Positions 1-43,815 of a stretch of 43,815 nt of DNA are shown piece by piece; the stretch's first letter is position 1, and each line of letters opens with the position of its first letter. Under the pieces are notes generated by a model. The model saw only the letters and a list, made by a program, of their open reading frames with translations. It was not told the DNA's origin and did not search any database. The DNA comes from a virus. The stretch spans positions 1 to 43,815 of the IMG/VR virus record IMGVR_UViG_3300049716_000043; one strand, given 5' to 3'. The translations under genes were made by a program, and so were the position numbers.

Positions 1-163
1 TATTCAGTGCGAAAAGCTGGAACTTATTGAAGGCGTTGCAAATTACATCGACTATCTGATTGTTGAAGATGACTTGACCGACGTTACGAGAGTAAATGCG
101 CGGATCCCGGCACCTATCGTGCGCGGGATGCATGTGTTGGCTGAACGAATCGACCTGCTTTAA
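1..163 (+). CDS. Tail sheath protein, C-terminal end (cut by window start)
   Basis: This is the last 53 codons of a contractile tail sheath gene. The frame starts at base 2 and ends at the TAA at 161-163. It matches the end of the complete sheath gene at 41084-42520 with few changes, for example Met instead of Leu in the residues before HVLAERIDLL. The sheath forms the outer contractile tube of the tail. The next gene follows 49 bases downstream, in the same order as after the complete copy. Identification rests entirely on that full-length copy. Confidence 0.85.
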   Translation, partial: IQCEKLELIEGVANYIDYLIVEDDLTDVTRVNARIPAPIVRGMHVLAERIDLL

Positions 164-212
164 TCGATTGGGGTGGAATTCGCGCCCCTTTTCCACTTCG
201 GAGTAATTGGAT

Positions 213-821
213 ATGTCAAAGACAGTTTTAAGCGCTGGTACGGTTGTAAATAGCGCGTATTTGAATGCGATTAATGGCGTCGATGGCAGCACCGGGATTG
301 TGCATGATGGGGCGAATACGAACGGGCATGCTCCGAAGATCGATCCGGTGGCTCATATTGTTGGAGTGACAGAAGGTAATATTTCACGAATATTCGGATC
401 TAATTACTTCGATGCAAGCGTCAATTCAAGTGCGAGAAATGTCAATATACACTGGTCAAGAAGAGAAGCTATTAACACTGGTGATCCTGCAATTATCAAG
501 CTGTATTTTAGCGGAATCTCACAATTAACAGGCGGCAGTTTAACTTATGGACTTGAATTCGGAGGCGTAGATTCAAGTTTAGTATTGCCCTTAAATTTAA
601 GACCTACTGCAACGGTGCGGGGATTTGCTCCCTGCATAAATGGAGCGAAATCTTTCGGATTGGGAACCATTACTATTAATACCGATGGAAGCGTAAGTTT
701 CTTCGGAACAACATGCGATGACAGCGCAAGCCCGGCTCCTGTTTATGGGTATTTCTCTGGTTTTTGCGGATCAGGCAATAAAGGTTTTTGCCCATTTGAA
801 TTTGAATATCCTATCTGGTAA
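213..821 (+). CDS. N-conserved/C-variable virion protein, candidate receptor-binding or fibre-type protein (copy 1)
   Basis: A 202-aa protein placed between the sheath and the tail assembly chaperones, where Mu has its tube gene. The ATG at 213 is preferred over the TTG at 207 because GGAG at 200-203 is well spaced from it. The first ~50 residues (MSKTVLSAG...INGVDGSTG...) are nearly identical to the second copy at 42570. After residue ~52 the two proteins diverge completely and meet again only in a short tail (KGF...YP). A fixed N-terminal anchor with an exchangeable C-terminal domain is typical of host-recognition proteins. I do not recognise a named family, so the role is inferred. Confidence 0.6.
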   Translation: MSKTVLSAGTVVNSAYLNAINGVDGSTGIVHDGANTNGHAPKIDPVAHIVGVTEGNISRIFGSNYFDASVNSSARNVNIHWSRREAINTGDPAIIKLYFSGISQLTGGSLTYGLEFGGVDSSLVLPLNLRPTATVRGFAPCINGAKSFGLGTITINTDGSVSFFGTTCDDSASPAPVYGYFSGFCGSGNKGFCPFEFEYPIW

Positions 822-844
822 CCCACGAAAACGAGGTAAATAAA

Positions 845-1141
845 ATGATCACTGAAAAAGGCACCCTTCCAATCGGCGTTGAATTCGAAGGCTCCACTTA
901 CACTTCCTTCGAATTGCGCCCTCAGACTGTCCGCGACAACGCAGAAGTCCTTTCGGCACTCGCAGGCACCGACAACCCTCTTGTTGAATCAGCTCACGTC
1001 TATGCGCGCCGCATAAGCATTGGCGGCATTCCGAAGGAGAAGATCACTCCCGACACTATCCTTGACATGGATCGGGACGATTTCGAAGAACTCCTTGCCG
1101 CAGATGAGCGGCTTAAAAAAAATAGGATCAAAAAAGACTGA
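845..1141 (+). CDS. Tail assembly chaperone, short form (Mu gp41-like)
   Basis: A 98-aa protein just upstream of the tape measure gene, the standard position of tail assembly chaperones, which coat the tape measure during tail polymerisation. AGGT at 834-837 precedes the ATG. The sequence is acidic and ends LKKNRIKKD. Its 3' end contains an 8-A run where ribosomes can shift into the downstream frame that ends at 1337. The copy at 43139 has only two amino-acid changes, so the protein is under strong constraint. Assignment is by position and by the frameshift layout, not by a clear domain. Confidence 0.7.
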   Translation: MITEKGTLPIGVEFEGSTYTSFELRPQTVRDNAEVLSALAGTDNPLVESAHVYARRISIGGIPKEKITPDTILDMDRDDFEELLAADERLKKNRIKKD

Positions 1142-1337
1142 TTCTCGCAAAGGATACCTTCGACTTGTTCTGTTGCTGAAAAAAATCGGGTTTTCGCTCG
1201 ATGAGATTCACAATATGGATTTACAAACAGCCGAAGGATTTCTTGATGAATTTATTGAGATTTCGAAAAAAGAAAACGGTGTCAAGTCCGATACCGGAAC
1301 GATCAAAGCAAAAGTTTTCCGTAAAAAAATAGGGTGA
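845..1337 (+). CDS. Tail assembly chaperone, frameshifted long form (gp41-gp42-like)
   Basis: The frame open to the TGA at 1335-1337 has no credible start of its own; the ATG at 1020 begins an out-of-frame shadow. The residues after the A-run (IGSKKTDSR...VLLLKKIGFSLDEIHNMDL...) look like a real helical protein. Going from the upstream frame to this one needs a -2 or a +1 shift. A -2 slip at the second AAA codon (1118-1120) gives a 164-aa product. Mu's tail genes are known to use -2 frameshifting at this place. The long form would be the minor product that binds tape measure and tube subunits. The same layout is preserved at 43139-43631. Confidence 0.65.
1115..1122 (+). other. Slippery A8 run for -2/+1 frameshifting
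   Basis: Eight A residues follow CTT in the zero-frame codons CTT AAA AAA AAT AGG. Slipping back two bases puts the ribosome on AAA ATA GGA in the frame that stays open to 1337. A second A-run at 1130-1135 (ATC AAA AAA GAC TGA) lies just before the zero-frame stop and is an alternative slip site. A classical -1 shift would not enter the downstream ORF. Both runs are unchanged in the second copy (43409-43416). Confidence 0.6.
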
Positions 1338-1341
1338 AATA

Positions 1342-3210
1342 GTGAGCCAAGACAACTTAAAACTCTATATCGAATTCTTGGCGAAATCCGGACCTCTTAC
1401 CGACGCGCTCAAGAAATCCGGGACGGATGTAAAGTCTTGGGCGAAGAACTCAAAGCATGAAGTCGAATCTCTCAATCAATCCTTCGATAAAATTAAGGGT
1501 AAGCTCGAAGCTATAGGCATTGGTTTCGGCGCGTATGAAATCCTTAAAGGTAGCGCGAAACTTGACAAAGCAGTAAATCAAATAGGCGTGTCATCAGGGC
1601 AGTCTCGTGAACGCATTGCAGAGATGCGCGAAGAGGTTGACAAGCTCGGAATACGTACCGGAATAGGCGGCGAGCGTGTTGCCGACATGTTCGGGAACAT
1701 GGTGAAGCTTACCGGGACTTGGGAGGGCGCGCGCGCTTCCCTTGGCGCTTTAAATGACGCTTCAAAAGTCTCTCTTGCTTCTGCCGATACGCTCGGAAGA
1801 GCTCTTTCCGCTGCGTCGCAATCATTTGATTTAGACCTTGAGAAACCAAAACAGGCCGCCGCGCTTCTTGACAAAATATCGGCGCTCGGAGTAGGAGCGG
1901 GCGGCGCTGAAAATGTAGCTGCAATTTACGCGCAAAGCTCCATGATGGCGAAACTTTCCGGGATGTCAAGCGATTCTCTTTTGACACTTGTCAAGATGGG
2001 TTCGAGTGTTACTAAAAATCCAGAACAGATTTCTTATATCACCGAACAAGTTTTGAAACTGTTTACGAATTTACGATCGATGTCGAAGTTCAAAGGGATA
2101 AAACTTTTCGATGATCAAGGCAATCGTAAAGATCCGCTGCAGGTTTTAAAAGAAATATCGGCGCAATATTCAAGTCTCGATGAAAAGGCGCGCGCAAAAC
2201 TGCTTTTCCACATTGCAGGCGGCGGAGATCCACGGGCGATGCGGTCGCTTCAAATGTTGCTTGAATCGGGAGCCGTTGGAAAGTCTGGCGATGTATCAAA
2301 AAGCCTTATTGATTCTGCAGGATTCGTAGAAAAGCACCTTGACGATGCGATGAATAATGCGGTTGATCAAGCGGCAAAATTGAAATACTTGCTTGAAGAG
2401 GCGGGCGAATCGTTTGCGCGACCTATCAATAAAGTTTTAGCCAATGGGCTTAATCAGCTCATGAAGTCACCTGAAAAGGGCGGGCTTGGTCTCTCTGGAA
2501 TGGATTTGATAGGAGGGACTGTTGCCGCCGGCGGATTGGCTTGGGTAGGATCACAGATATTAAAGCGCAGATTGACCGGTAAGGGTGGTGCAGCTGCCGG
2601 AGGAGTAAGCAAGTTTCTTGAAGGCGAAGGTTCGATAGGCGCCAATATCGCAAAGGGAAAGCTTTACGAACAGTTGGGAGTACAATCGGTGTTTGTGGTG
2701 AATATGCCCGGCGGCGGTTTTGGACGTGGTAGCGGCTATGATGACGATTTACCTCACTTGCCTATTCCGGGAGTCGGGGGCTCTTTGCCTGGCGGCGTAG
2801 GTAAGGGCGCGTGGTACAAATATGCGGGCAGCGGATTGTCAGGAGGGATTGCAAGCAGGGTAATGGGTGTGCTTGGGCCTGTCGGTATGGCGGCAGCAAC
2901 CACGTATATGATAGAAGGTGCAGTATCAGGATTGACAAATATTGTGTCAGGCGGCAAGTATCAAAATTATGCTGAAGCAATTGTTGATCTTTTTAATGGT
3001 GGGAAAATTGGCAAGGCTTGGGATGCCGCGCATGGGAACGCCCATTCTTCAGGTAATGAATTACAAAACAATTTCCAAAGTAAATTGAATAACAATGTCG
3101 CGGTAGTGGTCAATGTAGACGGGAAAAATATTCCTGTTTCTTCCGTCACTACTAAAAACGGCAGAGGGTCGTTTTCTTATGCTAAGACACCCGAATACAC
3201 CGGGAATTGA
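1342..3210 (+). CDS. Tail tape measure protein (TP901/gp42 type)
   Basis: A 622-aa protein starting with GTG at 1342, five bases after the chaperone stop. It sets tail length and occupies the tail lumen. Residues 1-350 are helix-rich with the pattern of tape measure core domains (KLDKAVNQIGVSSGQSRERI, MFGNMVKLTG, ASQSFDLDL). Glycine-rich and hydrophobic stretches follow (around residues 385-400 and 510-540) that could insert into membrane during DNA ejection. At 622 aa it predicts a fairly short tail. The ends NGKNIP..S..TKNGRGSFS are of the kind seen at tape measure C-termini. The start of a second, diverged copy is at 43636. Confidence 0.85.
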   Translation: MSQDNLKLYIEFLAKSGPLTDALKKSGTDVKSWAKNSKHEVESLNQSFDKIKGKLEAIGIGFGAYEILKGSAKLDKAVNQIGVSSGQSRERIAEMREEVDKLGIRTGIGGERVADMFGNMVKLTGTWEGARASLGALNDASKVSLASADTLGRALSAASQSFDLDLEKPKQAAALLDKISALGVGAGGAENVAAIYAQSSMMAKLSGMSSDSLLTLVKMGSSVTKNPEQISYITEQVLKLFTNLRSMSKFKGIKLFDDQGNRKDPLQVLKEISAQYSSLDEKARAKLLFHIAGGGDPRAMRSLQMLLESGAVGKSGDVSKSLIDSAGFVEKHLDDAMNNAVDQAAKLKYLLEEAGESFARPINKVLANGLNQLMKSPEKGGLGLSGMDLIGGTVAAGGLAWVGSQILKRRLTGKGGAAAGGVSKFLEGEGSIGANIAKGKLYEQLGVQSVFVVNMPGGGFGRGSGYDDDLPHLPIPGVGGSLPGGVGKGAWYKYAGSGLSGGIASRVMGVLGPVGMAAATTYMIEGAVSGLTNIVSGGKYQNYAEAIVDLFNGGKIGKAWDAAHGNAHSSGNELQNNFQSKLNNNVAVVVNVDGKNIPVSSVTTKNGRGSFSYAKTPEYTGN

Positions 3211-3222
3211 CGGATAACAAAG

Positions 3223-4506
3223 ATGCTTGAAGCCACTCTCGCAGGTTACAAAATCGACATTGATTCCATAAGTGACGGGCTTGAAAAGTCGGTTGCTCAA
3301 TACGAATTCCCGTTCGTTGACGGCGCGAAGACCGATGATATGGGAATGAAAGCTCGAGTCATTTCATTCACTGCGTATTTTTTTAATGATCGATACGAAG
3401 AGCACACCTATTTGCTCTCTTATATCCAAAGCAATGAACTTGTCGAACTCGTTCACCCCCTCTACGGAACAATGAACGGCCGGTGTCGCTCAATTAAAGT
3501 CCAGCACGATGACCGAGAATTGACAGCCGAACTATCAATCGAATTCGTCGAAGAATTATACGCTCCGATATTCGTTTCGCCGTCGGGAGATATCACACAA
3601 AAGGCGCTTGCATCTTATTGGGTTTCGGCTTACGGCTCTTCAGAATCGTTCATTGAATCATTAGTGCAAACATTAAGCGATGCGCGCTCATTCGTAAGAA
3701 CACCATTGACAAAAGGGGTATCGTTCGCTTCTCAAATTACCGGTATTTCAAACGCTGCATTAAGCTTGATAAATTCTCTCGATGAGTATTCTTCGGCGGT
3801 TGACTCTTACGCGTCGGCGATAGAATCGACAGATGACGCGGCGGTTTCGGTAGTGACATTTCCTATTACTTTACCGGGTATAATTGCAGAAAAAACCTTT
3901 CAGGCAACTTCCAGAATTGCTATTTCAGTGACGACCGCTTTTGCCGATTCATCCCCGGCGGCGCTTTTAAGAAATATGAAATCGGCGCTCAATCAATTCT
4001 CGAATACATTTAAAAGCAATGTCTCGGGAACTTACCCTATCGTGTGCGCGGCGGTTGCATCGACGCTTGTATTTGAGACTTCTAAAATATTGACTTCCGA
4101 TACCTCTTCTCGGGCAAATCGAACACAGTCAAACAAAACCTCAAGCTTTGACATATTGGGGAATCGTTTGAGCTCTTCGAATGCCGACAAGCCGATGACT
4201 CGCAACGAACTCGAACTTGTGGTGTGGAATGCATGCGATGCGATAAATTACGCTTTGTCAATTGATAGAAGCATTCCCGGATTGATGGAACAAGCAGCAA
4301 TGCTTAACGGATATCTCAGAGAGGTTGCGGTAAAATATGCACTTTTAGTTGAGAAGGAATATTTAACCGACCTTCCTTTGCATTTAATATGCCTCATTGA
4401 GGGGCTTCCGTATAACGATGCTGAATTAATACTTGAAGTCAACCCTACAATAAAAGATCCGCAATCGGTGTCGGGTACAATCTTAATCCCTGTGATGGGT
4501 AAATAA
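3223..4506 (+). CDS. Mu gpN-like tail/DNA circularisation protein
   Basis: A 427-aa protein. Residues 1-110 match the DNA circularisation protein N-terminal domain found in Mu gpN: LEATLAGYKIDIDSISDG, YEFPFVDGAKTDDMG, YFFNDRYEEHTYLL and LVHPLYGTM. In Mu this protein sits between tail and baseplate and is needed for tail assembly. The 'circularisation' name is historical. The rest is less conserved in type. It lies directly after the tape measure, as in Mu, and overlaps the next start by one base (TAATG). Confidence 0.85.
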   Translation: MLEATLAGYKIDIDSISDGLEKSVAQYEFPFVDGAKTDDMGMKARVISFTAYFFNDRYEEHTYLLSYIQSNELVELVHPLYGTMNGRCRSIKVQHDDRELTAELSIEFVEELYAPIFVSPSGDITQKALASYWVSAYGSSESFIESLVQTLSDARSFVRTPLTKGVSFASQITGISNAALSLINSLDEYSSAVDSYASAIESTDDAAVSVVTFPITLPGIIAEKTFQATSRIAISVTTAFADSSPAALLRNMKSALNQFSNTFKSNVSGTYPIVCAAVASTLVFETSKILTSDTSSRANRTQSNKTSSFDILGNRLSSSNADKPMTRNELELVVWNACDAINYALSIDRSIPGLMEQAAMLNGYLREVAVKYALLVEKEYLTDLPLHLICLIEGLPYNDAELILEVNPTIKDPQSVSGTILIPVMGK

Positions 4507-4829
4507 TGGCAATAAATATTTCAGGGTATCTTTTGAATCGTGCGGGAGATCCGGCCCCATGGGGACCCACAGAGGACCAATTTCATAATGATATTATTGC
4601 TAAGGTTGGCCCAAAGGCGGGGACACCCTGTTCGCATGAGGGGCACGTTCATAATCAAATAGTTTCTTCTGGTAATGGATCAATAATTTCGGTTGACGAT
4701 TCAGGCAGGTTGATTTTTGGGGCATTGACAGAAGGAACAGTTGGCATTTGTGTATCAGGAACAACACTTTTGATTCAGCGGTACGAATCAAGTACTTGGG
4801 TAACTAAAATTCCATTCGAGGTGATATGA
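4506..4829 (+). CDS. Small fibre-linked protein of unknown function
   Basis: A 107-aa protein (MAINISGYLLNRAGDPAPW...) that I do not recognise. It contains a His-rich patch (CSHEGHVHNQ, residues 41-50) resembling the HxHx metal-binding repeats of tail fibres, followed by a short beta-type segment. Its stop overlaps the fibre start (ATGATGA at 4826-4832), so the two are translationally coupled. Plausible roles are a fibre adaptor or a minor tail protein; this is inference from position and composition. Confidence 0.55.
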   Translation: MAINISGYLLNRAGDPAPWGPTEDQFHNDIIAKVGPKAGTPCSHEGHVHNQIVSSGNGSIISVDDSGRLIFGALTEGTVGICVSGTTLLIQRYESSTWVTKIPFEVI

Positions 4830-7528
4830 TGAAAAGATTCCTATTTTGTTTACTTTTGGTAAGTTCAGTTTCGGCGACATCGATCAGTATCGACACCGTA
4901 AAAGCGGCAAGCGGCACAGTTAATATTAAGAAATTGATAAGAGCTGATTCGGTAAGGATTGCTGGAAAGCTCGTTGTTGATTCAACTAATACGCGAGCCT
5001 TAATTGTCAATGGATCGACTGTCGCACCTGTGACCTATGGTACTACAGCTGGGACGGCTTGTCAAGGTAATGATTCCCGTTTATCAGACGCCCGAACCCC
5101 CTCATCGGCGTATCCTCACGGAGTAGCTACCGGATACATCCCCTATGCTACAAGCTCAACAACGCTCAGCTCCAGCAACGTCTACATCGACGGGAGCAGT
5201 CGCTTAAATGTCAACACGACAACGAATACAAATGCCGCGACAGTTAACATAAATGATACTGCGAATCCTGTCGGGCTAAGCGTTGCTGTTAAGTTTAAAC
5301 CTGCAACGGGGTCAACCTTTGCAGGATATTTTAATAGCAATTCTCCAAACGCGGGACACACCAATTACGGGATTTATACAGCAGCAGACAGCGGGACCAG
5401 CAATATCGGGTTGTACATTGTCAAGCCTGACAGCGGCGCGAACAATTACGCGATTTACTCACCGCTAAAAGCGAAATCGACTTTCTACGGTGAGATGCAA
5501 ACTAAATCTAAACTGTACGTCGGCAACGTGCCAGCGCTTGCAACAGCCGGAACTAACTTCATCACCTATGACCCAACAACCGCTGATAGCAATCGCTATT
5601 ATCTGACAAGACGCACTTCGTCGCAGGTGTTAAGCGATATTGGGGCGGCTCCATTGTCTCATAATCAAGCTTGGAGCACGATTACCGGAACACCAGCAAG
5701 CTATACACCGTCAACACACGCTTCGACTCATGGCGCGGGAGGTAGCGATCCAATCACCACGCTCGGAGCACTTACAGGGAAAGTTGCAGCCGATTCTTTG
5801 AGGGTAGGCGGGAGAATTGTCGGAGACTCAGTGAGTGCTCGCGCAATAGGTGTAGGATCGATAACTGGATCAGGAACTATCAATTTTGGCAGTAATAGCA
5901 CAAGCGCTATTACTGTAGGGACAATGTATCCATTGTCAACATCGCCTCAGTCTTCAATAGGCGGAACTCTTTTAACAAACTATCTCAGCGTAGCAGAGAT
6001 ACATTCAGGTGATTCTATTGTTGGAGTAAACGGCAAATTTAGCGGGAATGTTACAGCATCAAATTCATTTGTTGGGAATTTGACTGGGAACGTAACAGGG
6101 AACGCTTCTACGGTGACAAATGGAGTTTACACATCGGATTCTCGCTTATCAGATGCGCGCACCCCAACGGCTCATAATCAAGCGTGGTCAACTATCACAA
6201 GTACGCCTACTACTATCAACGGGTACGGAATTACCGATGCTTATACAAAGACCAATTTGCAGACGAGCGGACAAGCTTCGATGCATTGGGGGAACATCAC
6301 AAATACCCCTTCTACTTACCCTCCCTCCACCCATGATCATGATTCGCAGTATTTGAAATTGACAGGAGGTACAGTTAATGGCGATGTAACTATAAGTGGA
6401 AGTACATTATCCAGTTTAATTTTAAGTACTTCCTCTTTAGGTGCAAATTTAAAAAAGGTAAGGATTAGCACCCACGATGGATACGGAGATGGAGGAGACC
6501 TTCATATAGAGGCTGCTAATGATGATAATTCTTCAAAACAATCGATGCTTTATATATCGAGATCTCCAACTGGCACAGGCGCAGGAATTGCGAAAGTATG
6601 GTCGAATGACATTTGGCACACAGGAAACTTAGTAGGAGATCAAAGCGCGAATCATAACCATGATGCAACCTATTTGAAATTGACAGGTGGCACATTAGCG
6701 GGCCAATTAAACGCCAGCAATGTCAATGGTGGCACCCCTTGGACAAGCGCGAATCTCACTCCGACTCCGGCGGGGATTGGGGCGCTTGCGCTGAGCGGGG
6801 GGACGGTGACTGGACAATTGCTATCAATATTTAATGTGCCAGCAGTGTCTAACAACTCATATATAGATGCACATATTCAAATTCGGACAACTGACAATAG
6901 TTGCCCTCGAATCGCGTTTCATCGCGCAGGCACAGATGCGATAGCTTTGTATTATGCGGGTGGATCAAATTTACGGATTAAAGACTGGATCGGTGATGAT
7001 TACTCAATATGGACAACCGGCAACCTCACCGGAGATCAAAGCGCGAATCATAACCATGATGCGACATACTACACTAAAACGCAACTACAAACCAACGGTC
7101 AAGCATCCGTGCATTGGGGTAATATAACCAATACGCCTTCAACATACACCCCCTCCGCGCATTCGCACACCGAGATCGTATCAACATATGCAGATGGTAA
7201 TTACGGTGTGCGCTTGCTCAATTATCAACTATCAAACGGCAATATTGTGTATATCCCTTGTAAATACACATTTATAAAAGTACTCGCCCAACGCAATGAC
7301 GGGAGTGCATATGCTACCACGGCCGGAGAGGTGCTCTATGATAACAATGACGGAGCGGCAACCCCTTGTATAATTATCTCAAACCCATTGAGTCGTATTT
7401 CCGTAAATGATAATACCGCATCAGGGAAATTATGTTTTTATAATGACTATGACGGATGGTACGTGAGGGTTAAAAATAATTTAGGATACTCGATTAATTT
7501 ACAATTGATATTCGAGGGGACGCATTAA
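4829..7528 (+). CDS. Large tail fibre with N-terminal signal-peptide-like segment
   Basis: A 899-aa protein. I prefer the second ATG (4829), with GAGGTGAT just upstream. Residues 1-16 look like a Sec signal peptide (MKRFLFCLLLVSSVSA, then T). The body has the marks of long phage fibres: low complexity, rich in S/T/G/N, and repeated modules such as DQSANHNHDATY (twice), LKLTGGT (twice), QAS(M/V)HWGNITNTPSTY (twice) and NDSRLSDARTP variants. The HNHD boxes resemble metal-binding fibre repeats. The C-terminal ~130 residues are non-repetitive and may be the receptor-binding tip. It should trimerise and attach to the baseplate. A cleavable export signal on a virion fibre is odd, because virions assemble in the cytoplasm. 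Confidence 0.8.
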   Translation: MKRFLFCLLLVSSVSATSISIDTVKAASGTVNIKKLIRADSVRIAGKLVVDSTNTRALIVNGSTVAPVTYGTTAGTACQGNDSRLSDARTPSSAYPHGVATGYIPYATSSTTLSSSNVYIDGSSRLNVNTTTNTNAATVNINDTANPVGLSVAVKFKPATGSTFAGYFNSNSPNAGHTNYGIYTAADSGTSNIGLYIVKPDSGANNYAIYSPLKAKSTFYGEMQTKSKLYVGNVPALATAGTNFITYDPTTADSNRYYLTRRTSSQVLSDIGAAPLSHNQAWSTITGTPASYTPSTHASTHGAGGSDPITTLGALTGKVAADSLRVGGRIVGDSVSARAIGVGSITGSGTINFGSNSTSAITVGTMYPLSTSPQSSIGGTLLTNYLSVAEIHSGDSIVGVNGKFSGNVTASNSFVGNLTGNVTGNASTVTNGVYTSDSRLSDARTPTAHNQAWSTITSTPTTINGYGITDAYTKTNLQTSGQASMHWGNITNTPSTYPPSTHDHDSQYLKLTGGTVNGDVTISGSTLSSLILSTSSLGANLKKVRISTHDGYGDGGDLHIEAANDDNSSKQSMLYISRSPTGTGAGIAKVWSNDIWHTGNLVGDQSANHNHDATYLKLTGGTLAGQLNASNVNGGTPWTSANLTPTPAGIGALALSGGTVTGQLLSIFNVPAVSNNSYIDAHIQIRTTDNSCPRIAFHRAGTDAIALYYAGGSNLRIKDWIGDDYSIWTTGNLTGDQSANHNHDATYYTKTQLQTNGQASVHWGNITNTPSTYTPSAHSHTEIVSTYADGNYGVRLLNYQLSNGNIVYIPCKYTFIKVLAQRNDGSAYATTAGEVLYDNNDGAATPCIIISNPLSRISVNDNTASGKLCFYNDYDGWYVRVKNNLGYSINLQLIFEGTH

Positions 7529-7567
7529 TAGGACAATCCATATCTAATGTAAAGATAGAGGTAATCT

Positions 7568-7669
7568 GTGGGATATGGTACTTCGCGGACGTACGGGAGC
7601 GGGTTTTATAAAGGGATAGACGATACTTTGGCTATAACTGCAGCGTCGTCGTGTTGGAAAACGGAGTAA
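7568..7669 (+). CDS. Micro-ORF, possible degenerate paralogue of the 7857 gene
   Basis: A 33-codon ORF with a GTG start at 7568 and GAGG six bases upstream. It reads VGYGTSRTYGSGFYKGIDDT..., and the spacing of GYG...YG.G.YKG equals that of the N-terminus of the 7857 gene (MAYGYGEQFAYGGGNYKGEE). This suggests a fragment left after duplication or recombination in the fibre region. It overlaps the next ORF by 19 bases. Expression is uncertain. Confidence 0.35.
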   Translation: MGYGTSRTYGSGFYKGIDDTLAITAASSCWKTE

Positions 7670-7845
7670 AAATTAAAGGTGTTCCTATTTTCGGGGGCGG
7701 CTTTTATTCAGTTATTCGTTTTTACAGAGAAGAAATCAGCACGACAGGAATAACACAAGTTACACTCAGTAGCAATTATAATCTAACTTGGAATACTGGA
7801 ACAATAGGACTTCCACTACAAACGATCACATACTACCTTTACTGA
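7651..7845 (+). CDS. Short fibre-region protein, possibly a fibre tip remnant
   Basis: A 64-aa ORF with TTG (or the preceding in-frame GTG at 7648) as start. It contains beta-type sequence (GVPIFGGGFYSVIRFYREE, TQVTLSSNYNLTW) like small fibre tips. No ATG or clear ribosome site supports it, so it could be coupled to the upstream micro-ORF or be a broken end of a fibre gene. Not a recognised family. Confidence 0.4.
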   Translation: MLENGVKIKGVPIFGGGFYSVIRFYREEISTTGITQVTLSSNYNLTWNTGTIGLPLQTITYYLY

Positions 7846-7856
7846 TAGGATAACCA

Positions 7857-8201
7857 ATGGCGTACGGATATGGGGAGCAATTCGCGTATGGTGGCGGGAA
7901 TTATAAGGGTGAAGAATCAAATTCCCCAGCTATTGATTTATCGCGTTCCGATTTACCGTTCCCTTCCGGAAACCACGATACAAATGTCATTTTGCTATTG
8001 ATAAAAGATAAGCAAAATATCACATTACTTAATGCATGCAATCATGATAATAAAATGTCAGAACATCCAGACGGTAACAATCAAATTTTATTTAAAGCGG
8101 TCGCTCTTAATGCTGTTGAAATAAAAAATAGACAGCCTGCATTCAGCAACAAATTAAATAACAATAATAATTCCCTTATCTTCCCGGCGGGAGATTTATG
8201 A
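7857..8201 (+). CDS. Conserved-type small baseplate/fibre adaptor candidate
   Basis: A 114-aa protein with AGGAT upstream of its ATG. The N-terminus is rich in Gly/Tyr (AYGYGEQFAYGGGNYKG), a composition often seen at the start of baseplate or fibre-linked proteins. The rest is Asn-rich and without a domain I recognise. The stop overlaps the gp46 start (ATGA at 8198), placing it in the baseplate operon. It could join the fibre to the baseplate; this is inferred from position. Confidence 0.5.
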   Translation: MAYGYGEQFAYGGGNYKGEESNSPAIDLSRSDLPFPSGNHDTNVILLLIKDKQNITLLNACNHDNKMSEHPDGNNQILFKAVALNAVEIKNRQPAFSNKLNNNNNSLIFPAGDL

Positions 8202-8599
8202 AAGACATAGCTCTGGTTACAGATGATAAAGGAACTAACGATGTTACTATCCCCTCCGAAGGCGTTTCAGGGTTCGCAGATTCGCTTTATAATAATATCT
8301 ATCTGAGTTTACATGTCAAAAAAGGGACGCTTTTTACTAACCCAGAATTCGGAAGCCGTCTTCATGAGATTCAAAAAGTAAGTGACATTTCAATCGAGAA
8401 GATCAAGCAATATTCCAACGATGCTTTGAAGTGGATTATTGCAGCCGGAAAATCCCAATCGATTACGGTTGATGTCGAACGATCAAGTTCAAGCAAAAAC
8501 GAAATAAAGCTCACCATAACTGTACTTAGAAACAATGGCGAAGAGTTCGTGGTATTCACTTGGTTCAGTGTTATCGGATCAACTAAGGGGAGTTGGTAA
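8198..8599 (+). CDS. Baseplate protein, Mu gp46 family
   Basis: A 133-aa protein with the gp46 pattern: DSLYNNIYLSLHVKKGTLFTNPEFGSRLHEIQK near residues 28-60, an amphipathic helix, then a beta segment (VDVERSSSSKNEIKLTITV). In Mu and related phages this is a wedge component related to the gp25-like lysozyme fold. It overlaps the next gene by seven bases, as is usual in this operon. Here gp46 is followed by gp48, and the gp47 homologue lies 5 kb further on. Confidence 0.8.
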   Translation: MKDIALVTDDKGTNDVTIPSEGVSGFADSLYNNIYLSLHVKKGTLFTNPEFGSRLHEIQKVSDISIEKIKQYSNDALKWIIAAGKSQSITVDVERSSSSKNEIKLTITVLRNNGEEFVVFTWFSVIGSTKGSW

Positions 8600-9111
8600 T
8601 GTTAGGACTTGGACCAAACTTTATTTTAGATAACACATTGGAATCGATGGCGGTTCAGAATTTAAAAGATTCTGCCACAACTATTATAACCGAAATGCTA
8701 CCCGATACTACCGCGTCGTTTATTGATAAATGGGAAGCTCAATACGGACTTGTTTTTGATTCGTCGTTGACCATAGAGCAAAGACGATTGCGCGTGATTT
8801 CATCCATGAGGGCGCGCGGCGGATTGTCGATTGCATATTTCGTGAGTATCGCGGAATCACTTGGGTATACTCTCGAGACCGGATCAAGCTCGAAGTGGTT
8901 TAATATCCTCGATGGGATTTATATCCCATTTAGATCCGATGTATCAAAATGCGGAGATATGATTTATGATTCGACAAATGGCGGAGAGACGTTTACTTGG
9001 CAGATATTTGGAACCAACATTGAAACAGATACCGCTTTAAGAGAAGTATTCGAAAAACTCAAACCTGTTGGAACTACAATAGAATTCACAAGTGCTGTCA
9101 TCACAGGATAA
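8593..9111 (+). CDS. Baseplate protein, Mu gp48/YmfQ family (DUF2313)
   Basis: A 172-aa protein with the core motif of the gp48/YmfQ family: DKWEAQYGLVFDSSLTIEQR, then RRLRVISSMRARGGLS and SIAESLGYTLE (residues ~47-95), and a C-terminal region ending FEKLKPVGTTIEF. In Mu gp48 belongs to the baseplate and lies just before the fibre gene. Here it is followed by a peptidase and holin-like genes instead, so the baseplate operon has been rearranged. Confidence 0.8.
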   Translation: MVMLGLGPNFILDNTLESMAVQNLKDSATTIITEMLPDTTASFIDKWEAQYGLVFDSSLTIEQRRLRVISSMRARGGLSIAYFVSIAESLGYTLETGSSSKWFNILDGIYIPFRSDVSKCGDMIYDSTNGGETFTWQIFGTNIETDTALREVFEKLKPVGTTIEFTSAVITG

Positions 9112-9114
9112 TAT

Positions 9115-9759
9115 ATGCCACGTGTAATCGACTGGCTTCAACTATCAATCCCAGGCACCTGCGTCGGCTGGACCGACACGCTCGATGTTGTAGGGGCTGC
9201 TATACGCACCGGTGAAGCGGGGCCATCGGCAGCGCTTGACTCCCGGATACCTTCGCACGTCTCTATCTCTTGGCCTCGGGATAGCGGTACGCTAACGATG
9301 TTGGAGATGAATCTTCAAGACGGGATTCGCCGCTTTGACCAAATAGGCATGTGCTCGGAATCGAAATGGTCCGATCATATCGTTTTTGTGGCAGTCCCAC
9401 CGTGTCTCATCGACAATGAGGATTTACAGAGAGCAAGCTGCATGTGGTTTCAAAATCGGCTTGATGAGCATATTCCTTATCCTCTGCGCAATCTCACGCG
9501 TTTTTTGACCGATGATAAACGTCCGGTCGAGAAGTTGCCGGTATGCTCGATGCTTTACGTTCTGTATTTGCAATGGTTGCAGCCGATCGTAAAAGATTTT
9601 GAAATACCGGAGGGCTGGACCATCGATGATTACCCGGCGCTCGTTTCGCCATTAGATTTGATGAAATGGTTTGCACAAGTCGGCTGGCTTCGAACATTTA
9701 CTAAATGGGAATCTGAGGACTACGGAAAAACTAAAACCGAAATATTAGCAAAGGATTGA
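9115..9759 (+). CDS. Papain-like cysteine peptidase, permuted NlpC/P60 type
   Basis: A 214-aa protein. The order His48 (SRIPSHVSI) before Cys144 (LPVCSMLYVLYLQ) and a late SPLDLMKWF motif match circularly permuted NlpC/P60 enzymes, which cut peptides in cell walls or act on lipids. A YPLRNLTRF stretch precedes the Cys, as is common in this class. The holin-like gene next door suggests an endolysin role. A peptidoglycan-cutting virion protein is the alternative. No signal peptide is seen. Family assignment is from motifs only. Confidence 0.6.
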   Translation: MPRVIDWLQLSIPGTCVGWTDTLDVVGAAIRTGEAGPSAALDSRIPSHVSISWPRDSGTLTMLEMNLQDGIRRFDQIGMCSESKWSDHIVFVAVPPCLIDNEDLQRASCMWFQNRLDEHIPYPLRNLTRFLTDDKRPVEKLPVCSMLYVLYLQWLQPIVKDFEIPEGWTIDDYPALVSPLDLMKWFAQVGWLRTFTKWESEDYGKTKTEILAKD

Positions 9760-9762
9760 CAA

Positions 9763-9990
9763 ATGAATTCTAAATTTTTATCTCTCGGAATGAATGACCT
9801 AAGTAAAGGTATTGTTGTTTCAATCGGCGCGAGCGTGTTGACTGCAATCGTTCCCATGCTGCAAAGCGGGCAGGTCCCTAATATAGCCCAACTGAAGCAA
9901 ATCGGGCTTTCGGGTGTCGCGGCGGGGATTGCGTACCTTGTAAAAAATCTGTTTACAAATTCAAAAAATCAGATGGGGACGCCGGAATGA
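9763..9990 (+). CDS. Holin-like small membrane protein
   Basis: A 75-aa protein with two hydrophobic stretches (GIVVSIGASVLTAIVPML and GLSGVAAGIAYLVKNLF) separated by a polar turn with QVPNIAQLKQI, and a charged C-terminus. This layout resembles two-helix holin-like proteins of phages from several gram-negative groups. It lies four bases behind the peptidase, giving a likely lysis pair. A holin would make membrane holes that release or activate the endolysin. Confidence 0.6.
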   Translation: MNSKFLSLGMNDLSKGIVVSIGASVLTAIVPMLQSGQVPNIAQLKQIGLSGVAAGIAYLVKNLFTNSKNQMGTPE

Positions 9991-10202
9991 TTTATGCGCT
10001 CTCTCTATTATTCATTTCGATGATCTCAACCCCGACTCCGATCCGCATTATCCGCGAAACGGAACTCGGGCGGTACGATACGTTGATTGACACGGCGCGA
10101 TACGCGGTTGATCTCGGGAACGTGCAGAAAGTTACAACGCTACACCACGGGGAGCGAACGCTGAGACCACCGAAGGAATGGTTTGAGGAAATTTACAATT
10201 GA
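9987..10202 (+). CDS. Small protein with hydrophobic N-terminus, lysis-region
   Basis: A 71-aa protein overlapping the holin-like gene by four bases (ATGA). Residues 1-16 (MIYALSLLFISMISTP) could be a signal peptide or membrane anchor. The rest is charged (RIIRETELGRYDTLIDTA, PKEWFEEIYN). Position after a holin and an exported N-terminus would suit a spanin-like partner, but no lipobox or coiled coil is visible. Function unknown. Confidence 0.5.
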   Translation: MIYALSLLFISMISTPTPIRIIRETELGRYDTLIDTARYAVDLGNVQKVTTLHHGERTLRPPKEWFEEIYN

Positions 10203-10387
10203 ACATCAAACACGCAAAGCGCCTGCTCGATTCGCTCCCCGACGGCGCGGAGGTGACGTGCATCGATGTGCAGATTGACGGCGGAGAGCGGCTGTATCTC
10301 GGGAGAACCGAACCAACACGGGAACCGGAACAGTATGAGGTTGAGACGCGGCAGTTTACACAAGCGAATTTTGAGAGGTTGAAATGA
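10199..10387 (+). CDS. Hypothetical protein
   Basis: A 62-aa ORF with a TTG start overlapping the preceding stop (TTGA). It is rich in charged residues, with a beta-like EVTCIDVQIDGGERLYLGR segment. It links through another ATGA overlap (10384) to the next gene, so the four small genes from 9987 to 10800 are one translationally coupled string. I do not recognise it. Confidence 0.5.
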   Translation: MNIKHAKRLLDSLPDGAEVTCIDVQIDGGERLYLGRTEPTREPEQYEVETRQFTQANFERLK

Positions 10388-10800
10388 GCGCGACTCTATA
10401 TTGGGTGATACATAACAGCGTTGACCGTTCCGGCGAGTGCGTCGCAGTGCTTGACATTTGGCCGACCGATTTCGATGAGCGGATTTATCGTAACCCGATT
10501 CCTAAGCACCTTGTACGCGGGGAGTCCTCGGTCGATTCTCTGCCCGTAGGCGCGCAACGACAAGCGTTTGACATTGTGATACCTTTTATGAGCGCAGAAC
10601 AGGTTGACGCGCTCGCGGGGCAGTTTGAAACGATAATGGGCGCGAATGTGCATTGTCCTATGCTCGATGAATTGTGCGGCATGGTGCCGATACCAGGGCT
10701 GCGTGATATGGTGCTGGGGTTAGTTGCGCCGTGCGTGGTGCAGTATTGTGCTCCGGCTCCGGTGGTTCATACCTGTCCGACTTGCGGGAGGGCTTACTAA
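10384..10800 (+). CDS. Hypothetical protein with C-terminal CxxC
   Basis: A 138-aa protein, not recognised. It begins MSATLYWVIHNSVDRSGECV and ends VVHTCPTCGRAY, a half zinc-ribbon that could bind metal as a dimer or form a disulphide. Pro/Val-rich sequence precedes it. The stop TAA at 10798-10800 touches the ATG of the spike gene at 10801. Confidence 0.5.
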   Translation: MSATLYWVIHNSVDRSGECVAVLDIWPTDFDERIYRNPIPKHLVRGESSVDSLPVGAQRQAFDIVIPFMSAEQVDALAGQFETIMGANVHCPMLDELCGMVPIPGLRDMVLGLVAPCVVQYCAPAPVVHTCPTCGRAY

Positions 10801-12608
10801 TGGCGAATTATTTCATCTCGAACACATGGGGCAATGACGCGAATAGCGGACTATCATTTGATTTGGCGCTGAAAACACTAAAACAAGCATCGGCGCTGAC
10901 GCTCGCGGCAGGAGATAAACTATGGATTGCTGCGGATGTAAATGAAACTAATTCGACCACGATAACCATTGGTCAAAACGGAACTAAAAACAATTATATC
11001 AGTTTCATCGGCAGTCCGCGTCCGGCTATTTCGTTGACCGGAGATTTTACAAATGGTAACAGTACCCTTGCAAATATCAACACCACAATAACCGAGGCGC
11101 TGCACCTCTCCCGTGACATTATCGGGCCTGACGGTGCTACCTACATGATCGGCCGAGTTATCAGTACCTCATCGGTACAACTCAATCGCGTATATGCAGG
11201 TGCTACGGCAACAGGTGTGGCATTTACAGTTAATAAAGACGAATATTATGACACTTTTAACGCAATAAATGATAGCGCGTGGACTCACAAAAAATCGGAT
11301 TGGTTTGCGCTTGGGAATGGTCAGCCGATATTTCAGGTTAGTTCAAACCTCGTAGTTTTAACAGGCATTTCCCGCACCTGGCTTGAGTTCCAAAATTTGA
11401 GGCTTAAAACCTGGTATGCATCTGGAAGTGGTGGGACATTTAGCACTACATCGGCAAATAATTGGAGAGTTAAAAATGTTGTTGTTGATGACTTGAATAA
11501 CGCATGGCCGATGTATTATAATGGCCCAACAACATCAATAACAGAGAGCTGCGTTTTGAACATAAGGACAAGTGGCTGTGCGCTTGGAGCCATGATAGAG
11601 GTAACTTTTAAGCGCTGTTTTTTTTACTGTGCAACTAATACAGGGACTATAAACAACGCAGTATCCACTATTGATTTTATAGATTGCGGCGGATATAACA
11701 TTTTGACCGCATTGTCCGGATACGCGAGTTATCCAGTAGTTAGAATACTCGGGTCAGACATTGGGACCACTGCTGCGACGTTGGCAGGAGGCGTTACAGG
11801 TAATCACCGGCTAAGAGTTAAAAAGTCATTTTACAATGGCACTGAACAACAATTTTTAATGTCAATCGGAACTATCACAAAAAACGTCGGAGATTCAAAC
11901 GTAACTCTCCCCTCCGGCGTTGATAGCTGCATAGAAATATTCTCGAATTTACAAAGCGGCAACTATACCGGATACCGAAACAACAATGGCGGATCTATCG
12001 GATATGCTGCGCCAGTAAAGCTTCAAGCGCAAGAGATTTATTTACCAACAGGGACGCACACGCTTTCGCTTGCGATCAACTCGCAGATCAACAACTTGAC
12101 AGATCAACAATGCTGGATAGAAGCGCAACTGCCTACAGGGGCGATGTTCAGCACGTCAAACAGCCCGATTCCGATTCGCAGCACCAATTCGGATTGGAGC
12201 AATATCACATCGATAACGTTTACGCTTACAAGCGCGGGATGGGTGAAACTAAACGTCTATTTCACTTTTTATGATGCGTCAAATAAGGTTTTTATACTGT
12301 TAAAATACAGATCTCAGTATATGAAATGCCGATGGAGTGACGCGGAGCCAATTTGGGAATTACCCGTCACAATTCCCGCAACCTCCAACGTGCTCCCCGC
12401 TGAAACCGCATACGGATATATCGACGCTCCGCAAGCGGGGGCATTCGATCTGGCCGCTTACGAGGCATCACGCAACGACGCGCTCGACCCTCAAAAACTG
12501 CTGCTAAATTACAATCCGAAAAATAGGGGCGCGGTGGTGTCGGGGTTGGCAACAGTGGGCGGGGGCAGTTCAGTCATCGGCTCATCGATCATTAAAGGAG
12601 TTATATAA
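10801..12608 (+). CDS. Tail spike/adhesin with parallel beta-helix
   Basis: A 602-aa protein starting at ATG 10801, immediately after the previous stop; an in-frame upstream GTG at 10731 lies inside the previous gene and is less likely. The N-terminus (YFISNTWGNDANSGLSFDLA, ...KTLKQA) is the standard opening of right-handed beta-helix proteins of the pectate-lyase type. Later segments (VRILGSDIG, RLRVKKSFYNG) fit successive coils. Such proteins act as tail spikes that bind or degrade surface sugars. No catalytic residues can be named. It overlaps the next gene by one base (TAATG). Confidence 0.65.
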
Positions 12609-13738
12609 TGAAATTTTATTATCCGAGTGATGCGTACTATGCGGAGTTCACCACGCAGCGCTTTGATACTGGCGCGGCAACGACCTCGGACTCTCTGCCA
12701 GTAGCAACAGCAAACCGCAACGGGGTTGACGATTCTGGCTTTGCCTTGACTGTTGCACCTATCGACGCAGGGCGGTATAAAATCACGGGCACGGTTCCAG
12801 CCTACAGCTCAGGCGATATTGTAAATATTTCCATTGCTGCAACTGTCAATAGTGTCGCGGGCAAAGGTGTTGTTGATACTTTCCGTGTAGTTTCGGCTGC
12901 CAACGGATGCGCAGGAAGCAATCTCGATGCGGCGGTGAGTAGTCGATCAGCTCCGGCAACGGCTCAGGCTATTTCGTCGAATGCTGATATGACTGCAATC
13001 AAAACTCAAACCGATAAACTGCAATTCGACGGTAGCAATAATATCAAATCTGTCAAGAATGCTATCGGGGCTACTGATTTTAACGCTACGGAGAAAGCTT
13101 CGCTGAACGCTTCGACTCCAAATGCCAGTGTAACTGTCGATACCAGTGCAATTGCCAGTGCTGTTGCAAGCGCAATCAACCGCGCAGGCTTATACTCGAT
13201 TACCCTTCAAGTGAACGACATAAACGGCCTTGCAATTCCCGGGGTCAATGTGTACTTTGTCAATACTTCTGGTGTTACTGTTCGTCAAGCCCAAACTAAC
13301 AGCAACGGCGGAGTCGATCCGGCTCAGAATCTTTCGCTTGATGCGGGATCGTTTACGGTCAAGGCGTTCAAAGCGGGATATTCGATACCGAATATATCAA
13401 TTGCGGTTTCTGCTAATGCTACGGTGACCATGGTCGGCACGGCTCATTCTGCGACGCAGCCAGAAGCAAATTACCAAACTGCATACATTCAACTTGCAAA
13501 TACCGACACCGATGCGGTGATCTTTGCCGATCCGCTTCCGGACACCGGACAGGTGATAAGCAGCGCCATACTTACCGGGCACAGGGTGATGGGTGCTCTT
13601 GTAAATGGACGGTTGGAAATTGTTCTTGTTAAGGGCGGGATTTACGAAGTAATAGCGCGTACTGGAACTAAAGTTTTCCTTTCAAAAACAATCACGGTGA
13701 CAAGCGATGATATCCACGATTTAAGGAGTTACGCATAA
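12608..13738 (+). CDS. Ig-like/carboxypeptidase-regulatory domain virion protein
   Basis: A 376-aa protein. Residues 1-95 form a beta domain (MKFYYPSDAYYAEFTT...). A helical, Ala/Ser-rich linker (ASAVASAIN) follows. Residues ~195-275 resemble a carboxypeptidase regulatory-like or Big-type domain: YSITLQVNDINGLAIPGVNV, then TNSNGGVDPAQNLSLDAGSF and VKAFKAGYSIPNISIAV. A last beta segment ends the protein. Such modules decorate phage adhesins. It sits between the spike and baseplate J and probably forms part of the same adhesin complex. Confidence 0.55.
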   Translation: MKFYYPSDAYYAEFTTQRFDTGAATTSDSLPVATANRNGVDDSGFALTVAPIDAGRYKITGTVPAYSSGDIVNISIAATVNSVAGKGVVDTFRVVSAANGCAGSNLDAAVSSRSAPATAQAISSNADMTAIKTQTDKLQFDGSNNIKSVKNAIGATDFNATEKASLNASTPNASVTVDTSAIASAVASAINRAGLYSITLQVNDINGLAIPGVNVYFVNTSGVTVRQAQTNSNGGVDPAQNLSLDAGSFTVKAFKAGYSIPNISIAVSANATVTMVGTAHSATQPEANYQTAYIQLANTDTDAVIFADPLPDTGQVISSAILTGHRVMGALVNGRLEIVLVKGGIYEVIARTGTKVFLSKTITVTSDDIHDLRSYA

Positions 13739-14694
13739 TGAACGCATACACCAAATCATTCGATGATATTCTTGAGGGATTGCTTACCAGTTGGCGAACG
13801 CAATTCCCCGATGCCGACACGTCCGTCGGAAGCATGATATTTATAAAATGCGTCGCGCTTGCTTCGGCGTTGTGGAGCGCGTACCGATATCAAGATTGGA
13901 TTCTCCGGCAAAGTTTCATCGATGAGTGTGATTCATCAACGCTTGACCGTCACGCTGCGCTATACGACGTGTGGAGGCTCGCGGGAGAGAACGACGCGTC
14001 GCTATCTTCGCGCCTATTGACAAAAATCAGGACTCCGCCGGCGGGCGGGAATAAAAACGACTGGTTGAGCTGGCCGAAAGATGTAGGAATTTCTTATTCC
14101 TACATTCCCGGAAATATTCCTGTCGTTGTAGGTGATGTTTTTATCGATGAGGGCGCGCGCGGCGCTGGCTCAATCAACGTCGTGCTTACCGGGGCGTGGA
14201 GTGCTCCTGCATGGATAAATACTTACGCCTACGTTGCGGGTTCTGTCGTGTCATGGAGCGGAAGGACATTCCAAACTACTGCGGGAGGCGTATCTAACGG
14301 ATCCAATCCGACAAGCGATACCGGCGTTGTGTGGGTTGATATTACAGGCAATGTCCCGCTTGATTTAGTTGACACGATAACCAATCACATAAACGACGTC
14401 CGCCCGGTAGGCATTTGGGATTTCCTTGTAGTTCCTATCGAGAAGCATAATGCAAATATATCGATCACGGTCACCGGGACAACGAGCGTGCAGAGGGTGA
14501 CGATTGCGGAGGCTATCAATCAATATATCCGTAACCTGACACCGGGACGAACGCTTTACGGAGCGTCTATAGTGTCAATTGCAATTGAAAACGGCGCGCT
14601 CGATTGCACCATGCCGACAAACGTTGCTCCAACATGGGGGCCGATTTCTTACGAGATGATTTGGCCGGGCGCAATCACGGTGATTGCGGGGTAA
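13738..14694 (+). CDS. Baseplate J-like protein (Mu gp47) with inserted CBM-like module
   Basis: A 318-aa protein with gp47/baseplate-J features: PDADTSVGSMIFIKCVALAS near the N-terminus, DRHAALYDVWRLAGENDASL (residues ~70-90), RLLTKIRTPPAGGNKNDW, and a C-terminal NHINDVRPVGIWDFLVVP. Residues ~152-204 do not belong to the usual fold: AYVAGSVVSWSGRTFQTT...NPTSDTGVVWVDI has the Trp/Tyr/Gly spacing of CBM5/12-type carbohydrate-binding modules. The protein is a wedge component linking the hub to fibres. It overlaps the preceding stop by one base. Confidence 0.8.
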   Translation: MNAYTKSFDDILEGLLTSWRTQFPDADTSVGSMIFIKCVALASALWSAYRYQDWILRQSFIDECDSSTLDRHAALYDVWRLAGENDASLSSRLLTKIRTPPAGGNKNDWLSWPKDVGISYSYIPGNIPVVVGDVFIDEGARGAGSINVVLTGAWSAPAWINTYAYVAGSVVSWSGRTFQTTAGGVSNGSNPTSDTGVVWVDITGNVPLDLVDTITNHINDVRPVGIWDFLVVPIEKHNANISITVTGTTSVQRVTIAEAINQYIRNLTPGRTLYGASIVSIAIENGALDCTMPTNVAPTWGPISYEMIWPGAITVIAG

Positions 14695-15699
14695 TTGGTG
14701 GATACGATCAAACTTAATGTTGACGGTTACGAAATATCGAATTTCACTTCTTATTCCGTCGATTCGGAGATGTTCAGCGGGGCCGACGAATTTTCGTTCG
14801 AGACTTCCGGAATGGTGCCCGATATTATAAAGGTCGGGAAACTCTGTACGCTTTCCGTAAACGGGCGCATTGAACTTACAGGTATAATCAATCGGGTGGC
14901 AACCAAGTACGACAAGGGCGGCATATCCGCGACGATATCTGGGCGGGATTTGATCGGACTTCTTTGCGATCATCACACGAACGACTTTGCTGAAGCGGAT
15001 AGCCTGAACGGGGTGAGTCTTAAAGCCCTCGCGCTTCGACTTATGAGAGACGTTCCCTTCATCAAAAAAAGTGATGTGATTTTCGAAGACGGATCTGCCG
15101 GGATGATCGGGCCGCCCACTTACGGATGCATTGAACCGGGTGCAACGGTATTTGGAGCACTCAAACATTACGCTTCGCATAATGGATTGATTTTCTATTC
15201 GTCAACCAACGGGAAATTGATATTCGGGAAACCAAAATCTTCGGGAAATCCGCTCTATGGTTTGACCTGCAGGCGTGACGGGTTCGGGAATAATATCATG
15301 AGCGGGAGCCACGATGATGATATTTCTGGCGCCTATAGTGTAACAACCGTTCAGGCTCAAAGCCAATTCGGGGATACTGATTCGGCGAGCCGATCGATTA
15401 AGGGATTCCCTTTTTTCAAGCCGATGATTACCCAAGCCAACACCGAAAACCCGTCAAGCGATGCGCTGCAAATTGTCGAAGAGCAGCGGGCGAGTATGAA
15501 AAAATGGAGCTATACGGTTGCCGGGCATAGTTCAAATGGTAACAATTATTCAGTGAATACAATTGTGACTGTTGACGATGATATATTCGGCACGCATGAA
15601 GCGCTTTTGATTTACGGGCGCACCTACAAATTAAGTAAAAGTGATGGCGTAACAACAGAACTTAAACTCGGGGCGCTGGGCCTCAAAATGGGGGGATAA
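14695..15699 (+). CDS. Baseplate hub protein, Mu gp44/P family
   Basis: A 334-aa protein beginning TTG (14695) or the adjacent GTG (14698). The N-terminal sequence (KLNVDGYEISNFTSYSVDSE, then FSFETSG and CTLSVNGRIELTGIINRV) and the ISGRDLIGLLCDHH motif match gp44-like hub proteins, which correspond to T4 gp27. They form the central ring above the membrane-piercing spike encoded by the next gene. In Mu gp44 precedes gp45-gp48; here gp44-gp45 close the operon. Confidence 0.8.
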   Translation: MVDTIKLNVDGYEISNFTSYSVDSEMFSGADEFSFETSGMVPDIIKVGKLCTLSVNGRIELTGIINRVATKYDKGGISATISGRDLIGLLCDHHTNDFAEADSLNGVSLKALALRLMRDVPFIKKSDVIFEDGSAGMIGPPTYGCIEPGATVFGALKHYASHNGLIFYSSTNGKLIFGKPKSSGNPLYGLTCRRDGFGNNIMSGSHDDDISGAYSVTTVQAQSQFGDTDSASRSIKGFPFFKPMITQANTENPSSDALQIVEEQRASMKKWSYTVAGHSSNGNNYSVNTIVTVDDDIFGTHEALLIYGRTYKLSKSDGVTTELKLGALGLKMGG

Positions 15700-16218
15700 A
15701 TGCTTGCAATCTTATTTCGTGGCGTTATTGATTCGGTAAAGCAAGAAGCGGGGAAACTCGCAACGGTGATTGCTAAGGGGCGCGCAGGCGAAAGGATTTG
15801 GGATCGACCGATAATGCAGCACTTCGGTTTTATGTCGAATCCGTTACCCGGCAGTGCGTGCCTTGTGCTCAAAGAAGGTGGAAATTTTTACGTAATCGCA
15901 TCCGACAAGCTATCGGCTCGCTTTGTTCTCGAAGAAGGGGAAGTATGCCTTTACACGAGCGAAACTAATTGCATCAGGATAAAGCAGAGCGGTGAAATAG
16001 TGGTGAAGTCGAATAGCGTGACGGTGGATGCGGCGGAAGTGAAGTTGAGTAATGGGGAGAGTTTGAAGAAGCTGGTGACGGAGGATATTATTGAGACGTT
16101 GAATAAGCATATCCACGCGGTATCTGGGGCAGTTACCGGACCAGCAGAGAGCGCACTTGCAATAGTCAGTCCGTTTAGTGTTGCAGCTCATGCAACTTCA
16201 AAGACTACGGCGGCATAA
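15700..16218 (+). CDS. Baseplate spike, Mu gp45 family
   Basis: A 172-aa protein directly after the hub gene. Its opening (RGVIDSVKQEAG..ATVIAKGR, IWDRPIMQHFGFMSNPLPGS) is the OB-fold part of gp45-like spikes. The region IRIKQSGEIVVKSNSVTVDA is a run of short beta-helix repeats. The end (IIETLNKHIHAVSG) carries a histidine-containing segment that may hold the tip metal. It would form the trimeric needle that pierces the outer membrane. The stop lies two bases from the stop of the convergent HNH gene. Confidence 0.8.
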   Translation: MLAILFRGVIDSVKQEAGKLATVIAKGRAGERIWDRPIMQHFGFMSNPLPGSACLVLKEGGNFYVIASDKLSARFVLEEGEVCLYTSETNCIRIKQSGEIVVKSNSVTVDAAEVKLSNGESLKKLVTEDIIETLNKHIHAVSGAVTGPAESALAIVSPFSVAAHATSKTTAA

Positions 16219-16220
16219 GC

Positions 16221-16541
16221 CTATTCCCATTTGTCTTTTTCTTTCGCTTCCTTGACCGTCTGCCATTGCATATTTGACGTATCATCAGTCCCGCCTCTAT
16301 ACAGTGGCTTAATATGATCTATGACATATCCCGGGCACCTACAGCACGGCTTCCCGGTTGACGGGCATGGATGCGCACGCTTGAAAAGCCTAATCATTTT
16401 CGGACTTCTTTTGATTTTGCCTCTTGAGTCGCGTTCGCATGAGGAACAATAGCCATCGTGAACTAATAAAGAATCGGTTGCCGGGTAAGATGCAGTTGAG
16501 ACAAAATTGATTGTTAATAAAATGGCAACTAGTGTTTTCAT
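16221..16541 (-). CDS. Exported HNH endonuclease
   Basis: A 106-aa protein starting at ATG 16541 (a TTG at 16568 would add nine residues but lies inside the upstream gene). Residues 1-18 (MKTLVAILLTINFVSTAS) look like a Sec signal peptide. The rest has paired Cys motifs (CSSC, CRCPG) and an HNH core: VIDHIKPLYRGGTDDTSN followed by MQWQTVKEAKEKDKWE. HNH proteins cut DNA with one metal ion. A secreted copy would act in the periplasm, for example on incoming phage or plasmid DNA, or to reuse host DNA. It is the last gene of a minus-strand pair next to the repressor, so it may be expressed in the lysogen. Confidence 0.75.
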   Translation of the reverse strand: MKTLVAILLTINFVSTASYPATDSLLVHDGYCSSCERDSRGKIKRSPKMIRLFKRAHPCPSTGKPCCRCPGYVIDHIKPLYRGGTDDTSNMQWQTVKEAKEKDKWE

Positions 16542-16548
16542 GACAATG

Positions 16549-17205
16549 TTAATTGCTGCCTTTATCAAAGTCAGTTGTATAAAAAACCTTACCTGTGGAA
16601 TCTATAAAGAAAACTTTATTCTCTATATTGTATCCATTAAATCCATTTTTAGCCCTGAATTTGCATCTTACATAATAATCGCTTCCTTCATGCTTTACTT
16701 TGCTCCAGTTTACATATTCAACAGAAGACGGATCTCGTAAAGTAGCATTCAGATATTCTTTGATTTGACGAACAGAAGCATCATAATCATCATTGTAAAC
16801 GATGTCTTTTTTAGGAGAGTTTGCCGCCACTTCGTCTGAGTTCTTTTTTACTTTATACACTACAATACAAATTATTGTTATTAATACCATTGCAATAGCT
16901 ATTATTGGGCCTGAGACTTCATCCTGAGAATTATTAATGTTGGTATTGCGCGGGCGGGAATTGATTGAAGGGCTTGATGGAATTTGAAGTAGTTGGAATT
17001 CAATTTTTTTACCACACTTAGGGCAAAAACTATCATTGGGATTAAGATTGTTTCCACATTGAGAACAAAAACTATTGGCAATAATTACCGGTGAATTTAT
17101 TTCTTGTTTGGGTTGTTTTGAGCAATTATCACAAAGTAACAACCTTCCAGAATCGCCATTTTCTTGTGATTCAAATAGTTTACCACACTTAATACACTTG
17201 TTCAT
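16549..17205 (-). CDS. Double zinc-ribbon membrane protein
   Basis: A 218-aa protein. Residues 1-65 hold three CxxC-type pairs plus one more (CIKCGKLF, LCDNCS, CSQCGNN, CPKCGKK), giving two zinc ribbons. A Ser/Asn-rich linker and one transmembrane helix follow (GPIIAIAMVLITIICIVVY, ~98-118). The outer C-terminal domain contains IKEYLNATLRDPSSVEYVNW and YYVRCKFRAKNGFNGYNIEN, a conserved-type segment found in many small bacterial membrane proteins of unknown function. The gene has its own promoter at 17279-17307 and is followed eight bases later by the HNH gene. A lysogenic conversion or exclusion role is plausible but unproven. Confidence 0.65.
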   Translation of the reverse strand: MNKCIKCGKLFESQENGDSGRLLLCDNCSKQPKQEINSPVIIANSFCSQCGNNLNPNDSFCPKCGKKIEFQLLQIPSSPSINSRPRNTNINNSQDEVSGPIIAIAMVLITIICIVVYKVKKNSDEVAANSPKKDIVYNDDYDASVRQIKEYLNATLRDPSSVEYVNWSKVKHEGSDYYVRCKFRAKNGFNGYNIENKVFFIDSTGKVFYTTDFDKGSN

Positions 17206-17276
17206 TGATTCTTCCCTCCCCCATATAAATATTATAATTTAGTTTTGGAGATTTTGAAAGAGAATCGAAAACAAAC

Positions 17277-17307
17277 TGTATTCAACCTGAATACACTCAT
17301 GTGTCAA
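17277..17307 (-). promoter_or_regulatory. Sigma70-type promoter with palindromic operator
   Basis: On the minus strand TTGACA (17307-17302) and TGAATA (17284-17279) are separated by exactly 17 bases, a near-ideal promoter for the 17205 gene. A perfect 8+3+8 inverted repeat, TGTATTCAACCTGAATACA (17277-17295), covers the -10 box. A repressor bound there would block transcription. The phage repressor encoded just upstream is a candidate, although the early region shows different palindromes. Confidence 0.65.
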
Positions 17308-17322
17308 CTATGATGATTGCGT

Positions 17323-17847
17323 CTATTTGTCCGCCGTATAACGCGGCTTTTTGATCACCGTTTTTGTAGTTGGTAACCCTTTTGCCGCGCTTTGTATCGT
17401 GTCCTGTTGATCTTCGTGATGTGTAGTCTCAGTTCGTATCGTCTTGGTAAGCATTTGCATTACAGCTATGAGCGTTGCCGATATTTGAGCGTTATGTTTT
17501 TCAACCTGACTCTGTGCGCTCTCGTATTTACCCTTATAGTAGATCATCAATTCGCGCTCAGTGCGCGGGGCTTCGTCTATCGGCGCGTGCTGGTCGGCCT
17601 TAATCGGCTCTGTTCGGTTTTGTTCGGCCTGCTCATTTTCTGCTTTTATTGCTAATTCAAATTCTAATATTGGGAAATCTGGGAATATTTTTGCTAATTT
17701 AGCAATAAAATCAGGAGTAAAAGTTCGATTGCCATGCCTATATTGACTCAACGTAGTGGTGTCAATTGCCAATAAATCTGCAAACGGCTTACCTTTTATG
17801 CCGGTTTTATCATGAAATTTTCTAAAAATATCGTATGAACGTTCCAC
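17323..17847 (-). CDS. HTH transcriptional repressor (CI-like)
   Basis: A 174-aa protein from the GTG at 17847, which has AAAGG at the right distance; the ATG at 17880 would add 11 residues. Residues ~15-60 form an XRE/lambda-type HTH (GKPFADLLAIDTTTLSQYRH). The C-terminal part is charged and coiled-coil-like (ERELMIYYKGKYESAQSQVE), with no LexA/CI S24 peptidase domain. It therefore would not be inactivated by RecA-stimulated self-cleavage. It is divergent from the early operon, the classic position of a lysogeny repressor. Confidence 0.7.
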   Translation of the reverse strand: MERSYDIFRKFHDKTGIKGKPFADLLAIDTTTLSQYRHGNRTFTPDFIAKLAKIFPDFPILEFELAIKAENEQAEQNRTEPIKADQHAPIDEAPRTERELMIYYKGKYESAQSQVEKHNAQISATLIAVMQMLTKTIRTETTHHEDQQDTIQSAAKGLPTTKTVIKKPRYTADK

Positions 17848-18046
17848 TGTCACCTTTATTGCAAATTTAATTCCAAACAAACACGCTTATAGTCATTGAT
17901 TTATATAGAAAACTAAAAATATTTGCTTTATTTGCAATTGTTAGCTTGCTAATTGGCTGCAAATTTGTTAGATTTATTCATGGAAGCAATCAATTAAAAC
18001 ATTGCACCAATGAAAGAAAATAATTAACCACCAAGGGGGTGTGTGA
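17848..18046. promoter_or_regulatory. Divergent repressor/early control region
   Basis: AT-rich gap between the repressor (minus) and early operon (plus). It holds several dyads: TTGC-N7-GCAA (17923-17937), TTAGCTTGCTAA (17941-17952), CAAATTTG (17960-17967), and a repeated GCAAATTT near 17861-17868. A plus-strand promoter may be TTGCTA (17946-17951) with TTAGAT (17968-17973). A minus-strand -10 may be TATATA near 17904-17909. The dyads overlap these elements as repressor operators would. Exact operators are not proven. Confidence 0.5.
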
Positions 18047-18184
18047 GTGAATGTAAAAATCAAAAAACTAACGTGTGCTCGATGTGGGCATACTTGGGCA
18101 CCACAAAAAGAGATCGTTAGACAGTGCCCCAAATGTAGAACGGTGTATTGGGATAAGCCCAGAAAATCCGAGGTGACGAAATGA
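18047..18184 (+). CDS. 45-aa zinc-ribbon protein, first early gene
   Basis: A short ORF starting with GTG at 18047, with AAGGGGGTG upstream. It contains LTCARCGHTWAP and VRQCPKCRTVYWD, a complete four-cysteine zinc ribbon with Cys pairs at residues 10/13 and 27/30. Such tiny ribbons are common as phage early proteins that touch nucleic acid or host proteins. The stop overlaps the next ATG (AAATGA at 18180-18184), so it is coupled to the repeat protein. Confidence 0.65.
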   Translation: MNVKIKKLTCARCGHTWAPQKEIVRQCPKCRTVYWDKPRKSEVTK

Positions 18185-18741
18185 ACCGAGTGCTCTCATA
18201 TCTAAAATCCGAGATTTACCACTATGTTGGAGATACAAAAATAGCTGGTGCGCATAGCGGCATCCGTGGCAACGTGAGCGGCATCCGTGGCAACGTGAGC
18301 GGCATCCGTGGCGACGTGAGCGGCATCTGTGGCAACGTGAGCGGCATCCGTGGCGACGTGAGCGGCATCTGTGGCGGCGTGAGCGGCATCTGTGGCAACG
18401 TGAGCGGCATCTGTGGCAACGTGAGCGGCATCCGTGGCAACGTGAGCGGCATCCGTGGCGACGTGAGCGGCATCTGTGGCAACGTGAGCGGCATCTGTGG
18501 CAACGTGAGCGGCATCCGTGGCGACGTGAGCGGCATCTGTGGCGACGTGAGCGGCATCTGTGGCAACGTGAGCGGCATCCGTGGCGACGTGAGCGGCATC
18601 TGTGGCGACGTGAGCGGCATCTGTGGCGACGTGAGCGGCATCCGTGGCGACGTTGATGATGCCGGAATAACTGACATCGACCGAAAAAATGGCATTCATA
18701 TAACAGATTTAATTGATGAAAAATCCGAGGTGAAATCATGA
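18181..18741 (+). CDS. Heptapeptide-repeat (beta-solenoid-like) early protein
   Basis: A 186-aa protein. A 25-residue head (MNRVLSYLKSEIYHYVGDTK...) is followed by 19 tandem copies of SGI(R/C)G(N/D/G)V and a 33-residue acidic tail (DDAGITDIDRKNGIHITDLI...). Regular seven-residue repeats with fixed Val, Ser, Gly and Ile suggest a solenoid or stacked beta structure. Only two positions vary: Arg/Cys and Asn/Asp/Gly. Up to eleven regularly placed Cys residues could stack. Related repeat proteins of unknown function occur in phages and mobile elements. It is the second gene of the early operon; a role in host takeover or immunity is a guess. Confidence 0.65.
   Translation: MNRVLSYLKSEIYHYVGDTKIAGAHSGIRGNVSGIRGNVSGIRGDVSGICGNVSGIRGDVSGICGGVSGICGNVSGICGNVSGIRGNVSGIRGDVSGICGNVSGICGNVSGIRGDVSGICGDVSGICGNVSGIRGDVSGICGDVSGICGDVSGIRGDVDDAGITDIDRKNGIHITDLIDEKSEVKS
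18256..18654 (+). repeat. 19 x 21-bp in-frame tandem repeat
   Basis: Each unit is AGCGGCAT(C)YGTGGC(R)RCGTG in type, 21 bp long. Variation is limited to one base in codon 4 (CGT/TGT) and the first two bases of codon 6 (AAC/GAC/GGC). Units 2-4 and 9-11 share the same order of variants, pointing to duplication of a larger block. Because the period is a multiple of three, stop-free frames arise on both strands; those extra ORFs are artefacts. Confidence 0.95.
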
Positions 18742-18992
18742 CCGCCGCGACTGTACAAACCAGCGTTAGGGGTAACGCCGATTTGCGGTCGGTAGCCACG
18801 CAGCGCGGCGGTTATCTCACTGCCCGAGAGCGTTGTATTTCTGGCGAAGAAGAGTGTGACCAATGTATTGCAGCGCGACGTTTACGCATGCTAATGGCTG
18901 AGGCTGAAAATTGCAAAGACCAAAAACGTCTCTCTGAGATTTCCGACGAGATGGAAAAATTGTCGAATGAAATGAGCGGGAGGGTTAAATGA
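18738..18992 (+). CDS. Hypothetical early protein
   Basis: An 84-aa protein coupled by ATGA to the repeat protein. A CISGEEECDQCIAARR segment (three Cys) and a C-terminal helix with coiled-coil character (RLRMLMAEAENCKDQKRLSE) are visible. Not recognised. It overlaps the following ATG at 18989. Confidence 0.55.
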   Translation: MTAATVQTSVRGNADLRSVATQRGGYLTARERCISGEEECDQCIAARRLRMLMAEAENCKDQKRLSEISDEMEKLSNEMSGRVK

Positions 18993-19138
18993 AACCGTCA
19001 AATCAACCATGTAAATGCAGATTGCTTGAAGAAGATGTTGCAAAAACGTGGCTTAAAAAACACACGCGCTTTTCGTCAGCTCAGGAAGTGCGCGACACAA
19101 TTAAACGTCTCTCTGGTAAAGGATCGGCCAAAAAATGA
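18989..19138 (+). CDS. 49-aa hypothetical early protein
   Basis: ORF from ATG 18989 (ATGA overlap) to TGA at 19136-19138: MKPSNQPCKCRLLEEDVAKT..., basic, with one CxC. The chain of overlaps before and after it supports translation. No function can be given. The longer ORF beginning at 19026 in another frame is a shadow. Confidence 0.5.
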   Translation: MKPSNQPCKCRLLEEDVAKTWLKKHTRFSSAQEVRDTIKRLSGKGSAKK

Positions 19139-19299
19139 GAAATCTTTACAATCACGAAAAAGGGTGTTCGAATCACCCGCAAAGAACGGCGCTTGTGATC
19201 ACGAGAATCAATAACCTTCACAAAAACACCAACAGAAACGAGGGATTGATAAAAGAGTTTAGGCAGTGCGAGGAATGCTTTAAAGAAGGTAAAAAGTAA
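19135..19299 (+). CDS. 54-aa hypothetical early protein
   Basis: ORF from ATG 19135 (ATGA overlap) to TAA 19297-19299. It starts MRNLYNHEKGCSNHPQRTAL and ends with CEECFKEGKK, so one CxxC is present. Probably a small nucleic-acid-associated or regulatory protein; nothing firmer can be said. Confidence 0.5.
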   Translation: MRNLYNHEKGCSNHPQRTALVITRINNLHKNTNRNEGLIKEFRQCEECFKEGKK

Positions 19300-19303
19300 A
19301 AAT

Positions 19304-19327
19304 CCCCTTGTGTAAGCGCACAAGAGG
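19304..19327 (+). other. Small hairpin before the nuclease gene
   Basis: CCCCTTGTG and CACAAGAGG can pair with one mismatch around a six-base loop. No T-run follows, so it is more likely a processing or weak attenuation element than a terminator. It separates the tiny early genes from the recombination genes. Confidence 0.4.
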
Positions 19328-19376
19328 ACTTAAACAAAACCAAACCACATTCATCCTTAATATAAGGACGGTCACG

Positions 19377-20441
19377 ATGGAAAGTCAAATTGAATCAATA
19401 GTTCTCACAAACTCGCAGCTCACTTGCGCTGCAACGTGCCTTCGTAAACATCAATGGCAATATGTCGCCGGGATTCGCCCGGCGGAGGAAGCGGCGCCAT
19501 TACGTTTCGGTAGCGCGGTACACGTCGGACTTGAATTGGTATGGCAGGGCAAAACATCGGTCGAAGCTGTTGTGGCAGTGCGCATGCTTTACGCAGGCCG
19601 TGACGAACTCGCTTACGAATGTGAAACCGCCGCCGTATATGTCAATCTTTATCACTGGCGCTACTCCGATTTTATCGCTCAGTGCAAAACTATTGCAACC
19701 GAACTTCAATTTGAAGTCCCGATCATTAATCCTGATTCGGGAAGATCGGCCCGTATCGCTACGTTCGCCGGGAAAATCGATGCGCTTATTAAGCTCCCCG
19801 ACGGTCGCATTGCCGTGCTTGAGCATAAAACCACTTCTGGCGATATCAAGCCCGAATCAGCCTATTGGAAACGTTTACGTGTCGATACTCAAATCGCCCG
19901 CTATGTGATTGCATCGCGTCACCTTGGGTATCAGATCGATACCGTGTGGTATGATGTCATCGCAAAACCATCACTACGTGCAGGAATTGGAGCGCCACTA
20001 CTTGATGACAATGGTGTAAAAATCGTGCTCGATGCAAACGGTGAACGCGTCCGCACCAAAGACGGAAAAAAGTTCCGAGAAACAGGATCGACCGCGGATG
20101 GTTACGTTTTGCAAACGCGTCCGGAAACTCCCGACGAATGGCGCGAACGTCTTCACGCCGCGATTATTGCCGACGTTGACGGATACTTTTCACAACGAGA
20201 AATCCCGCGCACCGATGCCGAGATCGATGAAGCCCGCCGAGACCTTTGGGATCATGCTCAGGTAGTTCACCAGTGCGATAAAGAGGGGCGTTGGCCGCGC
20301 AACTCTTCGGCGTGTGTCGGTTACTATCAATGTCAGTATCTTGACCTTTGTAGTGCCAATCTATCACCCAACGACGATACGATTCCCGAAGGTTTCGTTC
20401 GCGTTGACACCATGCACACAGAACTTAATGAGGTAGCATAA
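19377..20441 (+). CDS. PD-(D/E)XK nuclease, Cas4/RecB-like exonuclease
   Basis: A 354-aa protein. ATG 19377 is chosen over the upstream in-frame start at 19308 because AAGGACGG lies just before it. Motifs: CLRKHQWQYV near the N-terminus, FGSAVHVGLE (~40-50), then the catalytic GKIDALIKLPDGRIAVLEHK, and QIARYVIAS. Four cysteines (one in TCAATC, three in CVGYYQCQYLDLC at the C-terminus) suit the iron-sulphur cluster of Cas4/AddB-type nucleases. It would process DNA ends for the RecA-like ATPase and SSB encoded next. The run of genes is a recombination operon. Confidence 0.8.
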   Translation: MESQIESIVLTNSQLTCAATCLRKHQWQYVAGIRPAEEAAPLRFGSAVHVGLELVWQGKTSVEAVVAVRMLYAGRDELAYECETAAVYVNLYHWRYSDFIAQCKTIATELQFEVPIINPDSGRSARIATFAGKIDALIKLPDGRIAVLEHKTTSGDIKPESAYWKRLRVDTQIARYVIASRHLGYQIDTVWYDVIAKPSLRAGIGAPLLDDNGVKIVLDANGERVRTKDGKKFRETGSTADGYVLQTRPETPDEWRERLHAAIIADVDGYFSQREIPRTDAEIDEARRDLWDHAQVVHQCDKEGRWPRNSSACVGYYQCQYLDLCSANLSPNDDTIPEGFVRVDTMHTELNEVA

Positions 20442-20443
20442 CC

Positions 20444-22372
20444 ATGAATACAGCAAAACAGACTTTACCGCCTCCTTTGGCTCCGACTTCGGCGCCACGC
20501 ATGCCTTCGATGCCGGCGCGACAATCAGTGCCCGCTCATACCGCGTCGGCGTTTGAATTCTCAATGCCGACCGAAACGAAAATCGGTCAGAAAATAATCA
20601 TCAATTCCGTAGAAGGTTGGGGGAAAGGGCACCCTTCATCAACCCCAATTTTAACGCCAAGCGGCTTTATTCCGTTAAAAGACATAACTGTTGGAAGTCA
20701 AGTGATTGGGTCAAATGGCAAACCTACCACTGTGACTGGAGTTTTCCCAAGAGGTGTATTACCAGTTTACAGGGTGGAAATGACAGACGGATCAACAACA
20801 TTTTGCGATATAGATCACCTGTGGGCTACAACAAAAGTGGGTGATAGAAATGGTGAAGGAATTAGTAACGGTGAAAAGGTAAGAAGCACAAAAGAAATAA
20901 TTGACTCAATGCATAGGAATGTTAGTGGTTCACATGCACCCAAAGACGGTAAATATCCATTGCATAGGATACCTATTGTTAAGCCAGTAAATTTTTTACA
21001 TGATGATGACATTCTTCCTTTGCACCCATATTTATTGGGATGCCTGTTAGGTGATGGGAGCATTTCTGTAAATAGCAATGTTGTGTTGCACAAGCCTGAA
21101 GTTGATTTACTTAACAAGTGTTTAGCTTTTCTTCCAGAAGGTGATACTGGAGTAATGCTTGAGAAAGATAATGTAATCGAAGGAATGAGAATTAATGGAG
21201 GTGTTACAAAAAAAGAATTAAATAACCTAGACCTTTTAGGTTGCGACTCGTTTAGCAAGTTTATACCAAAAAAATACCTATTATCAAGCATTGAAAATAG
21301 AACAAAACTTTTACAGGGCCTTTGTGATACTGATGGATCTGTTTTAGCAAATGGATCAAGAATTGAATTTTGCACGTCTTCGGAAAGCCTTAAAACTGAT
21401 TTCGCTTTTTTAGCGAGATCGCTTGGAGCAATAGTATCAATAACTTCAAGAATCCCAAAATACAAATATAAAGGTGAAACACTAAGCGGAAAACTTTCGT
21501 ATCGTATAAAAGTCTGCTTCCCTGAAAGCGAAGTAATCCCCGTATCATCTACAAAATTTCAAAATTACCGCGCAATTGATAGTATTGAGCTTGCTGGTGA
21601 GGATGAAGTAATATGTATAAAAGTTGACGCTCCAGACTCTTTGTATGTGTGCGAAGATTTTATCGTTACCCATAATACTTCCCTTGGTGCCTATGCTCCC
21701 GATTCCGCCATTATCATGGCGCGAGGCGAGACCGGGTATTTGTCACTGTATCAGAATGGCCGCGTTCCTGCACGTCCTACTATGACTGTCGATGATTGGG
21801 CGGGCTTGCTTTCGACGCTCGATAAGATATCAGAAAGCCCATCTATGAAAGTTTTGGTTTTTGATGCAATCGGTGGATTTGAGCGCTTGTGCCACGAAAT
21901 GGTTTGCAGACGCGACTTTAAAAACGATTGGGGTGATAAGGGTTTTGCCTCTTACAATAAGGGCTACGATGTAGCTCTTACCGATTGGCTTGCGTTTCTT
22001 AATAGGCTCGATAGAATTGCAGATAAAGGTGTGACGATTATCATTTTATCACACATCCAGGTTCGCAACCACAAAAACCCGCTCGGTCCTGATTACGATC
22101 GATACGAGTCAAATGCTCATGCAAAAACGACATGGGCCGCAACTGTCAAGTGGAGCGACGCGGTTTTGTTTTGCACGTTCCGAACTATACTTGACAAAAT
22201 GAACGGAAAAGAAAAAGGAATCGGTGGAACCGAGCGTGTAATGTACACCGAATCAACCGATGCTTACACGGCGAAAAACCGCCACGGAATGCCTTCAGAA
22301 ATTGAAATTCCAAGCGACCCGGCGCAGGTCTGGCCGATAGTCGAATCACTCATTTATCCTAACGTAAAGTAA
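20444..22372 (+). CDS. RecA-like ATPase (Sak4-type) interrupted by an intein
   Basis: A 642-aa precursor. Residues 1-61 and 412-642 form the host protein; residues 62-411 are an intein. After splicing a 292-aa ATPase is left, with Walker A VEGWGK joined to TSL (inserted between K and T), a Walker-B-like SMKVLVFDAIG, and VTIIILSHIQV. The N-terminal ~40 residues are Pro-rich and flexible. The family is probably Sak4-like single-strand annealing or RecA-core recombinases, which pair with an SSB. The SSB-like gene follows ten bases later. Without splicing the P-loop is split and the enzyme should be inactive. Confidence 0.75.
   Translation: MNTAKQTLPPPLAPTSAPRMPSMPARQSVPAHTASAFEFSMPTETKIGQKIIINSVEGWGKGHPSSTPILTPSGFIPLKDITVGSQVIGSNGKPTTVTGVFPRGVLPVYRVEMTDGSTTFCDIDHLWATTKVGDRNGEGISNGEKVRSTKEIIDSMHRNVSGSHAPKDGKYPLHRIPIVKPVNFLHDDDILPLHPYLLGCLLGDGSISVNSNVVLHKPEVDLLNKCLAFLPEGDTGVMLEKDNVIEGMRINGGVTKKELNNLDLLGCDSFSKFIPKKYLLSSIENRTKLLQGLCDTDGSVLANGSRIEFCTSSESLKTDFAFLARSLGAIVSITSRIPKYKYKGETLSGKLSYRIKVCFPESEVIPVSSTKFQNYRAIDSIELAGEDEVICIKVDAPDSLYVCEDFIVTHNTSLGAYAPDSAIIMARGETGYLSLYQNGRVPARPTMTVDDWAGLLSTLDKISESPSMKVLVFDAIGGFERLCHEMVCRRDFKNDWGDKGFASYNKGYDVALTDWLAFLNRLDRIADKGVTIIILSHIQVRNHKNPLGPDYDRYESNAHAKTTWAATVKWSDAVLFCTFRTILDKMNGKEKGIGGTERVMYTESTDAYTAKNRHGMPSEIEIPSDPAQVWPIVESLIYPNVK
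20627..21676 (+). mobile_element. Class 3-type intein with LAGLIDADG homing endonuclease
   Basis: A 350-codon in-frame insertion, visibly more AT-rich than its flanks. It starts with Gly62 (GHPSSTPILTPSGF...), not Cys or Ser, and ends VTHN411 before Thr412. Trp127 (DHLW), Cys391 (VICIKV) and Thr412 form the Trp-Cys-Thr set of class 3 inteins, in which the block F Cys starts splicing. Two LAGLIDADG-type motifs, LLGCLLGDG (197-205) and LLQGLCDTDG (289-298), show an apparently complete homing endonuclease. The insertion point is the conserved P-loop, a common intein target. Confidence 0.85.
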
Positions 22373-22382
22373 GGGGAATATC

Positions 22383-22916
22383 ATGCAAAACTTAACTCCT
22401 GGTTCATATTTTGGCCAACTCATCGACTCGCAACTTGGTGAGATTGGAAACAATGGAAACATCGCGATGGTGTTAACATGGGATATTAACCATTACGCTT
22501 CAAATGGGCAGTGGAAGCAAATGGATACAGCAACACGACAACAGAATATTTTCCTCACCGAGAAAGCAAAAGAGCGCGCTTTTTCTGATATGAAGAAAAT
22601 TGGTTTTGACGGTAATTTTGAAAACCCAAGATTTTCCGATGAATGTTACAGCGGTATAGAACTTGTTATCGAAAATGAAACATACAATGGGAAAATATAC
22701 GACCGTGTTAAGCCTGCAAAATTTGTAAGCGATTCAGGTGTTAAACCCACGTCGAAAGACAAAGCAAAGCTTTTGTCAGCTCAGTTTAGAACCTCAGTCG
22801 GTGCAGCATCAAAACCTTCAACGCCTCCTCCTATGACTCCGGTGTCAAACGATCCGGCCTTGCAACCTATAGGAAGCCAGGAAACTCCTTTAAGTAAAGA
22901 CGGATTGCCGTTTTAA
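22383..22916 (+). CDS. SSB-like/DUF669-type protein
   Basis: A 177-aa protein behind the ATPase gene, with GGGG before the ATG. The N-terminal ~120 residues are a beta-rich domain (GSYFGQLIDSQLGEIGNNGN, VLTWDIN). The C-terminal half is flexible and Pro/Ser-rich and ends KDGLPF, like the acidic D-x-(I/L)-P-F tip of single-strand binding proteins that recruits partners. Phage DUF669 proteins occupy the same place in recombination operons. It probably coats ssDNA and works with the ATPase and nuclease. Confidence 0.65.
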   Translation: MQNLTPGSYFGQLIDSQLGEIGNNGNIAMVLTWDINHYASNGQWKQMDTATRQQNIFLTEKAKERAFSDMKKIGFDGNFENPRFSDECYSGIELVIENETYNGKIYDRVKPAKFVSDSGVKPTSKDKAKLLSAQFRTSVGAASKPSTPPPMTPVSNDPALQPIGSQETPLSKDGLPF

Positions 22917-23135
22917 ATGTCAACGCATCATTATAGTTGTTGGTCATGCGGGTTCGTATGGGTTAGCTCATACGAACCTGGTCATCACGAGCAGTATTGC
23001 CCGTGTGGTAGTAAAGGAGAGTTGGAACCATGCAAACCATTGCAGCACCAAAAGACAAACCACCGGAAGCGCCAAAGAGGCCCCGCAAATCATGTAAGAC
23101 ATGTAAAGCGGATGAATGGTATCTGTCAGCTGTGA
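22917..23135 (+). CDS. Zinc-ribbon small protein
   Basis: A 72-aa ORF whose ATG directly follows the previous stop. The first 40 residues (HHYSCWSCGFVWVSSYEPGH, YCPCGSKGE) form a plausible zinc ribbon. The latter half is basic and overlaps the start of the 23030 ORF by 106 bases, which is unusual. The N-terminal part looks genuine. The C-terminal part may have grown by loss of an earlier stop. Confidence 0.5.
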   Translation: MSTHHYSCWSCGFVWVSSYEPGHHEQYCPCGSKGELEPCKPLQHQKTNHRKRQRGPANHVRHVKRMNGICQL

Positions 23136-23209
23136 CGCGATGGAATTATGGCAGACCTGTTGTTTTGCGTGTTGTTTGTGATGTGTGTGGTGAGGTGGTT
23201 TCACGGTAG
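23030..23209 (+). CDS. 59-aa CxxC protein
   Basis: ORF from ATG 23030, preceded by AAAGGAGAG, to TAG 23207-23209. It has a Pro/Lys-rich start and two Cys pairs (CKTC, CDVC) flanking DEWYLSAVTRWNYG, fitting a small zinc finger. It overlaps the preceding ORF in another frame. The good ribosome site favours translation. Confidence 0.5.
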   Translation: MQTIAAPKDKPPEAPKRPRKSCKTCKADEWYLSAVTRWNYGRPVVLRVVCDVCGEVVSR

Positions 23210-23240
23210 GAGTTTTCACACTTTCAGCGGATACTGTCAT

Positions 23241-24005
23241 ATGTCAAAAGATCCGGCTTTCTTGTTTTACGATGGCGATGCCGCAAAAGACGTTTCTCAC
23301 ATGAATCGACTTGAGCGCGGATGCTATTTCGACTTGATTCAAGCAATTCGGAAGTTCCATAGAATTACCGTGGAACAGGCTCGGAAGATCCTTGGTAAAG
23401 ATTTTGATGAGTGTTGGGGCGCTTTGGAATTGATCTTAAAACAAGAAGATGGAAAATATTTCATCGAATGGATTGAAGAATCAGTCAATAAGCGAACTTC
23501 TCATTCAGAAAAACAAAAAAAGAAGATAGAAGAATACTGGAGAATCAAAAAATCTATTCCACGGAATAACCACGGTAATACCACGGTATTACCTTTAGAA
23601 AATGAAAATGAAAATGAAATAGAAAATGAAAAAGAAAGAGAAGATGAAAATGAAAAAAAAGTCTTTCATGCCCCTCCAAAAAAAAGCGCAAGAGACGCAT
23701 GCGATTTATCGGGGTATCCAGATCTGTTCATCGAAGCGCTTGATTGTTTTATTGACCATCGGAAAAAACTTAAGAAGCCAATGTTTGAAAATGCAATCAG
23801 GCTAACGATTAAAAAACTTAACGAACTGGCACCTGATGATTATGACACGCAAATTAAAATTCTTGAGCAATCTATTCAGCAAGGCTGGCAAGGAATTTTT
23901 GAGCTAAAAGAAAATTTTGGTTCAAAACAAAAACTTAGTCGCCGTGAAGAGAAAGCGAAAAACGAATATCCTGAACCCTTTATCCCATTGCCGAGCTTGA
24001 TATGA
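23241..24005 (+). CDS. Replication initiator/replisome organiser
   Basis: A 254-aa protein from ATG 23241 (the in-frame upstream start at 23148 lies inside the preceding gene). The start MSKDPAFLFYDGDAAKD... and LERGCYFDLIQAIRKF resemble the DUF1376/winged-helix initiators of phages. A highly charged linker of Glu/Asn/Lys repeats (~115-140) separates it from a C-terminal helical domain (FIDHRKKLKKPMFENAIRL...) of DnaD-like character. It would bind the origin and recruit the loader encoded next. The origin may lie inside the AT-rich linker codons (23597-23665), as in some phages; this is not proven. Confidence 0.6.
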   Translation: MSKDPAFLFYDGDAAKDVSHMNRLERGCYFDLIQAIRKFHRITVEQARKILGKDFDECWGALELILKQEDGKYFIEWIEESVNKRTSHSEKQKKKIEEYWRIKKSIPRNNHGNTTVLPLENENENEIENEKEREDENEKKVFHAPPKKSARDACDLSGYPDLFIEALDCFIDHRKKLKKPMFENAIRLTIKKLNELAPDDYDTQIKILEQSIQQGWQGIFELKENFGSKQKLSRREEKAKNEYPEPFIPLPSLI

Positions 24006-24571
24006 GCAAACTTTTTTACGATACCGCATCGGTGCCAATGCGTCACCGCGATTTTAGGCCATCAGAGAGCCTATCTGAGTCGTGGACGGGTGCTTATACG
24101 TCTCTCAAGGAGAAAGTCCCGTCTGGGCCTATCGCCGCGATCGTGGGGAACCGTGGCACGGGTAAGACACAGCTCGCCGCGTGTCTTATCGGGTTTGTTG
24201 CACTTGAACTCGATAAATCGGCGAGTTATTACAAGTCGATGGAAATTTTCTTGAGACTGCGAGAAGCAATGACTTCGAAGATCGATAGTGAGATGTCGGC
24301 GCTTCAGGAGTTCACGAAACCGTTTTTACTGGTCATCGATGCCTATGAAGTGCGAAGCGATAGCGATTTCGAAAATCGTGTTCTCGATCACATAATCGAC
24401 AAGCGATATGACGCGATGAAGGCGACTGTGATAATCAGCAACGACTCCGCGGTTGCCTTTCAAAAGCAGATTGGCGCATCGATATGTGATCGAATTGCGG
24501 AGACCGGAGGAATTGTTGAGCTTAAAAGCGATTCGTTCCGCCGATCACAAAAAATCGGGGGTGTTGTGTGA
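24002..24571 (+). CDS. DnaC-like helicase loader ATPase
   Basis: A 189-aa AAA+ protein overlapping the initiator by ATGA. Walker A is IVGNRGTGKTQLA (residues ~48-60). Walker B reads FLLVIDAYE (usual form LLLIDDxG/E). A sensor-like TVIISND follows, and the end RIAETGGIVELKSDSFR is typical of DnaC/IstB loaders. It should deliver the host replicative helicase to the phage origin. No phage helicase or polymerase is seen, so replication depends on host enzymes. Confidence 0.75.
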   Translation: MSKLFYDTASVPMRHRDFRPSESLSESWTGAYTSLKEKVPSGPIAAIVGNRGTGKTQLAACLIGFVALELDKSASYYKSMEIFLRLREAMTSKIDSEMSALQEFTKPFLLVIDAYEVRSDSDFENRVLDHIIDKRYDAMKATVIISNDSAVAFQKQIGASICDRIAETGGIVELKSDSFRRSQKIGGVV

Positions 24572-24936
24572 CTGTAGAATCTTCGGTGCTTGCATCGACT
24601 CAGATCAAACCGGGATCCAGACTTTTAGTGATCAAGCAGGAACGGAATGTCAATCCTTTGCAGGTCAACTTTTTTGAAGGTGCTGAAGGCAAGGCTCTCG
24701 ATGAGCAGTGGTACAAGTACGCGGTTTTAGTTGCTTCGACTTTCAAAGGGGCTTTCTGGTTTTCTCAGCTTCGGAGAAAGTTGACCTCAGGGCCGCGACA
24801 CCCAAACCTTTGGGGATCACTTGCGCGTAGGTTAAAGCGATGCGGGTACAAACAGACGGGGCGCTTCAGGTTGTCTCCGATTGATACGCGACAAAGCGGA
24901 ATGGAGAGCGAATGGGAAAAAATTAAAGTCAAGTAG
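24568..24936 (+). CDS. Hypothetical protein, winged-helix-like
   Basis: A 122-aa protein with a GTG start overlapping the loader stop (GTGTGA). Residues 60-105 (FWFSQLRRKLTSGPRHPNLW, then ARRLKRCGYKQTGRFRLSP) look like a small winged-helix domain as in phage replication accessory proteins. Function not known. Position suggests replication or gene control. Confidence 0.5.
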   Translation: MTVESSVLASTQIKPGSRLLVIKQERNVNPLQVNFFEGAEGKALDEQWYKYAVLVASTFKGAFWFSQLRRKLTSGPRHPNLWGSLARRLKRCGYKQTGRFRLSPIDTRQSGMESEWEKIKVK

Positions 24937-24978
24937 TCAGTTTACAAATCACAAATCACATTCACAAGGATTTTGAAA

Positions 24979-25338
24979 ATGAGCGTTAGAAAAAAAGAAG
25001 AGATGAAAACTCTTGAATGTCTTTTGACTGATCAAGAGAAGCAAATTTGTGGTAAAGATATTGCCGAAGCGTTATCAAAAAAGCGCGGGTTAGAAGACAG
25101 GCTTAAGAGTATTTCGACTCAGATTAAAGCCGAAATAACTTCCTTCGATGCACAAATAAATGTGCTCTCTGAAAAGATCAATACCGGACGTGAATTCCGA
25201 GAAGTCAAGTGCGAGATTGTATGTGACTATGAAAACGGCACCAAGAGAACCGTTCGTACTGACACATGGGAAATAATCAAAGAAACCGGAATCCCCTACG
25301 AAGATCTTCAAGGCGAATTGGAGCTTGATCCGTCGTGA
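24979..25338 (+). CDS. Coiled-coil hypothetical protein
   Basis: A 119-aa protein; ATG 24979 is preferred over TTG 24973 because AAGGA (24966-24970) is spaced eight bases from it. It is a long helix with coiled-coil pattern (RLKSISTQIKAEITSFDAQI) followed by a beta segment (KCEIVCDYENGTKRTVRTDT) common in small phage proteins of unknown role. It overlaps the VRR-NUC gene by four bases. Confidence 0.55.
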   Translation: MSVRKKEEMKTLECLLTDQEKQICGKDIAEALSKKRGLEDRLKSISTQIKAEITSFDAQINVLSEKINTGREFREVKCEIVCDYENGTKRTVRTDTWEIIKETGIPYEDLQGELELDPS

Positions 25339-25715
25339 GGCAACTTGAGCACCAAACACAATGCGCCCTCTTTACTTGGGCGCAGTCTATGCAATCGCAA
25401 TACCCTGAGCTCGCTTTACTGCATGCGATTCCTAACGGTGGTCAGCGGAACGCAATTGTCGGCGCAAAGCTCAAGCGTGAGGGTGTCAAGCGCGGTATAC
25501 CTGATGTGCATTTACCTGTTGCCCGTGGTCCGTATGTTGGACTTTGGATTGAACATAAAGCGGGTAAGAATAAATTATCACCTGACCAAGAGCACATAAA
25601 GCATTTCCTTGAGGTTGAATTGAATCGTGTAATTGTTAGCTATGACTGGACGCATAGCGCAAGGGCAATCGAGGAATATTTGAAGTTGCCAAGGCCAAGA
25701 ATTAAGGGTAAATAA
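25335..25715 (+). CDS. VRR-NUC domain nuclease
   Basis: A 126-aa protein with GTG start overlapping the previous stop (GTGA). It has the signature of stand-alone phage VRR-NUC enzymes: HAIPNGGQRN, KREGVKRGIPDVHLPV, and LWIEHKAGKNKLSPDQ, supplying the PD...(E)xK catalytic set. Such proteins are Holliday-junction or structure-specific nucleases of the PD-(D/E)XK class and would resolve replication or recombination intermediates. Confidence 0.85.
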   Translation: MRQLEHQTQCALFTWAQSMQSQYPELALLHAIPNGGQRNAIVGAKLKREGVKRGIPDVHLPVARGPYVGLWIEHKAGKNKLSPDQEHIKHFLEVELNRVIVSYDWTHSARAIEEYLKLPRPRIKGK

Positions 25716-25716
25716 A

Positions 25717-25803
25717 TTAACAGAATACGAAGTAAAGTTTTGGCCGTTTGTGGTGGTAGTTGTGGTACTGTTTGTCGCGGGGGTGTGGAGAGTTTTGAAA
25801 TAG
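25717..25803 (+). CDS. Possible 28-aa single-pass membrane micro-protein without normal start
   Basis: The frame reads LTEYEVKFWPFVVVVVVLFV then AGVWRVLK and stop: a charged head, one hydrophobic helix and a basic tail, like the micro-proteins at 28900, 28974 and 30929. No ATG, GTG or TTG is in place; the first codon is TTA. Either a rare start or a lost start codon is implied. Confidence 0.3.
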   Translation, partial: LTEYEVKFWPFVVVVVVLFVAGVWRVLK

Positions 25804-25918
25804 GTGCCGAGTGGCACACTTTGTAGAGTTGGCCGAAATTCTGGCCTGTAAAGGCAGAATATTATAGGCGTCGGCAAGAGCGCACATCGTGTGCGCAAAG
25901 ACAAAAGAGAAAGGCAAT
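25804..25918 (+). other. Leader of the methyltransferase pair with boundary repeat and hairpins
   Basis: This gap holds a short hairpin (GTGCC-GAGT-GGCAC, 25804-25817), GGCCGAAATTCTGGCC (25831-25846), the boundary sequence TTGGCCGAAAT...TTATAGGCG (25829-25870) shared with sites at 27.05-27.99 kb, and a strong hairpin GCGCACA-TCG-TGTGCGC (25880-25896). GAAAGG lies just before the two overlapping starts at 25919 and 25923. The last hairpin could control which start is used. Confidence 0.5.
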
Positions 25919-26764
25919 ATGAATGAGCTACATCTTTTTAGCGGAGCAGGGGGGGGAATCCTCGGCGGATTACTTCTCGGACATACCACCGTCTGCGCTG
26001 TCGAGATCGAGCCGTATTGCAGAAAGGTTTTGCTCCAGCGCCAGCGTGACGGGATCTTGCCCTGGTTCCCAATCTGGGACGATGTGCGAACATTCGACGG
26101 TAGACCGTGGCGCGGTATCGCAGATGTTGTGTGCGGCGGGTTCCCCTGCCAGGACGTTTCTGCTGGAAGCAGCACAAAAAACGGACTTGACGGAGAGCGA
26201 AGCGGATTATGGGAAGAGCAGAAGCGAGTGGTTTGCGAAGTGGAGCCGAAAATCGTGTACGTGGAAAACTCCGCAATGCTCACTTCTCGAGGGCTTGGAC
26301 GAGTACTGTGGGACTTGGCCGCAATGGGGTACAATGCAGAGTGGGGAGTGCTACGAGCAACCGATACCGGCTTTCCTCACGAGAGAGAGCGTATCTGGAT
26401 TGTTGCCTACTCCGACAAAATCATGGGGCAAGAAAGGGCAAGGGTTGTCGAACAATACCGCGAACCTGCGCATGAATTTAGAATCGACTCAACTTGCCTT
26501 GCGGATAGTCAAAATTTGTGGGTGGAGATGGCCAGCAAGTTTTATCGAATGGATGATGGGATGGCCAATCGGTTGGAGCGCACTGAGTGCCTTGGAAATG
26601 GACAAGTACCAGCAGTGGCTGCAAAGGCATGGCACGTCCTGTGCCAAAGAGCCGCCGCAGAACACTATGGAACAGGCCAGAACATCGGCCAACAGCTAAA
26701 GGAGCGCCAGGCTCAAAGCAGCCCAGCGTCCGTTCTGCGGAGGCAATCGTGTTCAATATGTTGA
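25919..26764 (+). CDS. DNA (cytosine-5) methyltransferase
   Basis: A 281-aa enzyme that methylates C-5 of cytosine with S-adenosylmethionine. Motif I LFSGAGGGILGG (6-17), motif II CAVEIEPYC, motif IV FPCQDVS with catalytic Cys77, motif VI VENSAML (115-121), motif VIII RERIWI (156-161) and motif X GNGQVPAVAAKAW (226-238) are all present. The target-recognition part between VIII and X is very short. The ATG at 25919 is used; an in-frame GTG at 25889 is less likely. Nearly its whole length is also open in another frame that encodes a different conserved-type protein (25923-26699). Likely role: protecting phage DNA from host restriction. Confidence 0.85.
   Translation: MNELHLFSGAGGGILGGLLLGHTTVCAVEIEPYCRKVLLQRQRDGILPWFPIWDDVRTFDGRPWRGIADVVCGGFPCQDVSAGSSTKNGLDGERSGLWEEQKRVVCEVEPKIVYVENSAMLTSRGLGRVLWDLAAMGYNAEWGVLRATDTGFPHERERIWIVAYSDKIMGQERARVVEQYREPAHEFRIDSTCLADSQNLWVEMASKFYRMDDGMANRLERTECLGNGQVPAVAAKAWHVLCQRAAAEHYGTGQNIGQQLKERQAQSSPASVLRRQSCSIC
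25923..26699 (+). CDS. Overlapping second-frame protein of the methyltransferase gene
   Basis: A 258-aa ORF that starts four bases after the methyltransferase ATG and lies inside that gene in another frame. It is not random. It contains GSPARTF (73-79), WFAKWSRKSCTWKTPQCSLL (103-122), GTWPQWGTMQSGECYE (130-145), SGLLPTPTKSW (158-168) and FIEWMMGWPIGWS (207-219). From memory, these are the hallmarks of a protein family seen beside phage cytosine methyltransferases and often labelled methyltransferase-related. The product would be translated from the same ribosome site. It could be a specificity or accessory subunit; no function is established. That both frames look like known families supports true dual coding. 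Confidence 0.6.
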   Translation: MSYIFLAEQGGESSADYFSDIPPSALSRSSRIAERFCSSASVTGSCPGSQSGTMCEHSTVDRGAVSQMLCAAGSPARTFLLEAAQKTDLTESEADYGKSRSEWFAKWSRKSCTWKTPQCSLLEGLDEYCGTWPQWGTMQSGECYEQPIPAFLTRESVSGLLPTPTKSWGKKGQGLSNNTANLRMNLESTQLALRIVKICGWRWPASFIEWMMGWPIGWSALSALEMDKYQQWLQRHGTSCAKEPPQNTMEQARTSANS

Positions 26765-26948
26765 AACAAGCACCTGTAAATGGGGCGCGGCTCAATGTGT
26801 GGAATGCACGGCTACTGGCCCCGAAGTACGTACTGGTTATGATGAGTCAGAAAATGCGCCGTGGCATTCGGATGCTCTCGCAGAGTGGAATCAGCGGGCA
26901 AACATTAAGGTAAAAAATTTAACAGCACCTAACAAACAAAGGGTGTAA
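26700..26948 (+). CDS. Lar-like zinc-ribbon (restriction alleviation type), start codon missing or unusual
   Basis: This frame is the continuation of the 25923 ORF after its TAA (26697-26699). It encodes LKAAQRPFCGGNRVQYVE..., then CVECTATGPEV and ALAEWNQRANIK, the layout of Lar-type proteins (PCPFCGG...C..C...GP...AWN.R). No ATG/GTG/TTG precedes the first Cys pair. A strong AAAGGAG (26698-26704) is followed at 26709 by AGG in the place where ATG would fit, so a start codon lost by one base change is likely. Alternatives are a non-standard start or read-through of the TAA. Lar in Rac prophage modulates host type I restriction. Confidence 0.5.
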   Translation, partial: RSARLKAAQRPFCGGNRVQYVETSTCKWGAAQCVECTATGPEVRTGYDESENAPWHSDALAEWNQRANIKVKNLTAPNKQRV

Positions 26949-27060
26949 TGCCAGTCACGCATACTTCGGTTGTTCCGGCTGCCGGTAGTTGGAGCATTTA
27001 AGGCTTAGTGTGCTAACGTGCCTCTGGCTGGCACTACTACCCGTTTGTCAAACGTTGGCC
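26927..27060 (+). repeat. Integron attC-like imperfect hairpin
   Basis: A 134-base element lies between the Lar-like ORF and the next gene. It begins with ACCTAAC, a match to the attC inverse core RYYYAAC, and ends with GTTGGCC, one base off the core GTTRRRY. Between them the arms pair: ACAAA (26936-26940 side) with TTTGT, GGGT with ACCC leaving an unpaired G at 27043, GTA with TAC, GCCAG with CTGGC, and an inner CACG/CGTG stem. Length and topology agree with attC sites of integron cassettes. No integron integrase is present in the window. Confidence 0.45.
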
Positions 27061-27084
27061 GAAATAAATTTTTCAGGAGTCAAT

Positions 27085-27297
27085 ATGGTTATAGAATTTT
27101 TTGAGCAAGACAAACGGTTACCGATACAAATAAAGTTTAACGGTTCCACACAAAAATTTACCCGTGCAGCAGCAATAGAGTTGCACAAAAAATTAGGTCA
27201 ACTGGTGGAAGAAAAATTTACATCCACCAACAACGCAAGGCCAAAACGCTCAAAGCAGCGCATCGGGCGTGCGCGAACCGTTGTATGCAATTTGTAA
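27085..27297 (+). CDS. Hypothetical 70-aa accessory protein
   Basis: ATG 27085 with CAGGAG well placed; the in-frame TTG at 26989 would run through the attC-like element and is unlikely. The sequence MVIEFFEQDKRLPIQIKFNG ends in a basic tail (KRSKQRIGRAR). A small beta-alpha protein, possibly nucleic-acid binding. It starts 25 bases after the attC-like core, as a cassette gene would. Confidence 0.5.
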   Translation: MVIEFFEQDKRLPIQIKFNGSTQKFTRAAAIELHKKLGQLVEEKFTSTNNARPKRSKQRIGRARTVVCNL

Positions 27298-27323
27298 ACC
27301 TTTTTGAATTATAGGCGGCGATT
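27298..27323 (+). repeat. Short boundary repeat (TTATAGGCGGCG type)
   Basis: The gap contains TTTTTGAATTATAGGCGGCG, sharing TTATAGGC(n)GCG with the sites at 25862, 27675 and 27982. Only the 3' part of the boundary repeat is present here. It sits just before the next ATG and may serve as its ribosome-binding leader. Confidence 0.4.
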
Positions 27324-27641
27324 ATGAAACGAAAAGTAGGGGGTATTGATTGTCAGTACCTTTCTGGTATCAGCCAAATGGGTTATCGGTACTGCGGTGC
27401 CATTAAGCAAGGCGATAATATCATTCGAGACGTTCATCTTGCTCCGGTGCATTGTCCAATCAACGAGCAAATCGCCGCTGGAGATAAGGAAGGTTTACAA
27501 ACAGACACACAACAGCTAAAGGCTGAAATTGCCGCAATCGCCACGGAGTTTGATAGCCTTGGCCCCGGTTCTTGCGGCGGCGAGCATTTGCAGGCTTTTT
27601 ATGCTTTAGTAATCAAATTGCGGCAACTATCGGCCGATTAA
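27324..27641 (+). CDS. Hypothetical 105-aa accessory protein
   Basis: Not recognised. The N-terminal half includes KVGGIDCQYLSGISQMGYRY followed by CGAIKQGDNIIRDVH with two Cys and His residues. The C-terminal half is helical (LKAEIAAIATEFDSLGPGSC). Flanked on both sides by boundary repeats, so likely an exchangeable accessory gene. Confidence 0.5.
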   Translation: MKRKVGGIDCQYLSGISQMGYRYCGAIKQGDNIIRDVHLAPVHCPINEQIAAGDKEGLQTDTQQLKAEIAAIATEFDSLGPGSCGGEHLQAFYALVIKLRQLSAD

Positions 27642-27690
27642 TAAACGTTGCAGTCAATAAACTTTTCTCTGGGGGTTATAGGTGGCCGCA
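27642..27690 (+). repeat. Boundary repeat copy (AAACGTTG...AATAAA...TTATAGG)
   Basis: AAACGTTGCAGTCAATAAAC (27643-27662) followed by GGTTATAGGTGGCCGC. The same ordered blocks occur at 27949-27996 and, in part, at 25829, 27050 and 27298. The first block resembles the right end of the attC-like element. Confidence 0.55.
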
Positions 27691-27933
27691 ATACAAGTAA
27701 GTGATGAGTTTTTTGAATATCAAAACAGGATGGAAAATTCGTGGTCTGGCTCTTCTATTGAGCATTGGGATACATGGGAGGCGGCCACAAAAGCTGCGGA
27801 GGAAAAGTTTACAGCCAGCAACAAACAAAGCGATGCAATTACTTTGCTTAATCGAGTTCGTGAAGAGTTGTCGCAACATGGTGAGTTGTCATGCAAAACA
27901 AAAATAGAGATATACCAGTGGTACGCAAAGTAA
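27682..27933 (+). CDS. Hypothetical 83-aa accessory protein
   Basis: GTG start at 27682 lies inside the boundary repeat (TATAGGTGGCC). The sequence (VAAIQVSDEFFEYQNRMENS, EHWDTWEAATKAAEEKF) is helical and acidic in part. Not recognised. Codons look normal for the neighbourhood. The gene is bounded by repeats on both sides. Confidence 0.45.
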   Translation: MAAIQVSDEFFEYQNRMENSWSGSSIEHWDTWEAATKAAEEKFTASNKQSDAITLLNRVREELSQHGELSCKTKIEIYQWYAK

Positions 27934-27948
27934 CTGCACGCATTTATC

Positions 27949-27996
27949 AAACGTTGTAAGCAATAAATTCGCTTTTGGAAATTATAGGCCGCGCCG
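27949..27996 (+). repeat. Boundary repeat copy, most complete
   Basis: AAACGTTGTAAGCAATAAAT (27949-27968) then TTTTGGAAATTATAGGCCGC. Upstream bases ATTTATC match GTTTGTC before the core of the attC-like element, so the right half of that element is shared. It precedes the HNH gene. Confidence 0.55.
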
Positions 27997-28013
27997 AAGA
28001 AAAGAGAAAACAA

Positions 28014-28523
28014 ATGCCGTGCGATTACAAACAGTATCCTGACAATTGGAAGTGGCTTTCACGCCAGATAGTAGCCGATGCGGGAAATAAATGCGAACTG
28101 TGCCATGCTCCGAACGGTGCTTTCATCCAGCGCATCAAGGATGCCGAGTATCCGTGGTACAAGATCGAGAACACAAAGCCAGAGGACAAATTTACGAAAG
28201 TAGTTCTCACCGTACACCATATCAATCATGACAAAAAAGATAGTACTAAACAGAACCTTATTGCTCTTTGCCAAAAGTGCCACTTACGGCTTGACCTTGC
28301 TCATCACATGAAAAACCGAAGAGCGGCGCGGCGGAACACTGAGGAAGCGAATTTACAGCTTACTTTTGGGTTTATCAGTAGCAAAGATGCAATAAAAGTA
28401 TGGAATCGACGTGCAGACGATAACCGCGATTGTGACACTTGCGATCACGATGGATCATGCACACAAATGGTTATCAAATGTAAAGGTTACTCACCAACAA
28501 TGCCAGACCGTAGGGAGGAATAA
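28014..28523 (+). CDS. HNH endonuclease with C-terminal Cys-rich extension
   Basis: A 169-aa protein from ATG 28014 (upstream in-frame TTG 27975 lies in the boundary repeat). CELC (27-30) and CQKC (86-89) bind structural zinc. VHHINHDKKDSTKQN followed by LIALCQKCH is the HNH core with H68/H69, N81 and H90. The C-terminus (AIKVWNRRADDNRDCDTCDH, CKGYSP) is a second small Cys-containing domain. HNH enzymes in this position may be free homing-type nucleases or act in packaging. Here it is far from the terminase, so mobility is more likely. Confidence 0.75.
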   Translation: MPCDYKQYPDNWKWLSRQIVADAGNKCELCHAPNGAFIQRIKDAEYPWYKIENTKPEDKFTKVVLTVHHINHDKKDSTKQNLIALCQKCHLRLDLAHHMKNRRAARRNTEEANLQLTFGFISSKDAIKVWNRRADDNRDCDTCDHDGSCTQMVIKCKGYSPTMPDRREE

Positions 28524-28526
28524 CAA

Positions 28527-28712
28527 GTGACAGAATTCAGCATAGCAGCATTATCTTTCACGCTTGGGGCGCTGTTTGGGTATCGCGTGATATTCAAAAA
28601 ATCATTTAAACAAATTGCACCATGTAAAAATTGTCACTATAGATACAGGTGCTCTTATAGCCAAGCGCAGAAGCATGGTTGTTTTTACCGAGTGGAGGCA
28701 ACTGACAAATGA
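28527..28712 (+). CDS. Small membrane/zinc protein
   Basis: A 61-aa protein with GTG start and GGGAGGAA just upstream. One hydrophobic helix (FSIAALSFTLGALFGYRVIF) is followed by a Cys cluster (CKNCHYRYRCSY...GCF), which could hold zinc at the inner membrane face. It overlaps the next gene by four bases. Function unknown. Confidence 0.55.
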   Translation: MTEFSIAALSFTLGALFGYRVIFKKSFKQIAPCKNCHYRYRCSYSQAQKHGCFYRVEATDK

Positions 28713-28903
28713 AACAAACGTATAAGATTTACGTATGTGAATGCGATGGGAATTTGGAGACCATTTTAAAAGAAATAATGGTAGGCAACATCGAAGACTT
28801 TACCGATGGGGCGATATGTGAAAGTTGTTGTTATATGTACACTTGTAAACAAAAGACAAAACCCTACACCGTAACAATCGAGATCAAGAAGGCGGGGAAA
28901 TGA
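28709..28903 (+). CDS. Cys-rich hypothetical protein
   Basis: A 64-aa protein, ATGA-coupled. It has six Cys residues (VCECDG, CESCCYMYTC), spaced as in the preceding protein's motif (C..C...Y.C), so the two small genes may be related or cooperate. Ends with a beta strand (TVTIEIKK). Not recognised. Confidence 0.5.
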   Translation: MKQTYKIYVCECDGNLETILKEIMVGNIEDFTDGAICESCCYMYTCKQKTKPYTVTIEIKKAGK

Positions 28904-28977
28904 TCGCACTACTATACGCGCCACTAATCCTCGCCCTGATCGTAGGGGCGTGGGCGGACGGGAGGGGGAGAGGATGA
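28900..28977 (+). CDS. 25-aa membrane micro-protein
   Basis: ATG 28900 overlaps the preceding stop. Sequence MIALLYAPLILALIVGAWAD plus a Gly/Arg tail: one hydrophobic helix and a basic end. Tight overlap on both sides (ATGA at 28974) supports translation. Confidence 0.45.
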   Translation: MIALLYAPLILALIVGAWADGRGRG

Positions 28978-29093
28978 GATTTTTTATAATAGAGTTTTTG
29001 TTTCTTCTAATCGCAATTGGTGCGGTTTTGTTTGTTGTTGCATTTGTTAAGAGGCACAACAGCAAGTTACGTTATTTCTCATCCACAAAATAG
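28974..29093 (+). CDS. 39-aa membrane micro-protein
   Basis: ATGA-coupled to the 28900 ORF. Starts MRFFIIEFLFLLIAIGAVLF, a single transmembrane helix, and ends in a basic tail containing VKRHN, similar to the IKRH end of the 30929 micro-protein. Possible small holin-like or regulatory membrane peptide; unproven. Confidence 0.45.
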   Translation: MRFFIIEFLFLLIAIGAVLFVVAFVKRHNSKLRYFSSTK

Positions 29094-29120
29094 ACCGACC
29101 ATTTAAACGGTAATTGACTT

Positions 29121-29405
29121 ATGAAAATAGAATCGCTTATGCTCGTAAAAGAAGTTGCCGAAATATTCCGCGTGCGGGAGTTTACCGTATGCGAATGGGC
29201 GCGAGCTGGGCGTATTCCGTGCGTGCGATTATCCGCAAGAGATATCCGATTCAACCGTAATGTAATTCAAAATATCGTAAACGGCAATTTGCAAATGAAC
29301 GAGCCTGAAAGCGATATTCCGAAAAAGCAACATAGAGTTAGAAGCAAAATAAAAAAAGGTGTATCGCTATGGGATCAAGCCATAAAGGGCTTAGGGAGCG
29401 CATAA
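29121..29405 (+). CDS. Excisionase-like HTH protein
   Basis: A 94-aa protein with a MerR/helix-turn-helix-17 type domain: MLVKEVAEIFRVREFTVCEW, then ARAGRIPCVRLSARDIRF (residues ~7-45), and a basic C-terminus. Such proteins bend att DNA and direct the integrase toward excision. It overlaps the integrase by 37 bases, which fits a xis-int pair. A transcription regulator is the alternative. Confidence 0.65.
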   Translation: MKIESLMLVKEVAEIFRVREFTVCEWARAGRIPCVRLSARDIRFNRNVIQNIVNGNLQMNEPESDIPKKQHRVRSKIKKGVSLWDQAIKGLGSA

Positions 29406-30490
29406 AAGCTGACGGCACGGTAGTCTACTACCTGAACACCACCGTTGACGGATACCAACTCGCCGAGAAGGCAGGGACTAATCTAAAAGCGGCGAAAGCA
29501 CTACTTGCAAAGCGCACCTCCGAAATTTACGAAGGTAAAAATTTTCCTTCGCGCCAAGGAAGGGCGATTACCATAAATCAAGTGCTGATTGAATACTCAC
29601 AAAAAAAATTGCGATTCCTAAAAAGTGCATCAACGCGCAGATATTTGGTAGACAAAATTTCCTCAGAACTCGGCAATTTCCCCGCAACAAAAATTCGTGA
29701 GTCCGACGTTCAGGCGTATCAACGCAAGCGCCGATCAGAAACCCGAATAATAAAATTCAAAGATGCCGACGGTGATTGGGACACAAAGTGCGGCGCGCAG
29801 ATATCAGAATCAACGATAAATCACGAGACCAATGAATTGCAAATCGCACTCGATTGGGCGGTTCGCGAACGGCTGATACCATATAACCCGATAAAGTCAC
29901 TCCAAAAGCTAAAAGAAGAGGATCCGGACAAGGTAATGCTCGATGACGGGCAAGAGAATGGGCCGGAATGGATCAAACTTTATAATGCAGCAAGCGTTTA
30001 TTTAAAGCCTGTTATTTTTGTGATGTACCGCTGTGGCTTGAGGGAAAAGGAAGCGACGCGGTTGCTATGGGCATATATCGATTTGCCGGCTAAAATGATG
30101 AGGCTCCCCAAGGGGTTCACCAAAGGTGAGAAGGCGCGGGATGTTCCTCTATATCCTGATGTCGTGCAATTTTTAGCAAGTCAACCAAAAGTAAGCGAAT
30201 TCGTTTTCACCGGAAAGCGCGGAGATATCCACAGCATTCAAAAGCAATTCACCCGCGCCCGCGAGAAAGCCGGATTGCGCCGTGAGATCACCACGCACGC
30301 GCTACGACGAACGCGATGCCAGATATGGGATATGATCGATGAGCGGGCAAGTTGTGGTGCTGCCGGGCACTCAGACAAAAAAGTACATCGACAGCATTAT
30401 ACCGAAGTTAAGGAAGAGATGCTCATAAAGTTAGTTTCGAAGGAAAAAAAACTAGACAATAATCAGACACAAAATAAGAAAAGCGCATAA
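29369..30490 (+). CDS. int: Tyrosine integrase
   Basis: A 373-aa site-specific recombinase. The N-terminal ~60 residues are an arm-binding-type domain. A SAM-like core-binding region follows (~65-125). The catalytic domain shows Arg225 (CGLREKEATRL), Lys near 248-254, His310-x-x-Arg313 (THALRR), His334 (AAGHSD) and nucleophile Tyr344 (QHYTEV). It would recombine the att core 55 bases downstream with a host tRNA-Pro gene. A sequence inside its 3' end (30448-30469) recurs beyond the att core and may be an arm site. Confidence 0.9.
   Translation: MGSSHKGLRERIKADGTVVYYLNTTVDGYQLAEKAGTNLKAAKALLAKRTSEIYEGKNFPSRQGRAITINQVLIEYSQKKLRFLKSASTRRYLVDKISSELGNFPATKIRESDVQAYQRKRRSETRIIKFKDADGDWDTKCGAQISESTINHETNELQIALDWAVRERLIPYNPIKSLQKLKEEDPDKVMLDDGQENGPEWIKLYNAASVYLKPVIFVMYRCGLREKEATRLLWAYIDLPAKMMRLPKGFTKGEKARDVPLYPDVVQFLASQPKVSEFVFTGKRGDIHSIQKQFTRAREKAGLRREITTHALRRTRCQIWDMIDERASCGAAGHSDKKVHRQHYTEVKEEMLIKLVSKEKKLDNNQTQNKKSA
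30448..30469 (+). repeat. Putative integrase arm site, copy 1
   Basis: AAACTAGACAAT, then two variable bases, then TCAGACA. The same sequence with AA changed to GT occurs at 30712-30733, on the other side of the att core. A direct repeat flanking the core is the expected layout of integrase arm-type sites. This copy lies within the last codons of the integrase gene. Confidence 0.5.
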
Positions 30491-30544
30491 AATCCCTGCA
30501 ATCATTGGCGAATATTTTATACACCTATTGAATGGGGTTCAAGT

Positions 30545-30573
30545 GGTCGTAGGTTCAAATCCTATCACCCCGA
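30545..30573 (+). other. att core: 3' end of a tRNA-Pro gene
   Basis: The 29 bases contain a complete T-arm (GTAGG-TTCAAAT-CCTAT), preceded by variable-loop-like GGTC and followed by an acceptor strand CACCCCG and discriminator A. This fits the 3' end of bacterial tRNA-Pro genes, whose 5' strand is CGGGGTG. The 5' half of a tRNA is absent, so this is not a tRNA gene. Phages carry such a fragment so that integration restores the host tRNA. Placement right behind int supports attP, or the central site of tandem prophages. Confidence 0.75.
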
Positions 30574-30583
30574 TTAATTTTAA

Positions 30584-30636
30584 GGCTCAAAGCAACTACG
30601 TATCTCATTGATACTAAAGGCTTTGGGCATTTTTTG
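30584..30636 (+). terminator. Rho-independent terminator behind int/att
   Basis: GCTCAAAGC (30585-30593) pairs with GCTTTGGGC (30620-30628), one G-T pair, followed by a six-T run. The loop is long. It may be the carried-over terminator of the host tRNA gene and would end transcription from int before the late region. Confidence 0.55.
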
Positions 30637-30710
30637 TTTGTTTACAGTACGATAAAACGACATGAGTGAAAACAGGTTTACTATTGGTCAAAATGGGTCT
30701 AAGTCAGGAT

Positions 30711-30733
30711 AAAAACTAGACAATGTTCAGACA
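30711..30733 (+). repeat. Putative integrase arm site, copy 2
   Basis: AAAACTAGACAATGTTCAGA followed by CA repeats the sequence at 30448-30469 with two changes. The two copies lie about 76 bases upstream and 138 bases downstream of the att core. Confidence 0.5.
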
Positions 30734-30765
30734 AGATTTACAATCAATAATTAGCATAGGTTTTT

Positions 30766-30889
30766 TATATGTAAAGAAAGCCCCATTTCTTTTACATATA
30801 GATCCTGATATGTATAAAAAACGACGATTTCTTTACATATAAATTCTACCACGACGCGAAAAGTCGCGATCACTACGCGAAAAGTCGTG
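30766..30889. promoter_or_regulatory. Cluster of inverted repeats upstream of the Mor-like gene
   Basis: TATATGTAAAGAAA (30766-30779) is followed by its inverse TTTCTTTTACATATA (30786-30800), a weaker forward copy (GATATGTATAAAAAA, 30807-30821) and an exact inverse TTTCTTTACATATA (30828-30841). Next come two copies of ACGCGAAAAGTCG (30854-30866, 30876-30888), set in a larger dyad CACGAC...GTCGTG (30850-30889). The rest of 30637-30928 shows no gene. These look like binding sites for a regulator or for the recombination complex. Confidence 0.55.
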
Positions 30890-30928
30890 CGCTACATTTG
30901 GCGTAGCGACAAGAGAGCGCGGGAAGTG

Positions 30929-31012
30929 ATGCACACGCTCTACTTAATCGTCGGGACCCTGCTGGCGGTCGCGTTTTGGTCGTGGGTGGTGGGGATGATT
31001 AAGAGGCATTGA
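30929..31012 (+). CDS. 27-aa membrane micro-protein
   Basis: ATG 30929 with GGGAAG upstream. MHTLYLIVGTLLAVAFWSWV then VGMIKRH: one transmembrane helix with a basic end. Its C-terminus resembles that of the 28974 micro-protein (VKRHN). Stand-alone between int and the Mor-like gene. Confidence 0.4.
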   Translation: MHTLYLIVGTLLAVAFWSWVVGMIKRH

Positions 31013-31126
31013 CGCCGATATTGTGTTTCACTGTTTGTAAATTTAATTTATAATCTCGAGCGTGAAGCGGTGCTGTTCTGGCCGCTGCCACGCATCCTTG
31101 CTTTAAACCTCTCCGCTGGGGGCCTA

Positions 31127-31441
31127 ATGGTCAATCTCTTCGAAGTTGCAAAAGATATCATTCCAGACGATATGCCTTCCGCCGAAATGAAAGAAATTTT
31201 TGATTTGATCGGTCCAGATGCTATGGTCAAACTTGCGACTTCTTGGAGTGGTGTTTCTATATATTTCCCGCGTGATGTACTGATTGGATGGAAGCGCCGG
31301 CACATTGTGAAGGAATTTACCGGGGCGAACTCACGGGAATTGGCGCGCCGATACAATGTTTCGGTGCGCTGGGTTTATACGGTTATCGGTGAAAATGCTT
31401 TGACCAAAATCAAATTAGATGCCGCGACACTATGTCGATGA
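31127..31441 (+). CDS. Mor-type transcription activator
   Basis: A 104-aa protein. ATG 31127, preceded by GGGGG, is preferred to the upstream start at 31070. The N-terminal part (EIFDLIGPDAMVKLATSWSG, VSIYFPRD) is the dimerisation region and the C-terminal part (HIVKEFTGANSRELARRYNV, SVRWVY) the HTH of the Mor/C family. In Mu, Mor activates middle and C activates late promoters. Here it probably switches on head and tail operons. It is convergent with the gpG-like gene and their 3' ends overlap by 32 bases. Confidence 0.8.
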   Translation: MVNLFEVAKDIIPDDMPSAEMKEIFDLIGPDAMVKLATSWSGVSIYFPRDVLIGWKRRHIVKEFTGANSRELARRYNVSVRWVYTVIGENALTKIKLDAATLCR

Positions 31442-32000
31442 TTTCCATTTTATCGCTATCCTGAATAAGCATGAACGGGCGCGCCGGGATAGTTGATCCA
31501 GGATGATGTACCGATTTCGCTCCGTGCTTAGAGCCGTCAACCCCGAACCACACAAGTGTTTTTGCATGCTTTGCCCTAATCTCATGAGGTTTTGTCTTAC
31601 CGCCGAAGTTCTGAATTGCAGCATATATGACATTGGTCCCAACCTTTAAACTTCCTGTCTCGGAATCAAAATTATACGTCATACTGTTGCGGAGCACTCC
31701 ACTATCCATGAGGGTTTTTTTAAGTGTTTTTGCCTTGACTGCTTTAGGCTTCAATTGCCCGGCTTTTTTCTTTGCTTTGTAGAACCCGCCCGACTTCATG
31801 ATAAGGCCCATAAGTGAGCTTTCTTTGACCGGTGCCCATGGGGTCGGTCGGCCTTGATCTTCGAAGTTGCGTTTGATGGATGACACCATGTGTTCGCCGA
31901 TTTCTCGCATCATGGGTGCGGGCTTTTTGACTCTCGAGATGAACTCATTGATTTTGGAGATGAAGTCATCGTCGTTGATTTTGATATTTATGGAGTCCAT
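31410..32000 (-). CDS. Virion morphogenesis protein, Mu gpG family
   Basis: A 196-aa protein with the family pattern MMREIGEHMVSSIKRNFEDQ (~30-50), GRPTPWAPVKESS, LMDSGVLRNSMTYNF and IQNFGGKTKPHEIRAKHAKT, ending in PARPFMLIQDSD. In Mu gpG joins heads and tails or completes the tail. The gene overlaps the gpF-like gene by 13 bases and is the last of the minus-strand head operon. Confidence 0.8.
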   Translation of the reverse strand: MDSINIKINDDDFISKINEFISRVKKPAPMMREIGEHMVSSIKRNFEDQGRPTPWAPVKESSLMGLIMKSGGFYKAKKKAGQLKPKAVKAKTLKKTLMDSGVLRNSMTYNFDSETGSLKVGTNVIYAAIQNFGGKTKPHEIRAKHAKTLVWFGVDGSKHGAKSVHHPGSTIPARPFMLIQDSDKMEIIDIVSRHLI

Positions 32001-32848
32001 ATTGATTTAACCTTGGTATTTTGGTACGCCGCCCTTTTGAATTGTTCTACAAACGACTTTTCATACTTGCTCAAATCCGGCTTGTAATTAACTTTCCCGG
32101 GATTGTAATTGAATCCCGGATCGGTCTTTACTTTGGCGCCTGTAACCGGATCGGTCCACACGGCGATCTTTGCCGGATATCGATTATCAGCAGGCCCCAC
32201 CATTACGGTTTGAGTTGGCAATGGCCCGCCGTCTGACTCAATGGGATACTCACCCGAAGTAATATTACCCAAAGGAACAGAGTCGACCGTGCAGCGGCAA
32301 TTAAAGCCGTTTGGCGGGTACATCGAATCCCAAAAAGGATTATCAAGCCGGAACACTTTCCCATTAAGCGCGGCGTGCGCTGGACGTGTGCGACTGTCCA
32401 TTATAGCATTGTATCGCCAATACGGCCGCGCATCGGCATTGTCCGAGAGTCCTTTGTACCGTCCTGCAGAATATGAAGTCTGCATGTTCTGACGGTAGAT
32501 CAAATCAAGACGGCGCGGGGCAATGAGCTTGCGCCCGTCTTCGCCAAACCCTTGACCATACCAACCTTTTGTTTTGAGCGCCGGGATGATATTATTCTTG
32601 AACTCATTGAAAGCTTGACCGTTTGAAAGCGCATCGGTGATCATCCCATGAATATCTTGTAAAACGTCAAGATGAGCAACGTTTGCAATTGTAAATGATT
32701 CATCGTGCGCGTGCTGCCAAAAATCAACCCACGATCCGGAAACCCTCTCTCCTTTTTTGTCGAGATACCGAACCGCGTCTTCGGGGCGCAGATTAAATGC
32801 AAACGACAAGCTACTCACGATTAACCTCAGCACGTCCAAGGTATTCAC
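31988..32848 (-). CDS. Head morphogenesis protein, Mu gpF/SPP1 gp7 family
   Basis: A 286-aa protein. FNLRPEDAVRYLDKKGER (residues ~18-35) and the C-terminal core (WRYNAIMDSRTRPAHAALNG, NPFWDSMYPPNGFNCRCTV) are characteristic of gpF-like minor head proteins, with the conserved D-x-R-x-x-H and the NCRC motif. It enters the prohead and helps capsid assembly or DNA passage. It overlaps the portal gene by 38 bases, so its true start may be a little further in. Confidence 0.85.
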   Translation of the reverse strand: MNTLDVLRLIVSSLSFAFNLRPEDAVRYLDKKGERVSGSWVDFWQHAHDESFTIANVAHLDVLQDIHGMITDALSNGQAFNEFKNNIIPALKTKGWYGQGFGEDGRKLIAPRRLDLIYRQNMQTSYSAGRYKGLSDNADARPYWRYNAIMDSRTRPAHAALNGKVFRLDNPFWDSMYPPNGFNCRCTVDSVPLGNITSGEYPIESDGGPLPTQTVMVGPADNRYPAKIAVWTDPVTGAKVKTDPGFNYNPGKVNYKPDLSKYEKSFVEQFKRAAYQNTKVKSIWTP

Positions 32849-34304
32849 TCACGAACATAGCACGCGAAAGCATTTCTTGAATCCCAGTCGAATCCATTTT
32901 GGGATATGTTTGAGCGAGCTTTGAAAGAACCTCTTGATAATCCTTGCTTTCCTCGATAAGATCGATGATCGGTTTCAAAATCCCATCAGCTTGTTTTTGT
33001 AATTCGGCAGCCGGAAGCGTTGACATGAATTCATCGATCGCGTTTTGTGTTTGAGTAAAAGCGGCTTCGGAGAATTGCGCCGAACCTGCAAGGGGAGTTC
33101 CCGAAGTGGTCTCGGGTTGCCCGATGCTTGCAATGTCTTCTTCGTCAAATCCGTACGCCTTCTCGAAATATGTAGGCGTAAACTTTACTCCGCAATCTTT
33201 CGAAAGAATCCCGTCGCGCTCTGATAATGTTTTGTCAACCTGCTCATCTTCCCAAAGCTTGAATTGAGGGTAAAAATTTGATTCTCCAAAGTTAAGAATG
33301 CAAATCCATTTGATGAGCGTATTCAGTGCGTTTTCGACAATACGCTTATCTGACTGAACAATATCCTTTCTTACTCCCATGTGAGCTTGAGCGGCGGCAA
33401 AAGATCCGCCGTGCACTTGTGTAGTGAGATTCTGCCCAAGAAGGGAAATGGCTATTTCATCGTTGCAATACTGAGTCAATTCCTTGAAAGCATCAACCGA
33501 TCCGCTTCCCTTGGGTTCCAGTAAGTCAAGCTTCGCATTGTCATCGATAACCGTTGCGCCGCCTTGTCGTAGGCCGATGATTTGTGCAAGATACTCATTC
33601 ATTTTTTCTTGACTTGAACCGCTTGGTGCGTGCCCGACAACCCACGGCATACCGAAGCGCTCAGTGAATTGCACCCAAAAGCGGATCCCACCTTTTTTGA
33701 ATATCACCGGCCAAAAGCAAAGAGAAAGGAGCGCTTCACCGTAGGGGTTCTCGTATGTCGCTTTACTGCGTGCGACAATGAACTTATAATCAGGAAGAGG
33801 AATACCTTCGTATGGATTGTCAATTGTAAGCATACGCAATTCTTCTTCATGATACACGAACCATTGATTCGGTTTTGCAACAATACGGTCGGGAATAATT
33901 TTACCATTGCTTAAATTCCATACTACTTCAAGTATTTTTTGGCCCCATAATGGCGCTTGCAAAATATCGCTCATGATATCGTACATCGGGAGATTTTGAA
34001 AAGTTTCATTTACAAAATCGACAATAGATCCCTGAGTCTCATTGGATGCAATTTCGTATTCAAGCGCGAGAGTGCCGGATGATCGAGACGCGGCGCATGC
34101 GGTCACTCTCGGATCGGCAAGCACTTCGGAATAGACCGCTTGAGTTCGTCCGGCTTTACGCAAGATAAAGTCAGGATTCGGTAGCACCTGAGTCATGCGG
34201 TACAGGTTCGACGTTTTGCCCCACGTAGCAAGCTCTTGAGAAAGCGTTGCCGCGTCTTTAGATAGCTCCTTAAACTCGTTTGCATTTGTCCATATTCCAG
34301 CCAT
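32811..34304 (-). CDS. Portal protein, Mu gp29 family (DUF935)
   Basis: A 497-aa protein with DUF935 portal features: LPNPDFILRKAGRTQAVYSE, VLADPRVTACAASRSSGTLA, FVYHEEELRMLTIDN, YGEALLSLCFWPVIFKKGG, and FTERFGMPWVVGHA. The portal is the dodecameric ring at the capsid vertex through which DNA enters and leaves. It lies between terminase and gpF as in Mu but on the opposite strand to the rest of the structural genes. A good SD (AAGGAGAT) precedes the ATG. Confidence 0.9.
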   Translation of the reverse strand: MAGIWTNANEFKELSKDAATLSQELATWGKTSNLYRMTQVLPNPDFILRKAGRTQAVYSEVLADPRVTACAASRSSGTLALEYEIASNETQGSIVDFVNETFQNLPMYDIMSDILQAPLWGQKILEVVWNLSNGKIIPDRIVAKPNQWFVYHEEELRMLTIDNPYEGIPLPDYKFIVARSKATYENPYGEALLSLCFWPVIFKKGGIRFWVQFTERFGMPWVVGHAPSGSSQEKMNEYLAQIIGLRQGGATVIDDNAKLDLLEPKGSGSVDAFKELTQYCNDEIAISLLGQNLTTQVHGGSFAAAQAHMGVRKDIVQSDKRIVENALNTLIKWICILNFGESNFYPQFKLWEDEQVDKTLSERDGILSKDCGVKFTPTYFEKAYGFDEEDIASIGQPETTSGTPLAGSAQFSEAAFTQTQNAIDEFMSTLPAAELQKQADGILKPIIDLIEESKDYQEVLSKLAQTYPKMDSTGIQEMLSRAMFVSEYLGRAEVNRE

Positions 34305-34315
34305 TATTTATCTCC

Positions 34316-35611
34316 TTAAAAACCAGTGATTGTGCTTTGTGCATATCCGGTAAATGCCGAAACATCGGAAGACTGCGTTGATACCATATTCATTGAAACG
34401 TTGTTCCCGCGCATGAATTCAAGGGCTTGTGTAAGTGAATCGACCTGGTCATCGTGTTCTACCGACGGAAATTCTGTCAGTTCATCCATAAAATCTGAAT
34501 ACCAGTCAGGTGTCTTTTCAGGAAGGAATACGCGCCCACTTTCTACAAGGGGAGTGATTGCGTTGGCACGCTCTATTTTGTCACGCGTGCATTGAATGGC
34601 CTTGATAGGTATGGCGGTGTCTCGCTGCATCTCTTGTATCAAGCTTGTCCCGCTGGCTTTCTCTTCAACTATCACAACATCCGGGTGATGCTTTTCGAAT
34701 TGTGATACAAAGCTTCGCTTCAATTCCGGAAACTCAACACGTCCGCGCCACACGTCAAGCAGGTAGTATCCTAAGCGTGTTTGCAACCACGTGGTGCATA
34801 CCGAATAGTCGTTCTCCTGACCTTCTTTAAATGCGGTGTCCCATGATTGCACTTTGCGAACAACAAGGTCGGGATATCCATTGAAAAACCTCCACCATTG
34901 TGGCTTGAACATCTTCGATGTGATATCATCGATGAATTTTCCGTATATCTCTTGATCACGCACCGCCGCAGGTATCTCTTCCTCAAGCTCTCGTATCCCA
35001 TCTTCTGTCAGTAACGGATTATGATACGATGAGTAACAAAATGAAACCCATCTATCATTTTGTCCGGGGCCTGAATATGGTGTGCATTTCTGGAACAACT
35101 GATAGTAAAGGTGAGGTTCGTTCTTGTATTTCTTGCCCTTGGGAGTCCCGCCGATTATTACATCCGCATCGAAATCGAGCGTCATTGGTAGAATGGCATT
35201 TTCCCAAAGGTATCTATTTTTTAGAATGATCCCGGCTTCATTGAGCACTATAATTCTGTATCCGAATCCCTCGATGTTTTCCGGACGGTCGGCCGATCGG
35301 AAGTCACACACGGAATTGCCTATTGACAGTTCCTTTTTCTGTTGTCTCCACTTCCAGTATTTGGAATCGATTTTTCTAAGGTGCGGAAAGAAATAGCGCT
35401 CTATATATCTGTCAAGGTTGCCTTGTGTAGTATCAACCCAAATGATAGGGGTGACGCCTGCTATCATATTCTCGATGATGAATTGTCCAAGACCGTAAGT
35501 AAAACCAAGGCGGCGACCCTTGGTAACAATTCGAAACTTTGCATTGCACTCTTTAAAAACGGTGTTTTGCGCTTTGGTGTAACGGAATTTAATGCGTGTT
35601 GGGGCGATCAT
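34316..35611 (-). CDS. terL: Terminase large subunit, Mu gp28 type
   Basis: A 431-aa packaging motor. The ATPase part has a P-loop variant in VTKGRRLGFTYGLGQFI (~31-47) and a Walker-B-like YRIIVLNEAG (~128-137). The nuclease part has SWDTAFKEGQENDYS, DVVIVEEKASG and HDDQVDSLTQALEF, supplying the acidic metal-binding residues. Mu-type terminases package by headful. Its start overlaps the small subunit stop by 23 bases. Confidence 0.9.
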   Translation of the reverse strand: MIAPTRIKFRYTKAQNTVFKECNAKFRIVTKGRRLGFTYGLGQFIIENMIAGVTPIIWVDTTQGNLDRYIERYFFPHLRKIDSKYWKWRQQKKELSIGNSVCDFRSADRPENIEGFGYRIIVLNEAGIILKNRYLWENAILPMTLDFDADVIIGGTPKGKKYKNEPHLYYQLFQKCTPYSGPGQNDRWVSFCYSSYHNPLLTEDGIRELEEEIPAAVRDQEIYGKFIDDITSKMFKPQWWRFFNGYPDLVVRKVQSWDTAFKEGQENDYSVCTTWLQTRLGYYLLDVWRGRVEFPELKRSFVSQFEKHHPDVVIVEEKASGTSLIQEMQRDTAIPIKAIQCTRDKIERANAITPLVESGRVFLPEKTPDWYSDFMDELTEFPSVEHDDQVDSLTQALEFMRGNNVSMNMVSTQSSDVSAFTGYAQSTITGF

Positions 35612-36002
35612 CGATCACCTCATGTTCTAAGATTATTCGGAGTGCTCCGGAAGCTGCTTCTTGATTTTGAAAGCGCTTGTCAAGCTTGGAGAGATACCAT
35701 TTCGATGTGTCGATATCTCCTCTTTCAATTGCGTTGCGTATGGTGCCGTGTGCAAGGTCGCATGTGTCGGCAACGCCTTCTTGAACCGCTTGCTTAATTT
35801 CATCATTGGTGTTGTAAAGGGAGCTTAAGCGATGACGGCCAATACCGTAGGAGAAGCCCTTGTCTCGAAGAAGTTCTTCGGCTTGCTTGAAGATTCCCCC
35901 GGATTCCTTCAATGCCTCAACAATCGCCTCAATGGGCGGCTCATTGGCTTTGAGATTTTTAAGCGATGCCAGATATTTCTTTTTAGCTTTCCGTGTCATC
36001 AC
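35589..36002 (-). CDS. terS: Terminase small subunit-like protein
   Basis: A 137-aa protein directly upstream of the large terminase. It has a basic N-terminus, helix-turn-helix-like region (ESGGIFKQAEELLRDKGFSY ... IGRHRLSSLYN) and a helical oligomerisation part (CDLAHGTIRNAIERGDIDTS, KWYLSKLDKRF). Such proteins bind the pac region and feed DNA to the motor. Assignment is from position and HTH, with LAHGTIRNAIERGD...KWYL resembling TerS sequences. Confidence 0.75.
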   Translation of the reverse strand: MMTRKAKKKYLASLKNLKANEPPIEAIVEALKESGGIFKQAEELLRDKGFSYGIGRHRLSSLYNTNDEIKQAVQEGVADTCDLAHGTIRNAIERGDIDTSKWYLSKLDKRFQNQEAASGALRIILEHEVIDDRPNTH

Positions 36003-36330
36003 TTACCTTGATTCCTATTTGTCCATTTATCCGGCTTACTTGCTTTTCGAGACTGCGGAGGCGTTTGAACGCTTCGTCGAAAAGAGCGTCAACTTTTTTT
36101 TCTATTCTATCAATCGAAACAATTATATGTTTCGTATCGTTTGCCGTCTGCGTTGTAAGCTCGTGAAGAGTTTCATGTTTAGCGCATGTCAAATACTCTT
36201 GTTTATGAATTGGATGTTCGTCCTGCTCTTTCTTTCCCCATAATCCGCGCTTGAGCATTTCCGCCAAAACTTGTGATAGCGCTCCAAGCGCAACCCCTAC
36301 AAATCCGGCTGCTAAAACAGGTTCTGTCAT
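35983..36330 (-). CDS. Membrane-anchored coiled-coil protein, first of the head operon
   Basis: A 115-aa protein. Residues 3-25 (EPVLAAGFVGVALGALSQVL) form one hydrophobic helix, then a charged region and a coiled coil (IDRIEKKVDALFDEAFKRLR). It overlaps TerS by 20 bases. Similar proteins before phage terminase genes are often holin/Rz-like or of unknown role. Lysis function cannot be claimed from sequence alone. Confidence 0.55.
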   Translation of the reverse strand: MTEPVLAAGFVGVALGALSQVLAEMLKRGLWGKKEQDEHPIHKQEYLTCAKHETLHELTTQTANDTKHIIVSIDRIEKKVDALFDEAFKRLRSLEKQVSRINGQIGIKVSDDTES

Positions 36331-36515
36331 GATATAGGCCCTTATGTCGATTTATCATACAAAGTTAATCTCTCAACTGTTAATACTAAGCTATTCCGCG
36401 TCAACTTCAAAGTGCATAGTTCACGAAGATTTGTACTGCAAAAGATTGTGAATGGTGCATTTAGTTTTTTTCGTGTTTTGCGTTAGCTTTATCAGTAAAG
36501 GAGGGTGACAACCCT
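36331..36515. promoter_or_regulatory. Divergent late promoter region
   Basis: This 185-bp gap separates the minus-strand head operon from the plus-strand capsid/tail operon and should hold both late promoters. It is AT-rich; no good -35 box is obvious, which fits activator-dependent (Mor-type) promoters. AAGGAGG at 36498-36504 is the ribosome site of the gpI-like gene, eleven bases before its ATG. Confidence 0.5.
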
Positions 36516-37628
36516 ATGATCGGACCTTACGAAATAGAAGTTTTCAAATCTGGAAATCACACTGATAGTGCAGGCAATTCGAAAGCGTGGTCTGAAGCTG
36601 ATCTTGATACTATGGTGTCAAAGTACGACCCTGAGAATTTCAAGGCTCCTGTTGTGATAGGTCACCCGAAGGACAATTCCCCGGCGTTCGGTTGGGTAGA
36701 GTCGCTTAAGCGAAAAGGCAAAACGCTTTTTGCTTCTGTAAATTTGCTCCCTGAATTTGTTGACTCAGTAAAAGACGGCCTTTATAAAAACCGATCAATA
36801 TCCCTATATCCGGATTTGTCACTAAGACACATTGGATTCCTTGGAGCCATGCCTCCGGCAGTCAAGGGACTTGCAGAAGTGAAGTTCAACGAAGGCGATT
36901 CGACTACTTTCGAATTCACCTCATGCAATACCGCGTATGAACTCAATTCTGTAGGTAGAATTTTTTCACGTATTCGAGAATGGATTATTGAGAAATTCGG
37001 CATTGATACCGCCGACTCGGTGATTCCTTCTTGGGATATCGATTCGCTTAAAACCGTTCAGGGTGAAGATCCTTCACCTTCTAACGATTCTGATATGATG
37101 ACAAATACCAATTCCGGATTTAACGAAGGAGATACTGACATGACCGAACTTGAAGCGGCTAAAACTAAAATCGCCGAACTCGAGGGTAAGATTTTGCAGT
37201 TTTCGGAAGACGTGAAATCGAAAGATCAAACCATTGTCACTTTGCAAACAAAAGTGACCGAACTCGAGAAGTCAACGCGACTCAAATCGCATGCTGATTT
37301 CTGCGATAAATTGATTTCTGAAGGAAAAATGCTCCCCGCCATGCGAGAGATCATGATCGAGCAAATTGAACTAGCTCAAAACGCATCGAGCGGGGAATTT
37401 TCCGAAGGGCAAATCCCGGTTGACAAGCTCAAAAAATCCCTCGAGTCTTCACCGAAGATCGTTCAATTTGGAGAGTTTAAAAAAGGCAAAGACGCTCCGA
37501 CCGACATGAATGCGGACGAGATTGCCCAAAAGGCAACTGAATTTCGTGATTCAGAGATGAAAAATGGACGTGAAATATCAATTGGCGAAGCTGTAAGCCA
37601 TGTAACCCAAAGTCAAGGAGCGGTTTAA
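36516..37628 (+). CDS. Protease/scaffold, Mu gpI family
   Basis: A 370-aa protein. The N-terminal half is the protease type of Mu gpI: YEIEVFKSGNHTDSAGNSKA, VIGHPKDNSPAFGWVESLKR, DGLYKNRSISLYPDL and HIGFLGAMPPAVKGLAEVKF. The conserved His51-type residue in GHP and the Ser of RSISLY are the likely catalytic pair. The C-terminal half is a coiled coil (TELEAAKTKIAELEGKILQF) that acts as scaffold. The N-terminal enzyme cuts the scaffold after assembly. In Mu an internal start makes the scaffold alone (gpZ); an ATG at 37141 with AAGGAG upstream could do the same here. Confidence 0.85.
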   Translation: MIGPYEIEVFKSGNHTDSAGNSKAWSEADLDTMVSKYDPENFKAPVVIGHPKDNSPAFGWVESLKRKGKTLFASVNLLPEFVDSVKDGLYKNRSISLYPDLSLRHIGFLGAMPPAVKGLAEVKFNEGDSTTFEFTSCNTAYELNSVGRIFSRIREWIIEKFGIDTADSVIPSWDIDSLKTVQGEDPSPSNDSDMMTNTNSGFNEGDTDMTELEAAKTKIAELEGKILQFSEDVKSKDQTIVTLQTKVTELEKSTRLKSHADFCDKLISEGKMLPAMREIMIEQIELAQNASSGEFSEGQIPVDKLKKSLESSPKIVQFGEFKKGKDAPTDMNADEIAQKATEFRDSEMKNGREISIGEAVSHVTQSQGAV

Positions 37629-37630
37629 TT

Positions 37631-38002
37631 ATGACACCAGATCTCATTAAGAATTATACGGCTGGCGGGACCATTCCCGCATACACCATTGTGAAATGGG
37701 ATTCATCAGACGGTTCCGTTGTCGCGGCTTCGGCAGCTGCAGATTACCTCATGGGTGTCACTATGGGTATGGCAACTGTTAGTACCGATAGAGTCGATGT
37801 GATCAAGTCAGGTATCGCCGATGTGCTTTATGGTGGAACTATCACACGAGGCGCGCCTGTGACTGCTGATTCAAACGGTAAGGCTGTTGTAGCGGCCCCT
37901 TCTGCCGGAAGCAATGTACGAATCATCGGATTCGCTGAAGTTTCCGCAGCGTCCGGTGATATCGCTCCCATCAACATCAACCCCGGCATCATGCAGGGTT
38001 AA
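37631..38002 (+). CDS. Capsid decoration/DUF2190-like protein
   Basis: A 123-aa beta-rich protein with repeating features of DUF2190-type proteins: GGTIPAYTIVKWDSSDGSVV, LMGVTMGMATVS, IADVLYGGTITRGAPVTADS and GKAVVAAPSAGSNVRIIGFA. Located between scaffold and capsid genes as decoration or stabilising proteins usually are. Likely binds the outer capsid surface. Confidence 0.75.
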   Translation: MTPDLIKNYTAGGTIPAYTIVKWDSSDGSVVAASAAADYLMGVTMGMATVSTDRVDVIKSGIADVLYGGTITRGAPVTADSNGKAVVAAPSAGSNVRIIGFAEVSAASGDIAPININPGIMQG

Positions 38003-38023
38003 GAATAGAAAGGCTCGGTTATT

Positions 38024-38980
38024 ATGGCTATTACTCAGAATACCGCGATTGCTCCATTTCCAATTACCCCGGAGCTTGCCGCCATTGCGATCGCCTACAA
38101 GAACAATAAGTTCATTGCAGACGACGTGTTGACACGGGTTCAGGTGCCTCAAATCACGTTCCGATACAAACAATTCCCGCAGGCCGACGGGTTCACCGTT
38201 CCCGAAACGAAAATTGGTCGGACCTCAAGGCCGAACCGCATCGAGACGGGATACACGGAAACGCAAGCAACGTGTGTCGATTACGGTCTCGAAGATGTTG
38301 TTCCTGTCAATGATATTCTCGTTGCTCAGGCCGCCGGAGCGGGTTACGACCCGGTAAGCTATGCGGCTGAGTGGCTTGCATACCTTGTCGCACTTGACAG
38401 AGAGAAACGCGTTGCAAGTCTCGTGTTCGACTCTACTCAGTACGGAACGAACAACAAGTCCACGCTTTCCGGTACGTCGCAATGGAGTGATTTTACGAAC
38501 AGCAATCCGGTCACCGCAATCATGACCGCGCTTGACGCTTGTGTAATGCGTCCCAATATGGCTGTTTTCGGTCGTGCAACTTACTCGCAGCTCATCCAAC
38601 ACCCGAAAGTTGTTCAAGCTGTGTTCAAGACTCAGCAGGGCGCAGGTATTGTGCCACGTCAAGCAATTGCCGACCTGTTCGAGCTCAACGACGTATTCGT
38701 CGGTGAAGCGTTTTCGAATACTGCCGTTCGCGGTCAAACCGTGTCACTTGCTCGTTTGTGGGGCAAACATGCGTCATTCCTATACCGCGACGTTACGGCG
38801 GCGCGAGCAGGGCAAACAACGTTCGGGTTCACTGCTCAGTTTGGCCCGAAGTTCGGAGGATCAAAGCCGCATGACGATGCAGGCTTGCGCGGTGGTGTTG
38901 CTGTTCGCATTGGCGAGACTGTCAAAGAGGTTATTTGTGCGAACGACCTTGGGTACATGTACGTCAACGCGGTAGCGTAA
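38024..38980 (+). CDS. Major capsid protein
   Basis: A 318-aa protein with AAAGG upstream. It has the order expected of an HK97-fold capsid: an N-terminal arm, an E-loop region (FRYKQFPQADGFTVPETKIG), a long helix region (YDPVSYAAEWLAYLVALDRE), and AMTALDACVMRPN / VFGRATYSQLIQHPKV. The end is beta-rich (GVAVRIGETVKEVICANDLG). It fills the position of Mu gpT. Its identity also rests on the neighbouring scaffold and decoration genes. Confidence 0.85.
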   Translation: MAITQNTAIAPFPITPELAAIAIAYKNNKFIADDVLTRVQVPQITFRYKQFPQADGFTVPETKIGRTSRPNRIETGYTETQATCVDYGLEDVVPVNDILVAQAAGAGYDPVSYAAEWLAYLVALDREKRVASLVFDSTQYGTNNKSTLSGTSQWSDFTNSNPVTAIMTALDACVMRPNMAVFGRATYSQLIQHPKVVQAVFKTQQGAGIVPRQAIADLFELNDVFVGEAFSNTAVRGQTVSLARLWGKHASFLYRDVTAARAGQTTFGFTAQFGPKFGGSKPHDDAGLRGGVAVRIGETVKEVICANDLGYMYVNAVA

Positions 38981-38982
38981 CC

Positions 38983-39153
38983 ATGAAAAAGTATGTAGTC
39001 AAAAATATTTCGGTCTATCATAACGACAGGATATATACGCCTGATTCAGTTGTCGAATTGACCGAATATGATGCCGCACCCCTGTTATCTATGGGGGCGG
39101 TTGAATTAATCGAAGAGCAGGAATCCGAAGCTAAAAAAGGCGTCAGGAAGTAG
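38983..39153 (+). CDS. Small head-tail connector-region protein
   Basis: A 56-aa protein (MKKYVVKNISVYHNDRIYTP, then DSVVELTEYDAAPLLSMGAV) of the small type found between capsid and gp36 in Mu-like phages (HI1506-like). Beta-rich start, acidic and basic end. The ATG at 38983 follows the capsid stop by two bases. Role unknown. Confidence 0.6.
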   Translation: MKKYVVKNISVYHNDRIYTPDSVVELTEYDAAPLLSMGAVELIEEQESEAKKGVRK

Positions 39154-39155
39154 TT

Positions 39156-39590
39156 ATGGCATATTGCACTAGTGATAATCTTAAACAAGTAGAGACGGAA
39201 CAAACTATCATCGACTTAACAGATGATAACGACACCGGATCGATTGTTTCTGATAATGTCAATCGTGCAATTGCCGATGCCGACGCGCTGATTGATAGCT
39301 ATTTGACGGGCAGGGTAGCCTCTCTGCCCCTCTCCCCTGTCCCGTCATTAATCTCTAAAATATCGATTGAAATTGCAGTTTACAATCTGTACTTAAGACG
39401 GTACGGCGGGCGCATGCCTGAAGGTGTTGCAGATCGATACAAAGAGGCAAAGGCGATGCTCAAGGATATTCGCGACGGCAAGCTTCAAATAGCCTTGACC
39501 ATTGCCGAAGACACTGGCGGGCTTGGTGCAATCGCGGTATCAAAATCAAATTCCGAAGCCTTTTCAAATGATGTTGTAGGGATGTACTGA
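39156..39590 (+). CDS. Head-tail connector protein, Mu gp36 family (DUF1320)
   Basis: A 144-aa helical protein with the family's MAYCTSDNLKQ start, VNRAIADADALIDSYLTGRV (~48-67) and ISIEIAVYNLYLRRYGGRMP. It corresponds to the gp6-like connectors that sit below the portal. The stop overlaps the next ATG by one base. Confidence 0.85.
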   Translation: MAYCTSDNLKQVETEQTIIDLTDDNDTGSIVSDNVNRAIADADALIDSYLTGRVASLPLSPVPSLISKISIEIAVYNLYLRRYGGRMPEGVADRYKEAKAMLKDIRDGKLQIALTIAEDTGGLGAIAVSKSNSEAFSNDVVGMY

Positions 39591-40102
39591 TGCTCAAGGA
39601 AATAGAATCAGGCGTTCTCGATCTACTTGACAAGGGCGGTTTGCAAACCCGAGAAATTACAATTGAGCAAGCGATCGATAGCCCGATACATCCGGCGCGC
39701 CCGGCGTGCCATGTAAGAATAACGGGAGTTTCACCGAAACGAATCACGCAGGTAGTCAGAAGATATTATGTGTCGGTTGCCGTTATTATAATCGTCAAAT
39801 CCGACAAAAGCGAAAAAGACAGACGGCATTTAGCGTATCCGCTTATTGAGGCAGTGCAGGAATATTTGTCAGGTAAGGCTCCGATTACTGGTATCAATTT
39901 TCTTGAATGTAAAACTGTAAAAGAGATCACTTCAGGCGATGATATCGACAACGGATTGTCAAAGTGGCAAATCGATTTCGATACCAGTTACGAAATAAGA
40001 ATGGCCGAAGATGCAGGTGCTATAATGCTCAGGACAGTCTTGGCGGATTTCGGAAGGCCAGACGTTGCGACAGATGAATTGACCGCACAGGTGACATTAT
40101 GA
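39590..40102 (+). CDS. Neck/tail terminator-region protein, Mu gp37 family (DUF1834)
   Basis: A 170-aa protein starting MLKEIESGVLDLLDKG, with PACHVRITGVSPKRITQVVR and YYVSVAVIIIVKS in the middle and DTSYEIRMAEDAG near the end. This family follows gp36 in Mu-like phages and is thought to act at the head-tail joint. It overlaps the M15 peptidase gene by four bases (ATGA). Confidence 0.8.
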   Translation: MLKEIESGVLDLLDKGGLQTREITIEQAIDSPIHPARPACHVRITGVSPKRITQVVRRYYVSVAVIIIVKSDKSEKDRRHLAYPLIEAVQEYLSGKAPITGINFLECKTVKEITSGDDIDNGLSKWQIDFDTSYEIRMAEDAGAIMLRTVLADFGRPDVATDELTAQVTL

Positions 40103-40533
40103 TTCCTCAATTTATACCGAAGCATTTTAAGATTGAAGAGCTCGTTTCTCTCCCGGTGTTCACTGATATGGGGCAATCTGCATTCTCACTTTTTGATACT
40201 CGAATTCTTATTACAATTGACAATATAAGAGAATATTTCGGTGTTCCGGTAATCGTAAATGATTGGAGCACCGGAGGGAAGTTCAGCTTGCGCGGATTCC
40301 GCAATGACACCGATTCTGTAGGCGCAAAATACTCTCAACATCGATACGGTAGGGCAATCGATTTTGACGTAAAAGATATGTCCGCGGACTCTGTACGTAA
40401 GACCATTCTTGACAACCAAAACGATGAACGATTTCAGTTTATAAATGCAATGGAAACCGGTATTGATTGGGTGCATATTGATTGCCGGAATGTTTACAAT
40501 GCGGAAAATGGGATAGTGCTTTTTAACCATTAA
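40099..40533 (+). CDS. M15-family peptidoglycan peptidase
   Basis: A 144-aa zinc peptidase of the peptidase M15_3 kind. The metal ligands are His81 and Asp88 in SQHRYGRAIDFD, and His126 in DWVHIDCR. Such enzymes cut peptide cross-links of the cell wall. It lies between the gp37 and tube genes rather than with the holin-like gene, so it may be a virion-associated enzyme or the true endolysin. No signal peptide is seen. Size is typical for the single-domain form. Confidence 0.8.
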   Translation: MIPQFIPKHFKIEELVSLPVFTDMGQSAFSLFDTRILITIDNIREYFGVPVIVNDWSTGGKFSLRGFRNDTDSVGAKYSQHRYGRAIDFDVKDMSADSVRKTILDNQNDERFQFINAMETGIDWVHIDCRNVYNAENGIVLFNH

Positions 40534-40552
40534 AATCAGCAGGGGAATTATT

Positions 40553-40915
40553 ATGTCGGATCAATATGTAAGCAGGGTATCCGTCGTTATTAACGGTAAG
40601 CCCATGGAAGATTTCAAGACGTTCAAAGACAATTCCCGCGAGCTTCGCGTATCTGTCAACTTGATGACAAAAACCGGGTTCGTAAAGAAAACGGTACGAT
40701 ATGGATTTTCCATCGATTACGTCGTTCCAGTCCTTGGTTCGGAATTCGATTTCGATTCTCTCGAAAATGCACGCGTTCAGATTACGCTTGACGATGGAAA
40801 CACTATAGTATACTCCGGCGTTGTAACAAAGAGCGTAGGCGATGCGACGGCCGACGGTGATAAAGAAATGACGCGCACTATCGAATTCGGAGCAAGCGAA
40901 AGGACGGTCGCATGA
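40553..40915 (+). CDS. Tail tube protein
   Basis: A 120-aa beta-rich protein (VSRVSVVINGKPMEDFKTFK, VSVNLMTKTGFVKKTVRYGF). Size, strand pattern and place next to the sheath fit a Mu gpM-like tail tube subunit. In Mu the tube follows the sheath. Here it precedes it, and the slot behind the sheath is taken by the variable protein. AGGGGA is placed upstream of the ATG. Confidence 0.7.
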   Translation: MSDQYVSRVSVVINGKPMEDFKTFKDNSRELRVSVNLMTKTGFVKKTVRYGFSIDYVVPVLGSEFDFDSLENARVQITLDDGNTIVYSGVVTKSVGDATADGDKEMTRTIEFGASERTVA

Positions 40916-41109
40916 TGCGTGTTATTAGCGTCGTGTCAACATCAGGTGAAGAAATGCCTTGGCCGGGGCGATCGGGCTTGATGATCGGTAAAGATCCGGT
41001 ATCACTTGAAGAAAATGTTCTTATCCGCCAATCAATAGCAGCGGGCGAACTCGTTGAAGTAACCAAAGAAAATGAAGGGGTGAATGATGATATCGTTCAA
41101 GGAAATTAG
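40912..41109 (+). CDS. Small pre-sheath protein, gp38/DUF2635-like
   Basis: A 65-aa protein overlapping the tube stop. The stretch DPVSLEENVLIRQSIAAGEL followed by VEV resembles the end of DUF2635 proteins (Mu gp38), which sit directly before the sheath. Its last 26 bases overlap the sheath start, so translation is coupled. Role unknown. Confidence 0.6.
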   Translation: MMRVISVVSTSGEEMPWPGRSGLMIGKDPVSLEENVLIRQSIAAGELVEVTKENEGVNDDIVQGN

Positions 41110-42520
41110 TTCAGGAATACGCAAGCCTGGCATTTACTCGGAGTTCAATTTGTCTGCCGCGCGCCAAGCATTGCCGGGCAACGATCAAGATGTTCTTTTC
41201 ATTGCTCAGATGCTTTCTACGGGAACCGCAACCGCGCTTATACCTGTTTTGGTAACAACCGAGAGTGATGCAAAAACTCTCTTCGGTGTCGGCAGCCACG
41301 CGCATTTGATGGTCCGGTCGGCGCTTATTGCATATCCTGATTGCAAAATCACTGTGATTCCCGTAGCAGACTCTGGTACTGGTGTTGCCGCAGCTGGCTC
41401 CGTAGTTGTTTCGGGAACCGCGACCGCCGCCGGAGTGTGTACGGTAAAGATCGGTGCGGTATCAATTTCTGTCCCCGTTGCAAATGCCGACGTTGCTCTT
41501 ACGACTGCAAATGCAATTCGTGCTGCAGCGGCACAACTCGAAACTCTCCCGGTAACACTTAGCGGAAGCACTGCAACTATCACGATCACCGCAAAAAACA
41601 AAGGAACTGTCGGAAACCGTATCCCGATTATTTGTACCTTCACAAGCACCGGACTCAGCGGAGTAGTAACCGCAATAACTTCAGGGGCAACCGATCCCGA
41701 TCTTAGCGCTGCAGGCGGAGCTCTTGCCAAGGCATTTAATGGTTCATGGGATATTTACGCTTGTCCCCTGATCGACGCAACTTCCCTTGGCCTTATTAAG
41801 GCGCATATTGATGAAAAGAGCAATGCCATTGAACAGCGCCCGGCAGTACTTGTTTTCGGGTATAATGATGTCAGCGCAAGCCCAAGCACTTCAACCGTAA
41901 AGACGTTGTGTGGCACCACGCTTAACCACTGGCGAACGTCATGTGCTTACATTCAAAATAGCGCTTCCCTTGATTTCGAAATCGGGGCAGCATACGCCGC
42001 CGTAATGGCATCGGTCACCGACCCGGCACTACCCTTGAACAATGAGATTCTTGTCGGTATCGCGGCGCCTCAGACAAGCGATGTGATGAACCGGCAAACG
42101 ATTGAAGACCTGCTTCATTATGGCGTAACTCCTTTAACCGTGGTAGCCGGCGGGTATGTGTCAATCGTTCGGGCAGTCACCACTTACACTCAGAATGCAA
42201 GCGGGATTCCCGATCCGAACCGTCTTGACGTGACCACACCTCGAACGCTTGACTATGTGCGGGCGGCATGCGTTCAGCGCATTTCGAACAGTTATCCGCA
42301 AGCGAAGAAAACCGATGCGGTGAAACGTGCAATCCGGCTTGATCTTCTCGATGTGCTTATTCAGTGCGAAAAGCTGGAACTTATTGAAGGCGTTGCAAAT
42401 TACATCGACTATCTGATTGTTGAAGATGACTTGACCGACGTTACGAGAGTAAATGCGCGGATCCCGGCACCTATCGTGCGCGGGCTGCATGTGTTGGCTG
42501 AACGAATCGACCTGCTTTAA
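41084..42520 (+). CDS. Tail sheath protein, Mu gpL family
   Basis: A 478-aa protein (second ATG at 41087 is an equal choice; AAGGGG is upstream). The N-terminal strand FKEISSGIRKPGIYSEFNLS and the C-terminal fold (LDYVRAACVQRISNSYPQAK, DAVKRAIRLDLLDVLIQCEK, NARIPAPIVRGLHVLAERID) are those of Mu-like contractile sheaths. Residues ~105-215 are an Ala/Thr/Val-rich insertion domain that probably faces outward. Its 3' end is repeated at the start of the window. Confidence 0.9.
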   Translation: MMISFKEISSGIRKPGIYSEFNLSAARQALPGNDQDVLFIAQMLSTGTATALIPVLVTTESDAKTLFGVGSHAHLMVRSALIAYPDCKITVIPVADSGTGVAAAGSVVVSGTATAAGVCTVKIGAVSISVPVANADVALTTANAIRAAAAQLETLPVTLSGSTATITITAKNKGTVGNRIPIICTFTSTGLSGVVTAITSGATDPDLSAAGGALAKAFNGSWDIYACPLIDATSLGLIKAHIDEKSNAIEQRPAVLVFGYNDVSASPSTSTVKTLCGTTLNHWRTSCAYIQNSASLDFEIGAAYAAVMASVTDPALPLNNEILVGIAAPQTSDVMNRQTIEDLLHYGVTPLTVVAGGYVSIVRAVTTYTQNASGIPDPNRLDVTTPRTLDYVRAACVQRISNSYPQAKKTDAVKRAIRLDLLDVLIQCEKLELIEGVANYIDYLIVEDDLTDVTRVNARIPAPIVRGLHVLAERIDLL

Positions 42521-42569
42521 TCGATTGGGGCGGTAGTCGCGCCCCTTTTCCACTTCGGAGCAATTGGAT

Positions 42570-43118
42570 ATGTCAAAGACAGTTTTAAGCGCGGGTGCGG
42601 TTGTAAATAGCGCGTATTTGAATGCGATTAATGGCGTTGACGGTAGCACCGGAATTGTGCATGATGGGGCGAATACGAACGGGCATGCTCCTAAGATTGA
42701 TCCTGTTGCGCATATATCAGGAATAACCGAAGGCGAGGTGGTGGTCCCATTTTGGCCATCATGCTTTACCACTCAATTGTCAACGACTGTGCGCTGGAAA
42801 AAAGAAGATTCAACAGTATCAGGAAAACCAAGCATTGTTACATTGAGCTTTTCCGCAGTGAGTGGAACTTCAGCCGCTAATTCTTTGGTAGATACTTTAG
42901 GATCAAATTTGCTTCCAACATCAATAAGACCAAAAAGTTCATTGATTTGGATTCCTTTTGTTGTTGTAAGTAATGGATTTTGCAAACAGGGGATGCTTAC
43001 GCTGTTTAACTCTGGGTCTTTTGTGTGGGCAATCGGAGATAATGATCAGGCAGGATTTAGTACCACAGGAGAAAAGGGTTTTCCTGAACAGACGGTCCAA
43101 TATCCAGTATACCCTTAA
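42570..43118 (+). CDS. N-conserved/C-variable virion protein (copy 2)
   Basis: A 182-aa protein from ATG 42570, with GGAG at 42557-42560. Residues 1-50 equal copy 1 except for Ala for Thr at position 10. From about residue 51 (ISGITEGEVVVPFWPSCFTT) it is unrelated and 20 residues shorter than copy 1. Only the end (EKGF...YPVYP against NKGF...YPIW) is similar. The pair shows an exchangeable C-terminal domain and supports a role in host recognition. Confidence 0.6.
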   Translation: MSKTVLSAGAVVNSAYLNAINGVDGSTGIVHDGANTNGHAPKIDPVAHISGITEGEVVVPFWPSCFTTQLSTTVRWKKEDSTVSGKPSIVTLSFSAVSGTSAANSLVDTLGSNLLPTSIRPKSSLIWIPFVVVSNGFCKQGMLTLFNSGSFVWAIGDNDQAGFSTTGEKGFPEQTVQYPVYP

Positions 43119-43138
43119 TTTTATGAGGCAATAAAAAT

Positions 43139-43435
43139 ATGATCACCGAAAAAGGCACTCTTCCAATAGGCGTTGAATTCGAAGGTATCACTTACACTTC
43201 CTTCGAATTGCGCCCTCAAACCGTACGCGACAATGCAGAGGTTCTTTCCGCGCTCGCAGGCACCGACAACCCTCTTGTTGAATCAGCTCACGTCTATGCT
43301 CGCCGCATAAGCATTGACGGCATTCCGAAGGAGAAGATCACTCCCGATACTATCCTTGACATGGATCGGGACGATTTCGAAGAACTCCTTGCCGCAGATG
43401 AGCGGCTTAAAAAAAATAGGATCAAAAAAGACTGA
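43139..43435 (+). CDS. Tail assembly chaperone, short form (copy 2)
   Basis: A 98-aa protein identical to copy 1 except Ile for Ser in EG(I)TYTSF and Asp for Gly in IS(I)DGIPK. Many silent differences exist between the copies, so selection keeps the protein unchanged. The A8 run at 43409-43416 is conserved. Confidence 0.7.
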   Translation: MITEKGTLPIGVEFEGITYTSFELRPQTVRDNAEVLSALAGTDNPLVESAHVYARRISIDGIPKEKITPDTILDMDRDDFEELLAADERLKKNRIKKD

Positions 43436-43631
43436 TTCTCGTAAAGAATACCTTCGACTTGTTCTGTTGCTGAAAAAAATCGGGTTTTCGCTCGATGAGA
43501 TTCACAACATGGATTTACAAACAGCCGAAGGATTTCTTGATGAATTTATTGAGATTTCGAAAAAAGAAAGCGGTGTCAAGTCCGACACCGGAACGATCAA
43601 AGCAAAAGTTTTCCGTAAAAAAATAGGGTGA
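43139..43631 (+). CDS. Tail assembly chaperone, frameshifted long form (copy 2)
   Basis: The downstream frame stays open to TGA at 43629-43631 and differs from copy 1 in only two residues after the shift point (RKE for RKG, KES for KEN). Conservation of this frame, which lacks its own start, supports a real -2/+1 frameshift product. Confidence 0.65.
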
Positions 43632-43635
43632 AATA

Positions 43636-43815
43636 GTGAGCCAAGACAACTTAAAACTCTATATCGAATTCTTGGCGAAATCCGCGCCCCTTACTGATGC
43701 GCTCAAGAAATCCACTAAGGATGTTCAAACTTGGGCCTCGCACTCAAAGCACGAAGTAGAATCCCTCTCTCAATCATTTGATAAAATCAAGGGCAAGCTC
43801 GAAGCTATCGGCATT
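43636..43815 (+). CDS. Tape measure protein, N-terminal end (copy 2, cut by window end)
   Basis: GTG start at 43636; 60 codons are present. The first 21 residues match copy 1. Then replacements cluster (KDVQTWASHSKHEVESLSQS against TDVKSWAKNSKHEVESLNQS). Both copies regain identity at FDKIKGKLEAIGI. This is clear protein-level divergence between the two phage copies. Confidence 0.8.
   Translation, partial: MSQDNLKLYIEFLAKSAPLTDALKKSTKDVQTWASHSKHEVESLSQSFDKIKGKLEAIGI

Follow-up and report, generated by a model that had tools for sequence, protein, structure and literature searches.

Phage C5 cytosine methyltransferase genes carry a conserved +1-frame gene that probably encodes a second, target-recognition chain

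Analysis of a virus record from IMG/VR, 43,815 nucleotides long and hereafter called the window (a Mu-like phage, going by its portal protein), revealed two overlapping reading frames that probably encode a natural two-chain C5 cytosine methyltransferase of the M.EcoHK31I kind, with both chains read from one DNA segment. The frame-0 chain, alpha, carries the catalytic motifs and lacks motif IX; the nested +1-frame chain, beta, carries motif IX and putative recognition modules. An earlier note on this DNA had described two ORFs with starts four bases apart; this arrangement (ATGAATG) was confirmed, with the ORFs at 25919-26764 and 25923-26699. The features of the locus are as follows.

25907-25914, plus strand: putative Shine-Dalgarno-like sequence GAGAAAGG, read from the sequence, lying 4 nt upstream of the alpha ATG and 8 nt upstream of the beta ATG
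25919-25925, plus strand: overlapping starts ATGAATG, with the alpha ATG at 25919 and the beta ATG at 25923
25919-26764, plus strand: alpha, C5-methyltransferase large-domain chain of 281 aa, ATG start, motifs I-VIII and X, without motif IX
25923-26699, plus strand: beta, nested +1-frame chain of 258 aa, ATG start, putative target-recognition and motif IX subunit
25923-26222, plus strand: beta residues 1-100, an N-terminal extension that covers alpha motifs I-V, with weakly constrained sequence in an open frame
25928-25954, plus strand: alpha motif I, LHLFSGAGG, conserved columns
26135-26155, plus strand: alpha motif IV, GGFPCQD, with the catalytic Cys; GGFPC is invariant
26261-26278, plus strand: alpha motif VI, VENSAM; E116 and N117 are invariant
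26262-26288, plus strand: beta WKTPQCSLL, over alpha motifs VI-VII, at a dip in synonymous variability
26313-26348, plus strand: beta segment TWPQWGTMQSGE, a P.[WSL]G.M-type match in the WPQWGTM region
26378-26407, plus strand: alpha motif VIII, HERERIWIVA, conserved columns
26400-26417, plus strand: beta LLPTPT, where the variable LPTP module(s) begin; putative target recognition region
26547-26576, plus strand: beta motif IX, EWMMGWPIGW, a short distance before alpha motif X
26591-26632, plus strand: alpha motif X, LGNGQVPAVAAKAW

The alpha chain contains, in order, motifs I, IV (PCQ), VI and VIII, by which C5 cytosine methyltransferases are recognized, and it matches phrog_363 with E=1.6e-57. 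The match to PF00145 (E=4.9e-28) covers profile positions 3-166 of 324 only, and the match of the alpha family profile to M.HhaI is confined to residues 15-192; thus, the continuous methyltransferase domain of alpha ends at motif VIII, and motif X stands apart from it. About 55 variable residues separate motif VIII from motif X (LGNGQVP). The AlphaFold2 (AF2) model of alpha has the catalytic fold, matching M.HaeIII/M.HhaI with E=2.5e-10 over 174 columns, and its pLDDT falls below 50 at residues 182-198 and 203-228, which make up most of the VIII-X linker. Motif IX is absent from the alpha chain, as apparently is the recognition domain, and motif IX is found in the +1 frame only, so the earlier claim that the first frame holds all main C5-methyltransferase motifs does not stand.

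In the neighborhood of the methyltransferase, a VRR-NUC nuclease is encoded upstream (window 25335-25715) and an HNH nuclease downstream (27975-28523). No cognate restriction enzyme was identified near the methyltransferase, and nothing ties either neighbor to such a role. A scan of the methyltransferase region for promoters and terminators found nothing. Elsewhere in the window (20444-22372), a Hint/LAGLIDADG segment splits a gene for an AAA_24 ATPase; by its Pfam matches it appears to be an intein that carries a homing endonuclease.

The beta chain of the window matches phrog_1008 (E=1.7e-14), as do other betas (4e-24 and 4e-28), the split chains Firecracker gp5 (1e-58) and RedFox gp43 (8.5e-57), and residues 282-472 of the one-chain-like Wachhund gp69 (9e-73). 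The N-terminus of Wachhund gp69 resembles alpha in matching phrog_363. The string EWMMGWPIGW was read as motif IX because relatives have the same string followed by GNGVVP, which is motif X, in a single frame. Alpha lacks motif IX, and the +1 frame has motif IX together with the WKT, WPQWGTM and LPTP elements; therefore, the two frames are complementary. The beta profile also matches the Wachhund alpha frame (E=1.3e-5), the Wachhund +1 frame (1.2e-21), and SG4 (9e-36), and an hhalign comparison of beta with the Wachhund-type family gave E=3.6e-9 on RLxxxFpEWMMGWPaGW, over 22 columns only. Judged by sequence homology, the C-terminal half of beta (LPTP through EWMMGWPIGW) corresponds to a small domain displaced from the methyltransferase itself, and it is homologous to the recognition/IX part of the Wachhund-type enzymes. 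Other database searches with beta gave little: Pfam had no match to the window beta and only scattered weak matches to a set of 31 betas, and a profile search of beta against PDB returned nothing significant.

These matches bear on the view that beta is a real, overprinted gene whose product is an accessory or anti-restriction protein and not the small domain of the methyltransferase. In phage operons, methyltransferases are commonly accompanied by unrelated genes for evading defences, which counts for this view, and so does the fact that the small-domain role is read from sequence while beta alone is not confidently folded (AF2 mean pLDDT 55.7, pTM 0.27, residues 34-101 below 50; a fold search with this model was uninformative at that confidence). 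Nevertheless, we consider the accessory role unlikely, given that (i) alpha lacks exactly what beta has, and the same module lies in the alpha frame of the Wachhund-type enzymes, (ii) beta motif IX aligns with and resembles KLHPRECARVMGYPDSY of M.HhaI, and (iii) the betas examined sit in alpha genes. The earlier note had placed the beta family beside phage cytosine methyltransferases; in the loci read in detail, the WKT...SGM part of the family lies inside the methyltransferase gene, in the +1 frame over motifs VI-VIII.

For the analysis of the +1 frame, homologues were collected via alpha and via beta, yielding 157 distinct sequences with motif X in frame, and the expected number of stops was obtained from synonymous codon shuffles that preserve the protein and its codon usage. 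The +1 frame is free of stops from codon 4 to motif X in 147 of the 157 homologues. On average a gene has 0.13 stops in +1, where 4.1 are expected, and 12.7 in +2. Codons 4-160 contain 19 +1 stops in total, compared to 447 expected, and codons 61-110 contain none, compared to 143 expected. Among the loci found through alpha only, 87 of 91 are stop-free. The homologues share ancestry, so the pooled figures overstate the effect and a count over clusters is fairer: when a single sequence stands for each of the 35 clusters formed at 70% alpha identity, the frame lacks stops in 28, where 0.64 would be expected. The same procedure applied to 250 neighboring ORFs (61,114 codons) gave 2385 stops versus 2395 expected, a ratio of 1.0. 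These neighbor genes replaced the Wachhund-type enzymes as the no-overlap control, because the Wachhund-type +1 frame turned out to be protected from motif VI on. On this comparative evidence, the +1 frame is a real, conserved gene.

The position of the starts is conserved as well. At the site of the beta start, 98 of 103 distinct loci have ATG and the remaining 5 have GTG, in a set that was partly found with the beta-start pattern; in most of these loci alpha also starts there, with ATG, GTG or TTG, and otherwise its start lies upstream, usually by 4-5 codons. The second alpha codon, which overlaps the beta start, is AAT in 73 and AAC in 2 of the loci found by alpha, though AAC is the commoner Asn codon elsewhere; a change from AAT to AAC is silent in alpha and abolishes the beta ATG. 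In E. coli, initiation at the closely spaced starts of AUGUG is ambiguous and both frames are translated (PMC9841429); the literature consulted on closely spaced starts offered no coverage of AUGAAUG.

The conserved start codon and the open N half speak to another explanation, in which ribosomes shift out of alpha into the +1 frame and make one fusion protein (motifs I-VIII, then the recognition region and motif IX), and no beta is started separately. Such a fusion would be a nearly complete one-chain enzyme, and the relatives with a mid-gene start keep the +1 frame open only from motif VI on (in the Wachhund type, 0 stops versus 24 expected over VI-VIII and 76 versus 57 upstream). In the lineage of the window, however, the +1 frame is open across the whole N half, as the lack of stops in codons 61-110 shows, it is headed by a start codon, and a shift would lose motif X, which remains in frame 0. 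We therefore regard a fusion without a separately started beta as improbable.

Constraint on the DNA goes beyond openness of the frame. Synonymous variability of alpha, taken as observed over expected codon variability among alphas that have the same amino acid, stays near 0.9 in codons 69-103 and 169-199 and falls to 0.51-0.66 over the DNA of beta WKT...WGTM, to about 0.7 at LPTP (a dip at alpha codons 157-171), and to 0.33-0.41 over beta motif IX. The beta motifs themselves recur in the +1 frame of the 157 homologues far above shuffled expectation: the P.[WSL]G.M-type match in 143 (9.3 expected), the LPTP match in 124 (17.2 expected), and motif IX in 71 by a strict pattern (0.02 expected) or 115 by a loose one (2.2 expected). 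OLGenie-style ratios, which have no neutral or matched-gene baseline, are supportive only: in the N half, dNN/dNS for beta was 0.69 and dNN/dSN for alpha 0.18, and in the recognition half the corresponding values were 0.56 and 0.62; dSS was saturated in the dual-frame analysis and gave no estimate. In the N half, changes that are silent in alpha are common (dSN 0.855), which means that beta residues 1-100 retain an open frame with little conservation of sequence. The suggestion that both frames are constrained and that the 258-aa frame is a conserved gene is thus borne out by stop depletion and the synonymous dips, and the outcome named beforehand as telling against it, frequent stops in the second frame and normal synonymous variation in the first, is the opposite of what was found. 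That beta is an untranslated shadow ORF, open only through the codons that alpha happens to use, was rejected as having next to no chance of being right: the window alone would be open in +1 by chance in 1.6% of synonymous shuffles (P=0.0155, only suggestive by itself) and the residues of the beta N half vary almost freely, but the depletion of stops against an unaffected neighbor control, the synonymous dips at the beta motifs, and the homology of beta to recognition/motif IX regions all stand against it.

The overlapping arrangement is widespread. At least 553 relatives of alpha were matched in IMG/VR, and among 399 Pseudomonadota species genomes a beta match occurred in 9, always with an alpha match, and in the +1 relation wherever the frames were read. 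In the loci read in detail, the beta WKT...SGM segment overlaps methyltransferase motifs VI-VIII in +1, and across annotated phage and plasmid loci from numerous hosts motif IX in +1 keeps a fixed register, usually 47 nt, ahead of the frame-0 motif X. Examples of the nested layout include phages SG4 (Mycobacterium), Paisley (Paenibacillus), BF1-TP2 (Bacteroides) and BUCT711 (Klebsiella), as well as Leptospira and Acinetobacter plasmids. A distant methyltransferase on plasmid pAQ5 of Picosynechococcus PCC 7002 (L280, 2345-3157) has a motif IX-like string, FSPEAMAMYMGFP, in +1, which may extend the pattern further.

Annotation of these loci is uneven. The beta frame is annotated as a hypothetical protein and the methyltransferase is missed in Pseudomonas phages phPA-G (L067, 1501-2229) and Shamal (L277, 1505-2191) and in Vibrio phage 1.291.O (L273, 1453-2151); in the other nested-layout records examined, only alpha is annotated. 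In Arthrobacter phage RedFox (L157, 847-1755), gp43 is annotated as a gene following gp42; its frame is open for 288 nt upstream of the annotated start, overlaps gp42 and encodes the SGM segment there, so the annotated start of gp43 is probably wrong.

Other layouts differ in where the recognition region, motif IX and motif X are encoded. Firecracker (gp6/gp5) has motif IX together with motif X in a +1 gene whose overlap is partial. In the Wachhund-type enzymes, the modules and motifs IX and X are all in frame 0, and the +1 frame over motifs VI-VIII still encodes WET...WPTSGM-type segments. In the Wachhund-type mycobacteriophages (L158-L189), this protected +1 frame stops inside the module region, and its tails are alike in the two loci that were fully read (DLPESWHP and ELPMSWQP). 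One further locus (L064, 1883-2571) continues after motif VI in the catalytic frame as beta-type TWPRSGRMQNG...LLTPT, without motifs VII-VIII, and is possibly a decayed or fused copy.

In the alpha tree, loci with start-to-start overlap form one group (support 93) beside relatives with a mid-gene start. This suggests that beta gained its N-terminal 100 residues through a shift of its start to that of alpha. The tree was built quickly and rooted at the midpoint, and since the root is uncertain, the direction of change is only a suggestion. The proposal of the earlier note that the beta family arose by overprinting the methyltransferase gene thus holds in part. It fits the first ~100 residues, which look like a late 5' extension over motifs I-V, and does not fit the LPTP to EWMMGWPIGW part, given its homology to the Wachhund alpha frame.

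Taken together, these observations are best explained by a two-chain enzyme. Alpha would form the large catalytic domain, with AdoMet binding, the PCQ nucleophile, motif VIII and the closing helix of motif X, and without the small domain. Beta, started four bases past the alpha start from the same ribosome-binding site, would supply the small domain in trans, comprising the WKT/WPxWGxM segment, the variable LPTP module(s) and motif IX; its small-domain fold is predicted from motif content and homology. The LPTP module(s) would constitute the target recognition region, which motif IX anchors in one-chain enzymes, and the N-terminal ~100 residues of beta probably form a flexible stretch, present because the beta start shifted up to that of alpha. 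The active enzyme would be an alpha-beta heterodimer in which alpha transfers the methyl group and beta picks the DNA site. We infer that both products are made and bind each other, that beta sets the specificity, and that the enzyme protects phage DNA; a counter-restriction role is plausible for a phage methyltransferase. The earlier suggestion of beta as a target-specificity partner remains the best reading of its motifs and relatives.

A broader interpretation, to which we would give somewhat less than an even chance, is that phages, plasmids and prophages share a deep, widespread and obligately two-chain class of C5-methyltransferases with a +1-overprinted recognition half. The point at which the recognition region, motif IX and motif X return from +1 to frame 0 would have shifted between lineages, the LPTP modules would be interchangeable and give multi-site specificity, and the Wachhund type would also need its +1 partner.

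If the two-chain reading is right, a common family of phage enzymes is half-annotated, with either the catalytic or the recognition chain recorded as the gene; some records show the recognition chain alone, under the name hypothetical protein, and thereby miss the methyltransferase, and the annotated gene expressed alone would yield no activity or a wrong conclusion. The locus would then be a clear case of two complementary enzyme halves written in shared base pairs, and the intermediate layouts found in nature would form a series in which the overlap's history can be traced.

Comparison with known systems revealed both shared and distinct features. No description of overlapping-frame phage methyltransferases was found in the open-licence literature searched, and PHROG labels both phrog_1008 and phrog_363 as DNA methyltransferase, without mention of overlap or division of labour. 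In 1995, Lee, Kam and Shaw reportedly found the small chain of M.EcoHK31I to be encoded within the gene of the large chain, in a different reading frame. M.EcoHK31I (YGGCCR) is an alpha/beta C5-methyltransferase whose large subunit has motifs I-VIII and X and whose small subunit has motif IX (PMC3404938). The window shares this division, with motifs I-VIII and X on alpha and IX on beta. It also has the nesting of the small chain in another frame of the large-chain gene that is reported for M.EcoHK31I. The likeness drawn here is one of motif division and proposed mode of action, and makes no claim of membership by sequence. In M.EcoHK31I the recognition domain is assigned to the large chain; in the window, the putative recognition modules (LPTP) lie in beta, as judged by sequence, and alpha has about 55 variable residues of low model confidence between motifs VIII and X. 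The window also differs in that its starts are four bases apart with an overlap spanning all of beta, and it belongs to a phage setting of wide breadth, with no cognate endonuclease identified near the locus. In M.AquI (CYCGRG), the break between the two chains falls in the variable region that follows motif VIII, and the smaller chain has motifs IX and X (PMC3404938); in the window, motif X (26591-26632) is on alpha and not on the small chain, and Firecracker gp6/gp5 is closer to the M.AquI layout. Wachhund gp69 shares with the window the catalytic half, the LPTP modules and motif IX (EWMMGWPAGW there) and differs from it in having the recognition region, IX and X in the alpha frame, although a shorter +1 frame over VI-VIII is still conserved. 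Thus, the two-chain kind was already known from a characterized enzyme, and what is new here is the breadth, the start arrangement and the modular recognition region apparently carried by beta.
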